NCBI GenBank assembly: GCA_017883205.1
Contig: JADGNZ010000031.1
Location: forward strand, 1 to 64,000
Source: Thermoanaerobaculia bacterium
GTDB taxonomy: Bacteria > Acidobacteriota > Thermoanaerobaculia > Gp7-AA8
Reading direction: 5' to 3'
DNA length: 64,000 nucleotides
A program made the position numbers and the translations under genes. This document shows positions 1 through 64,000 of this stretch, in pieces (the first letter of the stretch is position 1; each line of letters starts with the position of its first letter). A model generated the notes under the pieces. The model saw only the letters and a program-made list of their open reading frames with translations. It was not told the DNA's origin and did no database searches.

Positions 1-45
1 ACCTTCGGCTTTCAACCAGTCGAGCGTTTGGTTGAGAGGGATCAC
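1..45 (-). CDS. 5' end of an unidentified gene running off the left edge
   Basis: On the minus strand a Shine-Dalgarno-like AAAGGAGG (about 46-54) is followed by an open frame from GTG (45-43) that reads VIPLNQTLDWLKAEG before the window ends. The gap between AGGAGG and this GTG is only about one base, which is too short, so the true start may be a nearby codon and the call is weak. No function can be given from 15 residues. The next gene on the same strand (302-817) could be upstream of it in a transcript. Confidence 0.25.
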   Translation of the reverse strand, partial: MIPLNQTLDWLKAEG

Positions 46-80
46 ACCTCCTTTTCAGATGCGCTTTCGGGCGCACGAGT

Positions 81-290
81 GCGGACGTCTCGTCCGCGGC
101 CAGCGGGCGTCCCGCCCGATGGTGTCTTTCGAAAACGCTGGGACCATTCGGCTCAGCCAAGCCTCTCTCTCACGCCTCCGCTAAACTCAGTTGCTGAAAC
201 GGTCCTGCTTCGGATTTGCGGGAAAGCGTGCGATTTGCGCGCAACACTGCCGGGCGAGGACGCCCGACGGGAGCAGGCAGGGACGCCTGC
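81..290. repeat. Cluster of four short REP-like hairpins
   Basis: No gene is visible between 46 and 301. The stretch holds four small perfect hairpins: GCGGAC/GTCCGC (81-97, loop GTCTC), GGGCG/CGCCC (105-117), CGGGCG/CGCCCG (251-266, loop AGGA) and GCAGGC/GCCTGC (273-290). They share a look: a 5-6 bp GC stem around a purine- or pyrimidine-rich loop, followed by words such as CTCTACGTC. This resembles dispersed palindromic (REP-like) sequences found between genes. A different REP-like element occurs at 21252 and inside dnaX. Function is unknown; transcription stop or structure in a transcript is possible. Confidence 0.45.
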
Positions 291-301
291 TCTACGTCAC
301 C

Positions 302-817
302 TCAAAACGTCTCCAGCCAAGCCTCGATCGCTGCGATGGCGCGGTCGTTCCTGAAGTTGTACCAGGCTCGCTCGATCGTTCGATCCGCGGCCAGGGCGCG
401 GCGGAACGATTCTGCGTCGACGCATCGCGCAAGCACGTCGCGAGCGGGCGACGCCCCCAGGGAAGCCGCGAACGCGCGGCGATCCTCACGCTCCGCGGCC
501 TCGCTGCGCGAAGGCACGCGACGGTATCGCGGCTCCTGAAGGTGCGGACTTGCACCCAGGTCGGTCACACGCAGGTCGACGATGTCTCCGCTGTCGGTGT
601 CGAGAAAATGAGCGAGCTGACCCGAGTCGTCGAGATAGGCGACAGTCAGCCCCTCGGTGTCGACGACGAACGTGTGGGACGATGTGCGTGCCGTTGGAAC
701 AACGACTGGCGCCGCGCCCCACGACGCATTGCGCGTCACGAACTCGTTGTCGCTCTGCTCGCGCCGCCGTTGCCAGCCGCGGAAGACGAGGCGGATCTTC
801 TGCATCAGCGTAGGCAT
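302..817 (-). CDS. UPF0158-like protein of unknown function
   Basis: This encodes 171 residues from ATG at 817. The layout fits the UPF0158 (PF03682) pattern: a central strand-rich part with YLDDSGQLAHFLDTDSGDIV (residues about 60-80), an acidic or polar linker with RYRRVPS, and a C-terminal helical part with SFRRALAADRTIERAWYNFR and a final EAWLE. UPF0158 members typically carry a Y-L-n-x-x-T-G-e-V segment, a Y-x-x-V/I-P segment and an F-R-x-F...AWYxFR C-terminus, all recognisable here. The function of the family is not established. An N-terminal basic stretch (KIRLVFRGWQRRRE) is extra. Family assignment is by motif recall only. Confidence 0.6.
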   Translation of the reverse strand: MPTLMQKIRLVFRGWQRRREQSDNEFVTRNASWGAAPVVVPTARTSSHTFVVDTEGLTVAYLDDSGQLAHFLDTDSGDIVDLRVTDLGASPHLQEPRYRRVPSRSEAAEREDRRAFAASLGASPARDVLARCVDAESFRRALAADRTIERAWYNFRNDRAIAAIEAWLETF

Positions 818-835
818 TGCTCACGGATTATCAGG

Positions 836-948
836 CATCAGAGACCAGAGACTAGAGACTAGAGATCGGGTGCAGTTCGCTGCTTCATGCTGGTCGCTGG
901 TCTCCGGTCTCTGATCTCTGATTGTCTCTGATCTCTGATTACACACGG
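836..948. repeat. Word-repeat hairpin (GAGATCAGAGA type) upstream of murQ
   Basis: The left arm is made of near-copies of AGAGACTAGAGA/CAGAGACCAGAGA (about 838-868), and the right arm of the complementary words TCTGATCTCTGATTG/TCTCTGATCTCTG (about 898-945). About 30 bases of ordinary-looking sequence sit between them. Folded, the arms give a long imperfect stem that can slide because each arm is itself repetitive. It ends about 20 bases before the murQ start. The same word type recurs at 25336, 42694, 62213 and 62548. Confidence 0.6.
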
Positions 949-965
949 ATGATATCTTCGCCGCC

Positions 966-1838
966 ATGAGCCAGGAGCGGCTCGAGGCCAGTCTCGATAT
1001 CGACCGGCGGTCCGCGCGAGAGATCGTGCAGATCATCCAGGAACAGGATGCACTGGTCGCCGCTGCTGTGGCGGCCGAGGGCGATCGCATTGCGCATGCT
1101 GTGGATCAGATCGCTGACCGGCTCTCGCACGGTGGCCGTCTTTTCTATGTTGGCGCGGGAACGAGCGGGCGCATTGCCATGCTGGACGCATCCGAGCTTC
1201 CGCCGACGTACGGGATCGATGCGTCGCTCGTCACCGTGATCATGGCCGGCGGCGAGCGGGCGTTTCTGCATGCTGTTGAAGGTGCCGAGGACGACGAAAA
1301 CGCCGCGATCGAAGCGGTGAATGCGGCTGTCAAGGCGGAAGACGCCGTCGTCGGAATCGCCGCGTCGGGCACGACGCCGTACACCGTGGCGGCCATCCGC
1401 CGGGCGAACATGCTCGGTGCGCTCACCGTCGGAATTGCTTCGAATCCGAGCTCTCCTCTGGCCAGCGAGGCAGACATCGCCATCGCGCCGCAGACAGGGC
1501 CCGAAGTGATCATGGGCTCGACGCGGATGAAGAGCGGCACCGCGCAAAAGCTCGTCCTCAACACGCTCTCAACCGGCGTGATGATTCTCCTCGGCAGGGT
1601 TCACTCCAACCTGATGATCGACATGCCGGCGACGAATGAAAAGCTGCGCAGCCGCGCCGTGCGGATGGTCGAGCTCGCGGCAGGAGTGAGCCGTCCGGCT
1701 GTCGTGCAGGCGATGCGTGACGCCGGCGGCAACGTCAAGCTGGCGTCGGTGATGGCCGGTAAGCGGCTTTCGCTCGAAGAGGCGAAGGCGCTTCTCGCCG
1801 CGCACGGAGGCAACCTGCGGAAAGTTCTCGAATCGTGA
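966..1838 (+). CDS. murQ: N-acetylmuramic acid 6-phosphate etherase
   Basis: MurQ cleaves the D-lactyl ether of MurNAc 6-phosphate to give GlcNAc 6-phosphate in cytosolic peptidoglycan recycling. The 290 residues are close to the usual ~300. The SIS sugar-isomerase fold is recognised from LFYVGAGTSGRIAMLDASEL (about residues 58-77), and the family signature GSTRMKSGTAQKLVLN (about 182-197) and VHSNLMIDMPATNEKL follow. The start at ATG 966 gives the normal N-terminal helix. It begins an operon with nagA and nagB, which process its product. The stop codon overlaps a GTG that opens the short relic at 1835-1906. Confidence 0.95.
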   Translation: MSQERLEASLDIDRRSAREIVQIIQEQDALVAAAVAAEGDRIAHAVDQIADRLSHGGRLFYVGAGTSGRIAMLDASELPPTYGIDASLVTVIMAGGERAFLHAVEGAEDDENAAIEAVNAAVKAEDAVVGIAASGTTPYTVAAIRRANMLGALTVGIASNPSSPLASEADIAIAPQTGPEVIMGSTRMKSGTAQKLVLNTLSTGVMILLGRVHSNLMIDMPATNEKLRSRAVRMVELAAGVSRPAVVQAMRDAGGNVKLASVMAGKRLSLEEAKALLAAHGGNLRKVLES

Positions 1839-1906
1839 ACCGCGTCGAGCGCCTCATCAAGATCGCCGGAAAGAAGACCCGAGTCGTAATTGGCCTGAGC
1901 TTATGA
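1835..1906 (+). pseudogene. Probable 23-codon remnant of anmK (anhydro-MurNAc kinase) between murQ and nagA
   Basis: A frame opens at GTG 1835, overlapping the murQ stop by four bases, and closes at TGA 1904-1906, overlapping the nagA ATG. It reads VNRVERLIKIAGKK then TRVVIGLSL. AnmK proteins begin with a short basic lead followed by VVIGLMSGTSxDG, so the last residues match the start of that nucleotide-binding motif just before it would continue. AnmK belongs beside MurQ in muropeptide recycling. The simplest reading is that most of anmK was deleted, leaving its start and fusing the scar onto nagA. It could alternatively act now only as a coupling cistron carrying ribosomes from murQ to nagA. 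Confidence 0.5.
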
Positions 1907-3039
1907 GTTATCACAGTATTTTCGGACGTGCCTTTGTGGCCGGTGAGCTGCGCGATGGCGTGTTGATCACCATCGCCGACCAGCAGATCATCGATGTGCG
2001 CGACGCCGTACACGCACCGTCCGGGAGTTATGTTGCGGACGGAGTCATCGTTCCCGGTTTCGTCGACGTTCACGTGCACGGCGGCGCCGGGGCCGACTTT
2101 ATGGATGGGTCCCGAGACGCTGTGGCGGCTGTGACGCGCTTCCACGCCGGCGAGGGGACGACGTCACTGGCGGCGACGACGCTCTCGGCGTCGCGAGAGC
2201 ACCTGCACCAGGCGGTGTCGGCGATCGCGCGCGCGTCGCGCGCAGGCGCCACCGGTGCGCAGATCTGCGGCGTTCATCTCGAAGGTCCGTACATCAGCAT
2301 CGCGCGCGCCGGTGCGCAGGATGTCGCATCGATCCGGCCAGCCGATATTTTTGAGCTCTCGGCGCTGCTGGCCGAGGCGCCGCATTTGCGGTGGATGATG
2401 ACCGTGGCGCCCGAGATCGATGGTGTCCGCGCACTGATCGAGCACTTCCGCGATCGAATCCTCTTCTCGATTGGCCACACCGCGGCGGACTACGCCGGCT
2501 GCGTGGCCGCGCTCGAATGGGGCGCATCGCATTTCACGCATCTCTTCAATGCGATGACGGGTCTCGATCATCGCCGTCCGGGTGCGGTCGGAGCGGCATT
2601 GACATCGATTGAGGCGACGGCGGAGCTGATCGCTGACGGCGTTCATGTCCATCCGGCGGTTCTGCGGATGGTCGCGCTGACGATGCCGCATCGCGTCGCA
2701 TTGATCACCGACGCCGTTCGCGCGTGCGGGATGCCGGACGGGAAGTACAAGCTTTACGAGCACGAGATCACTGTCGCTGACGGCGCGGCACGCCTTAACG
2801 ACGGGACCCTGGCGGGCAGCGTTCTCACGATGCGCCAGGCGGTGCAGAACATGGTGGAACTGGCCGGCTTGCCGCTCGAGCTGGTGATTCCGCTCGCGAC
2901 CGAGGTCCCTGCGCGAATCCTGGGGGTGGCCGACCGCAAGGGAAAAATAGCGCCCGGTTACGACGCCGATCTGGTCGTGCTCACCGAGCGTTTCGAAGTG
3001 TCGGCAACGTACTTGCGAGGAGCGATGCTGTCATCCTGA
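1903..3039 (+). CDS. nagA: N-acetylglucosamine-6-phosphate deacetylase
   Basis: NagA removes acetate from GlcNAc 6-phosphate to give glucosamine 6-phosphate. The 378-residue amidohydrolase shows the metal-binding VPGFVDVHVHGG (residues about 50-61), the catalytic-site HLEGPYIS (about 124-131), the histidines in SIGHTAADY and ASHFTHLFNAMTG, and the catalytic aspartate in LITDAV. ATG 1903 overlaps the preceding TGA (TTATGA), so translation is probably coupled. It supplies substrate to NagB, 37 bases downstream. Confidence 0.95.
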   Translation: MSYHSIFGRAFVAGELRDGVLITIADQQIIDVRDAVHAPSGSYVADGVIVPGFVDVHVHGGAGADFMDGSRDAVAAVTRFHAGEGTTSLAATTLSASREHLHQAVSAIARASRAGATGAQICGVHLEGPYISIARAGAQDVASIRPADIFELSALLAEAPHLRWMMTVAPEIDGVRALIEHFRDRILFSIGHTAADYAGCVAALEWGASHFTHLFNAMTGLDHRRPGAVGAALTSIEATAELIADGVHVHPAVLRMVALTMPHRVALITDAVRACGMPDGKYKLYEHEITVADGAARLNDGTLAGSVLTMRQAVQNMVELAGLPLELVIPLATEVPARILGVADRKGKIAPGYDADLVVLTERFEVSATYLRGAMLSS

Positions 3040-3076
3040 CCCGTTGAAGGACGGTCGAAGGACCCCCTGCCGAAAC

Positions 3077-3778
3077 ATGAACTGGGAAACGCTCACCGAT
3101 TACGATGCCCTCTCCGACCGCGCCGCGAAGATTCTGCTCGCCGCCATCCGCAGCGATCCGCACATCGTCCTCGGCCTGCCGACCGGCCGCACGCCGGTGC
3201 GTATGTACGAGCGTGTTGTCGGCGCGTGCAGCCGCGAGTACCACTGCTTCCGCGATGCCGTGACGTTCAATCTCGACGAGTACGTCGGGATCGAGCAGGA
3301 CCATCCCGGCAGCTATTGCACGTTCATGAAGCGCCACCTTTTCGACTTCATCGACATCGATCCGGTCAACGCGCACATCCCGAACGGGGCGGCGCCAGAC
3401 CTTGACGCCGAGTGCGCGCGCTACGAGAAAGCGATCGCCGATGTCGGAGGGCTCGGCCTCACGTTCCTAGGGCTTGGCGCCAATGGCCACATCGCCTTCA
3501 ACGAGCCCGGAACACCGTTCGATTCGCGAACACGCGTCGTGGCGCTTACGGAATCAACGCGGGTTGCCAACGAGTCTCTCTTCCCCGAGGGCAACGTGCC
3601 GGCGCAGGCGATCACGATGGGCATCGCCACGATTCTCGCGTCCAAGTCGATCGTCCTACTGGCCAGCGGCTCGAGGAAACGAGGAGCGATCGAGCGGCTG
3701 CGCTCGGGAGAGGTCAGCGAACAGTTTCCGGCGAGCGCGCTGTGGGAGCATCCCAACGTTACGGTGTTGATCGCGTAG
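3077..3778 (+). CDS. nagB: Glucosamine-6-phosphate deaminase
   Basis: NagB converts glucosamine 6-phosphate to fructose 6-phosphate and ammonia, closing the murQ-nagA-nagB path into glycolysis. Motifs are GLPTGRTP (phosphate loop), FNLDEYVG with the catalytic aspartate, and FLGLGANGHIAFNEPG with the histidine and glutamate of the active site. The open frame extends upstream to a TTG at 3044, but ATG 3077 gives the standard N-terminus (MNWETLTDYDALSDRAA); no clear Shine-Dalgarno is seen before it. The length is 233 residues. The gap after nagA contains a TCATCCTGA...GAAGGACC word like that of other intergenic elements here. Confidence 0.93.
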   Translation: MNWETLTDYDALSDRAAKILLAAIRSDPHIVLGLPTGRTPVRMYERVVGACSREYHCFRDAVTFNLDEYVGIEQDHPGSYCTFMKRHLFDFIDIDPVNAHIPNGAAPDLDAECARYEKAIADVGGLGLTFLGLGANGHIAFNEPGTPFDSRTRVVALTESTRVANESLFPEGNVPAQAITMGIATILASKSIVLLASGSRKRGAIERLRSGEVSEQFPASALWEHPNVTVLIA

Positions 3779-3859
3779 GTCACGGACCGCAGCAGATTGG
3801 AAATGCGCGGGCGCGCCTTCGGACGCGCCCGCGCGGGGATTACTACACGGACCAGATCA

Positions 3860-4447
3860 TCATTGCTTTTTTGGCGAAGTCTCGGGTGACGATTTCGTCA
3901 CCGGCGGCTCCTGCGTCGGAGTGGGTGATGTACCGGCCGTTGCCGGCTTCGGCGCCGGCTTGGATTTGGTCTTGCGGCCGCGAGCGCCGAGGGCGATCCG
4001 CATGTCCTGGACGTGCGGAGCGAGACTGGCTGTCTCGGGACGTTTGGCCAGGCGTTTCGCCATCGCGTAGGTCATCAAGGCGTTGCTCCCAGCCTTGTTC
4101 CTCGCTGCCCTTACGCTGTGACGGACGAAAAGCGCCATTGCTTCGAACTCGTCTGCCACTGGATCGTACGCGTCAGCGAAACTCGCCATGTCGTGCATCT
4201 CCGGCGGGCCGAAGTTGCCTCCTCGGGCGAGCTCCTCGTTGTTCCGGATCGCCAGGGCGGTCAGGTCGACAAACTGCTGAGGCAACGAAGCAGCGGAAGC
4301 GAGCTGGCGTCCAGTGTTGCTGGACTCCGGGATCACGAAATTCGGTACTCTCTGCTTCATCGCGCGAATGTCATCGATGAGCGCTTGCGCGGCGTCCAGG
4401 TGGGATGCCGGCGGGGGTGTATCGGGTACTTCATTCGCTTTGGACAC
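3860..4447 (-). CDS. Uncharacterised helical protein with basic proline-rich tail (array-associated type)
   Basis: The product has 195 residues from GTG 4447, preceded by GGAGG. Residues about 15-145 are helical, with the stretches QLASAASLPQQFVDLTALAI and MASFADAYDPVADEFEAM. The last 50 residues are a Lys/Pro/Thr-rich disordered tail (RGRKTKSKPAPKPATAG). I see no known domain. It looks like a distant relative of the protein at 25553-26254: both have a short helix, an IP-containing turn, an LAxSA helix, a second helical half and a basic Pro-rich tail. Both lie near a 21-bp tandem array. It is 32 bases downstream of 4480-5175 in a two-gene minus-strand unit. Function unknown. Confidence 0.65.
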   Translation of the reverse strand: MSKANEVPDTPPPASHLDAAQALIDDIRAMKQRVPNFVIPESSNTGRQLASAASLPQQFVDLTALAIRNNEELARGGNFGPPEMHDMASFADAYDPVADEFEAMALFVRHSVRAARNKAGSNALMTYAMAKRLAKRPETASLAPHVQDMRIALGARGRKTKSKPAPKPATAGTSPTPTQEPPVTKSSPETSPKKQ

Positions 4448-4479
4448 TATGTCCTCCGGTTTTTTCTCAACTGCTGTGA

Positions 4480-5175
4480 TCAGAGCGAGCAGGTCGAGAG
4501 GAACGGGGGAGCGCGGCCTCGGAAGATCCGTCTTGGAGCCTCAGCGACGGTCAGGCGGACTGACCGTTGACGCCGGACGTGAATGCAGAAGATGCGGCTG
4601 ATCTCTCGCGACAGGAACTTCAGCGAAGGGCGGCGGTGGATGATGAGACGAATGCGCGCCGGAGCGGGGCCGATCCGCCTGTACAGCTCCGAGAGATCGA
4701 GCGGTGCGGTGCCACTCTCGACGTAGCCGATCAGCGCCGTGAAGGAGTCGTCCCAGCGGTTGGAGATTGCTTCGAGCTTTCCCGCGGCGTCGATCCACCG
4801 AGCGACGACATCGATCATCAATTCCGGCGCATCGCCTGCGTACGCTGGTGCGAGAGCGACGTTGTTGCTCGTTGCCCTCAGACACTCGGCGCCGCGCCCC
4901 AACCGTACAATGGCTTCACCGAGCCAGCCGCAGATGCGCTGGAACTGTCGGGTAGCCCGGATCGGATGGTCCACGGCGAGCCTTTCGCAGGCGTTCAGGA
5001 CACCGGAGGATCGGTCGATCAGCCGTAGCGAGGCAGCAATCGCCTGGCGCGTTCGACGGAGCGATCGAATCCACGAATGCCGCCGCTCGCGACGCAGTGC
5101 GTCCGAGCGCAGTCCGGCCCGACGCGGCCGCTTGTCGCTCTTTCTGAGGATAGCCCCTGTCTTTGATCTGGCCAT
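4480..5175 (-). CDS. Uncharacterised basic helical protein
   Basis: The product has 231 residues if it starts at ATG 5175 (MARSKTGAIL), which has GGAG seven bases upstream; in-frame GTG 5205 and ATG 5187 are alternatives. The N-terminal 40 residues are very basic. Residues about 45-170 are helical with ERLAVDHPIRATRQFQRICG and RWDDSFTALIGYVESG. The C-terminal part (about 180-231) is Arg-rich with RIFCIHVRRQRSV and RIFRGRAPPFLSTCSL. No domain is recognised. It is the first gene of a minus-strand pair with 3860-4447, and array A begins about 165 bases upstream of its start. The C-terminal quarter has odd composition and could be read-through into once non-coding DNA. Confidence 0.55.
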   Translation of the reverse strand: MARSKTGAILRKSDKRPRRAGLRSDALRRERRHSWIRSLRRTRQAIAASLRLIDRSSGVLNACERLAVDHPIRATRQFQRICGWLGEAIVRLGRGAECLRATSNNVALAPAYAGDAPELMIDVVARWIDAAGKLEAISNRWDDSFTALIGYVESGTAPLDLSELYRRIGPAPARIRLIIHRRPSLKFLSREISRIFCIHVRRQRSVRLTVAEAPRRIFRGRAPPFLSTCSL

Positions 5176-5340
5176 GACAGTCTCCATGACAGTCCCGAAC
5201 GCCACACAAAGCAGTCACCGAAACATGTTCTCGTTTCCTGCTTAGACGTTGATCACCTGAAAAGGTTACTGGAAGGAAATGCTCACCAAACCAGAAGGTA
5301 AGTGAGGTCAACAAGTTAAGGAGCGAATCGGTCAAGCTCA

Positions 5341-5698
5341 ACGTCCTGGTCCGCAACCTCATCGACGTGGTAAGTCGACCATGTGCTCTTGTTCCGCAAC
5401 CACATTCACCTGGTCGGTCGACCAGGTGCTCCTGGTTCCCCAACCACATTCACCTGGTCAGTCCACCAGGTGCTCCTGGTTCGCAACCACATTCACTTGG
5501 TCAGTCGACCAGGTGGTCCTGGTTCCCAACCACAACGACTTGGTCAGTCGACCAGGAGCTTCTGGTCCGCAACCACGTCGACGTGGTCAGTCAACCAGGA
5601 CTTCCTGGTCCGCAACCTCAACGACGTGGTCAACTGGCCTCAACGGAGCGGTCCGTAACCTCAACAGAGCGGTGAGTCGACCGCAACGGAGCGGTGAA
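5341..5698. repeat. Tandem array A: about 17 units of 20-23 bp built on TGGT-N5-6-ACC(A)
   Basis: Units such as CACCTGGTCAGTCGACCA and GGTGCTCCTGGTTCGCAACC alternate, giving a 21-22 bp basic period and a 43-bp higher-order period. Each unit carries an inverted repeat, TGGT...ACCA, often GGTC...GACC. Copies drift gradually from the left edge (5341) to the right edge (about 5698), where the words become CAACGGAGCGGTGAACC. There are no unique spacers, so this is not CRISPR. Several frames stay open through it, but the 43-bp step breaks any one peptide repeat. The array starts about 165 bases upstream of the minus-strand gene at 5175 and ends exactly where the truncated TIGR02757 half begins. An 8-codon ORF (MLTKPEGK, 5279-5305) with a GGAAGG ahead of it lies just before the array. 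Confidence 0.85.
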
Positions 5699-6023
5699 CC
5701 TCTCCCTCCGCTGGATGGTCCGCCGCACCGAGCCCGACCTCGGCATCTGGGCTTTCGTCGATCCCGCCAAGCTCGTGATGCCGGTCGATACGCACGTCCA
5801 CCGCATCGCCACATTCCTCGGGCTTAACGGCCGCAAGACTGCGGACTGGAAAGCGGCACGGGCGCTCACCGATCGCCTCGCGAAGTTCGATGCCGCCGAT
5901 CCCGTTCGCTACGACTTCGCCATCTGCCGCCTCGGTATCCTCGATCTCTGCAGCCGCAAACGCCACAAAGCAAACTGTGACGTTTGCCTGCTGCGCGATG
6001 TCTGCCGCTTTCCGGTTCTGTGA
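5697..6023 (+). pseudogene. C-terminal half of a TIGR02757-family (endonuclease III-like) gene
   Basis: The translation NLSLRWMVRRTEPDLGIW, then PVDTHVHRIATFLGL, KTADWKAARALTDRL, FDAADPVRYDFAICRLGIL and a Cys-rich end (C-SRKRHKANCDVC...C) matches the C-terminal part of TIGR02757 proteins, which are about 230-260 residues long and resemble HhH-GPD DNA glycosylases. The first half is missing: the coding similarity starts at the last unit of array A. The missing middle part is found at 7665-7864 in the same orientation but downstream, so the gene is split and permuted. Not expected to make an active enzyme. Confidence 0.8.
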
Positions 6024-6053
6024 CGAGCGCGGCGATTCTCCTAGGGGAAAGGG

Positions 6054-6890
6054 TTATGGACGATCCGCCACTTTCGTCACCACGACATCGTACGTTGCGC
6101 CGAGGGAGGTGACCCCCTCATTCGGCTTGAGCGCGGGCCGAAATTGAAATCTCGCGCTGAAACTCCGATCCACACGCCGGCTTTCTGCTTCAAATTCATA
6201 AATCCCGCTGCGGCTCAGAAACGCGTAACCATCGCGTCCGACGAGTTTGCCAACGACACACGGCATCCACTCGTCGCATTCGATCGTCCCGTAGCTCGCC
6301 GCGTATTGAACATCCACCACCGGCCCGACTGCTGCGGTGAGGAGGGTCTCACCTTGAGGCAACGTTGGCAGCGGCTTCGACCAAACCGGATTGCTGCGAT
6401 CCGTCGGGTACATCACTCCATCGATCAACCCGCTTTCCTCCATCGTAGCGCGTGCCACCTCGGTTGCGGTTGTCGTGTCGTAAAGCCGCAGCAAATAAAT
6501 CGTCTCACCGCTCCTATAGTTCAAGCATCGAAAATTCAGCCAATTCGACACTCGGACTATACCGATATGCAGCGTTCCCTGATCAATCGCTTGGGCAAGA
6601 GCGCGTCGCCCCCCCTCGATGAGCGGAGGTTTAGGGCCGCGCAAAAGCACCTGGACTTGCTGGAGGAAATCCTCGATAACCGCGGCATCGTTCTTCGGAA
6701 ACGGCTTGGGCGCGTACACGGGGTCGCCCGGGCGCTGCGTACGCATATGTGCCTCGAATCGTCCCCGTCCCGCGAAATCATCAACGTTGCAGGTTTCAGG
6801 GTTTGAAGCAACAGTACGAACGCTTTGAAGCGCTGCCATTACAACCAGTATGAGCACTTTATTCTTCACGAAATATCCCTTAGTAGTCAT
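6054..6890 (-). CDS. Secreted protein of unknown function
   Basis: The product has 278 residues from ATG 6890, which follows GGGAGGACC. A signal peptide is visible (MTTKGYFVKNKVLILVVMAA, cleavage probably after VAS near residue 30). The mature part has six cysteines, including CNVDDF, FRCLNY and IECDEWMPCVVG, and strands such as TIYLLRLYDTT and AFLSRSGIYEFEAESR. It ends with KLKPNEGVTS-like strands and no membrane anchor. The ATG overlaps the end of the upstream gene (6880) by 11 bases, so the two are translationally coupled. No family recognised; it may be a partner or substrate of the C39-like peptidase lipoprotein. Confidence 0.7.
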   Translation of the reverse strand: MTTKGYFVKNKVLILVVMAALQSVRTVASNPETCNVDDFAGRGRFEAHMRTQRPGDPVYAPKPFPKNDAAVIEDFLQQVQVLLRGPKPPLIEGGRRALAQAIDQGTLHIGIVRVSNWLNFRCLNYRSGETIYLLRLYDTTTATEVARATMEESGLIDGVMYPTDRSNPVWSKPLPTLPQGETLLTAAVGPVVDVQYAASYGTIECDEWMPCVVGKLVGRDGYAFLSRSGIYEFEAESRRVDRSFSARFQFRPALKPNEGVTSLGATYDVVVTKVADRP

Positions 6891-7587
6891 AAGGTCCTCC
6901 CCCGCCATGAGCCGAGCCATCGCCGCCAGTCACATAGATGGTCGGGTTGTAGTCAGCCAGTGTTTTCGGTCCCGCGGTAGCGGCTGAGTTGCTTATGACC
7001 TGTGCGCAGACGTAACCGAATTCGGTACAGTTCAGATATTGCCAGGTGGCGGCCGTGTAGTTCTGACCGCCTCCTAGCTCAGGATCGTGAACGTATACGT
7101 CATCCCAGTAGTAATTCTTGTGGTTGTTCGCGTCGACCGTCATATGCCACGACCCGCCGTAAAGGACTACTGTGTGCTCACCTGTCCGCGTGATACAAAT
7201 GACCGGATCCTCGTTCGACACGGAACTGATCTGACGAGCAAAGTAAAGGTTGTCGGTTCGTAACCCCTGATCCCAATAGGCGTCGAAATAACAATAGGTA
7301 TTCACACCTCTTACTAAGTCATCCGGGAGAATGCCGCTGTCCATGGTGCCATGCATGAATGCGTACAGGTCATCCTGGCTAATGTCGGTACCCGCCCAGT
7401 GTGCAACCATTTGAACGCACGCCGCCGCGCAGTAATAATAGTGCTCTTCTGGATAGAAAGGGACACTCGCATAAAGGAAGCCACTGTTAGGTGACTCGAA
7501 GTAGCAGCCGGTCGTTATCAGAACGATGGCGCCGATGACGACGGCGATCGTCCGCGTGTGAAGCGAAGCGCGATGTAAAAGCGTCAT
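6880..7587 (-). CDS. Lipoprotein with papain-like C39-type peptidase fold
   Basis: The product has 235 residues. The N-terminus has a membrane segment (VVIGAIVLITTGC) ending in a lipobox cysteine, so it is an anchored exported protein. The mature part has YYYCAAACVQMVAHW (about residues 50-64), where C-x-x-x-C resembles the catalytic Cys helix of C39_2 (PF13529) domains, followed by GEHTVVLYGG with the catalytic His and VHDPELGG with the Asp. The last 35 residues are Gly/Asn-rich. C39-like domains cleave leader peptides or act as bacteriocin-like peptidases; the target here is unknown. It is co-transcribed with 6054-6890. Base composition looks lower in GC than flanking genes, suggesting transfer. 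Confidence 0.7.
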   Translation of the reverse strand: MTLLHRASLHTRTIAVVIGAIVLITTGCYFESPNSGFLYASVPFYPEEHYYYCAAACVQMVAHWAGTDISQDDLYAFMHGTMDSGILPDDLVRGVNTYCYFDAYWDQGLRTDNLYFARQISSVSNEDPVICITRTGEHTVVLYGGSWHMTVDANNHKNYYWDDVYVHDPELGGGQNYTAATWQYLNCTEFGYVCAQVISNSAATAGPKTLADYNPTIYVTGGDGSAHGGGGPYDY

Positions 7588-7664
7588 TGTGCCTAGTACC
7601 CCCTTAGTTATGGTTGGGTGACAATACGAATTATATTCCTGAAATGTGAGTACGTCAATCGACC

Positions 7665-7864
7665 GAGCCGCTTGGGCAGCAGTACGGGGCTGCCATTCGG
7701 CAGCACGGCACGCTCGGCGATCTTTTCCAGATCTGTACGACGATGACGATCCCGACGTCGGCCCGTCGCTGACGCGATTCGTCGAAGCGCTGATCGGCTC
7801 GCGCAGGACGAAGGCTCTCGACTACCTGCTGACCTCCCCGGCCAACGGTTCTGCCTGCAAACGG
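7665..7864 (+). pseudogene. Middle part of the TIGR02757-family gene, frameshifted
   Basis: Between 7665 and about 7735 one frame reads EPLGQQYGAAIRQHGTLGDL. After a shift the next frame reads DPDVGPSLTRFVEALIG, RRTKALDYLLTSPANGSACK then RKN. TIGR02757 proteins have an RxHGSLGxLF motif, then a LxRFVEALR helix and an LLPSPxxGSACKRLNLFLRW segment, so this is the stretch that should precede the C-terminal half located at 5697-6023. Both halves break at the same Lys-Arg-x-Asn codon. It lacks the N-terminus and is frameshifted, so it is decayed. Apart from this remnant the region 7588-7990 shows nothing else convincing. Confidence 0.75.
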
Positions 7865-7990
7865 AAGAACGCAAGCTCGAGAAAAGGGGTCGGCCGACCT
7901 GAACCCCGTCCGCGGAGGGAGTACGAATGGCCAGGTCAAGCGCCTTTGTCACTCCAACCGGGCACCGTTCTCGCTCTTGCGTCTGCATCC

Positions 7991-8908
7991 ATGGCTGTAC
8001 TGGCTGACGACGCACCTGTCCGGCGACCGATTCTCGGGATCCTCTCGATCCTGCTCCTCTTCATTCTCTACAGGATCTTCGCGGTCTACACGGTCCGCGT
8101 TGGGGAGTGCAGGCCGAAGCCGGTCGATCCCAATGTCCGCATCCTGACGCGCGACGAGGCGGGACGGCTTGTCTCCTTCCCCGAGCGGATCGGCTTTCCG
8201 CTGCAGCGACGGCCGCTCGTCGTCATGACCTACAACATCGAAGGTCATGATGAGCTGTACGACACCGGCCATGCCGCGAAGATCGCGGCCACGATCAAAG
8301 CATTCAGGCCCGACATCGTCGGACTGCAGGAAGTTCACGATCACACCTGGCAGGTGCGCTTCCGCAATCAGTACGAGGAGATCCGGAAGCTGACCGGCAT
8401 GAACGGCTACTTCGGAAGCAGCTTCCGCAGTCTCGGCGGCGATTTCGGCAACGCCATCCTCACGCGCGGCGAGATCGTCTCTGCGGCCGTTCATCCATTG
8501 CCGAGCGTCGGCGAGCCGCGCAGCGTGCTCGAGTCGGTGATCCGAATCGACGGCGCAACGATCAACGTGTACGTAGCGCACCTCACCGCCTGGGCAAGCT
8601 TCAACTCGAAGACCCGCGGGGTGCAGCTCGAGTGTCTGGCGAAGCATGTCCGCACCAGCCGTTATCCCTACCTGTTGCTCGCCGATTTCAACGCGCCGCC
8701 TGAGACACCGGAAGTCACGAAGTTCGAGAAGGAAGACGCCGCCCAGCTTTGCGGGCCGGACATCAAGCTCACGCACCCGTTCCTCGGGCAGCGGATCGAC
8801 TACATCTTTGCGGACTGGGGATGGCGCGTCGCCCGCACGCGCGCTCCTGCGACCGGCGCGTCCGATCACTATCCCGTCATCGCGGAGCTTTACTGGAGCA
8901 GGAATTGA
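7991..8908 (+). CDS. Membrane-anchored endonuclease/exonuclease/phosphatase (EEP) family protein
   Basis: The product has 305 residues from ATG 7991, chosen because it puts a membrane helix (ILGILSILLLFILYRIFAVY) near the N-terminus. The open frame continues upstream, but that part is the TIGR02757 remnant. EEP motifs are in order: VVMTYNIEG (Asn), VGLQEVHDH (metal-binding Glu), ILTRG, VYVAHLTAW (His/Asn position), YLLLADFNAPPET (Asp-x-Asn), RIDYIFADWGW and ASDHYPVIAEL (catalytic His near the end). It is probably a Mg-dependent phosphodiesterase facing the cell exterior. It is flanked by a hairpin element at 8986-9093. Substrate unknown. Confidence 0.8.
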   Translation: MAVLADDAPVRRPILGILSILLLFILYRIFAVYTVRVGECRPKPVDPNVRILTRDEAGRLVSFPERIGFPLQRRPLVVMTYNIEGHDELYDTGHAAKIAATIKAFRPDIVGLQEVHDHTWQVRFRNQYEEIRKLTGMNGYFGSSFRSLGGDFGNAILTRGEIVSAAVHPLPSVGEPRSVLESVIRIDGATINVYVAHLTAWASFNSKTRGVQLECLAKHVRTSRYPYLLLADFNAPPETPEVTKFEKEDAAQLCGPDIKLTHPFLGQRIDYIFADWGWRVARTRAPATGASDHYPVIAELYWSRN

Positions 8909-8985
8909 GCGAGAGGAAGCGGATCGAGAATACCAGGCGAGGCTCGCAGTTTTAGTAGGGAATTCGTGATCTCGTCACCGCACGA

Positions 8986-9093
8986 TTGTCATTCCGAACC
9001 GGCGAAGCACGGAGAGGAATCCCCCGCCTACCGAGCGCCCTCGTGCATCCTGAGGGGATTCCTCTCCGCGCTTCGCCGGTTCGGAACGACAAC
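8986..9093. repeat. Long inverted repeat, TCATTCCGAAC...GAGAGGAATCCCC type
   Basis: The left arm (8986-9024) reads TTGTCATTCCGAACCGGCG through GGAGAGGAATCCCCC. The right arm (9053-9093) is its near-perfect complement, GGGGATTCCTCTCC through CGCCGGTTCGGAACGACAA. A loop of about 28 bases lies between them. The stem is about 38 bp with a few mismatches. Related words occur in single-arm form at about 59350-59400 and TCATCCTGA...GAAGGACC at 3035-3066. It lies between two plus-strand genes and could stop transcription or be a small non-autonomous element. Confidence 0.7.
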
Positions 9094-9132
9094 ACCTTCG
9101 ACTCGCGAATCCACTAATCTACTGCTCAACCC

Positions 9133-9996
9133 ATGGCCACTCTTCCCGTCGAAGGACGCTGGTCGATCAAGTCTGTCGGTCGCGACAACATCGCGGAGAC
9201 CCTGGCCTTTCTCCGGCGCGATCCATTGATCAACGTTTACCTGATCGCGCGCATCAACGAAGAGCGCTTTGCCTCGTCGACGCAAACAGTGGAGGTGCGC
9301 CATAACCGCGAGATCGTCCTCGTCGCGTCGCTGGCCACGAACATCGTTCTGGCCGGCGATCGCGCGCTATCGCCAGACCTCACCGAGACCGCCATCGCCG
9401 CCATCGCCGACCGGATTCTGACGAAGATGCTGCCGGTGCGCGCAATCATCTCCCCGGCCCATCTCGTGGAACAGCTCTGGGCGCGCCTGCACAACCGGCT
9501 CGATCCCCCGACGGTCGTTCGGATGAATCAGCCGGTTTATGCGATCCGAAGCAGGCTCGACTTTCCCGATCTGAGCGAGGCGCGTTACGCGACCTCGCGT
9601 GATCTCGAGGCGCTCGTTCCCGCGTGTGCCTCGATGCACCTCGAGGAGGTCGGGATCGATCCGCTGGAGCGCGACTCGGCCGGCTATCGCGAGCGCGTCC
9701 GCGAGCTGGTCGAACAGAAGCGCTCGGTAATCCGTATCGTCGACGGGATGATCGCCGCGAAATGTGAGTACTCGGCGGTCACCGACGACATGGTGCAGCT
9801 CATGGGAGTCTGGACGAATCCGCGCCTTCGGCGCCGCGGCCATGCCCGCGCCCTTCTTCGCGAGGTGTGCGGACATCTCGCCCGGAAAGGGAAGACCGTC
9901 ACGCTATTCGTGAACGACTTCAACCTTCCCGCTATCGCCCTTTACGAGTCCCTCGGCTACCAACGGATCGGCATGAATCGCGCCCTGATCTGGTGA
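9133..9996 (+). CDS. GNAT acetyltransferase with N-terminal DUF4081-like domain
   Basis: The product has 287 residues. The C-terminal half (about 150-287) is a GNAT fold with the acetyl-CoA loop VWTNPRLRRRGHARALLREV and the final strand-helix VTLFVNDFNLPAIALYESLG followed by YQRIG, typical of small-molecule or protein N-acetyltransferases. The N-terminal half (FLRRDPLINVYLIARINE onward) resembles DUF4081, which is often fused to GNAT domains. It appears monocistronic. The acceptor substrate cannot be told from sequence. Confidence 0.8.
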   Translation: MATLPVEGRWSIKSVGRDNIAETLAFLRRDPLINVYLIARINEERFASSTQTVEVRHNREIVLVASLATNIVLAGDRALSPDLTETAIAAIADRILTKMLPVRAIISPAHLVEQLWARLHNRLDPPTVVRMNQPVYAIRSRLDFPDLSEARYATSRDLEALVPACASMHLEEVGIDPLERDSAGYRERVRELVEQKRSVIRIVDGMIAAKCEYSAVTDDMVQLMGVWTNPRLRRRGHARALLREVCGHLARKGKTVTLFVNDFNLPAIALYESLGYQRIGMNRALIW

Positions 9997-10086
9997 GCGG
10001 CGGGGAAAAGGGGCCTGAACATTGCACAATTTGACTTTGGCCGGCTGATGCGGCGGAAGGATCGCGTTGCCAGGCTGGAGGTTGAA

Positions 10087-10311
10087 ATGGCGGAGATCGG
10101 TACCGTTAAGTGGTTCAACAACGACAAAGGCTTCGGCTTCATCAAACGTGACACTGGTGAAGACGTGTTCGTTCATCACAGCGCCATACAGGCTCAGGGG
10201 TATCGGACGCTGAACGAAGGCGAGCGCGTCGAGTTCGACGTCAAGCAGGGTCCCAAAGGATTGCAGGCCGAGAACGTCCGCCGTGCGGAAGGCGAACGGA
10301 ACGCCTCCTAA
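10087..10311 (+). CDS. cspA: Cold-shock domain protein
   Basis: The product has 74 residues from ATG 10087, preceded by GGAGG at about 10078; the longer upstream frame is untranslated leader. The RNP1 motif KGFGFIKR and the RNP2-like VFVHHSAI are present along with [10 protein letters not shown], so it is a single OB-fold RNA/ssDNA chaperone of usual length. There are 90 bases between the previous stop and this start, room for a leader as is common for csp genes. It is cytoplasmic. Confidence 0.93.
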
Positions 10312-10322
10312 GGCCCACCGGC

Positions 10323-10493
10323 CTAGTGCTCAGTCGGCCCGAAACGCGCCATCATGAAGGCTCCGAGGGTGCCGCCCACGGCGAGCGCGGGAAGGGCCTG
10401 TCCCTGCCCTTTGAGCGCCAGCACCAGCGCAGCGAGCCCTCCAGCAACGAGGATGAGCGTCCGGAGTGCGATGTCCTGAAGATCGACTTTCAT
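10323..10493 (-). CDS. Small two-helix membrane protein
   Basis: A 56-residue frame from ATG 10493 reads MKVDLQDIALRTLILVAGGL and continues with two hydrophobic segments (TLILVAGGLAALVLAL and ALAVGGTLGAFMMARF). The frame continues upstream but that part is not protein-like. No Shine-Dalgarno is obvious. It could be a small inner-membrane protein; the family is unknown. Its 3' end lies 12 bases from the end of the cold-shock gene in convergent orientation. Confidence 0.4.
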   Translation of the reverse strand: MKVDLQDIALRTLILVAGGLAALVLALKGQGQALPALAVGGTLGAFMMARFGPTEH

Positions 10494-10682
10494 GATGTGG
10501 GTTGCGGCGATTGGAGCGCCGTTAAGGGTTATTGTAACAGAGAGTCCGGTTGATTGGACCCGAGGTAGACTCCGCTTCAGGGGGAGCGCCTTACGGAACA
10601 CGAACGATGTCCCGCAGATCCCGTCGCATTCATTCAGGCTTGCGTCCGCAGGCGAGCCATATACTGGACTTACCATGTGAAC

Positions 10683-10922
10683 ATGCGGCTCGGCCCACGG
10701 CATATTTCACGCGATGAAATACTCGCCGCGGTGAATTCGTATCAGCTCGTAGAGTCGTACCCGGAAGACAAATATCTTCCAAGCTATCTCATCCTGGCTG
10801 GCGCCAGCTTTCATGTTCTGTTTGCGACCGACATCGAAGAAGACAACGTCCGCGTGGTGACGGCGTATCGACCGGATCCCCGAGAATGGCATCCCGGTCT
10901 GACGATGAGGAGATCCAAATGA
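10683..10922 (+). CDS. DUF4258-family protein, probable toxin of a type II pair
   Basis: The product has 79 residues from ATG 10683 (GTG 10677 is an alternative). The frame RHISRDEILAAVNSYQLVES then YLPSYLILAG, HVLFATDIEED and VRVVTAYRPDPREWHPGLTM matches the small DUF4258 (PF14076) fold, which is related in shape to RelE/MqsR-like nucleases. Its stop overlaps the next start (ATGA), which is a YgiT-type zinc-finger gene, a usual partner. The pair therefore looks like toxin first, antitoxin second, as in mqsRA. Activity is inferred from context. Confidence 0.75.
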   Translation: MRLGPRHISRDEILAAVNSYQLVESYPEDKYLPSYLILAGASFHVLFATDIEEDNVRVVTAYRPDPREWHPGLTMRRSK

Positions 10923-11140
10923 AATGCCGAGTTTGCGGAGGGACGCAGCAACCCACGAATACTGATCTTCCCTTCAAGACCGGAGAACGGTCCATCGTGA
11001 TCCTGAAGTCTCTTCCGGTGCTTCAGTGCCCGCAGTGCCACGAGTACTCGATGGACGATCCGACGTTCCGGAGAGTGGAGGAGATCCTTGCCCATGTCGA
11101 CTCCGGCGCTGAGCTGGAGATCATCCCCTTCGCAGCCTGA
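10919..11140 (+). CDS. YgiT-type zinc-finger protein, probable antitoxin
   Basis: The product has 73 residues from ATG 10919, overlapping the DUF4258 gene by four bases. Two CxxC pairs (MKCRVCGG and LQCPQCHEYS) form the zinc-binding part typical of the MqsA/YgiT N-terminal domain. The C-terminal helix-turn-helix found in MqsA is absent, so it would need another factor to bind DNA, or it acts only by binding the partner. Confidence 0.75.
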   Translation: MKCRVCGGTQQPTNTDLPFKTGERSIVILKSLPVLQCPQCHEYSMDDPTFRRVEEILAHVDSGAELEIIPFAA

Positions 11141-11212
11141 GCTCACCGCAAAGAAACGTCGCGCGCTCCACCGACAACCGACAACGCGCGGCCCGCCAGG
11201 GGCGCGCAATAA

Positions 11213-13174
11213 TCACATTCTTTTCGGCACCGGAATCCCGAGCAACTCCAGCGCCCCCGCCATCGTCCGCCGGAACACCTCGGCGCACACGGCGCGGCGC
11301 TGCCGTTCGTCGGCGTCCTTCTCATTGAGGATGGGGTACTTGTGGTAGAAACTGTTGAACTTCTGCGCGAGCTCGAAGAGGTCGTGGGTGATGATCGACA
11401 GCTCCAGCGCGTCGGTGGCCCTGCGAATCGCGGCCGGGAGCTCGGCGCTGAGCCGCACCAACTCCCACATCTCGTCCGTGAGTCCCTCGGTGAGTGTGAG
11501 CGCGTCGAGCGACGCGTCGTCCAGCCTCGCATCGACATCCCGATCGGCCATCTTGCGGAAAATGTTTTCCACGCGAACGACTGAGTACTGCAGGTACGGC
11601 CCCGAATCGCCTTCGAACGTGAGCGCCTCGTTGAAATCGAAGGCGATGACTTTGTTGCGGCCGTACTTGAGCATGAAGTAACGGAGCGCGGCGACAGCGA
11701 TCTGCTGTCCGAGCTGCTCGATCTCCGCATCGGTCAGCCCTTCGCCGCGGCCCTCGCGCACCGACTCGGAAGCCTTGGTTTGCAGCACGTCGATCAGATC
11801 GTCGGCTTTCACGCCGAGGCCCTTGCGGCCTGACATCTCGATGAACGGCTTCTTTGAGTCTTCTTCGGAGACCTCGATGTCGAGCGCCTTTGCGGTCGCG
11901 GGGGTGAGCGCCACCATTTCGTACGAGAAGTGAATCGACTTCTCCGCCTCGCGTGCGTGACCTAGTTGACGGACGCCTTCCTTCACCACCTTCTGCAGAT
12001 AGGCCTGACGCACATCGATCACGTTGACGACTCTCTGCGCACCGCCGAAGTGCGGCGCGTCGGACGATCCGTCACCGCTCGTCGTCTCCCATAGAACGTG
12101 GCCGTCGGGATAGGTCCAGAACTTCCGGAAGCTGAACGTGCGGTCGAGCAGGCCGAACTTCCAGAGCTGATAGGCGATGTCCTTGCCGGTGTATGTGACC
12201 GTTCCATTCGAGCGCACGAGGATCTTGTCCGGCTCGTTCATCCCCTCGAACTCGGAGGCTTCGTCGAGTTTCATCACCCAGCAGTCTTTGTGTTTGCCTT
12301 CCGTCTCCTGAATCACGGCGCCGCTGGCCTTCAACAACTCGAACGCGCGGTCCCAGAAATGCAGCGCGATGATGTCGCTCTCTTTCGGCAGAAGGTCATA
12401 CGTGATGCCGAGGCGGAGCATCGTGGCGATGTGGCGCTCAACGATTGCTCGGGCAATCGTCGACGCGAATTCGAACGTCTCTCCCTCGTGCCGCTCGATA
12501 TCGTGCAGCGTGTCCCGCCGCCACTGCTGCGCCTCGGGATGCGCCGCGTAGTAGCTGGCCATCTTCGAGTAGACATCCCAGCAGTAGTAGTCGAAGCGGA
12601 CGTTGGGATCGTCGATCATCTGCCGAACGTCGGCGAGCGACTTCGGCTCGAGATGCTGGAAGGCCACGACGACGTCCGCAACCTGCACGCCCGTGTCATC
12701 GATGTAGTTCTGCGTCTCCACGCGATACCCGAGCCACTTCATGCAACGGACGTAGGTGTCGCCGAGGATCGCGTTGCGAAGGTGGCCGATGTGGGCCGCC
12801 TTGTTGGGATTGATATTCGTGTGCTCGACGATGACGCGCTCGCCGGTTGGCGCCGCCGGCGTCATCACGCTTCGAATGTGTGCCGCCGTGAACGCACCGC
12901 GGTCGAATCGGAAGTTCAGATAGCCGGCGCCCTCGACGGTCACCGACTGCACGAACATCGGCAGCGTCAGCCCGTCCACCATCGCCTCGGCGAGCTCGCG
13001 CGGCTTCCGTTTCAGCGCCTTGGCCAGCTCCAGACAAAGCGGCGTAGCCAGATCGCCCATCGCCAGACGCGGCGGCGATTGCAGCACGACGCGATCGATG
13101 GCGTGGCCAAAGAGCGTGAGAACGCGCGAGGTGAGAGTTTCCGTGAGTTGGTCTGTGATTTGTTCGAGGATCAA
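11213..13174 (-). CDS. argS: Arginyl-tRNA synthetase
   Basis: This charges tRNA-Arg in the cytosol. The 653 residues are longer than the usual 550-600. The class I HIGH motif appears in NPNKAAHIGHLRNAILGD (about residues 123-140), the tRNA-binding N-terminal domain precedes it, and a degenerate KMSKS region is seen as EMSGRKGLGVKADDLID. The DALR anticodon-binding domain ends the protein with SGPYLQYSVVRVENIFRK and YHKYPIL. The middle insertion around TYPDGHVLWETTSGDGSSD explains the extra length. Monocistronic; the 5' side carries a word-repeat hairpin shared with gpmI. Confidence 0.97.
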   Translation of the reverse strand: MILEQITDQLTETLTSRVLTLFGHAIDRVVLQSPPRLAMGDLATPLCLELAKALKRKPRELAEAMVDGLTLPMFVQSVTVEGAGYLNFRFDRGAFTAAHIRSVMTPAAPTGERVIVEHTNINPNKAAHIGHLRNAILGDTYVRCMKWLGYRVETQNYIDDTGVQVADVVVAFQHLEPKSLADVRQMIDDPNVRFDYYCWDVYSKMASYYAAHPEAQQWRRDTLHDIERHEGETFEFASTIARAIVERHIATMLRLGITYDLLPKESDIIALHFWDRAFELLKASGAVIQETEGKHKDCWVMKLDEASEFEGMNEPDKILVRSNGTVTYTGKDIAYQLWKFGLLDRTFSFRKFWTYPDGHVLWETTSGDGSSDAPHFGGAQRVVNVIDVRQAYLQKVVKEGVRQLGHAREAEKSIHFSYEMVALTPATAKALDIEVSEEDSKKPFIEMSGRKGLGVKADDLIDVLQTKASESVREGRGEGLTDAEIEQLGQQIAVAALRYFMLKYGRNKVIAFDFNEALTFEGDSGPYLQYSVVRVENIFRKMADRDVDARLDDASLDALTLTEGLTDEMWELVRLSAELPAAIRRATDALELSIITHDLFELAQKFNSFYHKYPILNEKDADERQRRAVCAEVFRRTMAGALELLGIPVPKRM

Positions 13175-13185
13175 GGGGCACTCCG

Positions 13186-13278
13186 ATGAAAGGATGAAGA
13201 TTGAAGGATGAAGGATGAAAGGCGCAGAACGGCTGAACTATTCATCCTTCATCCTTCCGCCTTCATCCTTCAACAACG
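13186..13278. repeat. Word-repeat hairpin (GGATGAAG type) between argS and gpmI
   Basis: The left arm repeats GGATGAAGATTGAAGGATGA (about 13191-13218) and the right arm TTCATCCTTCATCCTTC...CTTCATCCTTC (about 13241-13271), separated by about 25 bases. The right arm runs into the 3' end of gpmI, which therefore ends in residues KDEGGRMKDE encoded by the repeat. Same design as the hairpins at 836 and 42694 but built from a different word. Confidence 0.65.
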
Positions 13279-14794
13279 ACTCGCCCGTCATCTCCTTCGG
13301 CTGGGGGATGCCGAGGATGGCGAGCATGGTCGGCGCGACGTTCTGCAATGACCCGCCGCTCCGAAGTTTGCCGAACTGCTTGTGTGGATCGACGAGGATC
13401 AGCGGCACAGGATTCGTCGTATGCGCCGTGTGTGGCTGGCCGGTGGTCGAGTCGAACATCAGCTCGGCGTTCCCGTGGTCGGCGGTGATCAGCGCAATGC
13501 CATCGATCTTCTCGACCGCGGCAAGGATCCGGTCGACGGCGACGTCCGTGTCGTGCACCGCTTCGATCGCCGCGCTCATGACTCCCGTGTGGCCGACCAT
13601 GTCGGGATTGGCGATATTCATGATGATGACGTCGAACTTCTTCGAGGCCACCGTCTCGACGACCTTGTCCGCCAGTGCGACGACCGACATCTCCGGCTTC
13701 AGATCGTACGTGGCGACCTTCGGAGAGGGAACGAGAATCCGTTCTTCGCCCGGCAATGGCGTATCGGAGCCGCCGTTGAAGAAGAACGTGACGTGTGCGT
13801 ACTTTTCGGTCTCGGCGATGCGGAGCTGTTTGAGGCCCGCGTGCGAGAGGACTTCGCCGAGGTGGTTATTAATCTCCTGCGGCGGGAAGAGCACCGGCAG
13901 CGTCCACTCTTCGCGGTAGGAGTTCATCGTGGCGATCCGCACCTTCGGATGCACGGCACGGTGAAAGCCGTCGAAATCGTCATCCGTGAATGCAGTGACG
14001 ATCTGGCGCATACGGTCCGCGCGGAAGTTGAAGAAAACGACCGCATCGCCGTCTTCCATCCGCCCTTTGTGCGCCCCCTCGGGAGTGAGCACCGAAATCG
14101 GCTCGATGAACTCGTCCGTCACGTTCTGCTCGTAGAAACGACGCACCGTCTCGATCGGGTCCTTTGTCTCGGTGCCGACGCCGAGGGTCATGAGGTCGTA
14201 GCCGCGCTGAACGCGATCCCAGCGTTTGTCGCGATCCATCGTGAAGTAGCGTCCGATGATCGTGGCGATGTGAGCCTCGGGCTTGTTCTTGATGTGCTCG
14301 GCCAGCCGTTCGAGGTATTTCTCCGCGGACTTCGGCGGCGTGTCGCGGCCGTCGAGGATCGCGTGAATGAAGACTTCTTTCGCGCCGAGTGCGATGGCGG
14401 CGTCGATGAGTCCGTGCAGGTGCGTCTGCATCGAATGGACGCCACCGTCGGAGAGGAGCCCGACGAGATGAACCGCTCCTCCCCTTCGTACGAGATCGAC
14501 GAGTGTCTGATTGGTTTCCAGCTCGTGCCGCGCGACTGCGTTGCCGATGCGGACAATGTCCTGATCGACGATCCGGCCGGCACCGATGTTGAGATGCCCC
14601 ACCTCGGAATTGCCCATCTGATCGCGCGGCAGACCGACAGCGCGGCCAGAGGCTTCGAGCGTGGTCCACGAAGAATCCCGAAACAGGCGATCGAAACGCG
14701 GCGTGTCCGCCTGCGCGATGGCGTTGTACTCCGAATCGCTTCGGCAGCCGAAGCCATCGAGCACGATGAGGATGAGGAAGGGGCGGCTGGGCAT
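13238..14794 (-). CDS. gpmI: 2,3-bisphosphoglycerate-independent phosphoglycerate mutase
   Basis: GpmI interconverts 3- and 2-phosphoglycerate in glycolysis. The product has 518 residues from ATG 14794 (MPSRPFLILIVLDGFG). The metal-binding Asp and catalytic Ser are in LDGFGCR and MGNSEVGHLNIGAGR. The phosphatase domain ends with ALITADHGNAE and HTAHTTNPVPLI. The open frame extends upstream but has no similarity. The last ten residues (KDEGGRMKDE) come from the intergenic word repeat and are not part of the normal family end. Confidence 0.95.
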   Translation of the reverse strand: MPSRPFLILIVLDGFGCRSDSEYNAIAQADTPRFDRLFRDSSWTTLEASGRAVGLPRDQMGNSEVGHLNIGAGRIVDQDIVRIGNAVARHELETNQTLVDLVRRGGAVHLVGLLSDGGVHSMQTHLHGLIDAAIALGAKEVFIHAILDGRDTPPKSAEKYLERLAEHIKNKPEAHIATIIGRYFTMDRDKRWDRVQRGYDLMTLGVGTETKDPIETVRRFYEQNVTDEFIEPISVLTPEGAHKGRMEDGDAVVFFNFRADRMRQIVTAFTDDDFDGFHRAVHPKVRIATMNSYREEWTLPVLFPPQEINNHLGEVLSHAGLKQLRIAETEKYAHVTFFFNGGSDTPLPGEERILVPSPKVATYDLKPEMSVVALADKVVETVASKKFDVIIMNIANPDMVGHTGVMSAAIEAVHDTDVAVDRILAAVEKIDGIALITADHGNAELMFDSTTGQPHTAHTTNPVPLILVDPHKQFGKLRSGGSLQNVAPTMLAILGIPQPKEMTGESLLKDEGGRMKDE

Positions 14795-14805
14795 TGGTGT
14801 GGGTG

Positions 14806-14990
14806 TCGTTTGTCGGGAGTCGGGGGTCGGAGAGAGAACCTCCGAATCGCGATTACTCGCGCGTGACCCGGGATGCGCGACGATATCAAAAGCGGGTGTC
14901 GGGCGTCGGAGTAACAGGACGTGGTCATCGCGAAGAACGGAGCCAAGGTCCGCGTTACGACTCCCGACCCCCGACCAGCGACTCCCGCAC
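14806..14990. repeat. Word-repeat hairpin (GTCGGGAGTCGGGGGTCGG type) upstream of gpmI
   Basis: The left arm is near 14808-14833 (GTCGGGAGTCGGGGGTCGG), a middle copy GTGTCGGGCGTCGGAGT is at about 14899-14914, and the complementary right arm CGACTCCCGACCCCCGACC plus CGACTCCCGC is at 14959-14988. The same word type occurs at 31542-31622. It fills the divergent gap between gpmI and the DUF4177-like gene, so it lies in a likely promoter region. Confidence 0.6.
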
Positions 14991-15040
14991 TCTGCTACAC
15001 TTTCCGTACAGCATTCAGCACCGCGGGAGGGGGCGGACCC

Positions 15041-15238
15041 ATGAAGACCTGGGAGTACAAGATCATCAACGTCCGGTCGGAGAATTACTCGATGGATCCG
15101 CGGCGCGCCGAAGAGTTGAATCGTCTGGGCGACGACGGATGGGAGCTGGTCAGCATCACATCCATCAATTTCAAGACCGGCGCGACCGATCACATCGGCA
15201 TGGTCTTCAAGCGTGAGAAACAGCAACCGCACGCCTAG
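15041..15238 (+). CDS. Small DUF4177-like protein
   Basis: The product has 65 residues from ATG 15041, preceded by GGGAGGGGGCGG. The pattern MKTWEYKIINV, then EELNRLGDDGWELVSIT and a strand with MVFKREK matches small DUF4177 (PF13783) proteins, where the W-E-Y and G-x-x-G-W-E-L-V motifs are fixed. Function is unknown. It stands alone and is divergent from gpmI. Confidence 0.75.
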   Translation: MKTWEYKIINVRSENYSMDPRRAEELNRLGDDGWELVSITSINFKTGATDHIGMVFKREKQQPHA

Positions 15239-15321
15239 TTCCGCGCGTCGCCAGCCGCTCTCGTCCCCGTCAGCGAAGTTCTTCTGCTACAGTTCTTCGT
15301 AATCAATCGGAGTGAGAGCCC

Positions 15322-16830
15322 ATGGCAAAGAAAATCCTCCTCGCGGATGACAGCATCACCATCCAGAAAGTCGTCGAGTTGACGTTCTCGGACGGCGATT
15401 ACGAAGTCACGGCGGTCAACAACGGCGCGAAGGCGATCCAGAAACTTTCCGAGATGCGTCCGGACATCATCCTGTCCGACATCATCATGCCGGAGAAGAA
15501 TGGCTACGAGGTGTGCGAGTACGTGAAGTCGCATCCCGAGTATCGCAACATCCCCGTGATCCTGCTGACCGGAACGTTCGAGCCGTTCGATCCGGATCGC
15601 GCCGACAAGGCCGGCTGCGATGCCGTGGTGACCAAGCCGTTCGAATCGCAAAGCCTCATCCACAAAGTCGAAGAGCTCGTGCAGCAGAGCCGGTCGAACG
15701 CGGCCGCAGCCGAACCGGAAGAGGCTGTCGCTCCCGCCCTTTTCGCCGATATGCCCTCGTTCGAGCCGGCGCCCGCAACGGCTGCCGATCCATTCGCGCA
15801 CGACGACGATATCTTCTCCGCCGCTCCAGCAACGGCGGCACCGACGACCACGGACATGCCATTCGACGCTCCACCGGAACCGGCATACGGAAACGAAACG
15901 CGGGCGCTCCCGCGGATGAGTTTTGAGGAGATGCAGCAGATGGCGAACGCCCCTTCGACACCGGCCCTGCATCAGGACGCAGCGCCCGCTCCCGAGCCCT
16001 CACCGTGGGACGAACCGGCGCCGGCTTTCGGCGGCGAAACCCGCGCTTTCCCGCGCATGAGTTTCGAGGAGATGCAGCAGATGGCGTCGGCATCGCAACC
16101 GGCAGCCGAGGCGCCAGCGGAAACGCCGTCGCCATTCGAGGCGGCGCCGTCTTCACCCGCCGAGGAAACATCGCCGTGGGACGAGCCGAAAGAAGACGCA
16201 GGTGCGACGCGCGCCTTCCCCGCCATGAGTTTCGAAGAGATGCGTCAGATGGCCGAGGCGCAGGCAACGCCAGCGCCGTTTGAAACGCAGGCGGAAGTCC
16301 CAGCGGCCTCCGAGCCGTCGCCCTGGGATGAGGCGCCTTCGGCATTCGGCGGCGAGACGCGCGCATTCCCTCGCATGAGCTTCCAGGAGCTGGAAAAGAT
16401 GGCCGCCAAACCGGCCGCAGCACCGGAGCCGGAACCGAAACCGGCACGGTCCGCTCCTGAAGCAATGCCGACCGCCGATCCGTTTGCGGATTCCTCGCAA
16501 GCCGAGTCGCCGTTCGCGGCAGAGGCGCCGGAGCCAGCTCTGGCCGAGGAAGCGCCCTGGTCATCGCCGGCGTCTGCGCCGGTGGCCCCTGAAGCGGCTG
16601 CTGCAAGCACGGAGGTCAATTCGCAGATCACCGACTCCGTCACGGACGCTGGTGCCATGCCGGCCGATCTGACCGCCGATTTGACCGAGGCCCAGGTGGA
16701 TCGGATTGCCCGTCGCGTCGTGCAGCTCATGGCCGACAAGGTAGTGCGCGACATCGCGTGGGAAGTGATTCCTGACCTTGCAGAGATGGTGGTGAAGGAA
16801 CGGATCCGCCAGCTCGAAGCAGAGGCATAG
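15322..16830 (+). CDS. Response regulator with long Pro/Ala-rich repeat region
   Basis: The product has 502 residues. Residues 1-122 are a receiver domain with acidic pocket LLADDSIT, phospho-acceptor Asp near 53 (ILSDIIMPEKNGYE), switch Thr (ILLTGTF) and Lys (VVTKPFES). Then follow about 330 residues of low-complexity Ala/Pro/Glu sequence holding four copies of a short motif, RAFPRMSFEEMQQMA, near residues 193, 239, 295 and 344. The last 50 residues form a conserved helical end (VDRIARRVVQLMADKVVRDI, AWEVIPDLAEMVVKERIRQL). There is no DNA-binding output domain. This design suggests a scaffold that binds a partner through repeats, as in polarity or motility regulators; MglA/MglB are 15 kb away. 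Partner unknown. Confidence 0.85.
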   Translation: MAKKILLADDSITIQKVVELTFSDGDYEVTAVNNGAKAIQKLSEMRPDIILSDIIMPEKNGYEVCEYVKSHPEYRNIPVILLTGTFEPFDPDRADKAGCDAVVTKPFESQSLIHKVEELVQQSRSNAAAAEPEEAVAPALFADMPSFEPAPATAADPFAHDDDIFSAAPATAAPTTTDMPFDAPPEPAYGNETRALPRMSFEEMQQMANAPSTPALHQDAAPAPEPSPWDEPAPAFGGETRAFPRMSFEEMQQMASASQPAAEAPAETPSPFEAAPSSPAEETSPWDEPKEDAGATRAFPAMSFEEMRQMAEAQATPAPFETQAEVPAASEPSPWDEAPSAFGGETRAFPRMSFQELEKMAAKPAAAPEPEPKPARSAPEAMPTADPFADSSQAESPFAAEAPEPALAEEAPWSSPASAPVAPEAAAASTEVNSQITDSVTDAGAMPADLTADLTEAQVDRIARRVVQLMADKVVRDIAWEVIPDLAEMVVKERIRQLEAEA

Positions 16831-16833
16831 GTT

Positions 16834-16849
16834 GCGGTCGCGAGACCGC
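16834..16849 (+). promoter_or_regulatory. GNRA-tetraloop hairpin two bases before the adenosyltransferase start
   Basis: GCGGTC-GCGA-GACCGC is a perfect 6-bp stem with a GCGA (GNRA) tetraloop. It occupies nearly all of the 21 bases between the response regulator stop and the ATG at 16852, leaving no Shine-Dalgarno. It could limit translation of the second gene or shape coupling. Only the structure is seen; function is inferred. Confidence 0.45.
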
Positions 16850-16851
16850 AC

Positions 16852-17388
16852 ATGAAGATCTACACGAAAACCGGCGACGGCGGCGAGACGTCGCTGTTCG
16901 GCGGCGCCCGCGTCCGCAAGGATGACGCGCGCATCGAGGCGTACGGCACGGTCGACGAGCTGAACTCGTTCATTGGCGTGGCCCGCGCAGCATGGCCGTC
17001 ATCTACCGGCGATGCGCAGCTTCACGCGATCCAGTCGGACCTCTTCGATATCGGTGCGCACCTGGCGTCGCCCGGCCTGTCGCGATTCGCGGGCCCCGAT
17101 CCCGCGCGGATCACGGCGCTCGAGCAGTCGATCGACGCGATGGAGTCCGATCTCGCGCCGCTCAAGACGTTCATCCTCCCCGGCGGAAGCATCGCCGCGG
17201 CATACCTTCACGTCGCTCGAACCATCTGCCGCCGCGCGGAACGGCTCGTCGTCGCGTTGCGCGATGACGATGCTGCAACAGTCGCGTCGATCACGTACCT
17301 CAACCGGTTATCGGATTACCTGTTCGTCGCGGCGAGGCACGCAAATCACCTCCATGGGGTACCGGATGTGCCGTGGACGCGCGGGTAG
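16852..17388 (+). CDS. pduO: PduO-type cob(I)yrinic acid a,c-diamide/cob(I)alamin adenosyltransferase
   Basis: The enzyme transfers adenosyl from ATP to cob(I)alamin to give coenzyme B12. The product has 178 residues with the family signatures KIYTKTGDGGETSLFGG (ATP-binding N-terminus), RIEAYGTVDELNSFIG, ARTICRRAERLVVAL and ITYLNRLSDYLFVAARHAN, which form the trimeric five-helix bundle active site. It follows the response regulator by 21 bases, probably on one transcript. A B12-dependent radical SAM gene lies at 32812, a possible user of cobalamin, though it would need methyl- rather than adenosyl-cobalamin. Confidence 0.93.
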   Translation: MKIYTKTGDGGETSLFGGARVRKDDARIEAYGTVDELNSFIGVARAAWPSSTGDAQLHAIQSDLFDIGAHLASPGLSRFAGPDPARITALEQSIDAMESDLAPLKTFILPGGSIAAAYLHVARTICRRAERLVVALRDDDAATVASITYLNRLSDYLFVAARHANHLHGVPDVPWTRG

Positions 17389-17501
17389 ACCGCGGATGCG
17401 CAATTTGGCCGGCTGTAGCCCCGCGATCGTTTCGACATGACTTCTCCAATGCCCCGCAGGACATTCGTTTTCGGACGTCAGATGACGATCGGCGTGCCGT
17501 C

Positions 17502-17669
17502 CTACGGATGCGGCCACGACAAATCATCGAGCGCATGGATGACTCGATGAATGATCCGGCTGATCATCGATCGGGATGGTTGATCGCCGTCATTACGGCT
17601 CGGAGCGGCCAGGAGCGGCATGGACAGAGAAACAAGAAACAGCGTTACAGCGACGAATCGTTTCGACAT
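17502..17669 (-). CDS. Small secreted peptide, 55 residues
   Basis: A frame of 55 codons starts at ATG 17669 after a strong GGAGGAGG. It reads MSKRFVAVTLFLVSLSMPLL then AAPSRNDGDQPSRSM and a short amphipathic end (ISRIIHRVIHALDD, then LSWPHP). The first 22 residues form a clear signal peptide ending AA, leaving a mature peptide of about 33 residues. No family is recognised. The surrounding interval 17389-17809 shows no other convincing gene. Another MSKR-type start (ATG 17438, GGAGA upstream) lies nearer the adenosyltransferase and looks like a duplicated leader, but it has no gene-like body. Confidence 0.5.
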   Translation of the reverse strand: MSKRFVAVTLFLVSLSMPLLAAPSRNDGDQPSRSMISRIIHRVIHALDDLSWPHP

Positions 17670-17809
17670 GATTCCTCCTCCGCGTTAAAGGTTGCCCCTC
17701 GATGGTTGGGAGTGTCGTTCCCGAAGCGCTTCCCAACCCGCACAGCGCGTAAGCCGCGATTATGCACGATCATCGCGCTGAGCCGGACCATGTCCCTTCG
17801 CGTAATTGC

Positions 17810-18712
17810 TTACTCCCCCGAGTCCCGCCGCTTCGGTGAAATCGCCGAATTCCGCCACGCCGACCACCAGAGATCGCGCAGCAACGAAGCGCCCGCCGCC
17901 AAACGTTCGCTCGCGAATGCCTTCCCCTCGGCTGACGGAGTCTTGCGAAAGTTGTCGAAGTCTCCGTCCTTGTCGAGCCGGTACGTCGTCTCGACCAGAG
18001 TGTTCGACTGCCGCACGAAGGCGATGGCCGTGTCGAAGTAGTCGCTGCGCAACTGCGGCGCGGCCAGCTTCGCAACGATGTTCTCGGTGGCGATCGAGTG
18101 CGAGACGAAATCGGTTTCGAAGCGTGCGTGGATCTGGCAATCGTTGGCGTAGCCGTTCGGGTTCGGCCAGATCCAGCCGTTGTAGGCGATCGTCGTGTGC
18201 AAGGGATTCGACGCGTCGGCGACAAAGTGCCCGAGGACGCCGGAGTCGCGGATGATGTCGCGCTCGATGAACGAACGCTCAGGCGATCCCGCCGCTGCCG
18301 CGCGCCAGAGACGCCATTCGGTCGTGATCTGCTCGCACATCTCCGCGATGCGCCACGGCAGGAAGCCGGGATCCGAGTTCCGGATGCCGAGGCGGCGCTG
18401 CGTGCCCGAGGTGATGAGGAGCGCGAGAAACGCGTAACGGTCGCGTGGCAGTTTCAGCGCGGCGACGTATTCGTAGTTGAGCTGATGATCCGGACTGTTC
18501 GCCGCGTCGACCGACTGTCCGCCGCCGCGCCAGCGATCGGGGTCGGGTCCCAGCCAGGTGAGCTGCGGGAACGAGCGATAGAAGAATTGCGGCATGTCGG
18601 TCGGCAGTCCGATCGCGGCCGCTTCGTTGGTCATCAGGTGCCCGGCCTGTCCCCAGGCAAACGCGGGAACGGTGCAAAGCAGAAGCAGAAGAGGGAGAAG
18701 GATTCGTTTCAC
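17810..18712 (-). CDS. Secreted S1/P1-nuclease or zinc phospholipase C-like protein
   Basis: The product has 300 residues from GTG 18712 with a signal peptide (RILLPLLLLLCTVPAFA). The mature protein begins WGQAGHLMTNEAA; a Trp as first mature residue followed by GxxxH is the hallmark of the S1/P1 nuclease and zinc phospholipase C fold, where the N-terminal amine binds zinc. Further ligands are likely in SPDHQLNYEY, LGHFVADASNPLHTT and IHARFETDFV. It acts outside the cytoplasm on nucleic acid or phospholipid. Monocistronic, followed upstream by the tRNA gene on the same strand. Confidence 0.75.
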   Translation of the reverse strand: MKRILLPLLLLLCTVPAFAWGQAGHLMTNEAAAIGLPTDMPQFFYRSFPQLTWLGPDPDRWRGGGQSVDAANSPDHQLNYEYVAALKLPRDRYAFLALLITSGTQRRLGIRNSDPGFLPWRIAEMCEQITTEWRLWRAAAAGSPERSFIERDIIRDSGVLGHFVADASNPLHTTIAYNGWIWPNPNGYANDCQIHARFETDFVSHSIATENIVAKLAAPQLRSDYFDTAIAFVRQSNTLVETTYRLDKDGDFDNFRKTPSAEGKAFASERLAAGASLLRDLWWSAWRNSAISPKRRDSGE

Positions 18713-18780
18713 CGGCCGATTGTAGTTGACGGGAAAAACGAAACGGCCTCGCAGGGTGCGAGGCCGCAATCAATTCCAGT

Positions 18781-18858
18781 TGGTCGGGGCAAGAGGATTT
18801 GAACCTCCGACCTCACGGTCCCGAACCGTGCGCTCTAACCAGGCTGAGCTATGCCCCG
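18781..18858 (-). tRNA. tRNA-Pro (anticodon CGG)
   Basis: On the minus strand a full cloverleaf is seen, with acceptor stem CGGGGCA/TGCCCCG (7 bp), D-arm GCTCAGCCTGGTTAGAGC, anticodon stem CACGG/CCGTG with loop TTCGGGA (anticodon CGG at 18821-18823), variable loop AGGTC and T-arm GGAGGTTCAAATCCTC. The encoded 3' CCA is present at 18781-18783. A Pro identity follows from the anticodon and the discriminator A. Confidence 0.96.
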
Positions 18859-18979
18859 GGGAAGTCGGGACGCGCCGGGAACGGCGCGAAAAAGAGTGCG
18901 GATTCTAGGAGATCCGCGACGACCGGTCAAACCGGCCCCTCCCGGGGTTCATTCCTCACCGCGACGAGAGCTCGTCCGA

Positions 18980-19618
18980 TCAGAACCGCCACGAAAGTCC
19001 AGTTGAAACAATCAGAGGCCGCACGTTCATTTTCACCGACGACGATGTGCCGATGAACGCTGCCTCCGACTTCGTTTCGATCGGGATGTAGCGCGCATCG
19101 CCTAGGATGCTCCAACGCTTTGATAGCTGCACTTCCACTCCGCCGTCGACGACGAGTCCCGTTGGATCTTTGAAGTGGATACCGCTGGCGCCAATGCTTC
19201 CCACCGAGTGATTGATGTTGCGCAGAATGACGTGCGTGATGCCGGCGCCGAGGTAAGGGCGGACCGTGCCATGCTCGGTGAGGTGCCACTGCAGCAGCGC
19301 GGTGATCGGGTAGATCTGGGCACGTCCGAGATCCGCGGACGCGAAGAAGTCCGAGCCGATCGTCCGGACTTTGAGCTGCGATTCCAGCACAGCGGCTTTG
19401 GCTTCGATCGATACGCGGTCAGTCAGAAAGAAGTTCAAACCCAGTCCAACGCCGCCCCCGGTTCCGAACTGCGGGTCGAAATGGACGCCGGTCGAGAAGT
19501 CCGCGTCGCGTCCGGGGCGGCGTGCGCCCTCGGCATCCACCAAAACATCCACGCGATGCTGCGCGAGCAGCGGCGCAGCGACTAGGGCGATGAGAGCCGC
19601 GAGCATCAGTCCTTTCAT
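18980..19618 (-). CDS. OmpW-type outer-membrane beta-barrel protein
   Basis: The product has 212 residues from ATG 19618 with signal peptide MKGLMLAALIALVAAPLLAQ. Strands alternate small and aromatic residues (FGTGGGVGLGLNFFLTDRVS, RPYLGAGITHVIL) and it ends in the aromatic LSWRF typical of barrels. DPTGLVVDGGVEVQLSKRWS followed by RYIPIETK matches OmpW, which forms an eight-strand barrel for small hydrophobic compounds. GTG 19630 could add four residues. Single gene. Confidence 0.8.
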   Translation of the reverse strand: MKGLMLAALIALVAAPLLAQHRVDVLVDAEGARRPGRDADFSTGVHFDPQFGTGGGVGLGLNFFLTDRVSIEAKAAVLESQLKVRTIGSDFFASADLGRAQIYPITALLQWHLTEHGTVRPYLGAGITHVILRNINHSVGSIGASGIHFKDPTGLVVDGGVEVQLSKRWSILGDARYIPIETKSEAAFIGTSSSVKMNVRPLIVSTGLSWRF

Positions 19619-19712
19619 TGCGGTGAACAAGCAGCAAGAACCGTGCGCTAAACCTGATTCGAGGAATCCTCTCTCGTCGCAACGTCGTTAGGTATCGCCG
19701 AAGGGGGACTCC

Positions 19713-20789
19713 ATGTCCATGCGTTTCGTCCCGGTGCTCATCCTCGCTGCCGCACCGCTTTTCGCGCAGCAGCCGCCGCAGCCGCCACAACCTTCACCAA
19801 TCTTCGGCGAAAAGGTCGACGTCAATCTCGTCCAGCTCGACGCGGTAGTCACCGATAACCGCGGCAATCAGATGCTCGGCCTGACGAAGGACGATTTCAT
19901 CGTTCGCGAAAACGGCGTGGCGCAGACGATCGATACGGTCGACTATTTCACGAATCGCCGTCTGATCGATGCCCCCGAATCGTTGGCGAAGTTCAAAGTC
20001 GAGCGCGTTCACGACGAGCGCTACCTCATCTTCTTTTTCGACAAGGCATCCGCGGATGTCGGTCTTCCCAGCGAGATGATTCGCGCGCGGGCCGACGTGG
20101 CTCGCTTCATCAACGACCATCTCGGTGCCGATGATCGCGTCGCCGTCGCCGGCCACGACGTGCGTCTGAAGGTCTACACGGACTTCACCTCGAACAAAGA
20201 GAAGATTCGCCGCGCCTTGAACGAGGCAACCTCCTACGGCCTCGGCATCCGTACCAAAGATGCACCAGCAACCGGTCCCTCGCTGATGCGCAACATGGAC
20301 ATCGACCGCATGATGAACAAGACGGGCTCGGTCTACGAGGCGCTCGACCTTCTCGGCGATGCACTGCGGCCGATTCATGCGCGGAAGGACGTCGTGCTCT
20401 TCTCGAACGGAATCGTCGGTCCGGATGAGGACATCCGCGGCGGCATGGTGGTCAATCGAAGCCGCTTCTACGATCCGATGATCGAATCACTCAATAGCGC
20501 CGACGTCACGCTCTATCCCGTCTCTCTCGTGAGCGACTTCGACGCCCCGGCGTTCGTGCACCAGAATCTGGCGACGATGGCCAGCGACACGAACGGCCAG
20601 TACTTCCGCCTGCACACCAGCTTCACGACGCCGCTGCAGCAGATCGAAAAGCGCACGGCCGGCTACTACCTCATCAGTTACTACACGAAGAAGCGCCCGG
20701 GTGAGCACGGCTTCCAGAAAGTCGACGTCAGGCTTCGCAACCCGGAGTTCAAGATCAGCGCGCGGTCGGGATATGCGTACGGCGATTAA
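19713..20789 (+). CDS. Secreted VWFA-related Acidobacterial-type protein
   Basis: The product has 358 residues with signal peptide MSMRFVPVLILAAAPLFAQ and a Pro/Gln linker. Residues about 35-90 (VNLVQLDAVVTDNRG, LTKDDFIVRENGVAQTIDTV) are the N-terminal strand domain of the VWFA-related family TIGR03436, followed by a von Willebrand A-like domain with the modified MIDAS line YLIFFFDKASADVG, a VVLFSNGI strand and a final RTAGYYLISYYTKK...VDVRLRNPEF domain. These proteins are abundant in Acidobacteriota and support the assignment of the host. Role unknown, probably surface adhesion. Confidence 0.85.
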   Translation: MSMRFVPVLILAAAPLFAQQPPQPPQPSPIFGEKVDVNLVQLDAVVTDNRGNQMLGLTKDDFIVRENGVAQTIDTVDYFTNRRLIDAPESLAKFKVERVHDERYLIFFFDKASADVGLPSEMIRARADVARFINDHLGADDRVAVAGHDVRLKVYTDFTSNKEKIRRALNEATSYGLGIRTKDAPATGPSLMRNMDIDRMMNKTGSVYEALDLLGDALRPIHARKDVVLFSNGIVGPDEDIRGGMVVNRSRFYDPMIESLNSADVTLYPVSLVSDFDAPAFVHQNLATMASDTNGQYFRLHTSFTTPLQQIEKRTAGYYLISYYTKKRPGEHGFQKVDVRLRNPEFKISARSGYAYGD

Positions 20790-21225
20790 CCATCACGCCC
20801 AAGGCCGTTTCGGTCTACTTCCGCGGCTAGCGGCTACGTTGTCGTTCTGCCTGGCGTTCCTGCTCTTCGCCGCTCCAGCTGACGCCCGCAACCGCGACGT
20901 CTCCGGCCACTACGAGCGCAACGCCGAGAATGACCAGGCCTCGCTCGACATCACGATGCTCCCCGGCGACCGCGTGAAGGTCGACGGCGTCGCACTCTGG
21001 AACATCAAGAACGAGAAGTACGGCCCCAACCTCGGCGAGCTCAACTTCGAAGCCCCACTGAAAGACGACACCGTCACCTGGCACGACCCCGACGGCTACA
21101 GCGTCACAATCCACTTCTCCCGCAAAGCCCTCGACGTTACGGAACACGAAGTCGACGGCCACTTCGGTCACAACGTGACGTTCGTGGGGCACTACGTTAG
21201 GACGAAGGCGAAGGCGGGCGACTAA
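20773..21225 (+). CDS. Secreted protein of unknown function
   Basis: The product has 150 residues from ATG 20773, which overlaps the end of the VWFA gene by 17 bases in another frame, so it is probably coupled to it. Signal peptide: LSFCLAFLLFAAPADA near residues 21-38. The mature part is a small beta protein (RDVSGHYERNAENDQASLDI, DRVKVDGVALWNIKNEKYGP, VTFVGHYVRTKA) that resembles lipocalin-like or META-like barrels, but no family is certain. It may act with the VWFA protein at the surface. Confidence 0.6.
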   Translation: MRTAINHHAQGRFGLLPRLAATLSFCLAFLLFAAPADARNRDVSGHYERNAENDQASLDITMLPGDRVKVDGVALWNIKNEKYGPNLGELNFEAPLKDDTVTWHDPDGYSVTIHFSRKALDVTEHEVDGHFGHNVTFVGHYVRTKAKAGD

Positions 21226-21251
21226 GCAGCCTGCGGAACGGTTGCGTCGCA

Positions 21252-21277
21252 ACGTAGGTCGGACTCTCCAGTCCGAC
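21252..21277 (+). repeat. REP-like palindrome, single copy
   Basis: The 26-bp sequence beginning ACGTAGG and containing GTCGGACT-CTCC-AGTCCGAC (8-bp stem, four-base loop) is identical to each arm of the element inside dnaX (30138-30200). It lies between the gene ending at 21225 and the lipoprotein starting at 21318. Exact identity across three copies in 9 kb suggests a mobile or recently spread REP element. Confidence 0.8.
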
Positions 21278-21317
21278 GCAGTACCGGAAGCGACGCGCTG
21301 CGTTACGATATCCGGCT

Positions 21318-22196
21318 ATGAAGAACATCATCGTCGCCGTATTGCTCGTCACCGGCCTGACTCTGACCAGTTGCAAGAAGAAAGAGGAAGCCGTTGCGCC
21401 GCCGCCCGCTGCGCCTGCACCTGCTGCGACGACCTCGAGCACCGCACCGGCGCCGAAAGCGCTCACGCCGATTCCAACCGTTACACTAGCCGCGGATGCT
21501 CCCATCCCCGGAAACGGCCTGGCCCTCTGGCTGACCGGCGACGACGCCATGAAATCCGCGACTGCGGGCAAGCTGACCACATGGACGAACCCGCTCGTAC
21601 CGAACGTCTCCGCATCAGCCACCGAAGGGACACAGCAACCGTCCGTCGCGGCGAGCGCCATCAACGGCCACGCCGCGGTGCGCTTTGACGGCGCGACGAA
21701 CATGTTGCGCACGAATATCGACATCAGCCCCGCGTCGTGGCCTGACGTTACCGTGATCACGGTGTTCAACAGCGCTACCGACGTGAAGAACCCTCTGCGC
21801 AGCGTGTATGGCGACGACAACAGCGACTACGACCGCGCGGCCGGCCTCGACGATCGCAGCGGCGACGAAAAGAACTACGTGATCTTTGCCGGCGATCGCG
21901 GCGTGGCCGGCTACTTCGCGCTGAAAGCAGACCAGCCTTACCTCACCACCGATCAGTACACCGCCACCGAGTTCAACGGCTGGGTCGATGGGAAGCCGGC
22001 GATCACCAAGCTCGCCACACACTGGGGCGAGGCGCTGCCAAACATGTACATCGGCGGCACGGGGACGAGCTACGAACAGTACTGGAAGGGCGACATCGCC
22101 GAGATGATCGTCTACGCCCGCGTGCTCACAGACGCGGAGCGAACCAAGGTTGAGGATTACCTGGCGAAGAAGTACGGGATGACGTTGACGCGCTGA
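21318..22196 (+). CDS. Lipoprotein with LamG-like jelly-roll domain
   Basis: The product has 292 residues. A lipoprotein signal ([19 protein letters not shown], lipidated Cys19) is followed by a Lys/Ala/Pro-rich stalk (to about residue 60). The rest is a concanavalin/LamG-type jelly roll recognised by [38 protein letters not shown] and the closing [20 protein letters not shown] followed by [10 protein letters not shown], a classic end for these domains. Probably a surface-exposed carbohydrate- or ligand-binding protein. Confidence 0.82.
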
Positions 22197-22298
22197 GTGT
22201 GGCGTTTTTTGCCCGAGAGTGCCGTTGGGTTGTGCCGAGCACGCGAGCGTCTTGCGTCAGCAGCCCCTTCGCGCAAGGTCGCATTACAATGACTATCG

Positions 22299-22601
22299 AT
22301 GTCCGCCCACATCAAACTTGATCCCGAGTTCGTCGCAGACTTTTGCAGGCGGCACCACGTCCGGCGTCTGTCGTTGTTCGGATCGGTGTTGACAGACCGG
22401 TTTCGTCCGGAGAGCGACGTTGACGTGCTGATTGAATTTGAACCGGGCCACACCCCCGGGTTCTTTGCTCTGGCGCGCATGCAGTTCGAGATCGAGGCAG
22501 TTGTGGACAGACCAGTGGACCTCCGCACGCCCAAAGACCTGAGCCGTTACTTCCGTGATGAGGTCCTCCGATCCGCCGAGGTGCAGTATTCCGCCGTCTG
22601 A
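22299..22601 (+). CDS. mntA: MntA-type nucleotidyltransferase antitoxin
   Basis: The product has 100 residues. The minimal nucleotidyltransferase signature GSVLTDRFRPESDVDVLIEF (GS-x10-DxD) is intact. These proteins inactivate the HepT RNase by adding AMP to a Tyr in its active motif. The coding end overlaps the beginning of hepT. The 5' side (22197-22298) carries no clear promoter that I can support. Confidence 0.88.
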   Translation: MSAHIKLDPEFVADFCRRHHVRRLSLFGSVLTDRFRPESDVDVLIEFEPGHTPGFFALARMQFEIEAVVDRPVDLRTPKDLSRYFRDEVLRSAEVQYSAV

Positions 22602-22938
22602 CCGCGCCCGGCTGGGACACATGCTCGAGGCGGCGCGAAAAATCGCTCGCTTCACGAGCGGACACCGATCGGCGGAGGAACTACTTGCCAGCGAATCGGA
22701 TTTCTGGAGCGTCGTTCACATGCTCGAAATCATCGGAGAGGCCGCGGCTCATGTGAGCGCTGATACGCGAACAATGCTTCCACTGCCGTGGCTGGAGAGC
22801 GTGGCCACGCGGAACTTCCTGGCGCATGGATATTTCGACATCGATGAGGTTGTCGTCTGGCGAACGGCGACCGAAGACATTCCGCTACTTGCAAATGCAC
22901 TCGAGACGTTCTTTGATCGCGAAGCAAGAGGAGAGTGA
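22558..22938 (+). CDS. hepT: HepT-like ribonuclease toxin (DUF86)
   Basis: The product has 126 residues from ATG 22558 (GTG 22555 or an internal start near 22590 before PPSDRARLG are alternatives). It is an all-helical HEPN protein; the active motif R-x4-H-x-Y is seen as RNFLAHGY (about residues 84-91). The Tyr is the expected target of MntA modification. The pair forms a type VII toxin-antitoxin module. The overlap of about 40 bases with mntA means coupled translation. Confidence 0.88.
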   Translation: MRSSDPPRCSIPPSDRARLGHMLEAARKIARFTSGHRSAEELLASESDFWSVVHMLEIIGEAAAHVSADTRTMLPLPWLESVATRNFLAHGYFDIDEVVVWRTATEDIPLLANALETFFDREARGE

Positions 22939-22961
22939 GCTACAACCCTTCATCAAGACTC

Positions 22962-22990
22962 AAAAAAAGGCGGCCGCTTCGGCCGCCTTT
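22962..22990. terminator. Bidirectional intrinsic terminator
   Basis: GGCGGCC-GCTTC-GGCCGCC (22969-22987) is a perfect 7-bp GC stem. On the minus strand it is followed by seven Ts, so it is a strong terminator for the RcnB-like gene, and on the plus strand by TTTCGTTC, weaker for hepT. Confidence 0.85.
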
Positions 22991-23011
22991 CGTTCGGAAC
23001 CACACGATTCT

Positions 23012-23383
23012 TCAGAACCGGATGGTGAGCACGTCGCGGACAACGTTGTGATTGTCGACGAGCACGAGCCTGCCGCCGATCGTGACGTAGTGATGATTGC
23101 GCGGCGCGGGCGGGAGATGCCTGCGAAGATCGGAGGGAACAGCATACGACCTCTTCCGCAGATCGGGATCGAGGCGGCGGCCCGCCTGGAGCCGGCCTTC
23201 CTGTTCCGATGAAAGCCGGTCCTGCGAACGCCAACCCTTTGGCGCCTGTTTCTGATGTTGTTGATACCAGTCCTGCGTTACCTGGCGGTCGTGATCGTCG
23301 AATCGATCGTGGTTCTGGGCGAAGCCCGCGGTGGCGATGAAGAGAGCGGCGGTACAGGCCGCGGCACGAATATACGGTTTCAT
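23012..23383 (-). CDS. RcnB-like periplasmic protein
   Basis: The product has 123 residues from ATG 23383, preceded by GGAGGAC. Signal peptide MKPYIRAAACTAALFIATAG ends FAQ. The mature part is basic and polar, ending in DLRRHLPPAPRNHHYVTIGG then RLVLVDNHNVVRDVLTIRF, the same order as the RcnB domain (PF11776: Y-x-x-LP...Y..V...LV...VVxVI). RcnB is linked to nickel/cobalt homeostasis in enterics, but most family members are uncharacterised. Convergent with hepT across a shared terminator. Confidence 0.7.
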   Translation of the reverse strand: MKPYIRAAACTAALFIATAGFAQNHDRFDDHDRQVTQDWYQQHQKQAPKGWRSQDRLSSEQEGRLQAGRRLDPDLRKRSYAVPSDLRRHLPPAPRNHHYVTIGGRLVLVDNHNVVRDVLTIRF

Positions 23384-23507
23384 TTGGGTATGTCCTCCGC
23401 AAGCTGATTTGCACGACTTAAGCCACCAATCGTCTCCATCCCCGAGCGATAGAATGCGCCTCCAAGTTGTAAGACCAAGCGCACCAATGAGCACGCGGGA
23501 GACAACC

Positions 23508-24893
23508 ATGACAACCCTCATCAAGAACGGGCGCATCGTTACGGCAGTGGACGACTACAACGCAGACATCCTCATCGACGGCGGCGTCATCGCGATGATC
23601 GGGCGGTCGATTGATACGAACGCGGACAAGGTCATCGACGCCAAGGGCCGGCTCGTCATTCCGGGCGGAATCGATCCTCACACGCATATGGAGCTGCCGT
23701 TCGGCGGGACCTCGGCGTCCGATACGTTCGAGACGGGGACGATTGCGGCGGCGCATGGCGGGACGACGACCATCATCGACTTTGCGGTGCAGTCCAAAGG
23801 GCAATCGCTGAAGCAGGCGGTCGATGCGTGGCACGCCAAGGCTGATGGGCGGACGTCGATCGACTATGGGTTCCATCTCATCTGCACCGATCTGCCGGAC
23901 GAGCGGTTGCCGGAGATGAGGTCGATGATCGATGAGGGGATTTCGAGCTTCAAGCTCTTCATGGCCTATCCGGGAGTGTTCCTTGTCGATGACGCCACGA
24001 TCTTCAAGGCCATGGGGATGGCGGGGGAGAACGGTGGGCTGATCTGCATGCACGCCGAGAATGGCGTCGTCATCGATGCCATCGTCAAGAAGGCGCTGGC
24101 CGAGGGGAAGACGGCGCCGAAGTATCACGCGCTGACGCGGCCGACGAAGGCGGAGGCCGAGGGCGTGCATCGCGCCATCGCGCTGGCGGAGATGGCCGGC
24201 TCTTCGGTCTACATCGTTCACCTCAGCTGCGATGACTCCCTGCAGGAAGTGACGCGGGCGCGCGACATGGGCATCAACGCCTACGCGGAGACCTGCCCGC
24301 AGTATCTCTTTCTCGATTACAGCGTTTACGAGCAGCCTGGTTTCGAGGGCGCCAAGTACGTGATGACGCCGCCCATTCGCGAGAAGTGGAACCAGGAGAA
24401 GCTGTGGCGCGGGTTGAAGTTCAACGATCTCCAGGTGGTCGCGACCGATCACTGTCCGTTCTGCATGAAAGAGCAAAAGGAGCTAGGGAAGAACGACTTC
24501 TCGAAGATCCCGAACGGCGGTCCCGGCGTCGAGGACCGGATGTCGCTCGTCTACAACGGCGGCGTAGCCGAGGGGCGCATCTCACTGAATCGTTTCGTGG
24601 AGATCACATCGACTGCGGCGGCGAAGATCTTCGGGCTCTTTCCACGAAAAGGAACGATCGCCGTCGGCAGCGACGCCGACATCGTCATCTTCGATCCGAA
24701 TGAGGAGCGGACGATCAGCGCGAAGACGCACCACATGAACGTCGACTACTCCTGCTACGAAGGGATGAAGGTTCGCGGAGTGACGAAGACGGTGCTGTCG
24801 CGCGGCGAGCTCGTGATCGAAGAGGGGAAGTACGTCGGCAAGCCGGGTAAGGGCCAGTTCCTCAAGCGCGGACAGGCGTTTTCGCCGCGCTAA
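23508..24893 (+). CDS. hydA: Dihydropyrimidinase
   Basis: The enzyme opens dihydrouracil or hydantoin rings in reductive pyrimidine breakdown. The product has 461 residues from ATG 23508, with GGGAG ahead; an upstream ATG (23487) is in frame but less well placed. Metal ligands are in GGIDPHTHMELPFGG, the carboxylated lysine in SSFKLFMAYPG, histidines in MHAENG and VHLSCDD, and the catalytic Asp in VATDHCPFC. The substrate loop NGGPGVEDRMSL is typical of dihydropyrimidinase rather than D-hydantoinase-unrelated amidohydrolases. No other pyrimidine-degradation gene is beside it. Confidence 0.93.
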   Translation: MTTLIKNGRIVTAVDDYNADILIDGGVIAMIGRSIDTNADKVIDAKGRLVIPGGIDPHTHMELPFGGTSASDTFETGTIAAAHGGTTTIIDFAVQSKGQSLKQAVDAWHAKADGRTSIDYGFHLICTDLPDERLPEMRSMIDEGISSFKLFMAYPGVFLVDDATIFKAMGMAGENGGLICMHAENGVVIDAIVKKALAEGKTAPKYHALTRPTKAEAEGVHRAIALAEMAGSSVYIVHLSCDDSLQEVTRARDMGINAYAETCPQYLFLDYSVYEQPGFEGAKYVMTPPIREKWNQEKLWRGLKFNDLQVVATDHCPFCMKEQKELGKNDFSKIPNGGPGVEDRMSLVYNGGVAEGRISLNRFVEITSTAAAKIFGLFPRKGTIAVGSDADIVIFDPNEERTISAKTHHMNVDYSCYEGMKVRGVTKTVLSRGELVIEEGKYVGKPGKGQFLKRGQAFSPR

Positions 24894-25040
24894 CCTCTCA
24901 CACTTGGCACTGGAATTGCCGGGCGCCGCGCTTCCAATCAATTAGTAAGAGAGTGAGGAATGCGGGTTAGCGGCAAAGCATTGAACGGCTGATACTTACG
25001 CATTCGTCGTTGGCAGGGAGGTCACGACTTACCGGCGACA

Positions 25041-25320
25041 AATCGGGATCTACCAGGGTTGGATCGCGATCTAAAAAAAGAGATCGCGATCTAAAAAAAG
25101 AGATGCGCATCTAAAAAAAGAGATCCGCATCTCGAAAAGAGAGATCCGTATCTCGAAAAAGGAGATCCGCATCTCGAAGAAAGAGATCCGTATCTCGAAG
25201 AAAGAGATCCGTATCTCGAAAAAGGAGATCCGCATCTCGAAAAAGGAGATCCGTATCTCGAAAAAGAGATCGCGATCTACCAACGGCAGATCGTGACCTG
25301 CCGGGCAGAGATCGAGACCC
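25041..25320. repeat. Tandem array B: about 13 units of 20-21 bp built on GATCCGNATC palindromes
   Basis: The unit is a palindrome such as GAGATCCGTATCTC or GATCGCGATC followed by an A-rich spacer (AAAAAAAGA or GAAAAAGGA). Three units of 20 bp at the left (GATCGCGATCTAAAAAAAGA) change into units of 21 bp with GATCCGCATCTCGAAAAAGGA-like sequence; the flanks hold decayed copies (AAATCGGGATCTACC, GATCGTGACCTGCC). On the minus strand part of it encodes FFEIRIS heptads, but the 20-bp units break the frame. The interval 24894-25552 holds no gene besides this array, a word-repeat hairpin and a mini-ORF. The array lies about 230 bp upstream of 25553-26254. Confidence 0.88.
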
Positions 25321-25335
25321 CGCCGATCCCCGGAG

Positions 25336-25412
25336 AGATCAAAGACCGGAGACCAGGGCAGACGGCATGGTTGGCCCCGATTTCCAGTCTCTTGTCTCTG
25401 ATCTCAACGACA
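25336..25412. repeat. Word-repeat hairpin (GAGATCAGAGA type)
   Basis: The left arm GAGATCAAAGACCGGAGACCA (about 25336-25356) pairs with the right arm GTCTCTTGTCTCTGATCTC (about 25387-25405). It sits between array B and the gene at 25553, adding a second structured element to that leader. Same word type as at 836, 42694, 62213 and 62548. Confidence 0.55.
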
Positions 25413-25428
25413 CAAGGGGTGAACCAGC

Positions 25429-25455
25429 ATGGCGAAACTCAAAGCCGCCCGGTAA
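25429..25455 (+). other. Eight-codon ORF (MAKLKAAR) in the leader of the gene at 25553
   Basis: ATG 25429 lies nine bases after AGGGG and the frame reads MAKLKAAR then TAA. It is followed by about 97 bases before the GTG/ATG region of the next gene. It could be a leader peptide, or the intact start of a gene that was truncated. A similarly short frame (MLTKPEGK, 5279-5305) lies beside array A. Evidence is limited to the ribosome-binding-like sequence. Confidence 0.25.
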
Positions 25456-25552
25456 GCGCTCCGCACCACCAGTAACCTTTTCTCCCGTGCCCCGTCTCAA
25501 AGAATGAGCCGGCAGGAGGCTGGACCTCGACTGCCCGGCAAAGGAGATAAGG

Positions 25553-26254
25553 ATGTCTACGAAAAACCGCACCGGAAAACGCTCTTCCCGCACCGTCGTT
25601 CAGAAACGCTCCAGAACCAAACCAAGGGCCATCGCGGCCATCCCTGACCCTGCCGCAGCAGCAGCCAGGATGGTCGAGTTGCTCAACGAAATGGAGGCCA
25701 TCATCCCCGATCTGACCCAGCCGGACATCACGAAGATCGGGCGCCTTGCCCAGAGCGCGAAGTTCGGACGCGCGCTCATCCCGCCCACGATCAACGCCGT
25801 CAACTCCTACCCACCGTTTCAACAGCGCAACATGTTCGACTCCGCCGCCGCTCAGGCCGCGATCGACTACCACGGCCAGATGCAGCCGATCACAAAGAGG
25901 ATGGCCGCGATCACGATGGCCATGTCGTATTCGATGAATCAAAAGCTGTCCGCCCCCGGCGAACAGGCCCTTCAGTTGTTTCAATGGGGCAAGCGTCACG
26001 TGAAGCAGCCTGACGGCGGCGGGGCCCGGATCTATGTCGATGAGTTACAGAGTGCCGTCGATCGGACGATGAACCGCCGCAAGCCGCGCAAACCCGCCAA
26101 CAACCCTCCCACCACTCCTCCCATGCAGAGCCTTCTGGCCCCCTCTCTTGCAGCGAAGGCCAGGGCGAAGGCGCAAATCGATCCGGATATCGATCCGGAT
26201 AACGATGAGATCATCGATCTCCTTCACGAAATCGCCACGGATTCGAATAAGTAG
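25553..26254 (+). CDS. Uncharacterised helical protein with basic tails (array-associated type)
   Basis: The product has 233 residues from ATG 25553, with AAGGAGATAAGG just upstream. The first 30 residues are Arg/Lys/Ser-rich, the middle (about 35-170) is helical (MVELLNEMEAIIPDLTQPDI, IGRLAQSAKFGRALIPPTIN, MQPITKRMAAITMAMSYSMN), and the C-terminus is basic and Pro-rich then acidic (DPDIDPDNDEIIDLLHEIAT). The order of helices and the basic Pro-rich tail resemble the protein at 3860-4447, and both follow a 21-bp tandem array. No domain recognised; basic ends make nucleic-acid binding possible. Confidence 0.7.
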   Translation: MSTKNRTGKRSSRTVVQKRSRTKPRAIAAIPDPAAAAARMVELLNEMEAIIPDLTQPDITKIGRLAQSAKFGRALIPPTINAVNSYPPFQQRNMFDSAAAQAAIDYHGQMQPITKRMAAITMAMSYSMNQKLSAPGEQALQLFQWGKRHVKQPDGGGARIYVDELQSAVDRTMNRRKPRKPANNPPTTPPMQSLLAPSLAAKARAKAQIDPDIDPDNDEIIDLLHEIATDSNK

Positions 26255-26318
26255 CCGCGCGTGAGCAGGGGTGCCGCGTGAATGAGAACGCGGCGCCCCT
26301 TTCTCTGGCAAACGACGA

Positions 26319-27686
26319 CTACGGCCGTCGACGCGCGCGATCCGAGAACTGTGGCCGGTTGCTGCTTGCCGCGCGGCCGTTGCCTCCCGCGTGCGGGCGC
26401 GCAGCGCTCGAAGGACGCGCCGCACTCGGCCGGCCGGAGCCGGGACGCGCCGTCGGACGCGAGCTGGTGTACGTGTTTGGACGTTGCGGACGCGGAGCAT
26501 GCGCGGGGCGCGATGGACGCCACGACTTCAAAGGCTCCGCGGCCTTGTACGCGTTCGCGTCGAAGCCCTCGGCGACTTTGCGCGGAATGCCGCGGGAGAT
26601 GAAGCGCTCCAGATCGCGAAGGTTGCCGCGGTCGTCAGGAGTGACGAAGCTGATGGCGTCGCCGATCGCTTTGGCGCGGCCGGTGCGGCCGATGCGGTGA
26701 ACGTAATCTTCTGGCTGCGGCGGAAAATCGAAGTTGACGACGTGCGAGATGCCTTCGACGTCGATGCCGCGTGCAGCGATGTCAGTGGCAACGAGAACGC
26801 GGACCGTGCCCGCCTTGAATGCCTTGAGCGCCGCGATGCGCTGGCTCTGGCTGCGATTCGAATGAAGCGTGCCGGTGTTGATGCCGGACGAGGCGAGCCT
26901 GCGGGCGATCTTGTCGGCGCCGTGCTTCGTGCGGGAGAAGACGAGCACGGAATCGAGTGACGGATCGCGCAGAAGATGGAGAAGAAGCGGCAGCTTCGCT
27001 TCCTTCGTCGTCTCATAGACGAACTGCGTGACGCCCTCGGCGGGGTTGGCGCGCTTGCCAACCTGAACGAGCTGGGAGTCCGAGAGGAACTCGTTCGTCA
27101 GCGTCTCGATCTCCTTCGAAAGCGTCGCCGAGAACATCATCGTCTGGCGCTGTTTCGGAAGCGCTTTCACGATGCGGCGCATGGCGGGCAGAAAGCCCAT
27201 GTCCAGCATGCGATCGGCCTCGTCGAGCACCGCCACTTCGAGGCCGGAGAAGTCGACGTGACCCTGGTCCATGAGATCGATGAGGCGTCCCGGCGTGGCA
27301 ATGACGATCTCCGTGCCTGCGCGCAGTGCCTGGATCTGCGGCCGCTCGCCCACGCCGCCGTAGACAGTGGCGATGCGGAGATGGAGATGACGCGCGTACT
27401 TGCGCACGTTCTCTTCGATCTGCACGACGAGCTCGCGCGTCGGGGCGATGACGATGGCGCGCATGCAGCGGCGATTCGTCGCCGAGCCGCGCGTCGAGAG
27501 GCGCTGCAGAATCGGCAGCACGAACGCGGCGGTCTTGCCGGTGCCGGTCTGGGCGATGCCGATGACGTCATGGCCGCGCAGCACGAGCGGAATTGCCTTG
27601 GTTTGAATGGGAGTGGGTTCTGTGTAGCCGGCTTCGCGCACGGCTTTGGCGATTTTCGGGTCGAGCCCGAGTGATTCGAAAGGCAT
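26319..27686 (-). CDS. rhlE: DEAD-box RNA helicase, RhlE group
   Basis: The product has 455 residues. The helicase motifs are in order: Q motif (GYTEPTPIQTKAIP), Walker A (AQTGTGKTAAF), PTRELVVQ, DEADRMLDMGF, SAT, and the RecA2 motifs VLVFSRTKHGADKIA, VRVLVATDIAARGID and HRIGRTGRA. A 75-residue Arg/Pro/Ser-rich tail (SRPTARPGSGRPSAARPSSA) follows, typical of RhlE proteins and likely to bind RNA. Role: ATP-dependent remodelling of rRNA or mRNA in the cytosol. Single gene. Confidence 0.93.
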   Translation of the reverse strand: MPFESLGLDPKIAKAVREAGYTEPTPIQTKAIPLVLRGHDVIGIAQTGTGKTAAFVLPILQRLSTRGSATNRRCMRAIVIAPTRELVVQIEENVRKYARHLHLRIATVYGGVGERPQIQALRAGTEIVIATPGRLIDLMDQGHVDFSGLEVAVLDEADRMLDMGFLPAMRRIVKALPKQRQTMMFSATLSKEIETLTNEFLSDSQLVQVGKRANPAEGVTQFVYETTKEAKLPLLLHLLRDPSLDSVLVFSRTKHGADKIARRLASSGINTGTLHSNRSQSQRIAALKAFKAGTVRVLVATDIAARGIDVEGISHVVNFDFPPQPEDYVHRIGRTGRAKAIGDAISFVTPDDRGNLRDLERFISRGIPRKVAEGFDANAYKAAEPLKSWRPSRPAHAPRPQRPNTYTSSRPTARPGSGRPSAARPSSAARPHAGGNGRAASSNRPQFSDRARRRP

Positions 27687-27798
27687 TTGTGTGTCCGTTC
27701 CTGTCAGAGTATTTGTTCAGCTCTGACGCTCGGACAGAGGTGAAGCAGTATCCCGTCGAACGCCCGGGGAGAGCCGAAAATTGCGGATTGCCAACGGC

Positions 27799-28659
27799 TT
27801 AACGGCGGAAGGCAAACGGTTTACTGATCACCGCCCCCTCGCCGTCGAAGAAACGGATCGTCATCGTGTGGTCGTCCACCTCGATGACGGCGAATCCGAG
27901 TTGTGCGGTTGCCTCGGATGGGAAAAGCGTCTTTGCGTGCGGCACGAGCGGAGGCACCGGATCGGAGCCGGCACCGCTGATGAGGAGGCGGGGCTGGCCA
28001 TCGATCAGCTCGAGATGATGGTCGTGACCGCAGATGTAGAGATCGACTCCCGCTCGCCTCATCACCGGCTCAAGCGTGACCATGCGGAGGTGCTGCGCGC
28101 GCGGGAAATGGCCGTGGTAGCCGGAGGAGACGATCGGATGATGGCCGACAGCGATCCGCCATGAGACCTTCTTCCCCGCGAAGGCCTGCCGCACGGCATC
28201 GGCGGCGGCATCGCTGCGACCAACAGCGAACGGAGTCGTGTCGAGCATCAGCAGCTCGGCGATCCGAGCGTCGACCACGTACTGCTTTGCCGGGAACTGC
28301 CAGTGCGCGACAGGAGCGGTTCCGATCTGCGCATCCGGCACAGACTTGCCGCAGAAGTCGTGATTGCCAAGGACCGGAAAGAGCGGAATGCCGATCTGGC
28401 TGAGCGCCCGGACCCGGCTCCATTGCGAGTCCTTTTTCGAAGCCGGACCGCAGGGATAGAACGCGTCGCCAGTGATGATGACGGCATCGAGCGGGTTCTT
28501 CTTGTGAAGTGCGGCGATCCCTCGGGCAACCCGATCCGATCCTTCGCCGGTGTCGCCGACGACGGCGATGCGCAAAACAGCGCCCCGAGGCTGGAGCGCG
28601 ACGTGGGGAATCGGCGCGCCGAGTGCAAGCGCGAGTAGCAGAAAGAGTGTAGTGATCAT
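27799..28659 (-). CDS. Secreted metallophosphoesterase (purple acid phosphatase-like)
   Basis: The product has 286 residues. The N-terminus is a signal peptide (MITTLFLLLALALGAP). Metal ligands follow in calcineurin-type order: VVGDTGEG, ITGDAFYPCG, VLGNHDFCG, VGHHPIVSSG and ICGHDHHLELI. The arrangement with GDTG, GD, GNHD and GHxH is that of type 5 acid phosphatases. It probably releases phosphate outside the cytoplasm. It lies upstream of the SRP RNA in divergent orientation. Confidence 0.85.
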   Translation of the reverse strand: MITTLFLLLALALGAPIPHVALQPRGAVLRIAVVGDTGEGSDRVARGIAALHKKNPLDAVIITGDAFYPCGPASKKDSQWSRVRALSQIGIPLFPVLGNHDFCGKSVPDAQIGTAPVAHWQFPAKQYVVDARIAELLMLDTTPFAVGRSDAAADAVRQAFAGKKVSWRIAVGHHPIVSSGYHGHFPRAQHLRMVTLEPVMRRAGVDLYICGHDHHLELIDGQPRLLISGAGSDPVPPLVPHAKTLFPSEATAQLGFAVIEVDDHTMTIRFFDGEGAVISKPFAFRR

Positions 28660-28787
28660 GCAGCTGGCGAAGATCTACGCGCACAAGAACATACCCGATG
28701 GGCGCCCCACCATCGATGGAAGTTCTTCGCGACCGCCTCGGTTTCACGACCTCGCGGGTTACAATCCGCGTCCCGTTTCGGCTCGCT

Positions 28788-28894
28788 GGGATGAGCCTGG
28801 GTCCTGTGCAGCAGGCGCACCGAACCTCGTCAGGTCCGGAAGGAAGCAGCGATAAGGTGTTCCCCTGTGTGACGCAGTTCGGCCTGGGCTCTTC
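28788..28894 (+). ncRNA. ffs: Signal recognition particle RNA (small bacterial 4.5S type)
   Basis: The invariant domain IV core GTCAGGTCCGGAAGGAAGCA lies at about 28829-28848. It is enclosed by pairing arms that end in GAGCCTGGG (28793-28801) and CCTGGGCTC (28883-28891), so the RNA is about 105 nt with no Alu domain. Ends are approximate. It sits directly upstream of dnaX, a conserved arrangement with ybaB and recR in many bacteria. Confidence 0.93.
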
Positions 28895-29007
28895 CGAGCG
28901 GGCCGCACGGGCCGGCACGGCCGGCGGCGTTGGTCGGCCAAGCCTCCTTCAGGATTTGAGCGCAGAGCTAGTTTTCTGCGACGCTGCAACCTAGACTCCA
29001 CGCCTAC

Positions 29008-30552
29008 ATGTCCTACCAGGCGCTTGCGCGCAAATACCGGCCGCAGTCCTTCAGCGATGTCATCGGGCAGGACACCGTCGTCCGCACGTTGCAGAACGCG
29101 ATCGAGGGAAAGCGCATCCATCACGCCTATCTCTTCGCGGGTGTTCGCGGCGTTGGGAAGACGACCGCCGCGCGCATCCTCGCCAAGGCGCTGAACTGCA
29201 TCAAAGGCCCCACGACCGAGCCGTGCAACGAGTGTGTGATTTGCAGCGAGATCACGGAAGGCATCGACATGGATGTGCGGGAGATCGATGCGGCCACGTA
29301 CACCGGCGTCGACAACATTCGCGAGCTGCGCGACACGACGCAGTTTCAGCCTGCCCGCGACCGCAACCGCATCTTCATCATCGACGAAGCGCACATGCTC
29401 TCGACCGGCGCATGGAACGCACTGCTGAAGATCCTCGAGGAGCCCCCGGCGCACGTCGTCTTCATGTTCGCGACGACGGAGATCAACAAGGTTCCGTCGA
29501 CGATCATCTCGCGTGTCCAGAAACTGATGTTGCGCAAGATCACGCTCGACGAGCTGATCGCGCGCATTCGCAAGATCTCCGCGTCCGAGGGGATCGAAGC
29601 GGACAAGAGCGCAATCGAGATCATCGCGCGACGCGGCGAAGGAAGCGTGCGCGATTCGCTTTCGCTGCTCGATCAGGTCATCGCCTTCAGCGGCCGGTCG
29701 ATCTCCGCGACTGATGTGGCCACGGTCCTCGGCTTGTCGGACATCAACTTCTTCGCACGCATCGCCGGCTACATCGCGGACGGCGACCACGGCGCGATCC
29801 TCGAGGCGCTCGACGAAGCCGCCGAGACCGGGCGCGATTTCAAGATGCTGTACCGCGACCTTCTGAGCTTCGTCCGCAATCTCCTTCTCGTCGCCGGAAA
29901 CGCGAACGAGTCGATGCTGGCTGTCGCTCCCGAGGATCTTCCAACGATTCGTGAGGCAGCAAAGAAGTTCTCGTATTCGGAACTGCTTCGCGTAGCGAAC
30001 CTGCTGCTTCGTGACGATGAGACGGTCAATCGCGCCGAGCACCAGCGCTTGGCCGTGGAAATCGCGCTGCTCAAGGCTGCGACGTTCCCGCGGCTTCGCG
30101 CGGTGGAAGAGGCTCTGGCCGGTACGCCAAAAGCGGAACGTAGGTCGGACTCTCCAGTCCGACAAACCGCGAAAGTCGGACTGGAGAGTCCGACCTACGT
30201 AAAGCCGGAACCAACGGCCGCGGACATCGACGCGTTCATCGAGCGCGTCCAGAAAGCACGTCCGCTCATTGGCGGCTATCTGGCAGCGGCAAAGTCGCGG
30301 CGGCGCGACGGTAACCGGCTGCTGCTCACCTTCAGCGACTCATTCACGGCCGAGCAGATCTCCGGCGCGAAACAAGCGCTGGAACAGATTGCTGCCGAAG
30401 TGTTCGGGGAGCCGGTGTCGATCGATGTTCAGCTCGACAATCCTGCCGCCTCAGCTCCAGCGTCAAAATCATCGCCACTCCGCGACGATCCCGTCGTCCA
30501 GGCATTTCAGAAGCACCTCGGCGCGGATCTCGTCGACTCACGAAAGCGGTAG
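29008..30552 (+). CDS. dnaX: DNA polymerase III subunit gamma/tau
   Basis: DnaX is the clamp-loader ATPase. The product has 514 residues with Walker A GVRGVGKTTAARILA (about 45-59), the four-Cys zinc motif (C-x8-CxxC in NCIKGPTTEPCNECVICS), DEAH-box IIDEAHMLSTGAWNALLKIL, the SRC-like IISRVQK sensor and the helical lid domain. Residues from about 377 to 398 ([20 protein letters not shown]) are encoded by an inserted REP-like inverted pair, in the hinge before domain IV/V. The reading frame is kept, so the protein is probably functional. Operon: dnaX-ybaB-recR. Confidence 0.96.
   Translation: MSYQALARKYRPQSFSDVIGQDTVVRTLQNAIEGKRIHHAYLFAGVRGVGKTTAARILAKALNCIKGPTTEPCNECVICSEITEGIDMDVREIDAATYTGVDNIRELRDTTQFQPARDRNRIFIIDEAHMLSTGAWNALLKILEEPPAHVVFMFATTEINKVPSTIISRVQKLMLRKITLDELIARIRKISASEGIEADKSAIEIIARRGEGSVRDSLSLLDQVIAFSGRSISATDVATVLGLSDINFFARIAGYIADGDHGAILEALDEAAETGRDFKMLYRDLLSFVRNLLLVAGNANESMLAVAPEDLPTIREAAKKFSYSELLRVANLLLRDDETVNRAEHQRLAVEIALLKAATFPRLRAVEEALAGTPKAERRSDSPVRQTAKVGLESPTYVKPEPTAADIDAFIERVQKARPLIGGYLAAAKSRRRDGNRLLLTFSDSFTAEQISGAKQALEQIAAEVFGEPVSIDVQLDNPAASAPASKSSPLRDDPVVQAFQKHLGADLVDSRKR
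30138..30200. repeat. Perfect inverted pair of REP-like elements inside dnaX
   Basis: Two identical 26-bp copies (30138-30163 and, inverted, 30175-30200) flank an 11-bp loop. Each copy contains the 20-bp palindrome GTCGGACTCTCCAGTCCGAC. The whole 63 bp equals 21 codons, so it entered dnaX without shifting the frame. An identical single copy lies at 21252-21277. Arrangement as a head-to-head pair is that of bacterial BIMEs. Confidence 0.9.
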
Positions 30553-30564
30553 GGAGAGAGACTC

Positions 30565-30864
30565 ATGAATCCGAAGCAGTTGATGAAGCAAGTGCAGCAG
30601 ATGCAGGAACAGATGCAACAGCGCATGACCGCGCTGCGCGTCGAAGGCAGCGCCGGCGGCGGCATGGTGAAGGCCGCGATGAATGGCTCAAAGGAGCTGC
30701 TCGCCATCACCATCGACAAAGAAGCCGTCGATCCGAACGACGTGGAAATGCTTCAGGATCTCGTCGTCGCCGCCGTGAACGAAGCCTCGCGCAAGGTCGA
30801 CGAAGAGATGGCCAGCTCCGTCGGTGCCATGACCGGCGGGATGAAGATTCCGGGACTGTTTTAA
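30565..30864 (+). CDS. ybaB: YbaB/EbfC nucleoid-associated protein
   Basis: The product has 99 residues. The pattern [20 protein letters not shown], then [40 protein letters not shown] and the GMKIPGLF end is that of YbaB, a dimeric DNA-binding protein. The gene lies between dnaX and recR, its usual place. The gap to dnaX is 12 bases. Confidence 0.95.
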
Positions 30865-30865
30865 T

Positions 30866-30911
30866 GCAGTCGCGTGGTTGCCCGGTCTCGGAGTAAGAAC
30901 CACATGACTGC
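30866..30911 (+). promoter_or_regulatory. Two-part hairpin between ybaB and recR
   Basis: GCAGTC (30866-30871) and GTGGTT (30874-30879) pair with AACCAC (30898-30903) and GACTGC (30906-30911), with a two-base internal mismatch and an 18-base loop. The stem begins two bases after the ybaB stop. It lacks a U-tract, so it is more likely to affect RNA stability or the ybaB/recR ratio than to stop transcription. Confidence 0.4.
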
Positions 30912-30938
30912 GCGACCTCGTAACCGCGCTACAGCGAT

Positions 30939-31532
30939 ATGACCGCTCCTCCGCTCGCTAACCTCATCAACGAACTGAGCAAGCTTCCCGGCGTCGGCGG
31001 GAAGTCGGCATCGCGTATCGCGTACTACATCCTCAAGCGGACGACGGGGGAGGCTGAGTCGCTGGCGAATGCGATCGCCGACGTGAAGGCAAAGATCTTC
31101 CGCTGCTCGACGTGCAACAACATGACGGACGTCGAGCCGTGCGCTATCTGCTCCGATCCGCGGCGCGATGCCGGCGTGATCTGCGTCGTCGAGGAGGCGT
31201 TCAACATCCCGACAATCGAACAGACGCGCGACTTTCACGGTGTGTTCCACGTTCTGCTCGGTGCGCTGTCGCCGCTGAAAGGTGTGGGCCCCCAGGACAT
31301 CGACGTGGCCGGACTTCTGAAGCGCGTACAAAGTGGCGGGGTGCGCGAAGTCATCGTGGCCACGAATCCGAACGTCGAGGGGGAAGCGACGGCGCTCTAC
31401 ATCGCGCAACAGCTCCACTCGCTGGAGGTCAAGACGACGCGCTTGGCCTTTGGTCTGCCCGTCGGCGGCGATCTCGAATACGCCGATCAGGTAACGATGT
31501 CCAAGGCTCTGGAAGGGCGGCGTGAGATCTGA
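30939..31532 (+). CDS. recR: Recombination mediator protein RecR
   Basis: The product has 197 residues. The helix-hairpin-helix LSKLPGVGGKSASRIAYYIL, the zinc finger CSTCNNMTDVEPCAICSDPR and the Toprim domain with VVEEAFNI and REVIVATNPNVEGEATALYI are all present. RecR acts with RecO/RecF to load RecA on gapped DNA. It ends the dnaX-ybaB-recR group; recA lies 7 kb away. Confidence 0.96.
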   Translation: MTAPPLANLINELSKLPGVGGKSASRIAYYILKRTTGEAESLANAIADVKAKIFRCSTCNNMTDVEPCAICSDPRRDAGVICVVEEAFNIPTIEQTRDFHGVFHVLLGALSPLKGVGPQDIDVAGLLKRVQSGGVREVIVATNPNVEGEATALYIAQQLHSLEVKTTRLAFGLPVGGDLEYADQVTMSKALEGRREI

Positions 31533-31541
31533 TTGGTGAGG

Positions 31542-31622
31542 GTGTCGAGAGTCGGGGGTCGGGAGTCGGAGCAGGGGCGCTTACCTGTCTGCCTTCGCCG
31601 ATCCCCGACTCCCGACACCCCC
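31542..31622. repeat. Word-repeat hairpin (GTCGGGAGTCGGGGGTCGG type) between recR and mglB
   Basis: The left arm holds GTGTCGAGAGTCGGGGGTCG and GGAGTCGGAG (about 31543-31572). The right arm is CCGATCCCCGACTCCCGACA followed by CCCCC (about 31599-31622). The middle is about 25 bases. The words match those at 14806-14990. It fills most of the recR-mglB gap and would form a strong stem in RNA. Confidence 0.65.
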
Positions 31623-31678
31623 GGTGTGCTACATTTCTCTGTCCAGTCCTTCCTGAAACTGTTTGGTGAAAATACAAG

Positions 31679-32185
31679 ATGGCGACCCCGACCCCTGACC
31701 TCGTAATGTTCGAGGAGGAGTACCAGCAGATCAAGGACACGCTCCAGCGTCTGCAGGTGGACTCCAACTCCAAGATCTGCTTCCTGGTCGACAAGAACGG
31801 CCAGCAGATTGCCGTCCACGGCGACATGACCGGCGTCGATGCGACCTCGCTCGCCTCGCTGACGGCCGGAAACGTCGCGGCAACCGACGGCCTGGCAAAG
31901 CTCATCGGCGAAAAGGAGTTCTCGATCCTCTTCCACGAAGGGGAGCGCGACAACATACACATCTCTTTGGTCGCCCAGCGCGTAATTCTCGTCGTGATCT
32001 TCGACGACCGCTCCTCACTCGGCCTGGTTCGCCTGCGTGTGAAAAAGGCCTCGGCGGAGCTGGAACGGACCTTCGAGGTTCTTCTTCGAAAATCCGAGGC
32101 CGAGCGCGGCAATCTGGCCAACCGGTTCGATTCGCCCTTTGCCGAGATTACCGACGAAGACATCGACAGCCTCTTCAGCGAATAG
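31679..32185 (+). CDS. mglB: Roadblock/LC7 protein, MglB-type GAP for MglA
   Basis: The product has 168 residues. The roadblock fold is recognised from YQQIKDTLQRLQVDSNSKIC then FLVDKNGQQIAVHGD, SLASLTAGNVAATDGLAKLI and FHEGERDNIHISLVAQRVIL. The gene directly precedes mglA, which identifies it as MglB, the GTPase-activating partner that sets the leading/lagging pole in motile bacteria. A C-terminal tail of about 40 residues (LANRFDSPFAEITDEDIDSL) is acidic. Confidence 0.9.
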   Translation: MATPTPDLVMFEEEYQQIKDTLQRLQVDSNSKICFLVDKNGQQIAVHGDMTGVDATSLASLTAGNVAATDGLAKLIGEKEFSILFHEGERDNIHISLVAQRVILVVIFDDRSSLGLVRLRVKKASAELERTFEVLLRKSEAERGNLANRFDSPFAEITDEDIDSLFSE

Positions 32186-32191
32186 TTCGGC

Positions 32192-32776
32192 ATGACGTTC
32201 ATCAACTACGCAGCGCGCGAAATCAACTGCAAGATCGTCTACTACGGTCCGGGCCTGTGCGGGAAAACGACCAATCTGCAGTGGATTTACGACAAGACCA
32301 ATCCGCAGGCGAAGGGGAAGCTGATCTCGCTGGCAACGGAGACGGACCGGACTCTCTTCTTCGATTTTCTGCCGCTCGACCTCGGCACCGTCCGAGGGTT
32401 CAAGACGCGCTTTCATCTTTACACCGTGCCTGGCCAGGTCTTCTACGATGCCTCCCGAAAGCTCATCCTCAAGGGCGTCGACGGCGTGGTCTTCGTCGCC
32501 GACTCTCAGGAGGCGCGCATGGAGGCGAACAGCGAGTCGCTCGTGAACCTCGACAAGAACCTGAAAGAGCAAGGCTACGAGCTGCAATCCGTGCCGTACG
32601 TGCTCCAGTTCAACAAGCGCGATCTGCCAACGGCGATCCCTGCCGACGAGATGTACCGCCTGCTCAACTTCAAGGGCGAGCCGACGTTCGAGGCGGTGGC
32701 GATGAACGGTACCGGCGTTTTCGATACACTGAAAGCGGTCGCCAAACTGGTGCTCACTGAGCTGAAGAAGAAATAA
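32192..32776 (+). CDS. mglA: MglA-type small Ras-like GTPase
   Basis: The product has 194 residues. The P-loop [10 protein letters not shown], the switch region [20 protein letters not shown], the Walker B-like [15 protein letters not shown] (with VPGQ instead of DTAGQ, typical of MglA), the NKRD base motif (QFNKRDLP) and the C-terminal helix are intact. MglA-GTP marks one pole and organises motility or pili. The six-base gap to mglB fits an operon. Confidence 0.95.
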
Positions 32777-32811
32777 GCGCGCTCTTTCTGGCTTTACCGG
32801 GTGCACACATC

Positions 32812-34224
32812 ATGAAAGTCGCATTCGTCAAACCGCCTGTCGGTGGGATTCTCGGTCTGGAGATGCTGACCTTTGTCGAGCCGCTCGGCCCGATCTGCGT
32901 CGCCGCATGCCTCGAAGAAGAAGGCCATGAATGCAAGGTCTTCGACCTGCGAATCGACGGCGAGGAGCACGGCCTCGATCTCTGCAGGAAATTCGCACCG
33001 GACGTCGTAGGGCTGCAATGCAACTTCACCACCGAGCGCAACCGCACCGTCCGTCTCGCCAAACGCATCAAACGCGAGAACCCCGGCGCGTTCATCGTCG
33101 TCGGCGGACACGACGCCTCGCGCGATCCGAGTTGGTTCAACGACGACGTGATCGATGCGGTCGCCGTCGGCGATGGCGAAGAAGTGATGCCTCCGATGGT
33201 CGATGCCATTCAGCGCGGCCACGACCTGGCTACGATCCCCGGCCTCATGCTTCACCGCGATGGGCGCTGGGTCAGCACCGGCCACGCGCCGACGCGCAAG
33301 AACCTCGACGACTATCCGCTTCCGGCGCGGCACCTCATCGAGCAATACGCCGATCACTACTACATCAACTTTCACAAGCCGCTGGCCCTCATGGAAACGG
33401 CCCGCGGCTGTCCGTTCAAGTGCAACTTCTGCTCGGTCTGGAAGTTTCACGAGTCGACGTTCCGCGAGAAATCGCCGGCGCGCGTCGTCCGCGAGCTTCA
33501 AGCCATTAAGGCCGAGGCGATCTTCATCACCGACGATATCTTCTGGATGAACGTGAAGCGCGGCGAAGAGATGGCGCGGCAGATCAAAGCGGCCGGCATC
33601 AAGAAGTTTTTTACCGTCCAGACGCGCACCGACATCATCTGCAAGTTCCCGCACCTCATCGAGATGTGGAAGGACTGCGGCAAGCTGGCGATCTTCCTCG
33701 GACTCGAGTCCGTGACCGACGAGGGGCTCAAGGCAGTCAACAAGAAGAACACGGCGGACAACAACGTCAAGGCCATCAAGATCCTCCAGGACCTCGGCGT
33801 CGGGTTCACGCCAAACTTCATCGTCGACCCGGCGTGGACGCGCGATGACTTCAAGCGGCTACGCGACTGGATCGATCACACTGGCGCGTACAACAGCGGT
33901 TTCTCCGTCCTCACGCCGCTTCCCGGCACCGACCTCTGGGACACCGCTAAAGACCGGGTGACCACACACGACTGGGAGATGTACGACATCGTCCATGCCG
34001 TGCTTCCAACCACTCTGTCGCTCGACGATTTCTACGAAGAGTATTCGGGTCTCTGGCGCCACGCGCTCGACGTCCGTTACCGCTACCGCGGCAAGTGGAA
34101 GACCTATGTGCAACTGGGTGCCGCGGTAGCCACGGGGAAAGTGTCGCTTCACAACGTGCGGCGCGGACTCGGAATGGCCAAGACGTTCAGCAAGCCGGAA
34201 ACGTTCCTTCGCGCGCACGAATGA
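32812..34224 (+). CDS. B12-binding radical SAM enzyme, HpnR-like
   Basis: The product has 470 residues. The N-terminal B12-binding domain (residues 1-130: PLGPICVAACLEEEGHECKV, DVVGLQCNFTTE, IVVGGHDASRDP) precedes the radical SAM domain with CxxxCxxC as ARGCPFKCNFCSVWKF (about residues 198-213), then IFITDDIFWMN and FLGLESVTDEGLKAVNK. The tail LDDFYEEYSGLWRHALDVRY resembles hopanoid C-3 methylase HpnR. HpnR uses methylcobalamin to methylate hopanoids. No other hopanoid gene is nearby, so the substrate is not settled. Confidence 0.8.
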   Translation: MKVAFVKPPVGGILGLEMLTFVEPLGPICVAACLEEEGHECKVFDLRIDGEEHGLDLCRKFAPDVVGLQCNFTTERNRTVRLAKRIKRENPGAFIVVGGHDASRDPSWFNDDVIDAVAVGDGEEVMPPMVDAIQRGHDLATIPGLMLHRDGRWVSTGHAPTRKNLDDYPLPARHLIEQYADHYYINFHKPLALMETARGCPFKCNFCSVWKFHESTFREKSPARVVRELQAIKAEAIFITDDIFWMNVKRGEEMARQIKAAGIKKFFTVQTRTDIICKFPHLIEMWKDCGKLAIFLGLESVTDEGLKAVNKKNTADNNVKAIKILQDLGVGFTPNFIVDPAWTRDDFKRLRDWIDHTGAYNSGFSVLTPLPGTDLWDTAKDRVTTHDWEMYDIVHAVLPTTLSLDDFYEEYSGLWRHALDVRYRYRGKWKTYVQLGAAVATGKVSLHNVRRGLGMAKTFSKPETFLRAHE

Positions 34225-34259
34225 TTCCGCGGCGGCGGTGCGCGATACGATAGCGAGCC

Positions 34260-35306
34260 ATGCGCCATCACGGGCTCAACATCGTAGCCATCGGCGGCGG
34301 AACCGGCCTCTCGACACTCCTTCGCGGCCTGAAGCGCTACGTCCGCTCCGATGGTCCGTGGTCGATCGACCATCTCGGCGCGATCGTCACCGTTACCGAT
34401 GAAGGGGGCAGCTCCGGCGCGCTTCGCAAAGAGTTCGGCATGCTGCCGCCGGGCGACATCCGCAACTGCATCCTCGCTCTGGCCGAGGAGGAGCAGCTCA
34501 TCTCGCGCGTCTTCAGCTATCGATTTAAGAACGACGAGTCGGCCCTCGGCGGACATTCGCTGGGCAATCTTCTGCTCACGGCGCTGACCGACATCACCGG
34601 TGGCTTCGATAAGGCCATCCTCACGGCGTCCGAGGTGCTGAACATCGCCGGCGAGATCTACCCGTCAACGCTCTCGGACGTTCGTCTGCGCGCCACGCTT
34701 GCCGACGGCTCCGAGCTCATCGGCGAAGTTGCCATCAGTGGCTCCTACCTCGGGCAAAAGGCAAATCAGACGCCGCACGCCCGCATCGTGCAACTCCGCA
34801 TCGAGCCCGCGGATGCGCAACCGACCGCTCGCGCGCTCGAAGCGCTCGCGGCCGCCGATCTGATTCTGGTCGGTCCCGGGTCCCTTTACACATCCATCCT
34901 TCCGAACCTTCTAATCAAACCAATCGGGGAGGCCCTGCGACAGGCCAAAGCGCTGCGCGTCTACGTTTGCAACGTCATGACGCAGCCGGGCGAGAGTGAC
35001 AACTACTCGGCGGAGGAGCATCTGGCAGCCATCATCGAGCACGCTGGACTCGTCGTCGATGCGATGATCCTCAACGGGCGGCGTCCCTCCGAATCGAGCC
35101 TGGCCGCCTACGCCGCAAAGCAGCAGTACCCGGTCGCATTCAACGTCGACGCGATCCGCGAGCTCGGCGTAACGCCGTTTTTCGGCGACATCATCGAAGA
35201 GGAGAACTACGTGCGCCACAACTCGGCCGCGCTAAGCGACACAATCTTCCGGCTCTACGACCGCTATGGCCGGACGCTTGAAAGGATGAGACAGACGGAG
35301 GCATGA
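34260..35306 (+). CDS. yvcK: YvcK/CofD-like gluconeogenesis factor
   Basis: The product has 348 residues. GGGTGLSTLLRGLK, VTVTDEGGSSGALRKEFG, PPGDIRNCILAL, GHSLGNLLLTALTDI and LTASEVLNIAGEIYPSTL are diagnostic. YvcK proteins bind UDP-GlcNAc and control growth on gluconeogenic carbon and cell-wall enzyme localisation. The end overlaps the glmU start (GAGGCATGA), so it is coupled to the enzyme that makes UDP-GlcNAc, its ligand. Confidence 0.93.
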   Translation: MRHHGLNIVAIGGGTGLSTLLRGLKRYVRSDGPWSIDHLGAIVTVTDEGGSSGALRKEFGMLPPGDIRNCILALAEEEQLISRVFSYRFKNDESALGGHSLGNLLLTALTDITGGFDKAILTASEVLNIAGEIYPSTLSDVRLRATLADGSELIGEVAISGSYLGQKANQTPHARIVQLRIEPADAQPTARALEALAAADLILVGPGSLYTSILPNLLIKPIGEALRQAKALRVYVCNVMTQPGESDNYSAEEHLAAIIEHAGLVVDAMILNGRRPSESSLAAYAAKQQYPVAFNVDAIRELGVTPFFGDIIEEENYVRHNSAALSDTIFRLYDRYGRTLERMRQTEA

Positions 35307-36721
35307 CCGCTTTGATGAACACGAACCTCGATGTCATCATCCTCGCCGCCGGCCTCGGCACGCGCATGAAGTCCGCAACGATCAAGATCCTCCACCGCGC
35401 CGCAGGTAGACCGATCATCGACTATGTTCTCGACCTGGCCGGGCAGGTCAGCGACCGGCCGCCAATCATGGTCGTCGGCCATCAGCGCGAGGCCGTGCAG
35501 GCATCCGTTGGCGGCCGGGCGCGCTTCGCCATTCAGGAGTCGCAGAAAGGTACCGGACACGCCGTTCTGCAGGCAGCGGAGATTCTGGAGAAAGAGAGCT
35601 CGACGGGCCGGCAGGTTCTCATCCTCTCCGGCGACGTGCCGCTCACGTATCCGGAGACGCTTCAACAATTGATCGATGAGCACCAGCGGTCACAAAACGC
35701 GCTCACACTTCTGACGATGAAGCCAGCGGATCCGGGAATGTACGGCCGCGTCGTACGGGACGCCGGCGGCGCGGTCATCCGGATTGTCGAAGCGAAGGAT
35801 GCGACCGACGAGGAGAAGAAGATCGGGGAAGTGAATGCCGGCATCTATGTTTTCGACAGCGCTCATCTGTTCGGCAACCTTCGGAACCTGTCGACAAACA
35901 ACTCCCAGGGCGAGTACTACCTCACGGATCTCCTGGCTCTGCTGCGCGATTCTGGTCATCGCATCGGTGCCATCGTTGCGTCCGATCCGATCGAGGCGCT
36001 CGGCGTCAACTCCCGCGCCGAGCTTGCGACAGTCGAAGGGGAGATTCAGCGCCGCGTGGTCACGAAGCTGATGAGCGATGGCGTCACCTTCCGCAATCCG
36101 GCCACTGTCGTCATCGATTCGACCGTATCCATCGGCAACGACTCCGTCGTCTACCCCTACGTAACGATCGAAGGCGCGACTACGATCGGCTCACGCTGTG
36201 TGATCGAGCCGGGCGTTCACCTGATCAACGCTACGGTTGGCGACGATGTGCACCTCAAGACCGGGACGGTGGCCGAGGATGCCCTCATCGAAAACGAGGC
36301 GTCAATCGGTCCGTATGCGCACCTACGTCCCGGCACCCGTCTCGGCCGGCACGTCAAGATCGGCAACTTCGTCGAGACCAAGAAATCGATCTTTGGCGAA
36401 GGCGCGAAGGCCTCTCACCTTGCCTACATCGGAGACGCCGAGGTCGGCGCGGATGTGAACATCGGCGCGGGCACGATTACCTGCAACTACGACGGCGTGA
36501 ACAAGCACAAGACCGTACTCGAGGACGGCGTTTTCATCGGCTCGGATACCCAACTGGTGGCACCTGTCCGCGTAGGCAAAGGGGCTTACGTCGGCGCCGG
36601 CTCCACAATCACGAAGGACGTACCGGCCGGCGCGCTCGCACTCAGCCGCACGCCGCAACGCATCATTGCGGGATGGGCGGCGCGGAAGCGGGAAGACCGC
36701 TCGAAAGAGAAAACGAAGTAG
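35303..36721 (+). CDS. glmU: Bifunctional GlmU: UTP--GlcNAc-1-P uridylyltransferase / glucosamine-1-P acetyltransferase
   Basis: GlmU carries out the last two steps of UDP-GlcNAc synthesis. The product has 472 residues. The nucleotidyltransferase half has IILAAGLGTRMKS, QKGTGHAV, ILSGDVPLTYPE and EVNAGIYVF; the left-handed beta-helix half (from about residue 255) has hexapeptide repeats, LGRHVKIGNFVETKKSIFGE, GDAEVGADVNIGAGTITCNY DGVNKHKT and GSDTQLVAPVRVGKGA. ATG 35303 overlaps yvcK. Its 3' end overlaps that of the convergent pseudouridine synthase gene by 59 bases. Confidence 0.96.
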   Translation: MTALMNTNLDVIILAAGLGTRMKSATIKILHRAAGRPIIDYVLDLAGQVSDRPPIMVVGHQREAVQASVGGRARFAIQESQKGTGHAVLQAAEILEKESSTGRQVLILSGDVPLTYPETLQQLIDEHQRSQNALTLLTMKPADPGMYGRVVRDAGGAVIRIVEAKDATDEEKKIGEVNAGIYVFDSAHLFGNLRNLSTNNSQGEYYLTDLLALLRDSGHRIGAIVASDPIEALGVNSRAELATVEGEIQRRVVTKLMSDGVTFRNPATVVIDSTVSIGNDSVVYPYVTIEGATTIGSRCVIEPGVHLINATVGDDVHLKTGTVAEDALIENEASIGPYAHLRPGTRLGRHVKIGNFVETKKSIFGEGAKASHLAYIGDAEVGADVNIGAGTITCNYDGVNKHKTVLEDGVFIGSDTQLVAPVRVGKGAYVGAGSTITKDVPAGALALSRTPQRIIAGWAARKREDRSKEKTK

Positions 36722-37424
36722 GCAGCGGCGCTTCGAGAACGCCGAAACGCGGATGCTCCAATTTCCAAGCGTGCAGCATCAGTCGCTTCGCCCGCGAGCC
36801 CGAGCCGTAACGCCGATCACCAGCCACGGGATGATGGATCGACGCCGCATGAACACGGATCTGGTGCGTGCGTCCGGTCTCGATGACCACTTCCACGAGC
36901 GTCGAGACGCCGTCATTGCGCAGCGGCCGAAACGTAGTTCGGGCTTCCTTCCCCTGAACCGCCGTGTCCACGACCTGCTCGTCCGTCATCACACCTTCGA
37001 CGATGGCGACATACGTTTTGCGAATCGCGGACTGGGCGAAGAGCGCTGACAATTCCGCGGCGGCGGTTTGGGATCGCGCGAAGAGGACCACGCCGCTGGT
37101 CGGGGTATCCAGCCGATGCACGAGCCAGATGGCGTGGTAGCGAAGCCGCAGCAGTTCCTCCAGCGAGCGCTGCGCGCGATCGCGCGCCGGCTGTGTCGGC
37201 ATCCCGGCTGGTTTGTCGGCAGCGATCCAGTCGTCCGTTTCCCGGATGACGGCGATCTCCGGCTCATCCTCGGCTACCGCAATCCGGTCGTCAGAGCTCA
37301 CTTCGCGCGACGCGATCGACACGGCCCGTTCGTTGACTAACACTCGCCGCGCCGCGATTAACTCGCGCGCACGACGACGCGAGATCTCGGGAAAGCGCAT
37401 CGCGATGGCTTGGTCGAGTCGCAT
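36663..37424 (-). CDS. RluA-family pseudouridine synthase
   Basis: The product has 253 residues. An S4 RNA-binding domain (residues about 1-50: RLDQAIAMRFPEISRRRARE LIAARRVLVN) precedes the synthase domain with the catalytic Asp in VHRLDTPTSGVVLFA (about 103-117) and the motif ETGRTHQIRVHAA, then HPVAGDRRYG. It modifies rRNA or tRNA uridines; the position is unknown. It converges on glmU and overlaps it by 59 bases, which is unusual for two conserved genes. Confidence 0.9.
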   Translation of the reverse strand: MRLDQAIAMRFPEISRRRARELIAARRVLVNERAVSIASREVSSDDRIAVAEDEPEIAVIRETDDWIAADKPAGMPTQPARDRAQRSLEELLRLRYHAIWLVHRLDTPTSGVVLFARSQTAAAELSALFAQSAIRKTYVAIVEGVMTDEQVVDTAVQGKEARTTFRPLRNDGVSTLVEVVIETGRTHQIRVHAASIHHPVAGDRRYGSGSRAKRLMLHAWKLEHPRFGVLEAPLPTSFSLSSGLPASAPPIPQ

Positions 37425-37448
37425 GATTTCGTCTTCGCCATCAAAACA

Positions 37449-37478
37449 CGAAAGGCACAGCCGCCGGCTGTGCCTTTC
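37449..37478 (-). terminator. Intrinsic terminator downstream of recA
   Basis: AAAGGCACAGCC-GCC-GGCTGTGCCTTT (37451-37477) is a 12-bp perfect stem with a three-base loop. On the minus strand it is followed by CGTGTTTTGA. It lies just after recA and before the pseudouridine synthase start. Confidence 0.85.
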
Positions 37479-37501
37479 GCTCCTGACTCGATTTTGCAGA
37501 C

Positions 37502-38584
37502 CTACTTCGCTGCCACTCGCGTTGGCTTCGAGGGAGGGGCGGCAGCGACCGCGGGCTCACCGCCTTCGATCACCGTCAGCTCCGGCACGCCGATGCCGAT
37601 GGCGCGTCGGACTTTCGATTCGATCTCGCCCGACAGGTCGGGGTTCTCTTTGATGAAGAGCTTGGCGTTCTCGCGGCCCTGTCCGAGGCGCATGTCGCCG
37701 TAGGAGAACCACGAGCCCGACTTGTCGATGATCTTATTCTCGATGCCGAGGTCAATGAGCTCGCCGGTTTTGGAAATACCTTCGCCGTAGCCTACGTCAA
37801 ACTCGGCGTGGCGGAATGGCGCGGCGCACTTGTTCTTGACCACTTTGACCTTCACGCGGGATCCGACGACCTCTTCGCCTTCCTTGATCTGGTTCGTGCG
37901 GCGAATGTCGATGCGGATAGATGAGTAGAACTTGAGAGCGCGGCCGCCGGTGGTTGTTTCCGGGTTGCCGAACATCACACCAATTTTCTCACGAATCTGG
38001 TTGATGAAAATGAGTGACGTTTTCGATTTCGAAACGATTGCTGTTAATTTGCGGAGGGCTTGTGACATTAATCGCGCGTGTAACCCCATATGAGAATCGC
38101 CCATCTCACCTTCGAGCTCGGCGCGCGGCACCAGCGCTGCGACGGAGTCGATAACGATGACGTCGATCGCTCCGCTCCGCACCAGCACCTCGGCGATCTC
38201 GAGCGCCTGCTCGCCGCTGTCCGGCTGCGAGACGAGCAGGTTGTCGATGTCGACGCCGAGCTTCTTCGCGTATTCGGCGTCGAGTGCATGCTCTGCGTCG
38301 ATGAACGCCGCCAGGCCGCCAGCCTTCTGCGCTTCGGCGATCACATGCAGCGACAGTGTTGTTTTGCCCGATGACTCCGGGCCGAAGATTTCGATGATCC
38401 GTCCGCGCGGTACTCCGCCGACGCCGAGCGCTGCGTCGACCCCGATGGATCCGGTGGAGATCGCGCTGATCGGCACGAACTCCTTCGCGCCTAGGCGCAT
38501 GATCGAGCCCTTGCCGAACTGGCGCTCGATCTGCGTCAGCGCCGTTTCGGCCGCTTTTAGTTTGTCTGTTGGAACTGTGGCCAT
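37502..38584 (-). CDS. recA: Recombinase A
   Basis: RecA drives homologous recombination and SOS induction. The product has 360 residues. Walker [35 protein letters not shown], the [21 protein letters not shown]2 loop and [15 protein letters not shown] are intact. The C-terminus is Ala/Pro-rich rather than acidic ([18 protein letters not shown]). ATG 38584 has AAGGAG ahead; a 12-bp palindrome lies just upstream. Confidence 0.98.
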
Positions 38585-38599
38585 AGCTGGCTACTCCTT

Positions 38600-38611
38600 C
38601 GATTCGAATCG
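38600..38611. promoter_or_regulatory. Perfect 12-bp palindrome upstream of recA
   Basis: CGATTCGAATCG lies directly 5' of the recA Shine-Dalgarno (AAGGAG), 16 bases from the ATG. A LexA-type repressor site would be expected in front of recA, and the position between promoter and ribosome-binding site suits an operator. The sequence does not match the classic proteobacterial or Gram-positive LexA consensus, so this is a candidate only. Confidence 0.3.
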
Positions 38612-38721
38612 GTGGATGGAAAGGTAGTGACGCGTGCTCGGATCACGGGCATTCGTGTGGTGGAGCGAGTGTACGACGGCATTTTTTGAACCGTCAAGAA
38701 ACTCTACTGTTCGTGGATTTA

Positions 38722-39351
38722 TCAGGCCGAAATCGCCTTCCAGATCGTCTTCAGGTCAGCGATGAAGCGTTGCATCTCCTCACGCCGCGCCTGGCCAGTC
38801 GGTGCGCGAAGGATCGACGACGGGTGCACCGTGGCGGTGACGAGTGGAGCGAGGCTGGATTCGACGAACGGCGCGCGTTGCACGGAGACGCGAAACTTTG
38901 GACTGATGACAGACTGTGCCGCGGTCGATCCGAGACAAACGATTGCTCGCGGTTTGACGACGGCGATCTCGGCCTCGAGCCAAGGACGGCAGGCCGCGAT
39001 TTCCGCACCGTTCGGCTTCTTGTGGATCCGCCGCTTCCCGCGCGGCTCCCACTTGAAGTGCTTCACGACATTCGTGACATAGACCTTCGTGCGGTCGATG
39101 CCCGCTTCGAGGAGAGCCTCGTCGAGCAACACGCCGGCCGGTCCGACGAAGGGGTGGCCGCTGAGATCCTCTTTGTCGCCGGGCTGCTCGCCGATGAACA
39201 TCACGGGGGAGGTCGACTTGCCTTCGCCGAACACCGTCTGCGTGGCGTTCTTCCAGAGATGACAAGCTTTGCATTCGGCAGCGACGGCTTGCAGCTTCGG
39301 AATCGTCGGTCGCGGCGGGATCAGCGGTGCAGCGGTTTCGAGCTCCTTCAC
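38722..39351 (-). CDS. udgX: UdgX family uracil-DNA glycosylase-like protein
   Basis: The product has 209 residues from GTG 39351, which overlaps the previous stop as GTGA; an ATG 36 bases upstream (39387) is in frame. The family 4 UDG core is seen as MFIGEQPGDKEDLSGHPFVG followed by PAGVLLDEAL, with the UdgX-specific loop GKRRIHKKPN (His of KRRIH makes a covalent bond to uracil DNA) and the HPSSILRA motif. The iron-sulfur cysteines are in CKACHLW and elsewhere. It forms the last gene of the amidoligase operon, an unexpected place for a DNA repair protein. Confidence 0.88.
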   Translation of the reverse strand: MKELETAAPLIPPRPTIPKLQAVAAECKACHLWKNATQTVFGEGKSTSPVMFIGEQPGDKEDLSGHPFVGPAGVLLDEALLEAGIDRTKVYVTNVVKHFKWEPRGKRRIHKKPNGAEIAACRPWLEAEIAVVKPRAIVCLGSTAAQSVISPKFRVSVQRAPFVESSLAPLVTATVHPSSILRAPTGQARREEMQRFIADLKTIWKAISA

Positions 39352-40547
39352 GACGACTGCGAGAGTGCAATCGACGATCCCACCCATGTGAACTGCTTGT
39401 TGAAGTCGACACCGAGCATCTTGCCTCGCGAGAGGCGCACGAGGTTCTGCGCGAGGATCGGTCTCGCCTCATTGTCGGGCCGAAGGAACATCATCCGGAT
39501 CTCGATCTTGACTCCGCCGCCGTCGGCCGCCAGGAGTGCCGGCTCGTAGTCGATCTTCTCCTGCACGCACCAGGCATGACGCTCGGCTGTCGGAATAGCG
39601 CTAAGGTCGGCAGCCGTGGGCTCGACGTTGACGCCGCCGCCGGCGAAGGAAAAGAGCGGCTTGAGGACGTAGCGTGAAGAGAGCTCTTCCGGTACTTTCT
39701 GAAGGTCGGACACGAACGTTGCTCGCGGCACGGAAGGATGATCGAGGAACGGCAGCGAGTACTTCGACCACGCCCAGTACCAGTTGGGATGCGGAGCCCA
39801 CTCCACGTCCAGCTCTTCACCGTAGTCGAACGGGAGATCGATGCCCTTGCTGATCAGCTCATCGAACACCACGCGGTTGTAGACGCGCCGCACGCGCGTA
39901 TTTCCTCGGAAGAGCTGTTTCCCTCGCTTCGTCAGCGCGCGTGGGTCGACTGCGTCAACACCGGTAAGCAGCTTCGTTGCAGCAAAGTCGGGATATGTCT
40001 TCTGTTTCGGCGGATCGATGTCCATCAGGATCACTTCGGCAGGATCGTGCCCGTTCGTGATCGTCCGGCGAGCGAGATCGATGAACGATTCGCGATCCAG
40101 ACCGGAGAACCAGCAGGACCACTCAGAATCGAGTCCCTCCATCGATCGCATGGTGTCGCGCCAAGCATCGCGCTGCGTGACTTGCAGGCATGTGAGCGAA
40201 GGAAAGCCCTGCAGCTCGATCAGCTTCGGAACGAGCACGTTGTTCTCGCGCACGACTGCGAAGTCGACCTGCGTAAATGCGGGCAGGCCGTCCATGCCCG
40301 GCGTGTCCCATCGCGCCGGAATGGCGCGCTTCATCTCGGCGAGTCGCGACGGCTCGGAGAGCTGCGCGACGATCGCATGCGCGGCGTCGACGATCTTCGC
40401 TTTGAAGTCATCCGGCAGAAAAACAGGCGACTCGGCGAGCCGGAACTCGAACGTGCAATCGAGGCGCTGCGACAGCTCGCGCTGGTACCACTCGTAGCGT
40501 TCTTGCGTGAACGCGGCATTGAAGGTCTGTCGGTACGACGGATCCAT
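39348..40547 (-). CDS. ATP-grasp-like enzyme of the amidoligase operon
   Basis: The product has 399 residues. The C-terminal half has an ATP-grasp-like core: the lysine strand SSRYVLKPLFSFAGGGVNVE (about residues 296-315), then AWCVQEKIDYEP and IEIRMMFLRPD with the expected metal-binding acidic and Arg residues. The N-terminal half has FTQVDFAVVRENNVLVPKLI and ELQGFPSLTCLQVTQRDAW. The family is not named. It probably makes a carboxylate-amine bond with ATP. It starts six bases after the GATase-like gene. Confidence 0.65.
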   Translation of the reverse strand: MDPSYRQTFNAAFTQERYEWYQRELSQRLDCTFEFRLAESPVFLPDDFKAKIVDAAHAIVAQLSEPSRLAEMKRAIPARWDTPGMDGLPAFTQVDFAVVRENNVLVPKLIELQGFPSLTCLQVTQRDAWRDTMRSMEGLDSEWSCWFSGLDRESFIDLARRTITNGHDPAEVILMDIDPPKQKTYPDFAATKLLTGVDAVDPRALTKRGKQLFRGNTRVRRVYNRVVFDELISKGIDLPFDYGEELDVEWAPHPNWYWAWSKYSLPFLDHPSVPRATFVSDLQKVPEELSSRYVLKPLFSFAGGGVNVEPTAADLSAIPTAERHAWCVQEKIDYEPALLAADGGGVKIEIRMMFLRPDNEARPILAQNLVRLSRGKMLGVDFNKQFTWVGSSIALSQSS

Positions 40548-40553
40548 GGCAAA

Positions 40554-41567
40554 TCAGAGGGTCGAAGCCACTGTCTCGCTTGTTCGCTCGCGAACAAGCT
40601 TGCTCAGTTGAGCGCGCAACGGTCCGAGCAGTGTGTACTCGGAGGTCCAGCGGCTCTCCTTCTCGAACCGGACGAACAGATCGCGCAGCGTTTCGACACG
40701 CTCGCGGTACCAGGCATCGGTGACCTCGCCATGCGCGCGCTTCTCTTCAAGCACGGTCATGATGTGCTCCCGGTCGACGATCTCGGGGTGGTGATTGACG
40801 CCGAGAATTCGCGGCATGCCGTCGGCGCTGCGCGCAAACTCGATCATCGTCACGCCATCGCCGCTTTCTTCCTCGCGGGCAAGGATGTTCGGGTCCGACG
40901 AGTGCTCGGCGATGAGATCGAAAAGACGGTTGTCGACAACGCGGAAGTGACGGCCATCCTCCAGAAGGTTTGCGAACTGGCCGAACCAGGGATGGGCCGC
41001 CGCGGTCTGTGTCAGCACGTTCTCCGGCATTCCACTGCTCTTTTCCGCGCGAAGCTCGACGCGTGCGGCGCCGGACCAGCGGCACATGAGACCGAAGCTG
41101 TGGCAGACGCCGAGGAGCATGGCGGAGTCGTGCGCGGCGATGTCATCGTACAGGCGGAAGAGCGGCGCCTCCCATGCCGGACTCTCGACAATGCCCTGAC
41201 TGGACTCCGACACGCCGTCATTTTCGCGGGGATCGAGGTGGCCGGGACCGCCGGTGCCGAGGTAGAGCTGAAACCGGCCGTTGGGTGATTGAGGCACCTT
41301 CTGCGTGCGGCGAACGTCGTACGAGAGCACGCGCACTTTCGAACCCGAGGCTGCGAGAATTTCGCGTAGCGGCTCCGCGGCTTCGAGCACGGCATGGACG
41401 AGCGAATCGTGGCCGACGTTGGGCCACGAGTGATTCATGTCGAGGATGGCCACGTCGATGCGGCCGTGATCGGCGGGCGGCTCGGAATCGCCAACGCGAA
41501 CGTATTCGAAGAAATCGCTCGACTCATGAATGTCGCGGCGCGTCATCAGACTGGTTGACTCATTCAT
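40554..41567 (-). CDS. Class I glutamine amidotransferase-like protein
   Basis: The product has 337 residues. A GATase1 fold is suggested by FQLYLGTGGPGHLDPREN, the nucleophile elbow LLGVCHSFGLMCRWSG (Cys near residue 155) and the His-x-Glu end of the triad as ILGVNHHPEIVDRE. It probably releases ammonia from glutamine or hydrolyses a gamma-glutamyl bond. The ATG overlaps the stop of the upstream GCS2 gene by one base (TGATG), so the two are coupled. Confidence 0.75.
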   Translation of the reverse strand: MNESTSLMTRRDIHESSDFFEYVRVGDSEPPADHGRIDVAILDMNHSWPNVGHDSLVHAVLEAAEPLREILAASGSKVRVLSYDVRRTQKVPQSPNGRFQLYLGTGGPGHLDPRENDGVSESSQGIVESPAWEAPLFRLYDDIAAHDSAMLLGVCHSFGLMCRWSGAARVELRAEKSSGMPENVLTQTAAAHPWFGQFANLLEDGRHFRVVDNRLFDLIAEHSSDPNILAREEESGDGVTMIEFARSADGMPRILGVNHHPEIVDREHIMTVLEEKRAHGEVTDAWYRERVETLRDLFVRFEKESRWTSEYTLLGPLRAQLSKLVRERTSETVASTL

Positions 41568-42676
41568 CAGGAGGTTCCGTGCTCCGTTTCGCTGATGATG
41601 TAGTCGACGACGGCTTTGAGATCGTTCGTCTCCTCGAAGACCTTCAGTTGACGGTCGGCACCGGTCCCGTTCGCAACGATTGTGCGTGCGTAGTAGACGG
41701 CATCGCGCGAGCCGAGGTCATCGACGACGTCGTCGACGAACGCCAGAAGCTCCTCGAGCAGATCGGCGTAGGGAACTTCCTCCGCCCGGCCGAAGTCGAT
41801 GAGCTTTCCGTGGATGCCAAACCTGGCCGCGCGCGCTTTGTTCTCGTTGAGCAGCATGCGCCGGTAGACGCGCCAACCCATGTTTCTTTTGTAGAGGCTC
41901 CAGAGCTTGTAGGTGATGGCCTGAAAGAGAGCGGCGATGCAGATAGTCTCGTCGATCCGCAGCGGTACATCGCAGATGCGGTATTCGAGCGTCGGAAAAA
42001 ACGGGTGCGGCCGGACGTCCCACCAGATTTTCTTGGCGTTGTCCATACAGTTCGTCTTGATGAGAAGCTGCACGTACTCTTCATATTCGCTGGCGGAGCG
42101 AAACGTGTCGGGGATGCCGGTTCGGGGAAAGCGCTCGAAGACCTTGGCGCGGTAGCTTCGCCACCCCGTGTTCTGGCCGCACCAGAACGGCGAGTTCACC
42201 GAAAGGGCAAAGACGTGCGGAAGAAAGTAGCGAGCCGCGTTCATCACCTGGATGCGCGTTTCAGGATCTTCGATGGCGACGTGGACGTGCAGGCCGAAAA
42301 TCAGGTTCGCGCGCGCGACCATCTGCAAGTCATAGACGATCTTGTCGTATCGCTCATTGGACGTGATGGGGACGCTGTTCCAGTGCGAGATGGGATGCGT
42401 TCCCGACGCGGCGATGCGCAGACCACTCTCCCTCGTCAGGTTGATGATCTCGCGCCGCAGCCGGGTGACTTCGCGCCGGGCGTGATTGACGTCGGTGCAG
42501 ATCGGCGTGCCGACCTCGATCACCGCCTCATGCATCTCCCGCTTGATCTCGTCCTTGAGCCGCTTTTCCCCTTCCGCGAACATCTCGGAGATGTGCGATC
42601 GCAGTCGGCGCGTTTCCGGATCGACGACCTGAAACTCCTCCTCGATCCCGAGGGTGAAGGAAGGTTCTGGAGGCAT
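41567..42676 (-). CDS. GCS2-type carboxylate-amine ligase (YbdK-like)
   Basis: The product has 369 residues. Family signatures are TLGIEEEFQVVDPET (metal-binding Glu), HEAVIEVGTPICTD, GTHPISHW, NLIFGLHVHVAIED, WWDVRPHPFFPTLEYRICDV and LNENKARAARFG. GCS2 enzymes join the gamma-carboxyl of glutamate to an amine with ATP. Here the amine is unknown, because a glutathione pathway would not need the other ligases of this operon. Confidence 0.92.
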   Translation of the reverse strand: MPPEPSFTLGIEEEFQVVDPETRRLRSHISEMFAEGEKRLKDEIKREMHEAVIEVGTPICTDVNHARREVTRLRREIINLTRESGLRIAASGTHPISHWNSVPITSNERYDKIVYDLQMVARANLIFGLHVHVAIEDPETRIQVMNAARYFLPHVFALSVNSPFWCGQNTGWRSYRAKVFERFPRTGIPDTFRSASEYEEYVQLLIKTNCMDNAKKIWWDVRPHPFFPTLEYRICDVPLRIDETICIAALFQAITYKLWSLYKRNMGWRVYRRMLLNENKARAARFGIHGKLIDFGRAEEVPYADLLEELLAFVDDVVDDLGSRDAVYYARTIVANGTGADRQLKVFEETNDLKAVVDYIISETEHGTS

Positions 42677-42693
42677 GGCGGAAGGATATCAGG

Positions 42694-42780
42694 GGAAGCA
42701 GAGATCAGAGACATAGAGATCAGAGATCAAGGCAAGCCTGCTGCGTGCTCCTGATCTCCGATCTCTTGTCTCTGATCCCC
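42694..42780. repeat. Word-repeat hairpin (GAGATCAGAGA type) between GCS2 and ATP-grasp genes
   Basis: The left arm is AGAGATCAGAGACATAGAGA then TCAGAGATCAAGG (about 42700-42732). The right arm is CCTGATCTCCGATCTCTTGT followed by CTCTGATCC (about 42750-42778). It occupies nearly all of the gap between two genes of one operon, so it would form a stem in the transcript. Confidence 0.65.
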
Positions 42781-42788
42781 TCATCGCA

Positions 42789-43748
42789 CTAAATCGCCTG
42801 CTCCACTGGCTTGCTCGTGTTCAGCGTCGACGGCCAGGTTCCCGTCAGCTCCAGCTTGCGGCCGCTGGTCACGATCTCGATCAGCGCCTCGGCCATGTTG
42901 GTCACGACCCAGTCGAAGTTGTCCTGACCGACGGATGCCACATCGGCGTCGGGCGCGCAGTTCATGAAGTCGATGGCGTATGGAATCCCGTCGCGTACAG
43001 CAAACTCGACGGTGTTCATGTCGTAGCCGAGCGCCTCGCAGAGGGCGATGGCATCGCGGCGGATGCGGGCCTCGAACGCAGGCTCCATCGGCGGCGGGTT
43101 CTTCACGTAGCGCAGGTGGTGCGGCTGCTTGGGGTCGTAATGCATGATGTGAACGCGGTTACGGCCGATGACGTAGCAGCGGTAGTAGCGATCGAAGTCG
43201 ATGGCCTCCTGCGCCATCATGGTCAGATCGCGTGTCTGATCATAGGCGGCGAAGAACTCCTGCTGGTTGTCGCATTTGTAAACGTCCTTCCAGCCGCCGC
43301 CGTACGCCGGTTTCATGAAGATGGGGAAGCCGAGGTAAGCGAAGACTTCGTCCCAGTTGACCCATTTCATGTTGCGGAAGGACTTGGCTTCCGTGCTCGG
43401 CGGATAGTCTTTGTGCGGCAGGAGGACTGTGCGCGGAACGGCAACGCCGACCGACTTTGCGACCAGGTTGTCGAAGAACTTGTCATCGGCGGACCACCAG
43501 ATCGGGTTGTTGACGATTTTGACGCCGGACGCGGCGGCACACTTGAGATACGTCCGGTAGAACGGGATCTCGTGGCTGATGCGATCGAGGATCAGGTCGT
43601 AAGGAAACACACCGTCGTCCTTGAGATACGACAACTCCGCGGGCATGGCCTCGACCCGATCGCCGCCGCGGCTGTTGATGGCGTCGATCAACGCCCAGGG
43701 AAACGTATCTTCCATGCCGAACACGAGCGCAATTCTCTTCTTTCTCAT
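42789..43748 (-). CDS. RimK-like ATP-grasp ligase
   Basis: The product has 319 residues from ATG 43748 (MRKKRIALVFGMEDTFPWAL), with GGAG seven bases ahead. ATP-grasp signatures: FPIFMKPAYGGGWKDVYKCD, MAQEAIDFDRYYRCYVIGR, and the metal site VEFAVRDGIPYAIDFMNCAP. It is first in the operon with GCS2, GATase-like and second ATP-grasp genes, so a multi-step amide-linked product is likely. The esterase gene at 43938 is divergent from it. Confidence 0.85.
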   Translation of the reverse strand: MRKKRIALVFGMEDTFPWALIDAINSRGGDRVEAMPAELSYLKDDGVFPYDLILDRISHEIPFYRTYLKCAAASGVKIVNNPIWWSADDKFFDNLVAKSVGVAVPRTVLLPHKDYPPSTEAKSFRNMKWVNWDEVFAYLGFPIFMKPAYGGGWKDVYKCDNQQEFFAAYDQTRDLTMMAQEAIDFDRYYRCYVIGRNRVHIMHYDPKQPHHLRYVKNPPPMEPAFEARIRRDAIALCEALGYDMNTVEFAVRDGIPYAIDFMNCAPDADVASVGQDNFDWVVTNMAEALIEIVTSGRKLELTGTWPSTLNTSKPVEQAI

Positions 43749-43821
43749 CGAAATCTCCGGGCGGCGGATCGTATAGAATCGGCGGCCCAGCCGCAAATGG
43801 GGCTTGACGCAAAGACCGAAT

Positions 43822-43922
43822 GTTGAACGTTTAATGTTGAGTGTTTAATGTTGAATGAAAAGAAGCACCGAATCCATCATTCAATTCAACACTGAACAGT
43901 CAACATTTAACAGGCACTATTC
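43822..43922. repeat. Word-repeat hairpin (TGTTGAATGTTTAA type) between ATP-grasp and esterase genes
   Basis: The left arm repeats TTGAACGTTTAATGTTGAGT and GTTTAATGTTGAATG (about 43823-43858). The right arm repeats CATTCAATTCAACACTGAAC and AGTCAACATTTAAC (about 43880-43913). It is AT-rich in a GC-rich region and lies in the shared promoter region of the divergent genes. Confidence 0.65.
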
Positions 43923-43937
43923 AAGGTCATCCTTTCT

Positions 43938-44645
43938 ATGTACCGCGAGCACGTCTTCTGGCACAGCCCGTCCCTCGGCCGCGACATGGAATTTGCCTGG
44001 TACGGCAAGTTCGGACGCCCGGTCATGCTCTTTCCGACCTCGGCTGGCCGATACTCCGAAAACGAGGACCGCGGCATCCCGGAGTCCCTCTCCGACAAAG
44101 TGAATGGCGGCGAGATCCAGCTCATCCTCGTCGATACGGTCAACGACGAGAGCTGGTACAACCGGCACGTCCATCCTGCCGTTCGGGCGGCGCGGCACGC
44201 GCAGTACGACGCCTATCTCCGCCATGAAGTCGCACCGTACGTTTTCAACCGGGCTCAGAGAGGCGACCTGGCGGTCTATGGCGCCAGCTTCGGCGCGTAT
44301 CACGCCGCGAACTTTGCTGCGCGCTATCCCGATGTCGTCAACCGCGCCATCTGTTTCTCCGGCATCTACGACATTCACGACCAGCTCGACGGCTACTGGG
44401 ACGAGAACTGCTATTTCAATTGCCCCACCGCCTACATTCCGAATATGGACGGCGAGTGGGTCGGCAAGCTCTCGCGCATCGATTGGATCATCGCCACCGG
44501 CGAGTACGACACGATCGTCGACAAGAACCGCGAGTTTTCGGCGATTCTCTGGTCGAAGGGAATTCAGAATTACCTCGAGATCTGGGGAGGCGTCTTCGGC
44601 CATGACTGGCCGTGGTGGCGTGAGAATCTCCGCCGCTTCCTCTGA
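43938..44645 (+). CDS. Esterase-like alpha/beta hydrolase
   Basis: The product has 235 residues. An alpha/beta-hydrolase of the esterase D type (PF00756) is suggested by the oxyanion part GRPVMLFPTSAGRYSENED, the nucleophile elbow VYGASFGAYHAANFAARYP (Ser near residue 117), and the late Asp/His (GEYDTIVDKN and FGHDWPWW). It has no signal peptide. Divergent from the amidoligase operon, it may hydrolyse or transfer its product. Confidence 0.8.
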   Translation: MYREHVFWHSPSLGRDMEFAWYGKFGRPVMLFPTSAGRYSENEDRGIPESLSDKVNGGEIQLILVDTVNDESWYNRHVHPAVRAARHAQYDAYLRHEVAPYVFNRAQRGDLAVYGASFGAYHAANFAARYPDVVNRAICFSGIYDIHDQLDGYWDENCYFNCPTAYIPNMDGEWVGKLSRIDWIIATGEYDTIVDKNREFSAILWSKGIQNYLEIWGGVFGHDWPWWRENLRRFL

Positions 44646-44678
44646 AACGCACGAAGTTAGCAAGCCAGGGAGCCCATC

Positions 44679-47600
44679 ATGCGTCGTTTCGCAGTGGCAG
44701 CGTTTGTCGTTTCGGTGGCCGTTGCCGCCTACGCGCAACTCGATTCCGATGGTCGCCTCCAGATCGAGATGCGCGATGGTTCCAAAATTGCCGTTCCGCA
44801 GCAGGCAGAGGCGGCGAGCGGGCAGATCGTCGAGTTCGTGGCGCCGCCGGCTGCGATCATTGCAGGAAAAACTGCCGTCGACTACCAGGCGACGTTCACT
44901 CGCTTCCGGAACGATCTGAGCGGAATCGTCAACGCCGGCCGCGCTGCCAAGAGCGCGATCGCGCCGGAGATTCGCCGCGAATACTTCGTCGTCTTCAACG
45001 GCGCCGCGATCGACGTTCCGCAGGAACTGGTCGCGCAGATCCGGGCATTGCCGTACGTGAAGCGCGTCGAAGCCGACCGCGCCGTACATGCATTCGCGAA
45101 CGCCAATATCTCCCTCGTCGGAGCGGACAAGGTCTGGGCCACCCTGGGCGCGCGCGGCAAAGGCGTGACCGTCGCCATCATCGACACGGGGATCGACTAC
45201 ATGCATCCGGCGCTCGGCGGCGGATTTGGGCCGGGATTCAAGGTGATTGGCGGATGGGACTTCGTGAACAACGACGCCGATCCGTTCGACGATAACGGAC
45301 ACGGAACGCACGTCTCAGGAATCGTGGCCGGGGATTCGTCCACCATCACGGGCGTGGCTCCCGACGCGTCGCTCATCGCCTACAAAGTTCTCGGCTCGAA
45401 CGGAAGCGGTACCGATTCCAACGTTCTGGCAGCCGTCGAGCGCGCGGCCGATCCCAATGGCGATGGCAACACGAGCGATCACGTCGACGTGGCCAACCTC
45501 AGCCTGGGAGGAGGCGGCAATCCCGATGATCCGTTGTCAGAGGCCATCGACAACGCCTCCGCGGCCGGAGTGACCTTCGCCATCGCCGCGGGGAACAACG
45601 GAGCATTTCACACCATCGCCAGCCCGGGAACGGCGCGGAGCGCCATCACCGTCGGTGCCAGCGATCTGAACGACCTCATCGCCAGTTTTTCCTCACGCGG
45701 CCCGAACACGAAGAACCTGGCCATCAAACCAGATGTGGTCGCGCCCGGCCTCTCGATTCTCTCGTCGTATCCCGGAAACCGGTATGTCTTGTTGAGCGGA
45801 ACGTCGATGGCCACGCCGCATGTGGCCGGAGCAGCTGCTCTGCTCAAATCGTTGCACCATGACTGGACGCCGGCGCAGATCAAACTGGCTCTGATGAATA
45901 ACGCCAAGCCCATCCTCGACGAGATCATGGCCGGCGGCCAAGGACGCATCGATGCATACGCGGCGGCCACCGGCAACCTCGTCATCGATCCTCCATCGAT
46001 CAGTCTTGGCCTTCTGCCGGCCGACCAGACCAACTGGTCGGTGACGCGCACGCTGCACCTGACGAATCGGGGAACGACGACGCTGTCCTACACGGTCAAG
46101 TCGAACGTTGCCTTCGGCGAGCTCGTGACGCCCTCGCCGCCAACAGTGACCATCCCAGCCGGTGGCTCCGCAGACGTGTCTCTCGCTTTCACATTCAGTG
46201 TCGGAACGGTGCAATTTAGCACCAACTCGCTCACTGGCGGCGGACAAATCGTGTTTGCAAACACGTCGGTGCCGGCCGACGCCCGGAACATCCAGTTTGC
46301 GTTTACCAAAGCAGCGCGCGAAACAGCACGCTTCGACCGGGCCTATCCCGACGCGGTCTGGGTCAGCGCGGACCGGACCAGGACTGCAACTGCGCTCTTC
46401 ATGGATGACAACACATCCGAAACCCTGATGACCCCCGGCACCTGGGACATGCTGATCTGGACGAGGGAGACCGACCCAAAGACGAACGCGATTACGGCCA
46501 CCGACTTCATCGCCCGCGAGAAAGTCGCTGTTGCCGGGGACAGCGCCATCTCGCTGACGGCCGCAGACACACCCCACACGATCACATTCGCGGGGCGGCG
46601 TGAGACCGGTCTTCCGCTGACAGGGAACGGCTACTTCAACAGTGGCCGCCTCCTTCTCGACACTCCTCAGGGCGGTGGTGGGATCACGGCGCTCTCTACT
46701 CCGTGGACCAGCGCACCGGTGATGCATATCTCCGACGTCACCCCCCAGAAGACACTGCTGTTTTACGAAACGGTGCTCGACATGGCAGCGAGCGAGTACT
46801 ACATGGTCCAGCATCCACCGCTGACCGGCGTGAGTGATGACGCAACGCTGACGACCGGAGGTTCGGCGCTGCGCGGCGGGACCGTCGAGATCGGCGTGCC
46901 GCCGCCCGTCCAAGGCGATCGCCGGCTTGTCGCTCTGGCAGCGAATCCAACGCTCTCCGCCGGTATCTCGGTCGCCGGAATCGTCGACGCGCCGACCGTA
47001 AGCGCACGCGTGTTTGTCTCGCCCGACGTCAATCCGAGTTACGTTAACGGAATCGCATTCATCGTTGTCACCGACGGCATCACGCAGTACACGACGCCGT
47101 TGCTACGCGTGATCGACGACAAGCTGGTGAGCGTCGGCGCAGGCAGCGCGTTGCCGTGGACGTACAGCGGTTCCACCTACGAGTACGGCCTCGGGCCGCG
47201 ATTCCCTCTCTCGATCTTCGTTACACCGGCCGGAACGTCGCGCATGAGTCTGTCGACGGAGATCGTCGGCCCGCTGGGCGAATCGCGCATCACCGACCGC
47301 ACCGGTACATCGACTGCGATCTTCGACGCAAACGGAAACCGGATTCTCAGCAGCGGCTACTCGACCTCAATCGATCTGACGACGCCCCCCGGGCGGTATC
47401 GCGTCGAGGTAGCCAATCTGGGAACGCTCTATCCGGACGTGAGCAAGACGACGACGGCAACGATGAATCTGGATTCGTCGCAGCCCGATTACTTTCCGCC
47501 CCTCGTAACGACCATGATGTTGCTCGACGGAAGCGGCGCCCTCGTAACGCGCCTCGAACCGCACGGAAGCGGCTCACTTCTTTTTTCCGCCGCCGACTTC

Positions 47601-47909
47601 ATCGACAGCTCAAGCATCAGCGGACGCACCTACCAGCAGGTCCGCGGTGACGCAACGAAGGTGTCGTATCGATACTCAGGAGAGACGGCCTGGCGCCCGT
47701 TGACCGCAACCCAGGTCACCGAAGACACGACTCATGGCGCGGGGATCCTCTATCGAGTCGACCTCGGCGGCATCACGAACGTCGACCGGGCGCTGGTCGA
47801 TTTGAAGTTCGACCTTGCGGACGTCACCGGCAACACTACGACTGTGACGATGGCTCCAGCGTTTTCGGTAGGCACGGAGTTGCCGCCGCGACGCCGGACA
47901 GCGCACTGA
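44679..47909 (+). CDS. Secreted subtilisin-like serine protease (S8) with long C-terminal region
   Basis: The product has 1076 residues. Signal peptide MRRFAVAAFVVSVAVAAYAQ; I9-like propeptide (about 75-145, EYFVVFNGAAIDVPQELVAQ). The catalytic triad is Asp in AIIDTGIDYMHPALGG (near 168), His in NGHGTHVSGIVAG (near 209) and Ser in LSGTSMATPHVAGAAALL (near 375). Residues about 450-1076 are beta-rich Ig/fibronectin-like repeats (WSVTRTLHLTNRGTTTLSYT) that probably bind substrate or the surface. It is followed by a terminator. Confidence 0.93.
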   Translation: MRRFAVAAFVVSVAVAAYAQLDSDGRLQIEMRDGSKIAVPQQAEAASGQIVEFVAPPAAIIAGKTAVDYQATFTRFRNDLSGIVNAGRAAKSAIAPEIRREYFVVFNGAAIDVPQELVAQIRALPYVKRVEADRAVHAFANANISLVGADKVWATLGARGKGVTVAIIDTGIDYMHPALGGGFGPGFKVIGGWDFVNNDADPFDDNGHGTHVSGIVAGDSSTITGVAPDASLIAYKVLGSNGSGTDSNVLAAVERAADPNGDGNTSDHVDVANLSLGGGGNPDDPLSEAIDNASAAGVTFAIAAGNNGAFHTIASPGTARSAITVGASDLNDLIASFSSRGPNTKNLAIKPDVVAPGLSILSSYPGNRYVLLSGTSMATPHVAGAAALLKSLHHDWTPAQIKLALMNNAKPILDEIMAGGQGRIDAYAAATGNLVIDPPSISLGLLPADQTNWSVTRTLHLTNRGTTTLSYTVKSNVAFGELVTPSPPTVTIPAGGSADVSLAFTFSVGTVQFSTNSLTGGGQIVFANTSVPADARNIQFAFTKAARETARFDRAYPDAVWVSADRTRTATALFMDDNTSETLMTPGTWDMLIWTRETDPKTNAITATDFIAREKVAVAGDSAISLTAADTPHTITFAGRRETGLPLTGNGYFNSGRLLLDTPQGGGGITALSTPWTSAPVMHISDVTPQKTLLFYETVLDMAASEYYMVQHPPLTGVSDDATLTTGGSALRGGTVEIGVPPPVQGDRRLVALAANPTLSAGISVAGIVDAPTVSARVFVSPDVNPSYVNGIAFIVVTDGITQYTTPLLRVIDDKLVSVGAGSALPWTYSGSTYEYGLGPRFPLSIFVTPAGTSRMSLSTEIVGPLGESRITDRTGTSTAIFDANGNRILSSGYSTSIDLTTPPGRYRVEVANLGTLYPDVSKTTTATMNLDSSQPDYFPPLVTTMMLLDGSGALVTRLEPHGSGSLLFSAADFIDSSSISGRTYQQVRGDATKVSYRYSGETAWRPLTATQVTEDTTHGAGILYRVDLGGITNVDRALVDLKFDLADVTGNTTTVTMAPAFSVGTELPPRRRTAH

Positions 47910-47922
47910 AGATCGCGCAACT

Positions 47923-47950
47923 AGCAGGGCCGGCGATCGCCGGCCCTGCT
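47923..47950. terminator. Bidirectional hairpin terminator between the protease and the next gene
   Basis: AGCAGGGCCGGC-GATC-GCCGGCCCTGCT is a perfect 12-bp stem with a four-base loop between two converging genes. The U-tracts on both sides are weak. Confidence 0.75.
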
Positions 47951-47978
47951 GATGTTCAATTCAATCGTCACGAACCTA

Positions 47979-48959
47979 TTACCGCATGCTGGCGTGGGAC
48001 TGCGATTTCGCGACCCACGTCCGGAATGTCTCACCCGAAATGCTGCCGGAGATCGAGACCGAGGTGTCGGTGCGGCTCACGCTGAACTTGCGCAACACGG
48101 AGACCATCTCGGGCGCTTTGTCCTGCACGGCCAGACGCATCGCGGAAAGAGCGCCGCGCAGCGTGTCCTCGACGAGCCCCAGTGTCTCGGCGTCGGACGA
48201 CAGACCGATCGCGTTGAGCTTCAGCGAGTCGCCGGTGTCGGTTGCCCAGATCGCGACGGTCGAGACATTTTTCAGCGCGGCGCCGAGTGCCTGCGATGAC
48301 GAGCTGTTGCCGTTCAGCTTCGGCGCGCCGGTGATGCGCTGGGCGCGCGGCACATCGACGAGTACGAAGGCCGTCGCGCTCGGGTCGACGCGGGCCATGT
48401 CGCGTCCGAGACCACTGGCGGTCGCGAACGACGTTCCGCCAGCTGCCCGGCTGGTCAGCGCTTCGATCACCGCCGCCTCGCTGCCCGCAAGCGCGAGATG
48501 TGCGTCAGGGAACGCGACGACACCCTGGTGATGGCTGCCGGTTCCCTTGTCCGGCATCACGTAATAGACGCCGTGCGGCGAGGTCTTCTTTACCGCGCCG
48601 CGCGACACGAGAGCAGCAGTGAGACGCTCGACGTTGAAGCGGCCATCAGCGGCGATGAGGAAATCCGCTTCGCTGCCGAGGTTCGTTCGGGGCGATGTGG
48701 CGAAGACGACGACATCGACGTCTTTTGACGGCTGCAGGCCGGTCTCGGCGAGGAACTTCTGCATATCGCCGTCGTTGCTGATCTTCGCTGTCTGCGCGAA
48801 GAGCGCCGCCGAGAGCGGGCTGCTTCGCATGTCGTTGAGGCGGACGACGCCTACGGAGACAGAATCGTTCGGGATGAGTGACATGGCGTCGTTCTTTGCG
48901 AACGCAGCCGGAGCGAGCGCCAACGCCAGAACCACGAGTGAAACAAACTGCTTCTTCAT
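47979..48959 (-). CDS. Secreted protein of unknown function, DUF3352-like in style
   Basis: The product has 326 residues with signal peptide MKKQFVSLVVLALALAPAAFA. The mature protein has the feel of a pair of alpha/beta repeats: SLIPNDSVSVGVVRLNDMRS, VDVVVFATSPRTN, DFLIAADGRFNVERLTAAL, LALAGSEAAVIEAL, ATAFVLVDVPRAQRI and a final VSRTDTSVSISGSISGETF. These motifs recall DUF3352 proteins that stand in the periplasm, but the match is uncertain. It is transcribed just after the ABC transporter genes on the same strand, its start one base from the permease stop. Confidence 0.6.
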   Translation of the reverse strand: MKKQFVSLVVLALALAPAAFAKNDAMSLIPNDSVSVGVVRLNDMRSSPLSAALFAQTAKISNDGDMQKFLAETGLQPSKDVDVVVFATSPRTNLGSEADFLIAADGRFNVERLTAALVSRGAVKKTSPHGVYYVMPDKGTGSHHQGVVAFPDAHLALAGSEAAVIEALTSRAAGGTSFATASGLGRDMARVDPSATAFVLVDVPRAQRITGAPKLNGNSSSSQALGAALKNVSTVAIWATDTGDSLKLNAIGLSSDAETLGLVEDTLRGALSAMRLAVQDKAPEMVSVLRKFSVSRTDTSVSISGSISGETFRTWVAKSQSHASMR

Positions 48960-49808
48960 TTAGAACTCCTTTCGTTGAAACAACCAGGAAGCGAGAGCGA
49001 GACAGACCAGACCGAAAATCGCGGTGCTTACGAATGGAGCAGGAGTGATGGTGAGCATCTCGTTATGAATCTCACCGCCTGCTACATATGCGACGACCGC
49101 CGTCGCGAGCTCCGCCGTCTTCGGCATGATCCAGTAGAGAGTCTTGATTGCGAATGCCTGCCATTCCTTCGACAGCGCCGCCTCGATCCGCGCGTGACCG
49201 GCCAGCATGACGCCGAAGAAGAAGACGCCGTAGGTGGCCATGATCGAAACCGCTGTCGACGAGGTGATGACGCCGATCAGGAACGCGAACGCGAGAAGCG
49301 TGGCGATCAGAAAGAGGATCACGACGCCGGCGAGAAAGAACCGCGGGTGAAAGACGTGCGTCTTCCAGGCCACGATCGCCCAGATCGAGCCGATGAGGTA
49401 GAGAACGTTGCTGCCGGCGAGGATGAGGCCAGCCACGTATCGGGAAAGGATCAGCTTCACACGCGAGACCGGCCGCGAGAGATAAAGATCGATGGTCCCC
49501 TTCTCCTGCATGCGCGGCACGAGATGCGCGGTCGCGAAGATCGCCAGGAAGGTGCAAAGAACATAAAGGATGCCGGAGAACCCCGACTCGAAGCCCATGA
49601 CAAGCTTCTCGATCGAGATCGAGCTACCCATCTCGACCTGTTTGCCGAAGAGCTTCGCGCCGGCCAACGCGCCGTCGACGATGTCGAGGTTGACGGCCGA
49701 GGCAAAGATCAGGATGAAGATCGTCGAGAGGAAGAAGTATGCGACGAGCGTCCAGCGCGCGGCCGCTTCGCGCATCACGTCTTCGATATTCGCCATCAGG
49801 ACTTTCAT
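48960..49808 (-). CDS. ABC-2 type transporter permease
   Basis: The product has 282 residues with about six hydrophobic segments (VAYFFLSTIFILIFASAVNL, ILYVLCTFLAIFATAHLVP, YVAGLILAGSNVLYLIGSIW, FLAGVVILFLIATLLAFAFL, VSIMATYGVFFFGVMLAG, FVSTAIFGLVCLALASWLF). The RPVSRVKLILSRYV coupling region fits ABC-2 permeases. Its start overlaps the end of the ATPase gene (four bases). Export substrate unknown. Confidence 0.85.
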   Translation of the reverse strand: MKVLMANIEDVMREAAARWTLVAYFFLSTIFILIFASAVNLDIVDGALAGAKLFGKQVEMGSSISIEKLVMGFESGFSGILYVLCTFLAIFATAHLVPRMQEKGTIDLYLSRPVSRVKLILSRYVAGLILAGSNVLYLIGSIWAIVAWKTHVFHPRFFLAGVVILFLIATLLAFAFLIGVITSSTAVSIMATYGVFFFGVMLAGHARIEAALSKEWQAFAIKTLYWIMPKTAELATAVVAYVAGGEIHNEMLTITPAPFVSTAIFGLVCLALASWLFQRKEF

Positions 49809-50773
49809 AGCCGCGCTCCTTCGGACTGCTGCGCTCCCGGATCGACCGCGCGGACGAGATCGACGAACACGTCTTCGAGCGTAGAGCGAACGGGCGAAAG
49901 CTCGGTCAGCAAACCGCCGCCGGCGCGAAGCTTGTCGACGAGCGCGTTCAGATGCGTGACGTCATCGACGGTCAGGAGCATGTGGCCGTTGACCCGCTCC
50001 ACGCCTGCGCCACTCTCGCGGAACGAGGCGACGAGCGCATCATCGACGGGCGCGGCCGGAACCATCTTGTACTTCGCCGCGCGGCGCGTCAGCTCCTCGA
50101 TGCTTCCCGCAGCAGCGACTTTTCCGTTGCGGAGAACGGCCACGTGATTGCACGTCAGTTCGATCTCCGACAGCAAGTGCGAGTTCAGCAGCACCGCCGT
50201 TCCATTCGCCGCGGCCTCGGCCTGGAGAATGTCGCGGATCTCGCGGCGGCCGACAGGATCGACGCCGTCGGTCGGCTCGTCGAGCAGGAGCACGTGTGGC
50301 GAGTGCAGGAGGGCGATGGCCAGGCCGAGGCGCTGCGTCATCCCTTTCGAGTACTTCTTGACGCGGACGTCGATCCACTGCGCGATCCGCAGTTTTTCGA
50401 GCAACTCCAGCGAACGGCGTTTGATCGTGACGTCGTCGAGGCCGGACATCTTTCCGAAGATCCCCAGCGCCTGACGTGCGGTCAGATAGCCGGGGATTTT
50501 GTGGCCCTCGGGCAGATAACCGACGCGGCGGCGGCTCTCCGGATTGCCAGCCGGCAGGCCGTTGATGCGGGCTTCGCCGGCCGTGGGACGCGTGAGGTCG
50601 AGCAGAATCTTGACGGCGGTCGTTTTTCCGGCGCCGTTCGGTCCCAGAAGGCCGAAAAGCTCCCCTTCACGGACGGTGAAGTCGATGCCGTCCAAAGCGG
50701 TGATCCGCGAACGGCCGACCGCCGACCGGTATTGCTTCTTGAGGCCTGATACCTCGATGACGGTCTGAGTCAT
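49805..50773 (-). CDS. ABC transporter ATP-binding protein
   Basis: The product has 322 residues. Walker A GLLGPNGAGKTTAVKILL, Q-loop area VGYLPEGHKIPGYL, signature YSKGMTQRLGLAIALLHSP, Walker B VLLLDEPTDGVDP and switch His LLNSHLLSEIE are intact. The C-terminal 90 residues form a regulatory domain with VRSTLEDVFVDLV, typical for ABC-2 exporters (CcmA/YhaQ group). Operon with the permease and the secreted protein at 47979. Confidence 0.95.
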   Translation of the reverse strand: MTQTVIEVSGLKKQYRSAVGRSRITALDGIDFTVREGELFGLLGPNGAGKTTAVKILLDLTRPTAGEARINGLPAGNPESRRRVGYLPEGHKIPGYLTARQALGIFGKMSGLDDVTIKRRSLELLEKLRIAQWIDVRVKKYSKGMTQRLGLAIALLHSPHVLLLDEPTDGVDPVGRREIRDILQAEAAANGTAVLLNSHLLSEIELTCNHVAVLRNGKVAAAGSIEELTRRAAKYKMVPAAPVDDALVASFRESGAGVERVNGHMLLTVDDVTHLNALVDKLRAGGGLLTELSPVRSTLEDVFVDLVRAVDPGAQQSEGARL

Positions 50774-50860
50774 GGTGAGGTCTTACGGGTTAACGTCGTC
50801 TGGGTTGCGCAGAATGCCGCCGTTTTCGGATGGGTTCTATATGATCGTCCGCTCGTAACC

Positions 50861-53800
50861 ATGCACGACCACGCAGTATTTTTTGACCCCAGTCACCGCC
50901 GCTGGTGGTGGATCAAGCGTATCGGGACGCTCCTAGGCCTGATGGCTGTGGTCACGGTGAGCTTCTGGCTCGTCAGTCTCTTCACCGTCCCGCTGTTGCC
51001 GGGTTTCCGCGGAATTACGGAAGACATCAAGAGAGGTGTGCGCCTTCCGGCGCACCGCCAGGCTCGAGCGCAGTACCTTCAAAAGAGTGCACGAGAGCGT
51101 CTTCTCTCGCTCGTCCGTCAGGATCGAAAGAATCAGCTCGCGCGTGAGGCCAAAGGGCCCGTTCGCGCGATCGAGACAGGCAAGCCGATCGTGGCCGCCT
51201 TCTACGCTCCGTGGCAGGAAACCGGCCTTCACTCGCTGGATGCCAATGCCAGCCGGATGACGCACCTGCTGCCCGTCTGGGTCCACCTCCGCGCCGATGC
51301 CCAAGGCCTCGATTTTCATGACTGGGATCCCTTACTGACGCCACACAACCTCGAGGTACTCAAGAAGGCGCGAGAGAACAACCTGAACATCGTCCCTGTC
51401 TTCAGCAACGCCGAGGTTTCCGCAAATGGCTCGGGAGAGTTCGATCCCAAGCGCGTTCATCTGTTTCTGAACGATCCGGCAATCCAGGCGAAGACGATCC
51501 TCGATCTCAAGCGTTGGTGCGTGACGATGCGCTTCCAGGGCATCAACGTCGACTTCGAGAATCTGGACGCCGCCGACTATCCGCTTCTCATCCCGTTTCT
51601 CAAGCGGATGAAGACATCGTTCGCGCAGAAAGGTCTGCTCGTAAGCATCGATCTCGAAGCCAGGAAAGAAGCAACGGACAACCTCGATTGGCGCGCGGCG
51701 GCGTCAATTTGCGATTTCGTCGTCGTCATGGCCTACGACGAGCATTCGGAGAACAGCCCGCCCGGACCGATCGCTTCGATCTCGTGGTATCGCGGCGTCG
51801 TTTCGAGCGCGGTGCAGAGTATTCCGCGCGAGAAGCTCGTCATCGGCATCGCCAACTATTCCTACGACTGGATGGAAGGGCGGGAGTGGGCCGAGCCATT
51901 GACGTACCAGGGCGCTCTTGTCATGGCCCACGACTACAGGCAGGAAGAGAAGCCGGAAGACATCGTCGATTTCGATGAGACCGCACTCAATCCTACATTT
52001 CGCTACAAGGACGACGACGGGAAAGAGCACGAAGTCTGGATGCTCGATGCGGTCACTGCCGCGAACCAATGGCTGATCGGACAGAACTACGGCGTCCGCG
52101 GGTTGGCAATCTGGGTTCTCGGATCGACCGACCCGTCAATCTGGAAGTTCATCGACCGCGATCACCTGAATGATCCGGTCAACATGAAGGCGCTGAGCGA
52201 GCCCGATTTCCCGTACGACGTCGAGTTCGTCGGCGAGGGCGAGATTGCGCACGTCGACAAATTGCCGACCAAGGGCTCGCGCTCACTGGAGATCGATCCC
52301 CAAACGGGACTAGCTCTCGACGAGGACTATCACAAATTTCCAACCTCCTACGTGATCAGCCGGACCGGATACAAACCGAAGATGATCGCGCTGACGATCG
52401 ACGATGGGCCCTCCAGCCCGTACACATCCGAAATCCTCGATGAGTTGAAAGCGCTTCACGTTCCGGCGACATTCTTTCTGATTGGTCAGAACGCCGAGCG
52501 TTATCCCAGTCTGGTCCGGCGCATCTGGAACGAAGGACACGAGATCGGGAACCACTCCTACACACATCCCAACATCGGGGTGATCCCACCTCAGGAAGCT
52601 CGCCTCGAGTTGAACGCGACTCAGCGCGTCTTTCAGAGCCTTCTTCACCGATCAACGCTGCTCTTTCGCCCGCCGTACAACGCAGACGCAGAGCCGACTT
52701 CGGCCATGGAAGTCATACCGATCAAGATGGCCTCGGAGCTCAACTACATCACCGTCCTCGAGTTCATCGACACGCAAGATTGGAACACCGAAGAGCTGAT
52801 GCCGGACGGAACGATTCATCGTCGTAAAGCGGAAGACATGTGGCAGACCGCCTGGGCCCAACTGGACGGAGGAGAGCACGGCAGCTGCATCCTCCTGCAT
52901 GATGGCGGCGGCGACCGCACCGAGACCGTGAGGCTGATCCCGATCCTCGTGCGCGAGCTCCACAAACGAGGCTACACATTCGTTCCGGTCTCGGCGCTCA
53001 TCGACTCGACCCGCGACAAAGTGAACCCTCCGGTGAATCCGGGCGACACGCTGATGGCTGCAAACGACCGGATCGTGTTCGAGGTCATCTACCTCTTCGA
53101 GCTCTTTCTTGGCGTTGCCTTCATCACGGCAATCATTCTGGGTACCGCGCGCATCGTTTTCGTGACCATTCTCGCGTTGGTCGCGAAGTTGCGCGAACGT
53201 CACCGCCGGTTCGACGAAGCAGTCAGGCCCACTATCAGCGTCGTCATCGCCGCGTTCAATGAAGCAACCGTGATTGCGCGAACCATTCAGGCGGTGCTCG
53301 AGAACAACTACGCGCCGCTCGAAATCATCGTCGTCGATGATGGCTCAACCGATGGCACCGCGGACGAAGTGCGCTCGAACTTCGGCGATTCGGTCACGCT
53401 GCTCGTACAACCGAACGGCGGCAAAGCGTCCGCGCTCAACCTCGGCATCGCCATGGCCACCGGCGAGATCATCATCGCGCTCGACGCCGACACACTCTTT
53501 GCCCGCGACACGATCGAAAAACTTGTCCGGCATTTTGCCGATCCGCTCGTTGGCGCTGTTGCCGGCAACGTCAAAGTCGGCAACCGCGTGAATCCGCTGA
53601 CGCACTGGCAGTCGATCGAGTACGTGACGAGCCAGAATCTCGACCGCCGGGCGTACGCGATCATCAACTCCGTGACCGTCGTTCCCGGAGCTGTCGGAGC
53701 GTGGCGGCGCGAGGCCATCCTGCAGGCGGGCGGTTACTCGACCGACACAATGGCTGAGGATATGGACCTCACCTGGCGCATCCGGCGCATCGGCTGGCGC

Positions 53801-54394
53801 ATCGAGACGGAATCCGCAGCGGTCGGATATACCGAGGCTCCCGATAGCTTCCGAGCGCTTTTCAAGCAGCGGTTCCGCTGGGCCTTCGGCACGCTGCAAT
53901 CGCTCTGGAAGCATCGGCGCGCAATCGGCCGCTATGGCTGGTTTGGCCGCGTGATGCTGCCTGCGCTATGGCTTTTCCAAGTCGCATTCCAGGTACTCTC
54001 GCCGCTGATCGATCTGCAGATTCTCTGGTCGATCGCCGCCGTAGTGCGGGCCTGGATGCGCGGACGTCTCGCCGGAGACTGGCAGCCGCTGCCGGGCGCA
54101 CTTTCGTCGCTCTACCTCATCGGCTTTATGTACGCGTTTTTCTTCGTGATGGAGTTGATCGGGTCGCTGATCGCATACAAACTCGATCGCGAAGATCCAA
54201 AGGTCCTGATCTGGCTGTTCTGGCAGCGCTTTCTCTATCGTCAGTTGATGTACGCCGTCGTTCTCAAGTCGATCAAGACCGCGGTCTCCGGCATGCGCAC
54301 CGGCTGGGGCAAGCTGGAGCGGAAGGGAACGGTCGAGATGCACGGCCAGGTGATCGCCGAGCCGGCGGAACTGCAGGTTGGCGAGGCGCAGTAA
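50861..54394 (+). CDS. Membrane glycosyltransferase with GH18-like and polysaccharide deacetylase domains
   Basis: The product has 1177 residues. One membrane helix near residues 19-41; a GH18-type glycoside hydrolase domain (about 95-460) with catalytic line GINVDFENLDAADYPLLIPF (DxE near 229-231) and YSYDWMEGREWAEPL; a NodB polysaccharide deacetylase (about 500-700) with MIALTIDDGPSSPYTSEILD, GHEIGNHSYTHP and FRPPYNAD; a membrane segment; then a GT2 synthase (from about 785) with ISVVIAAFNEATVIART, IIVVDDGSTDGTAD, IIALDADTLFA, MAEDMDLTWR and QRFRW (near 1003), and membrane segments at the end. One polypeptide could make, deacetylate and trim a surface polysaccharide. Confidence 0.93.
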   Translation: MHDHAVFFDPSHRRWWWIKRIGTLLGLMAVVTVSFWLVSLFTVPLLPGFRGITEDIKRGVRLPAHRQARAQYLQKSARERLLSLVRQDRKNQLAREAKGPVRAIETGKPIVAAFYAPWQETGLHSLDANASRMTHLLPVWVHLRADAQGLDFHDWDPLLTPHNLEVLKKARENNLNIVPVFSNAEVSANGSGEFDPKRVHLFLNDPAIQAKTILDLKRWCVTMRFQGINVDFENLDAADYPLLIPFLKRMKTSFAQKGLLVSIDLEARKEATDNLDWRAAASICDFVVVMAYDEHSENSPPGPIASISWYRGVVSSAVQSIPREKLVIGIANYSYDWMEGREWAEPLTYQGALVMAHDYRQEEKPEDIVDFDETALNPTFRYKDDDGKEHEVWMLDAVTAANQWLIGQNYGVRGLAIWVLGSTDPSIWKFIDRDHLNDPVNMKALSEPDFPYDVEFVGEGEIAHVDKLPTKGSRSLEIDPQTGLALDEDYHKFPTSYVISRTGYKPKMIALTIDDGPSSPYTSEILDELKALHVPATFFLIGQNAERYPSLVRRIWNEGHEIGNHSYTHPNIGVIPPQEARLELNATQRVFQSLLHRSTLLFRPPYNADAEPTSAMEVIPIKMASELNYITVLEFIDTQDWNTEELMPDGTIHRRKAEDMWQTAWAQLDGGEHGSCILLHDGGGDRTETVRLIPILVRELHKRGYTFVPVSALIDSTRDKVNPPVNPGDTLMAANDRIVFEVIYLFELFLGVAFITAIILGTARIVFVTILALVAKLRERHRRFDEAVRPTISVVIAAFNEATVIARTIQAVLENNYAPLEIIVVDDGSTDGTADEVRSNFGDSVTLLVQPNGGKASALNLGIAMATGEIIIALDADTLFARDTIEKLVRHFADPLVGAVAGNVKVGNRVNPLTHWQSIEYVTSQNLDRRAYAIINSVTVVPGAVGAWRREAILQAGGYSTDTMAEDMDLTWRIRRIGWRIETESAAVGYTEAPDSFRALFKQRFRWAFGTLQSLWKHRRAIGRYGWFGRVMLPALWLFQVAFQVLSPLIDLQILWSIAAVVRAWMRGRLAGDWQPLPGALSSLYLIGFMYAFFFVMELIGSLIAYKLDREDPKVLIWLFWQRFLYRQLMYAVVLKSIKTAVSGMRTGWGKLERKGTVEMHGQVIAEPAELQVGEAQ

Positions 54395-54397
54395 CCG

Positions 54398-54664
54398 CTA
54401 CAACTTCACCGCGGTCGCGAGCAGGCTTGTGCGCTGATTCCACTGGAACTGACTCTGCACGAGCTGCATCCCGATGAGGCCCGTCGCGCCCAGAGCGTGG
54501 GCTTTGTGCTTCAGTTCTGCCACGCAGTCGTCGAAGGAGTGGTCGTTGACGCCCTCGACGCTCGCGTAGACGACGCCGAGCTCGGTTGCTCCGGTCGGAA
54601 GGGCAGGCAGCGTGCTCACGTGCATCTCGATCTGCGGCTGCGCCGCGTGTGTGGGATGGGACAT
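54398..54664 (-). CDS. YbjQ/UPF0145-like small protein
   Basis: The product has 88 residues. The pattern ELGVVYASVEGVNDHSFDD, AELKHKAHALGATGLIGMQL and SLLATAVKL recalls YbjQ/UPF0145 (heavy-metal-binding-like) domains, where A-x-x-LGA-x-(A/G)-(I/V)-(I/V)G-(V/M) is fixed. It is shorter than the family and convergent with the preceding gene. Role unknown. Confidence 0.5.
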   Translation of the reverse strand: MSHPTHAAQPQIEMHVSTLPALPTGATELGVVYASVEGVNDHSFDDCVAELKHKAHALGATGLIGMQLVQSQFQWNQRTSLLATAVKL

Positions 54665-54706
54665 GGCCTCTCCAATGCGCGTTGTGTACGAACCAGGGAA
54701 TCGACG

Positions 54707-55492
54707 TCAGTTGCCTTTGTCCACGTCGTCAAACACCACCAGCGTCTTCTCGAACGCCTCAGCGCTGATGGCGACGGGACCGCGGAACGGATGGCTCAGG
54801 ATCAGGCAACTGTAGAGCAATAAACCGATGAGCGCCGCCATCAGGCCCGCCACGATCATGTGCGGCACCGGGCGCTCCATGTAGATCATGAAACTCATGG
54901 AGATGATGGCAAAGGCGCCGCCCAGGATTGCGAACCACATCACCGTGGGCACCGACTCGTTCGCCTGAATGTTGCGCTTGTTCCGTTCGTTCGTCACTGC
55001 GCCGATCGACTGCATGAGCATCGTGCAGATGAACGGATAGTCCTTCTTGATCTGGCCGCTGATCGTGCCGTCGCCGAATGCGCGAAACATGTTGCCGATC
55101 GCCCTGCGCGCCTTGGAGCTACCTTTTCCGGTGCTGGCCTGCGTCGCCCATTCATCCTCGATGACCTGATGAACGTACTCGCGCGAGATCTCGCGCATGC
55201 GGTCGCCAGCTTCTTTTGGCAGCGCAACCGTCGCGCGGTACAGCGGCACGAGCGTCGCCGCCTCGGTGGCCGCGGTGCTCTTGGCCGCGTCGTAGGACTC
55301 CCACACGGCCACGACCATGAACCCGAGCAGCACGGCGAAGAGCACGCCGGCGTTCAGGAAGATCGGTACGAGCACATCGTTGTGACCTTCCTGAACCTTC
55401 CCGTGCAGGATTCTGCGGCTGATCAACACACCGGCGACGGCGTAGGCCGCTGGTCCGGCAATCATCAGCACTCCCAGCAATGCGTAGTTCAT
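54707..55492 (-). CDS. DUF4239-type (bestrophin-like) membrane protein
   Basis: The product has 261 residues with four hydrophobic segments (LLGVLMIAGPAAYAVAGVLI, NAGVLFAVLLGFMVVAVW, VMWFAILGGAFAIISMSFM, HMIVAGLMAALIGLLLYSCL). The motif LGFMVVAVWESYDAAKS followed by EAATLVPLYR is characteristic of DUF4239, whose members look like bestrophin channels. No neighbour suggests a role. Confidence 0.75.
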   Translation of the reverse strand: MNYALLGVLMIAGPAAYAVAGVLISRRILHGKVQEGHNDVLVPIFLNAGVLFAVLLGFMVVAVWESYDAAKSTAATEAATLVPLYRATVALPKEAGDRMREISREYVHQVIEDEWATQASTGKGSSKARRAIGNMFRAFGDGTISGQIKKDYPFICTMLMQSIGAVTNERNKRNIQANESVPTVMWFAILGGAFAIISMSFMIYMERPVPHMIVAGLMAALIGLLLYSCLILSHPFRGPVAISAEAFEKTLVVFDDVDKGN

Positions 55493-55654
55493 CGGCTCTC
55501 TCCGACCGTGATTTTGGGAGGTCGGATCATAACCTGAACGATGATCGAACCAGCTCTCCGTCCCCTTGCTGGCAGTGCGTCAGTCCGGCGGGAAAGGACG
55601 TCGAGATGGTTCGTCGCGCCGGCACAGCAGCAGGTTCGCGACGAGCAGTAACCG

Positions 55655-56269
55655 CTACGCTATCCGCTTCTCCACCGCGTCCCAATCGACGTTCGCCAGA
55701 AACGCCTCGATGTACTTCGGGCGGTCCGCTGGCTTGTAGTCGAGCAGGTAAGCGTGCTCCCAGACGTCCATCACGAGCAGCGGGATGAAACCGGCGACGT
55801 TGCCGTTCTCATGCAGCTCGATCCAGTGATTCGAAACCCGCCCTGCGGTTGGATCGAGATACGTGACGGCCCAGCCGACGCCGCGCATTTTGCCGACGCT
55901 CACGAAGTCGGTCTTCCAGATCTCGAAGCTGGGGAAACTCCGTTCGATTGCAGCGCGAAACTTACTGCCCCGAGGAACGTCGCCACCGGCATTACGCTTC
56001 ATGTTCCCGAAGTAATACTCGTGCAAGACCATCCCGTTGTATTCGAAGCCGAGGCGCCGCGTCAGCTCTGAATAGGCAGGCATCTCCTCTTTGTCGACGC
56101 GGCCATCCTCGAGAATGGACGCGATCTTCTCGCTGAGGAGGTTGGTGTTCGTCACGTAGCCCTCGTAGAGCTTGAAGTGCATCTCAAGAGTCTTGTCCGA
56201 GATGCCGGTCAGTCCCGAGAGGTTGAAGGTTTTCGGCTTGTAGGATTGGGTTAGTGTCAGCGTTTCCAT
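55655..56269 (-). CDS. sodB: Superoxide dismutase, Fe/Mn type
   Basis: The enzyme converts superoxide to oxygen and hydrogen peroxide. The product has 204 residues. The ligands are His of LEMHFKLYEGYV, His of VLHEYYFGN, and Asp and His of MDVWEHAYLLDYKPADRP. No signal peptide. The N-terminal third is unusual (TLTQSYKPKTFNLSGLTG), and the GGxxNH pattern of typical enzymes is altered around NHWIELHENG, so activity with Fe or Mn cannot be predicted. It lies in a minus-strand run. Confidence 0.9.
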   Translation of the reverse strand: METLTLTQSYKPKTFNLSGLTGISDKTLEMHFKLYEGYVTNTNLLSEKIASILEDGRVDKEEMPAYSELTRRLGFEYNGMVLHEYYFGNMKRNAGGDVPRGSKFRAAIERSFPSFEIWKTDFVSVGKMRGVGWAVTYLDPTAGRVSNHWIELHENGNVAGFIPLLVMDVWEHAYLLDYKPADRPKYIEAFLANVDWDAVEKRIA

Positions 56270-56360
56270 GACCTGCGACAGTGCACTAATCGTGCGCGTT
56301 TCTGAGGCAGAGACCGCCTTCGAGGACGATTCGCATGAGTCTGCCCGGTTCGACGGAACG

Positions 56361-57638
56361 CTAGGAGCAGCAGCGGAACGTCGCGTAGACGTACGGGTAT
56401 GCAGGCCGATACCAGTTCCGGAAGCTGCGGCGAATGAGCTCCGGCGCCGTGGCAGGGGACGCCCCTTTCAGCACATAGTGCTTCCCGTCGAAAAAGTCCG
56501 CCGAGTACACCGGATATGACGAGATCGGCTCGAAACCGGGGAAGGGCTCGAAGAGCGTCGACGTCCATTCCCAGCCGTTGCCGGCGAGATCGTGTACGCC
56601 CCACGCGCTAACGCCGTCGGGATAGGAGCCGATGGGCACGGGATCCCAGTTCGCGTATCCGAAGTTTCCGCGGCTTGCGTCCGGCAGCGCCTCGCCCCAC
56701 GGGAACGAGCGCTCCTCGCCGGTCGGTGTCCCGAACGCAGCACGGTGATACTCGGCCTCGGTCGGTAGACGTTTGCCACGCCAGGCCGTGTATGCACTCG
56801 CTTCTTCGTACGTCACATACACCGGGCAATCGAGAGGGAGCGGCGTCAGATCGAACATTCCCCGCCAGTACCACTCACCCCCGCGTTTCAGCCAGAAGTG
56901 CGGCCCCTCGGCGCCGGTAGCGCGGACGAACTCCAGGTAGTCGCGATTGGTGACGTCGTGGCGATCGATGGCGAATTCGCCCACGGCGACTCGCAACTGC
57001 GGGATCTCGTTGTCCCACCCGAACTCGGTCCCGGAAGCTCCGAGCGTTGCCTCTCCGGCAGGGATGCGAACCATGTCCTTGACCAAGGGCGATGAAGTCG
57101 GCGGCGTTCTGCCGCCACGCAGCGGAGCGATCGCGTTCTTTCGCTCGTAGGGCAGCTCGTGGAAGATGTAGAGCAGGGTCTCCTGGTGCATGAGCTCGTG
57201 CTCGAGGATCGTGAACGCGGCCTCCGCATTCCGCCGCTGCGGCACGAGACCGTCATCGATCGGTCCATCGCACAGGGCCCGGATGATCTGGTCCTCTGCG
57301 TTCCCGGCAAAGCGTTGAACGTCGCCGCGCGTCGGCCAGAAATCGGTCGGCGTCTTCGCGGCTTCTTCGTTTTCCGGGTCGATGCCGCGTGCGAACAACG
57401 TCTCCAATTCGGTGTCGAGGCCTTCGCGCTTCAGCGCCAGCTTGATCAGCGTGTTGACGGCGAACGCCGGAAGATGTCCTTCGTAAAAAACGATCGGATT
57501 GCGCAGGCGAATCGGCCGGTCGTAGTACGCCTCTTCCGTTGGGATGGTGAAGAGGGCGCGCGTCACCTTGCGGCTTTCGCGATACCACTCGATGAGCCGG
57601 TCGCGGCTCAATCCGTCCTGAAACGCGGGGTGTCGCAT
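56361..57638 (-). CDS. egtB: EgtB-like protein (DinB-like plus FGE-sulfatase domain)
   Basis: The product has 425 residues. The N-terminal DinB-like half has VFYEGHLPAFAVNTLI and the iron-binding HELMHQETLLYIFHELPY (HxxxHxE). The C-terminal FGE-sulfatase half has GASGTEFGWDNEIP, YLEFVRATG, KRLPTEAEYHRAAFGTPTGE, WGVHDLAGNGWEWTST and SFRNWYRPAYPYVYATFRCC. The arrangement is that of iron-dependent sulfoxide synthases for ergothioneine/ovothiol. No egtD lies in the window, so the product is not fixed. Confidence 0.85.
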   Translation of the reverse strand: MRHPAFQDGLSRDRLIEWYRESRKVTRALFTIPTEEAYYDRPIRLRNPIVFYEGHLPAFAVNTLIKLALKREGLDTELETLFARGIDPENEEAAKTPTDFWPTRGDVQRFAGNAEDQIIRALCDGPIDDGLVPQRRNAEAAFTILEHELMHQETLLYIFHELPYERKNAIAPLRGGRTPPTSSPLVKDMVRIPAGEATLGASGTEFGWDNEIPQLRVAVGEFAIDRHDVTNRDYLEFVRATGAEGPHFWLKRGGEWYWRGMFDLTPLPLDCPVYVTYEEASAYTAWRGKRLPTEAEYHRAAFGTPTGEERSFPWGEALPDASRGNFGYANWDPVPIGSYPDGVSAWGVHDLAGNGWEWTSTLFEPFPGFEPISSYPVYSADFFDGKHYVLKGASPATAPELIRRSFRNWYRPAYPYVYATFRCCS

Positions 57639-57658
57639 ATGCGAATTGTAGTCTGCGC

Positions 57659-58408
57659 TCAGACCGCCGCCGCCTCTCCGACCGGCACCTCGATCACGCG
57701 GAACGGCGGCCTGCTTCCATCGTTAGCGGCCAGCAGCGGCATGGCTACGTTGTAGACAGGCACGTTCCCCTTGGTGCGCCCTTCCAAGAACCCGCGGTGC
57801 GCGTGGCCGTGGAAGACGGCGTTGCAGCGATAGCGGTCAATCGGCTCTTCCAGACGCGACGAGCCGAGAAACGGATAGAGCTCCTCCGGCTCGCCAACGA
57901 CCGTGGCGTGGATCGGTGCGTAGTGAATCACGGCGATCTTCTGTGGGGTCCTGAGCTTGGCCAGGGCCTGCTCCAGTTTGAGAGCCTCTTCGATGGTTTC
58001 GTGAACGAATTTCTTGATGATGTCCTCGCCCCAGGCGCCGAGCTGCCGCCTTCCGAAGCCGCCTCCAAAACCTTTCACGCCGGCGAAGCCCACACCCTCG
58101 ATTTCGTGCGAGTCGCCATCCAGCATGGTCACTCCGGCGTCGATCATGATTCTGACAACGTCATCCTGTTTCCCTGATTCAAAGTCGTGGTTGCCGAGGA
58201 TGCCGATGACCGGAATCCGCAGCGACGCGGTGATCTCTTTCGCCAGAACCTTTGCTTCCTCGACCAGTCCGTAATCGGTCAGGTCGCCGCAAAGAAGGAG
58301 AACGTCGGCCTGCTCGGTCGCAGCAGCAAAGAGGGCGTGCAAGCTGCCCTGTCCCGTCTTCTTGACGTGAAGGTCCGCGACCGCGGCGATGCGAAGCGTC
58401 TCTTTCAT
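57659..58408 (-). CDS. Calcineurin-like metallophosphoesterase
   Basis: The product has 249 residues from ATG 58408, overlapping the stop of the upstream gene by four bases (ATGA). The metal ligands appear in order: AVADLHVKK, LLCGDLTDYG, ILGNHDFESG, VIHYAPIHATV and VFHGHAHRG. No signal peptide, so it works in the cytosol. Coupled to the nucleotidyltransferase gene, it may act on its product. Confidence 0.88.
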   Translation of the reverse strand: MKETLRIAAVADLHVKKTGQGSLHALFAAATEQADVLLLCGDLTDYGLVEEAKVLAKEITASLRIPVIGILGNHDFESGKQDDVVRIMIDAGVTMLDGDSHEIEGVGFAGVKGFGGGFGRRQLGAWGEDIIKKFVHETIEEALKLEQALAKLRTPQKIAVIHYAPIHATVVGEPEELYPFLGSSRLEEPIDRYRCNAVFHGHAHRGFLEGRTKGNVPVYNVAMPLLAANDGSRPPFRVIEVPVGEAAAV

Positions 58409-59223
58409 TTGCTGCCATCCACTTCGATTCCGGCGGTCCATTGCGCGATTTCTTCCGCCGACATGTTGCCAACCGGCCGCAGCCGTCCGTCTTTGTAGCC
58501 CCACTGGTTGATGTCGGGGAGGTATTGCTGGCGCGAGAGGATCGTGCCGTAGCAGATCTTCTCGGATGCATCCGGCCGGCTCGTTTCGTCCGCGACGCGC
58601 CCGCTCAACTCCGTCATCACCCACGCCGGAATCCGCGAGCGCTCCGACGGATAGCTGAACCCGAAGAGAACAAGATGGGCATACAGCGCGCGCCAGTGCC
58701 TTCCGTAGCGATCGAGCAGACGGCGCCAGTCGAGCCGGTCGCCGGTGGCGAGGAGGACGTGCGCGACATCCGCACCATCGAAGCGCTCCCGCTCCATGAT
58801 CAGACCCTTTGACCAGATCATTTCTTCGGCGGGGATCAGCTTTACATCGACTCCGAACACTTCGTCATCGACGGCGAAGTCGAACCAGAGCTCGTCGACG
58901 ACGGCAACGCCATTGCCGGCGCTGAAGATCAGATCGATGAAGTCGTCTCCCTTGATCGCCTTTCCCAGCCAGTGCGGAAAGTTGAGCTCCGACTTGTATC
59001 CGGCCGCTTCGAAGACTTTCTTTGCCTTCGGGAAATCTTCGCGCCGGAGAAAGACGTCGAAGTCTTTGGTATGACGCTCGATCCCCGTATAGCGCGCGAA
59101 CGCATACGCCCCGCCCACGAGAAACGGCACGCTGCCGTCACTCATAAGCCGCATCGACTCGATGTAGAAATCCCTGGTTTCCGGGGCAAGGAACGTGTCC
59201 GGCGCGGTTTCGGTGATGGTCAT
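58405..59223 (-). CDS. Nucleotidyltransferase-like protein
   Basis: The product has 272 residues from ATG 59223. VPFLVGGAYAFARYTGIERH then TKDFDVFLRRED (about residues 35-62) is a nucleotidyltransferase (DxD) signature of the NTP_transf_5 type. FDFAVDDEVFGVDVKLIPAE gives the third catalytic acid. It lacks a known partner domain and is coupled to the phosphoesterase 57659-58408. Array C starts about 240 bp upstream of its ATG, in the same kind of position as the other arrays. Confidence 0.75.
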   Translation of the reverse strand: MTITETAPDTFLAPETRDFYIESMRLMSDGSVPFLVGGAYAFARYTGIERHTKDFDVFLRREDFPKAKKVFEAAGYKSELNFPHWLGKAIKGDDFIDLIFSAGNGVAVVDELWFDFAVDDEVFGVDVKLIPAEEMIWSKGLIMERERFDGADVAHVLLATGDRLDWRRLLDRYGRHWRALYAHLVLFGFSYPSERSRIPAWVMTELSGRVADETSRPDASEKICYGTILSRQQYLPDINQWGYKDGRLRPVGNMSAEEIAQWTAGIEVDGSK

Positions 59224-59460
59224 TGCAGAGCCGGAAAAGTGCACGGGGCGTGCCGGGGAAGGGCATCTCTCCCTCCGCCACAAACCGGAAGTGTCGTCCT
59301 GAGCGAGGGGAACGGCACGCGTGCCGATGAGGAGCGAATGACCCCATCTGTCATTCCGAGAGGGCGGGGCGGCGGGTGGGCGAGGAATCCCCTGCCGAAG
59401 ATCGAGGCCCGCTCCGTCGGCGGGGATGGAATCTGCGCTTCGGTTCAGCTCAACGCACCC

Positions 59461-59980
59461 AGTCGACGGATCAAGAAGTACGGCCGAAGGATTAAAAGCA
59501 CCGACGTTGGTTCAAAGAACACCGTCGTTGGTTCGAAAAGCACCGTCGATGGTGCAAGACGTACCGTCGATGGTTCAAAAAGCACCGTCAATGGCCGAAA
59601 AGCACCGTCGGTGGTTCAAAAAGCACCATCGATGGCCGAAAAGCACCGTCGATGGTTCAAAAAGCACCGTCGATGGCCGAAAAGCACCATCGTTGGCTCA
59701 AAAAGCACCATCGACGGATCAAAAAGCACCGTCGATCGATCAAAACGCACCATCGATGGTTCAAAAAGCAACGTCGATGGATTAAAACGCACCATCGTTG
59801 GCTCAAAAAGCAACGTCGATGGATCAAAACGTACCGTCGACGGATCAAAAAGCAACGTCGATGGATCAAAACGAACCATCGTTGGTTCAAAACGTACCGT
59901 CGTTGGTTCAAAACGTACCGTCGTTGGTTCGAAACAAGCCGTCGATGGCGTGAAACACAACTCCGACGGTCAAAACACAC
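59461..59980. repeat. Tandem array C: about 25 units of 21 bp built on ACCGTCGAYGGT
   Basis: The unit is ACCGTCGATGGTTCAAAAAGC, 21 bp: a near-perfect palindrome (ACCATCGATGGT in some copies) plus an A-rich spacer (TTCAAAAAGC or CCGAAAAGC). Spacers alternate between TTCAAAAAGC and CCGAAAAGC in the left half, giving a 42-bp higher-order repeat. Edges are degenerate (AGTCGACGGATCAAGAAGTA at left, CTCCGACGGTCAAAACAC at right). All three plus frames stay open for much of it because of the 21-bp step, but no frame has a ribosome-binding site or a plausible fold. The interval 59224-60165 holds no gene. Confidence 0.9.
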
Positions 59981-60165
59981 CCGTTTCCGGAAAGAATCGT
60001 CACGCCGCTCGACGTTTTTTCAGATGCGGTTGTTCAAAATACGATGGTTCATGGTGTGACCACGATCGCTCGCGCTGGGCTACCGCGCTTCCGGCATTTT
60101 GAGATCCTTCACCGCGCTTCGCCGGTTCAGGTTCACACGATGGATGATACGAACACTGGTCCCAT

Positions 60166-60978
60166 CTAACCGCGCACCCCCTCCGCCCACGCCACCGAAA
60201 ACCAGAGTGCGGCGTCGGGACGTTGCGACCAGCGGACGTATTCCGCCATCACACGGTCGTAGGCGTCCGCGTCGAACAGGCGCAGCGACACGATCGCGTC
60301 GCGGGCGCTGTTGACGACGCCCGCCATGTTCGCCGCAAGCGTCGGGAACGTCTCCATTCCCGCACAGCCTCCGAAGAAGATCCACGTATTCCGAACCGGC
60401 GCGGCGCCTGCTTCGTGCAGCAACTGCACGAGACGTCGGCCGACGAAGGGATCGTTGCCGATGCGGTCGTAGGCTCGCATGTAGGCGTCCCAGAGGCTCA
60501 TCCAGCCCGCCGGCTCCGGCCACAGGCGCATCACGCCGTGGTCGTCATCGGCGAGGATGATCCGCCCTCCCGGCCGGACGGCGCGAACCATCGAACGGAC
60601 CGCGGCCAGAGGATCGGGGATGTGCTCGAGTAGAAAGCGCGTGTGCGCGACGTCGAAGGTTCCCCACCCGTCACCCAGCTCAAGCGCAAGCGCGTCACCG
60701 GCGCGAAACTCCGCGAGCTTCGCTTCACCATCGTTCTCAGCGAGCCGCAGCGCCTGAGCGAGTTGCGCTTCGTCGCGCTCGATGCCAACGACATGGCCAT
60801 CCGGAACCGCACGCCCCATCGTCCGCGTGAACTGTCCCAGGCCCGAGCCGAGATCGAGAATCCGCTCGTTCCCGCGCAACTGCATCTCGCGCAGCATCGC
60901 GGAATTGAGTAGAACGTCGTTCATCAGCGACAAGCGCCGCTGTTCGCTGTCGTCCGTGCCATGAATGTAGATCGACAT
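60166..60978 (-). CDS. Class I SAM-dependent methyltransferase
   Basis: The product has 270 residues. SAM-binding motif I ERILDLGSGLGQFTRTMG (about 38-55), motif II GHVVGIERDEAQLAQA, the acidic loop FRAGDAL, and LAAVRSMVRAVRPGGRIILA are typical. The ATG at 60978 abuts the stop (TAG 60979-60981) of the DedA-rhodanese gene, so the two are co-translated. Substrate unknown. Confidence 0.88.
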   Translation of the reverse strand: MSIYIHGTDDSEQRRLSLMNDVLLNSAMLREMQLRGNERILDLGSGLGQFTRTMGRAVPDGHVVGIERDEAQLAQALRLAENDGEAKLAEFRAGDALALELGDGWGTFDVAHTRFLLEHIPDPLAAVRSMVRAVRPGGRIILADDDHGVMRLWPEPAGWMSLWDAYMRAYDRIGNDPFVGRRLVQLLHEAGAAPVRNTWIFFGGCAGMETFPTLAANMAGVVNSARDAIVSLRLFDADAYDRVMAEYVRWSQRPDAALWFSVAWAEGVRG

Positions 60979-61914
60979 CTAGGTCAGCACCTCCACCGGA
61001 AAGCCGGCGTCGATCCATCCGTCGAGGCCACCAGCGAGCGGCCGCACCTTCGTGTATCCCTTGTCGATGAGCATGCGCGCCACACGGGCGGCTGAGGCTT
61101 CGTTTGGTCACGTGCAGTAGAGCACCACCTCCTGATGGGGTGCCAGATCGCCAAGTTGTGCGTCGATGTCGCTGAGGAGCGCCAGGATCGCGGTGGGGAT
61201 GGATCGTGGATCGTGCTTGCGGGCGCCAGGTGTGCGGACGTCGAGCACCACCGGCAGCTCGCCGCGGTCGAGCATCGCTTTCAATTCGTGCGGCTGAATG
61301 CGCGCCGTGCGCAGTTGCTTGATGAACTGGATGCGCTGCGCCCACTTGAACACGATCACGAGTGCGAGCAACGAGCCGACGATGATGATCGCCCACCATC
61401 CGAGGTTTTCGAGAGCTGCAAGAACGCGATCGATGGCGCGATGAAAGGCGCGGCCGGCCGCAACCGCGCTGCTGGCCCAGATCAGCGCACCGATGCCGTC
61501 GTAAATCACGAACGCCAGCGTGCTCCGCCCCGATGCTCCAGCGAGTGGCGGCGCAACCGTCGAGAATCCAGGAATGAACTTGGCGATGAGGAGCGACTTC
61601 AATCCCCACCTCTCGAACCTCGCTTCAGTGTCGCGCACGCACGAGTCAGGCGAAAGCGAGATGCGGCAAAGCGTCCGCAGGATCCGGTAGCCGAAGCGGC
61701 GCCCGAGGAGGAACCAGATGTAGTCGGCAATGAGGGAGGCGAAGAGCGCGGCCAGAAGAACGTGCGTCGACGACAACTTCCCATCGCGCGACAACGCGCC
61801 CGCCACGATGAGTGCAGGCACCGCAGGCACCGGCGCACCCAATTGTTCGAGCAGCACGTTGATGAAGATCAGCGGCACACCGTAGAGCAGGACGTAGTGG
61901 GCGAGCGAGGTCAC
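60979..61914 (-). CDS. DedA-family membrane protein fused to rhodanese, with in-frame UGA (candidate selenoprotein)
   Basis: The frame from ATG 61914 encodes a DedA (SNARE-associated) membrane domain (residues about 1-200; LIADYIWFLLGRRFGYRIL, LIAKFIPGFSTVAPPLAG) then a rhodanese-like domain (VVLDVRTPGARKHDP, EVVLYCT). At codon 269 it meets TGA (61110-61108), followed in frame by PNEASAARVARMLIDKGYTK and VRPLAGGLDGWIDAGFPVEV, the normal end of the domain, to TAG 60979. The family has CxCPNEAS here, so the UGA replaces the second Cys. A hairpin 21 bases after the UGA resembles a bacterial SECIS. Either selenocysteine is inserted or the gene has a recent nonsense mutation. Confidence 0.7.
61075..61092 (-). 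promoter_or_regulatory. Candidate bacterial SECIS hairpin
   Basis: On the minus strand CGCC (61090-61087) pairs with GGCG (61081-61078) and GC with GC beyond a one-base bulge. The loop is CGTGT, with G as second loop base. The loop begins 21 bases after the in-frame UGA. Bacterial SECIS elements have a short stem and a loop with an early G at about this distance. Such weak stems are common in GC-rich genes, so it is suggestive only. Confidence 0.35.
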
Positions 61915-62004
61915 GTTACACAGATGTTAATGCGTCAACGCTACTGCTTCGTCATGCGTCTTTTCTCCAGCAGTCAACCAGGCAGTAAACGGAAGGAGCA
62001 AACC

Positions 62005-62202
62005 ATGAAGAAAATCATCGCAGTTGTGTTGCTGGCGGGCGCAACGCTCGCCTCCGGCTGCGCGACGCGAGCCGTCCTCGTCGCCCCGCGTCCGCGCGTG
62101 GAAGTAATCGGCGTCGCGCCGTATCGCGGCGCAGTCTGGATTCCGGGTCACTACATTCGCGCGCATCGGGACTGGGTCTGGGTGGGCGGGTTCTGGCGGT
62201 AG
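62005..62202 (+). CDS. Small lipoprotein with GxW/HYxxA motifs
   Basis: The product has 65 residues from ATG 62005, with AAGGAG ahead. Lipoprotein signal MKKIIAVVLLAGATLASGC, then VAPYRGAVWIPGHYIRAHRD and WVWVGGFWR. Paired W-x-x-G-(H/F)-(Y/W) repeats are seen in small YXWQPGHW-type proteins of Gram-negative bacteria. It lies alone between array D and the DedA operon. Role unknown. Confidence 0.65.
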   Translation: MKKIIAVVLLAGATLASGCATRAVLVAPRPRVEVIGVAPYRGAVWIPGHYIRAHRDWVWVGGFWR

Positions 62203-62212
62203 GTTGTAGGGC

Positions 62213-62276
62213 AGAGATCAGAGATCAGAGGAAGCATTTCTGATCTCTGCCTTCTGATCTCTGACTTTCTGATCCC
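62213..62276. repeat. Word-repeat hairpin (GAGATCAGAGA type)
   Basis: The left arm is CAGAGATCAGAGATCAGAGG (about 62213-62232). The right arm is TTCTGATCTCTGCCTTCTGA then TCTCTGACTTTCTGATCC (about 62238-62276). It sits just downstream of the small lipoprotein and ends next to the start of the open frame that spans array D. Confidence 0.65.
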
Positions 62277-62312
62277 CGATGTCCGCGAAACACACCACAC
62301 ACGGAAACAATA

Positions 62313-62488
62313 TGAAATCAGATCACATGAATGTGAAATCGGATCATATGAATGTGATCCCGGATCATATGAATGTGAAACCAGATCATATGAACGTGAT
62401 CTCGGATCATATGAACGTGAAACCAGATCACATGAATATGAAACCGGATCACATGAACGGGAAGTCGGAACCCGTGAACGGGAAGAGA
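62313..62488. repeat. Tandem array D: eight units of 21 bp built on GATCATATGAATGTGA
   Basis: Units such as GATCATATGAATGTGAAACC and GATCATATGAACGTGATCTC have an imperfect palindrome, GATCA...TGATC, plus a short spacer. All eight are exactly 21 bp. A frame from ATG 62279 to 62554 translates them as heptads (DHMNVKS, DHMNVIP, DHMNVKP, DHMNVIS) and continues through the flanks for 91 residues. It has no Shine-Dalgarno and the end is composition-like (RERFTRSRGERGASFSAP), so I give coding low weight. The last units decay (GAACCCGTGAACGGGAAGAG). The stretch 62203-62647 holds no other gene; the array ends about 160 bp upstream of the sigma factor. Confidence 0.85.
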
Positions 62489-62547
62489 GAACGGTTCACG
62501 CGGAGCCGCGGAGAGCGCGGGGCTTCTTTCTCCGCCCCTCTCCGATA

Positions 62548-62588
62548 TCCCTGATCTGATCTCTGATCTCTGATCTCTTGTCTCCAGT
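62548..62588. repeat. Single arm of GAGATCAGAGA-type words upstream of the sigma factor
   Basis: CTGATCTGATCTCTGATCTC followed by TGATCTCTTGTCTCC repeats the right-arm words of the hairpins at 836 and 42694. No left arm is close by, but the arms at 62213 could pair with it over array D. Confidence 0.45.
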
Positions 62589-62647
62589 CGCCCACGCCTG
62601 GCCCCTCCCGGCTAACCAAACCCACGTTTTCTAGTCTAATCGGCCGG

Positions 62648-63235
62648 ATGGAGATGACGACCGACCTCGCCGTGGTCAGCAGAGCGCGATCCGGCGACCC
62701 GGAAGCGTTCCGGATGCTGGTCGAGAGTCATTCCCGAGCAACGTTTCGCGTGGCCTATCGAATGACTGGAAACGAACATGATGCCGATGACGTAGTGCAG
62801 GAGACCTTCCTCCGCGCTTACCGGCAACTGCGGCATTTCGAGGAACGCGCGGACTTCGGCACGTGGCTGCACCGCATCGCCGTCAACTGTTCGCTCGACC
62901 TGCTTCGTGCACGAAGCCGCGCCGACAAACAGTACGGCGGCGATCCCGAATCCGCCGAGCTGGCCGGCGCCGCGGGCGCGCGAAGCGAAGCGCAACAAGA
63001 TCGCCTGATGATCTCCGCTGAGCTGAAAACACAGGTGGCCACGGCGATGAAGCGGCTCAGCGCCAGCGAGCGGACCGCTTTCATCCTCCGCCACTTCGAA
63101 GGGATGCCGGTCGAGGAGATCGGCAAAACGCTCGGCATCCAGGTCAGTGCCACCAAACACACGATTTTTCGCGCGGTACGCAAGCTCCGTGAGTCGCTGG
63201 AGCCGTTCGTGAGGTCAACGCCATGCAACACCTGA
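62648..63235 (+). CDS. ECF-type RNA polymerase sigma factor
   Basis: The product has 195 residues. Region 2 is seen as RAYRQLRHFEERADFGTWLH after HDADDVVQETFLRAY, and region 4 as LSASERTAFILRHFEGMPVE followed by EIGKTLGIQVSATKHTIFRA with the HTH. Its stop overlaps the start of the membrane anti-sigma factor by 13 bases. Array D lies upstream and might carry its control sites. Stimulus unknown. Confidence 0.93.
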   Translation: MEMTTDLAVVSRARSGDPEAFRMLVESHSRATFRVAYRMTGNEHDADDVVQETFLRAYRQLRHFEERADFGTWLHRIAVNCSLDLLRARSRADKQYGGDPESAELAGAAGARSEAQQDRLMISAELKTQVATAMKRLSASERTAFILRHFEGMPVEEIGKTLGIQVSATKHTIFRAVRKLRESLEPFVRSTPCNT

Positions 63236-64000
63236 CAGAAGAACAACTGGTCGCTCACTACTACCACGACGCCGATGCCGTGACCGCCGAAGCGCATCTG
63301 GCGACGTGCGAGGAATGCCGCGCGCAACTGGCCACGCTGCGCAGCGTCCTCGCGCTCATCGATCAGCTTCCGATCCCCGAAAAAAACGGCGCGTACGGCG
63401 AAGAAGTCTGGACGCGGCTCCGCTGGAAGCTTGGCAGCGAACGGCGCCGCTCGCGCGTCTGGGGAACGATCAGCGCAATCGCAGCAGCTCTGGCGCTCGC
63501 CTTCATCGGCGGCATGTTGTGGCACGCGGGGACGCAGCAATCGTCTCCCGCGGCAGTCGCCGCAAAGAACACTCCGTCTCCTGCGGCCGCAGCGCAGACG
63601 GCGAGCAACTCCTCTTCCGTCGTTTCGCGGGACCGGCTCCTCCTCGTCGTCGTCAGCGATCACCTCGACAGCTCCGAGCGGATACTGCTCGAACTGTCGA
63701 ACGCCGATGCCAAACATCCGCTCGACATCACCTCGGAAAGCAGACGAGCCGGTGAGCTCGTAGCATCGAATCGAATCTACCGGCAAACGGCCGCACGGCG
63801 AGGCGAGACGCGTATCGCCTCGCTGCTGTCGGATCTCGAGCCGGTTCTGCTCGAGCTGTCGCATGCCGGCTCGACTCTCTCGCCCGACGAGATCGCATCG
63901 CTCCAGAAGCGCATCGACTCGAAGGGTCTCCTCTTCAAAGTGCGCGTCGTGAGCGCACAGGTGAACGGCCAGGACGGCGTCACCAAAGCCCCGCCGAAAG
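63223..64000 (+). CDS. Zinc-finger anti-sigma factor, 3' end cut by the window
   Basis: The frame opens at ATG 63223 and runs past the end (at least 259 codons). The N-terminus has the zf-HC2-type motif LVAHYYHDADAVTAEAHLAT CEECRAQL (H-x3-C-x2-C). One membrane helix follows (ISAIAAALALAFIGGMLWHA, about residues 87-106), then an outside region with helical SRDRLLLVVVSDHLDSSERI and TRIASLLSDLEPVLLELSHA. It would hold the ECF factor 62648-63235 inactive at the membrane. Confidence 0.85.
   Translation, partial: MQHLTEEQLVAHYYHDADAVTAEAHLATCEECRAQLATLRSVLALIDQLPIPEKNGAYGEEVWTRLRWKLGSERRRSRVWGTISAIAAALALAFIGGMLWHAGTQQSSPAAVAAKNTPSPAAAAQTASNSSSVVSRDRLLLVVVSDHLDSSERILLELSNADAKHPLDITSESRRAGELVASNRIYRQTAARRGETRIASLLSDLEPVLLELSHAGSTLSPDEIASLQKRIDSKGLLFKVRVVSAQVNGQDGVTKAPPK

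Follow-up and report, generated by a model that had tools for sequence, protein, structure and literature searches.

Does the single UGA codon within a reading frame for a DedA-rhodanese fusion protein terminate translation, or is it read as selenocysteine (Sec)? The frame lies on the minus strand of the window, i.e. the whole stretch of 64,000 nucleotides analysed here, and had been put forward from the sequence alone as a candidate selenoprotein. Comparison with relatives predicts that the UGA at codon 269 is decoded as Sec (estimated probability about 0.96), and the candidate is now supported by the Sec machinery of the host genome, by orthologues with Cys at the same position, and by codon freezing and base covariation in a downstream hairpin.

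A DedA-rhodanese frame with an internal UGA

Domain profile searches of the frame detected both a VTT (DedA) domain (1.7e-13) and a rhodanese domain (6.6e-12), in agreement with the domain composition and in-frame UGA originally proposed. The sole internal TGA occurs in the context VVLYCT*PNEASAARVARMLIDKGYTK (asterisk, TGA), and is followed by 42 sense codons, exactly the number given in the original prediction, and then by TAG. This stop had been described as lying one base before the ATG of the next gene. It does adjoin that ATG (60978), which belongs to a methyltransferase gene, but the two are in direct contact, with zero bases between them. The AlphaFold2 model of the protein is confident (pLDDT 87.3, pTM 0.79). 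The rhodanese fold is supported by PF00581, by this model, and by Foldseek, where the PDB matches were rhodanese-type entries (among the matches listed). Coordinates of these features, and of two related genes elsewhere in the host genome, are collected in Table 1.

Table 1. Features of the DedA-rhodanese locus and related rhodanese genes of the host genome.
Feature	Position (nt)	Strand	Basis or remarks
DedA(VTT)-rhodanese selenoprotein gene (predicted)	60979–61914	minus	GTG start at 61914 (inferred); TGA = Sec269; TAG stop 60981–60979; 311 aa
VTT/DedA membrane domain, residues 29–154, with invariant C83 and C92	61453–61830	minus	Pfam PF09335; conservation
Rhodanese domain, residues 208–302, UGA inside	61009–61293	minus	Pfam PF00581; AlphaFold2 model; Foldseek rhodanese matches
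UGA codon, predicted Sec269, motif C267-T-U269-P	61108–61110	minus	UGA/Cys codon comparison across relatives
Bacterial SECIS-like hairpin	61075–61092	minus	Frozen synonymous codons GCC-CGK-GTG; fourth-pair covariation; published bSECIS rules
Class I SAM methyltransferase gene, abutting	60166–60978	minus	Conserved neighbour in several members of the DedA-rhodanese family
Short rhodanese with UGA, host genome	contig 31, near 46774		YCAUQNEHTSARA
Short rhodanese with UGA, host genome	contig 100, near 152901		YCTUPDEESSAGA

The gene is flanked by two arrays of 21-base tandem repeats (window nt 59494–59948, about 22 copies, and nt 62309–62484, about 8 copies), which give rise to long repetitive open frames.

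Codon 269 in the host genome and in relatives

The codons that follow the UGA are under purifying selection. In close pairs of relatives, Ka/Ks for this part of the gene is approximately 0.05–0.2 (for example, Ka 0.017 vs Ks 0.348, and Ka 0.052 vs Ks 0.457); the pre-UGA part of one pair (L027/L029) gave an absurd Ka/Ks value, probably because of an indel, and was ignored. Since Ka is well below Ks in these pairs, the tail beyond the UGA is evidently translated, and a truncated pseudogene is rejected on the basis of the same purifying selection.

The fusion was searched for in 296 genomes, including that of the host, and 42 of them (host among the 42) carry it with exactly one TGA. All of the fetched fusion TGAs coincide with codon 269, and if stand-alone rhodaneses are counted in, 58 of the loci fetched (54 distinct) have their UGA at this codon. 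The original prediction also held that relatives carry Cys at this site, in a CxCPNEAS motif, and codon 269 was indeed found to be TGC or TGT in 33 full-length orthologues, which come from Acidobacteriota and Pseudomonadota (34 loci in the count that gave 58 with UGA). The in-frame UGA is thus aligned with a Cys of homologues, a criterion for bacterial selenoproteins. A misread TGC or TGT, the alternative raised at the outset, is excluded because the same UGA recurs in many independent genomes. The closest named relatives are metagenome-assembled genomes (MAGs) of Thermoanaerobaculia and other Acidobacteriota. Two UGA forms (L057 and L058) come from MAGs titled Candidatus Rokuibacteriota and cluster within the Acidobacteriota sequences, and so represent either mislabelled MAGs or transfer.

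The distribution of the Sec machinery mostly follows the codon. SelA scored above cut-off in all 42 genomes with the UGA form vs 8 of 31 with the Cys form (Fisher p = 1.4e-12, an optimistic value because related genomes are treated as independent), and tRNA-Sec exceeded the strict cut-off in 35 of the 42; the other seven, without a match at this threshold, are all draft assemblies. The family tree requires five Sec/Cys changes. In two genomes (G235 and G275) there is a second copy of the DedA-rhodanese gene (L101, L102) with Ser or Arg at the Sec/Cys site; a Cys copy is also present in these genomes, and selA is absent.

An ordinary stop at the UGA, leaving a DedA protein cut off after 268 residues and a tail in decay, would accord with standard code 11, in which UGA terminates, and with a hairpin energy that is non-significant by itself (see below), but it is most improbable given the purifying selection on the downstream codons and the retention of UGA at one codon over many genera, always with SelA present.

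The host genome (6.37 Mb, 99.7% complete) was examined for the genes of Sec synthesis and insertion, selA, selB, selC and selD, a check suggested with the original prediction, for which their absence would have been fatal. All are present. Profile searches recovered selA (394.6 bits), selB (346 bits) and selD (367 bits), together with a tRNA-Sec of 71 bits with anticodon UCA. The selD gene itself has one in-frame TGA, the UGA being placed within TTGGUACKLG (GGUACK), the usual Sec site of SelD; a stable hairpin is found downstream of it. Two further rhodanese genes of the host (Table 1) have a UGA at the same C-x-U place as the DedA-rhodanese gene, and the best NCBIfam match of both is NF041203, below its cut-off. 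Both of these genes also have a downstream hairpin like that of the DedA-rhodanese gene, and the N-terminus of the one on contig 31 resembles a signal peptide.

Bacterial cases of tRNA-Cys(UCA) exist, and the Cys found at the UGA site in orthologues would suit a selenium-free decoding of UGA, with Cys or Trp inserted through readthrough or an atypical tRNA, but the host has tRNA-Sec(UCA) with selA, selB and selD, and the frozen codons mark a hairpin absent from Cys forms, leaving this explanation with a very small probability.

The hairpin downstream of the UGA

A small hairpin with an early loop G, 21 bases downstream of the UGA, was part of the original prediction. Its position and loop G were confirmed: it lies 21 nt after the UGA and has a 4 bp core, with the 5' arm at nt 61090–61087, the apical loop CGUGU at 61086–61082, and the 3' arm at 61081–61078. 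Published rules for bacterial SECIS elements (bSECIS) specify a loop of 3–9 nt with G in loop position 1 or 2, a spacing of 16–37 nt, an upper stem of 4–16 bp, and a minimum free energy (MFE) at or below -7.5. The hairpin conforms to these, with G second in the loop, followed in the UGA forms by G or U, and a spacing of 21 nt; its MFE is -8.6 to -9.6 with flanks but -7.3 in the shortest cut.

The part of the prediction that did not stand is stability as an indication in its own right. The window hairpin does not exceed dinucleotide shuffles in stability (z 0.72 and -0.30), and for this reason the hairpin taken alone would have been weak evidence; stability as a stand-alone argument was dropped. 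A test of folding energy under synonymous recoding gave a weak mean shift (z -0.7 in UGA forms vs -0.3 in Cys forms). A genome-wide search with the hairpin pattern returned 8 matches vs 3 in the control, and although 3 of the 8 were rhodanese selenoproteins, the specificity was insufficient and the search was not used as evidence.

It is comparison with relatives, not folding energy, that lifts the SECIS-like hairpin above chance. Among 54 distinct UGA sequences, stand-alone rhodaneses included, the Ala codon at +7 is GCC in 53 of 53, the Arg codon at +8 is CGT or CGG in 52 of 52, and the Val codon at +9 is GTG in 47 of 47. Nearby Arg codons are mostly CGC, with CGT and CGG together making up about 31%. 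In Cys forms the codons at +7, +8 and +9 vary and Arg is rare, so that freezing of the synonymous sites at the hairpin tip is limited to the UGA forms. The frozen bases of the three codons make GCC-[CGKGU]-GGC, and the next (fourth) stem pair covaries (CG 21, GU 8, GC 5, UA 1). The stem covariation score was attained by none of 500 shuffles, a control inflated by the relatedness of the sequences, and it was lost when the partner was slid by 1–3 columns.

The DedA domain and known relatives

Residues E39, D51, R130 and R136 of YghB are reported to be essential for its flippase function (PMC10127716). In alignments to E. coli YghB, the fusion family keeps E39 in most members, while in all 81 labelled members the R130 position is Lys and both D51 and R136 are replaced; the acidic and Arg residues at these four positions that characterise COG0586 undecaprenyl-phosphate (UndP) flippases are therefore incomplete in the fusion. 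An acid at the D51 place and Arg at the R136 place are retained in 19 stand-alone DedA proteins, and neither Cys of the C83/C92 pair is present in any of these 19. In the fusion family C83 occurs in 83 of 83 members and C92 in 82 of 83, both within an inter-helix loop, and C267 is invariant. The positive-inside rule points to a probable cytosolic location for both the C83/C92 loop and the rhodanese domain. Alignments of the rhodanese loop disagree on the residue in the canonical catalytic position, C267 pairing with the loop Cys of YgaP and U269 with that of 6mxv.

A selenoprotein that takes some part in redox or sulfur chemistry is the likely outcome of these comparisons. SelB with Sec-tRNA(UCA) would read UGA 269, guided by the hairpin, to give a membrane-anchored product of 311 residues whose rhodanese active-site loop carries the C-T-U motif. 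C267 and Sec269 may then act as a redox pair, as a selenenylsulfide or a persulfide, and would exchange electrons or sulfur with C83/C92 of the DedA domain, in which case both pairs should share one membrane face, probably the cytosolic one. It is also conceivable, though unlikely, that the protein is a selenoprotein whose DedA half still flips undecaprenyl-phosphate, the sulfurtransferase domain being an accessory: most members retain E39, but the other three essential residues are changed in all those labelled. A thiol/persulfide redox role, with C83/C92 presumably taking part, is favoured because the flippase residues are lost, C83/C92 are conserved, and their loop and the rhodanese domain are probably cytosolic. 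We tentatively infer that the protein serves as a sulfur relay or as a thiol/persulfide reductase of the membrane, and not as a flippase. Comparably speculative is a redox system of a new type at the membrane, where the DedA scaffold, having lost key lipid-flipping residues, might couple C83/C92 to the Cys-x-Sec rhodanese site and move electrons or sulfane sulfur.

Rhodanese-like selenoproteins of form 3, with a CxU motif (NF041203, rhodanese_LYCAU), are listed in Table 1 of PMC13188914. Like these, which have an LYCxU motif in the rhodanese loop with UGA replacing Cys, the fusion has YCTU, and NF041203 is its best NCBIfam match (82.1 bits, below the curated cut-off of 115 bits; 48–93 bits for the fusion relatives tested). 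Unlike NF041203, which models a domain of 126 residues, the present protein also has a DedA membrane domain, to which its rhodanese part is fused. Cys-form DedA-rhodanese fusions are known, e.g. PA1209 of Pseudomonas aeruginosa and COG0586 fusions (PMC12893004, PMC10127716); by description they share the N-terminal DedA and C-terminal rhodanese arrangement, but no Sec has been described for them. TsoB (NF045694, rhodanese/DsbD fusion-like; PMC13188914) is, judged by its name, also a selenoprotein in which a rhodanese is combined with a domain of membrane type, but its partner domain differs and its motif is UxxxxU; the DedA-rhodanese protein gave no NCBIfam match to NF045694. A DedA protein of Cupriavidus metallidurans has been linked to selenite resistance, according to a title cited in PMC10127716, and the megaplasmid of strain CH34 carries a DedA-rhodanese relative (locus L162:4001–4873). 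The terms DedA, VTT, TVP38 and PF09335 are absent from the 2026 review of selenoproteomes (main text; PMC13188914), and a search of the open literature for DedA with selenoprotein found no paper on such a protein, although prior mention elsewhere is possible. The Sec form of the fusion is thus missing from the 2026 inventory, while its Cys form and the CxU rhodaneses were already known.

The predicted protein would add a membrane-embedded type of selenoprotein that is widespread in Acidobacteriota, and ordinary gene callers are likely to truncate the UGA forms of such genes at the UGA. Repeated exchange of Sec and Cys, mostly paired with missing Sec machinery, offers a natural experiment in selenium use, and the invariant Cys pair together with the lost flippase residues provides a testable lead on the role of the unexplained DedA-rhodanese fusions.
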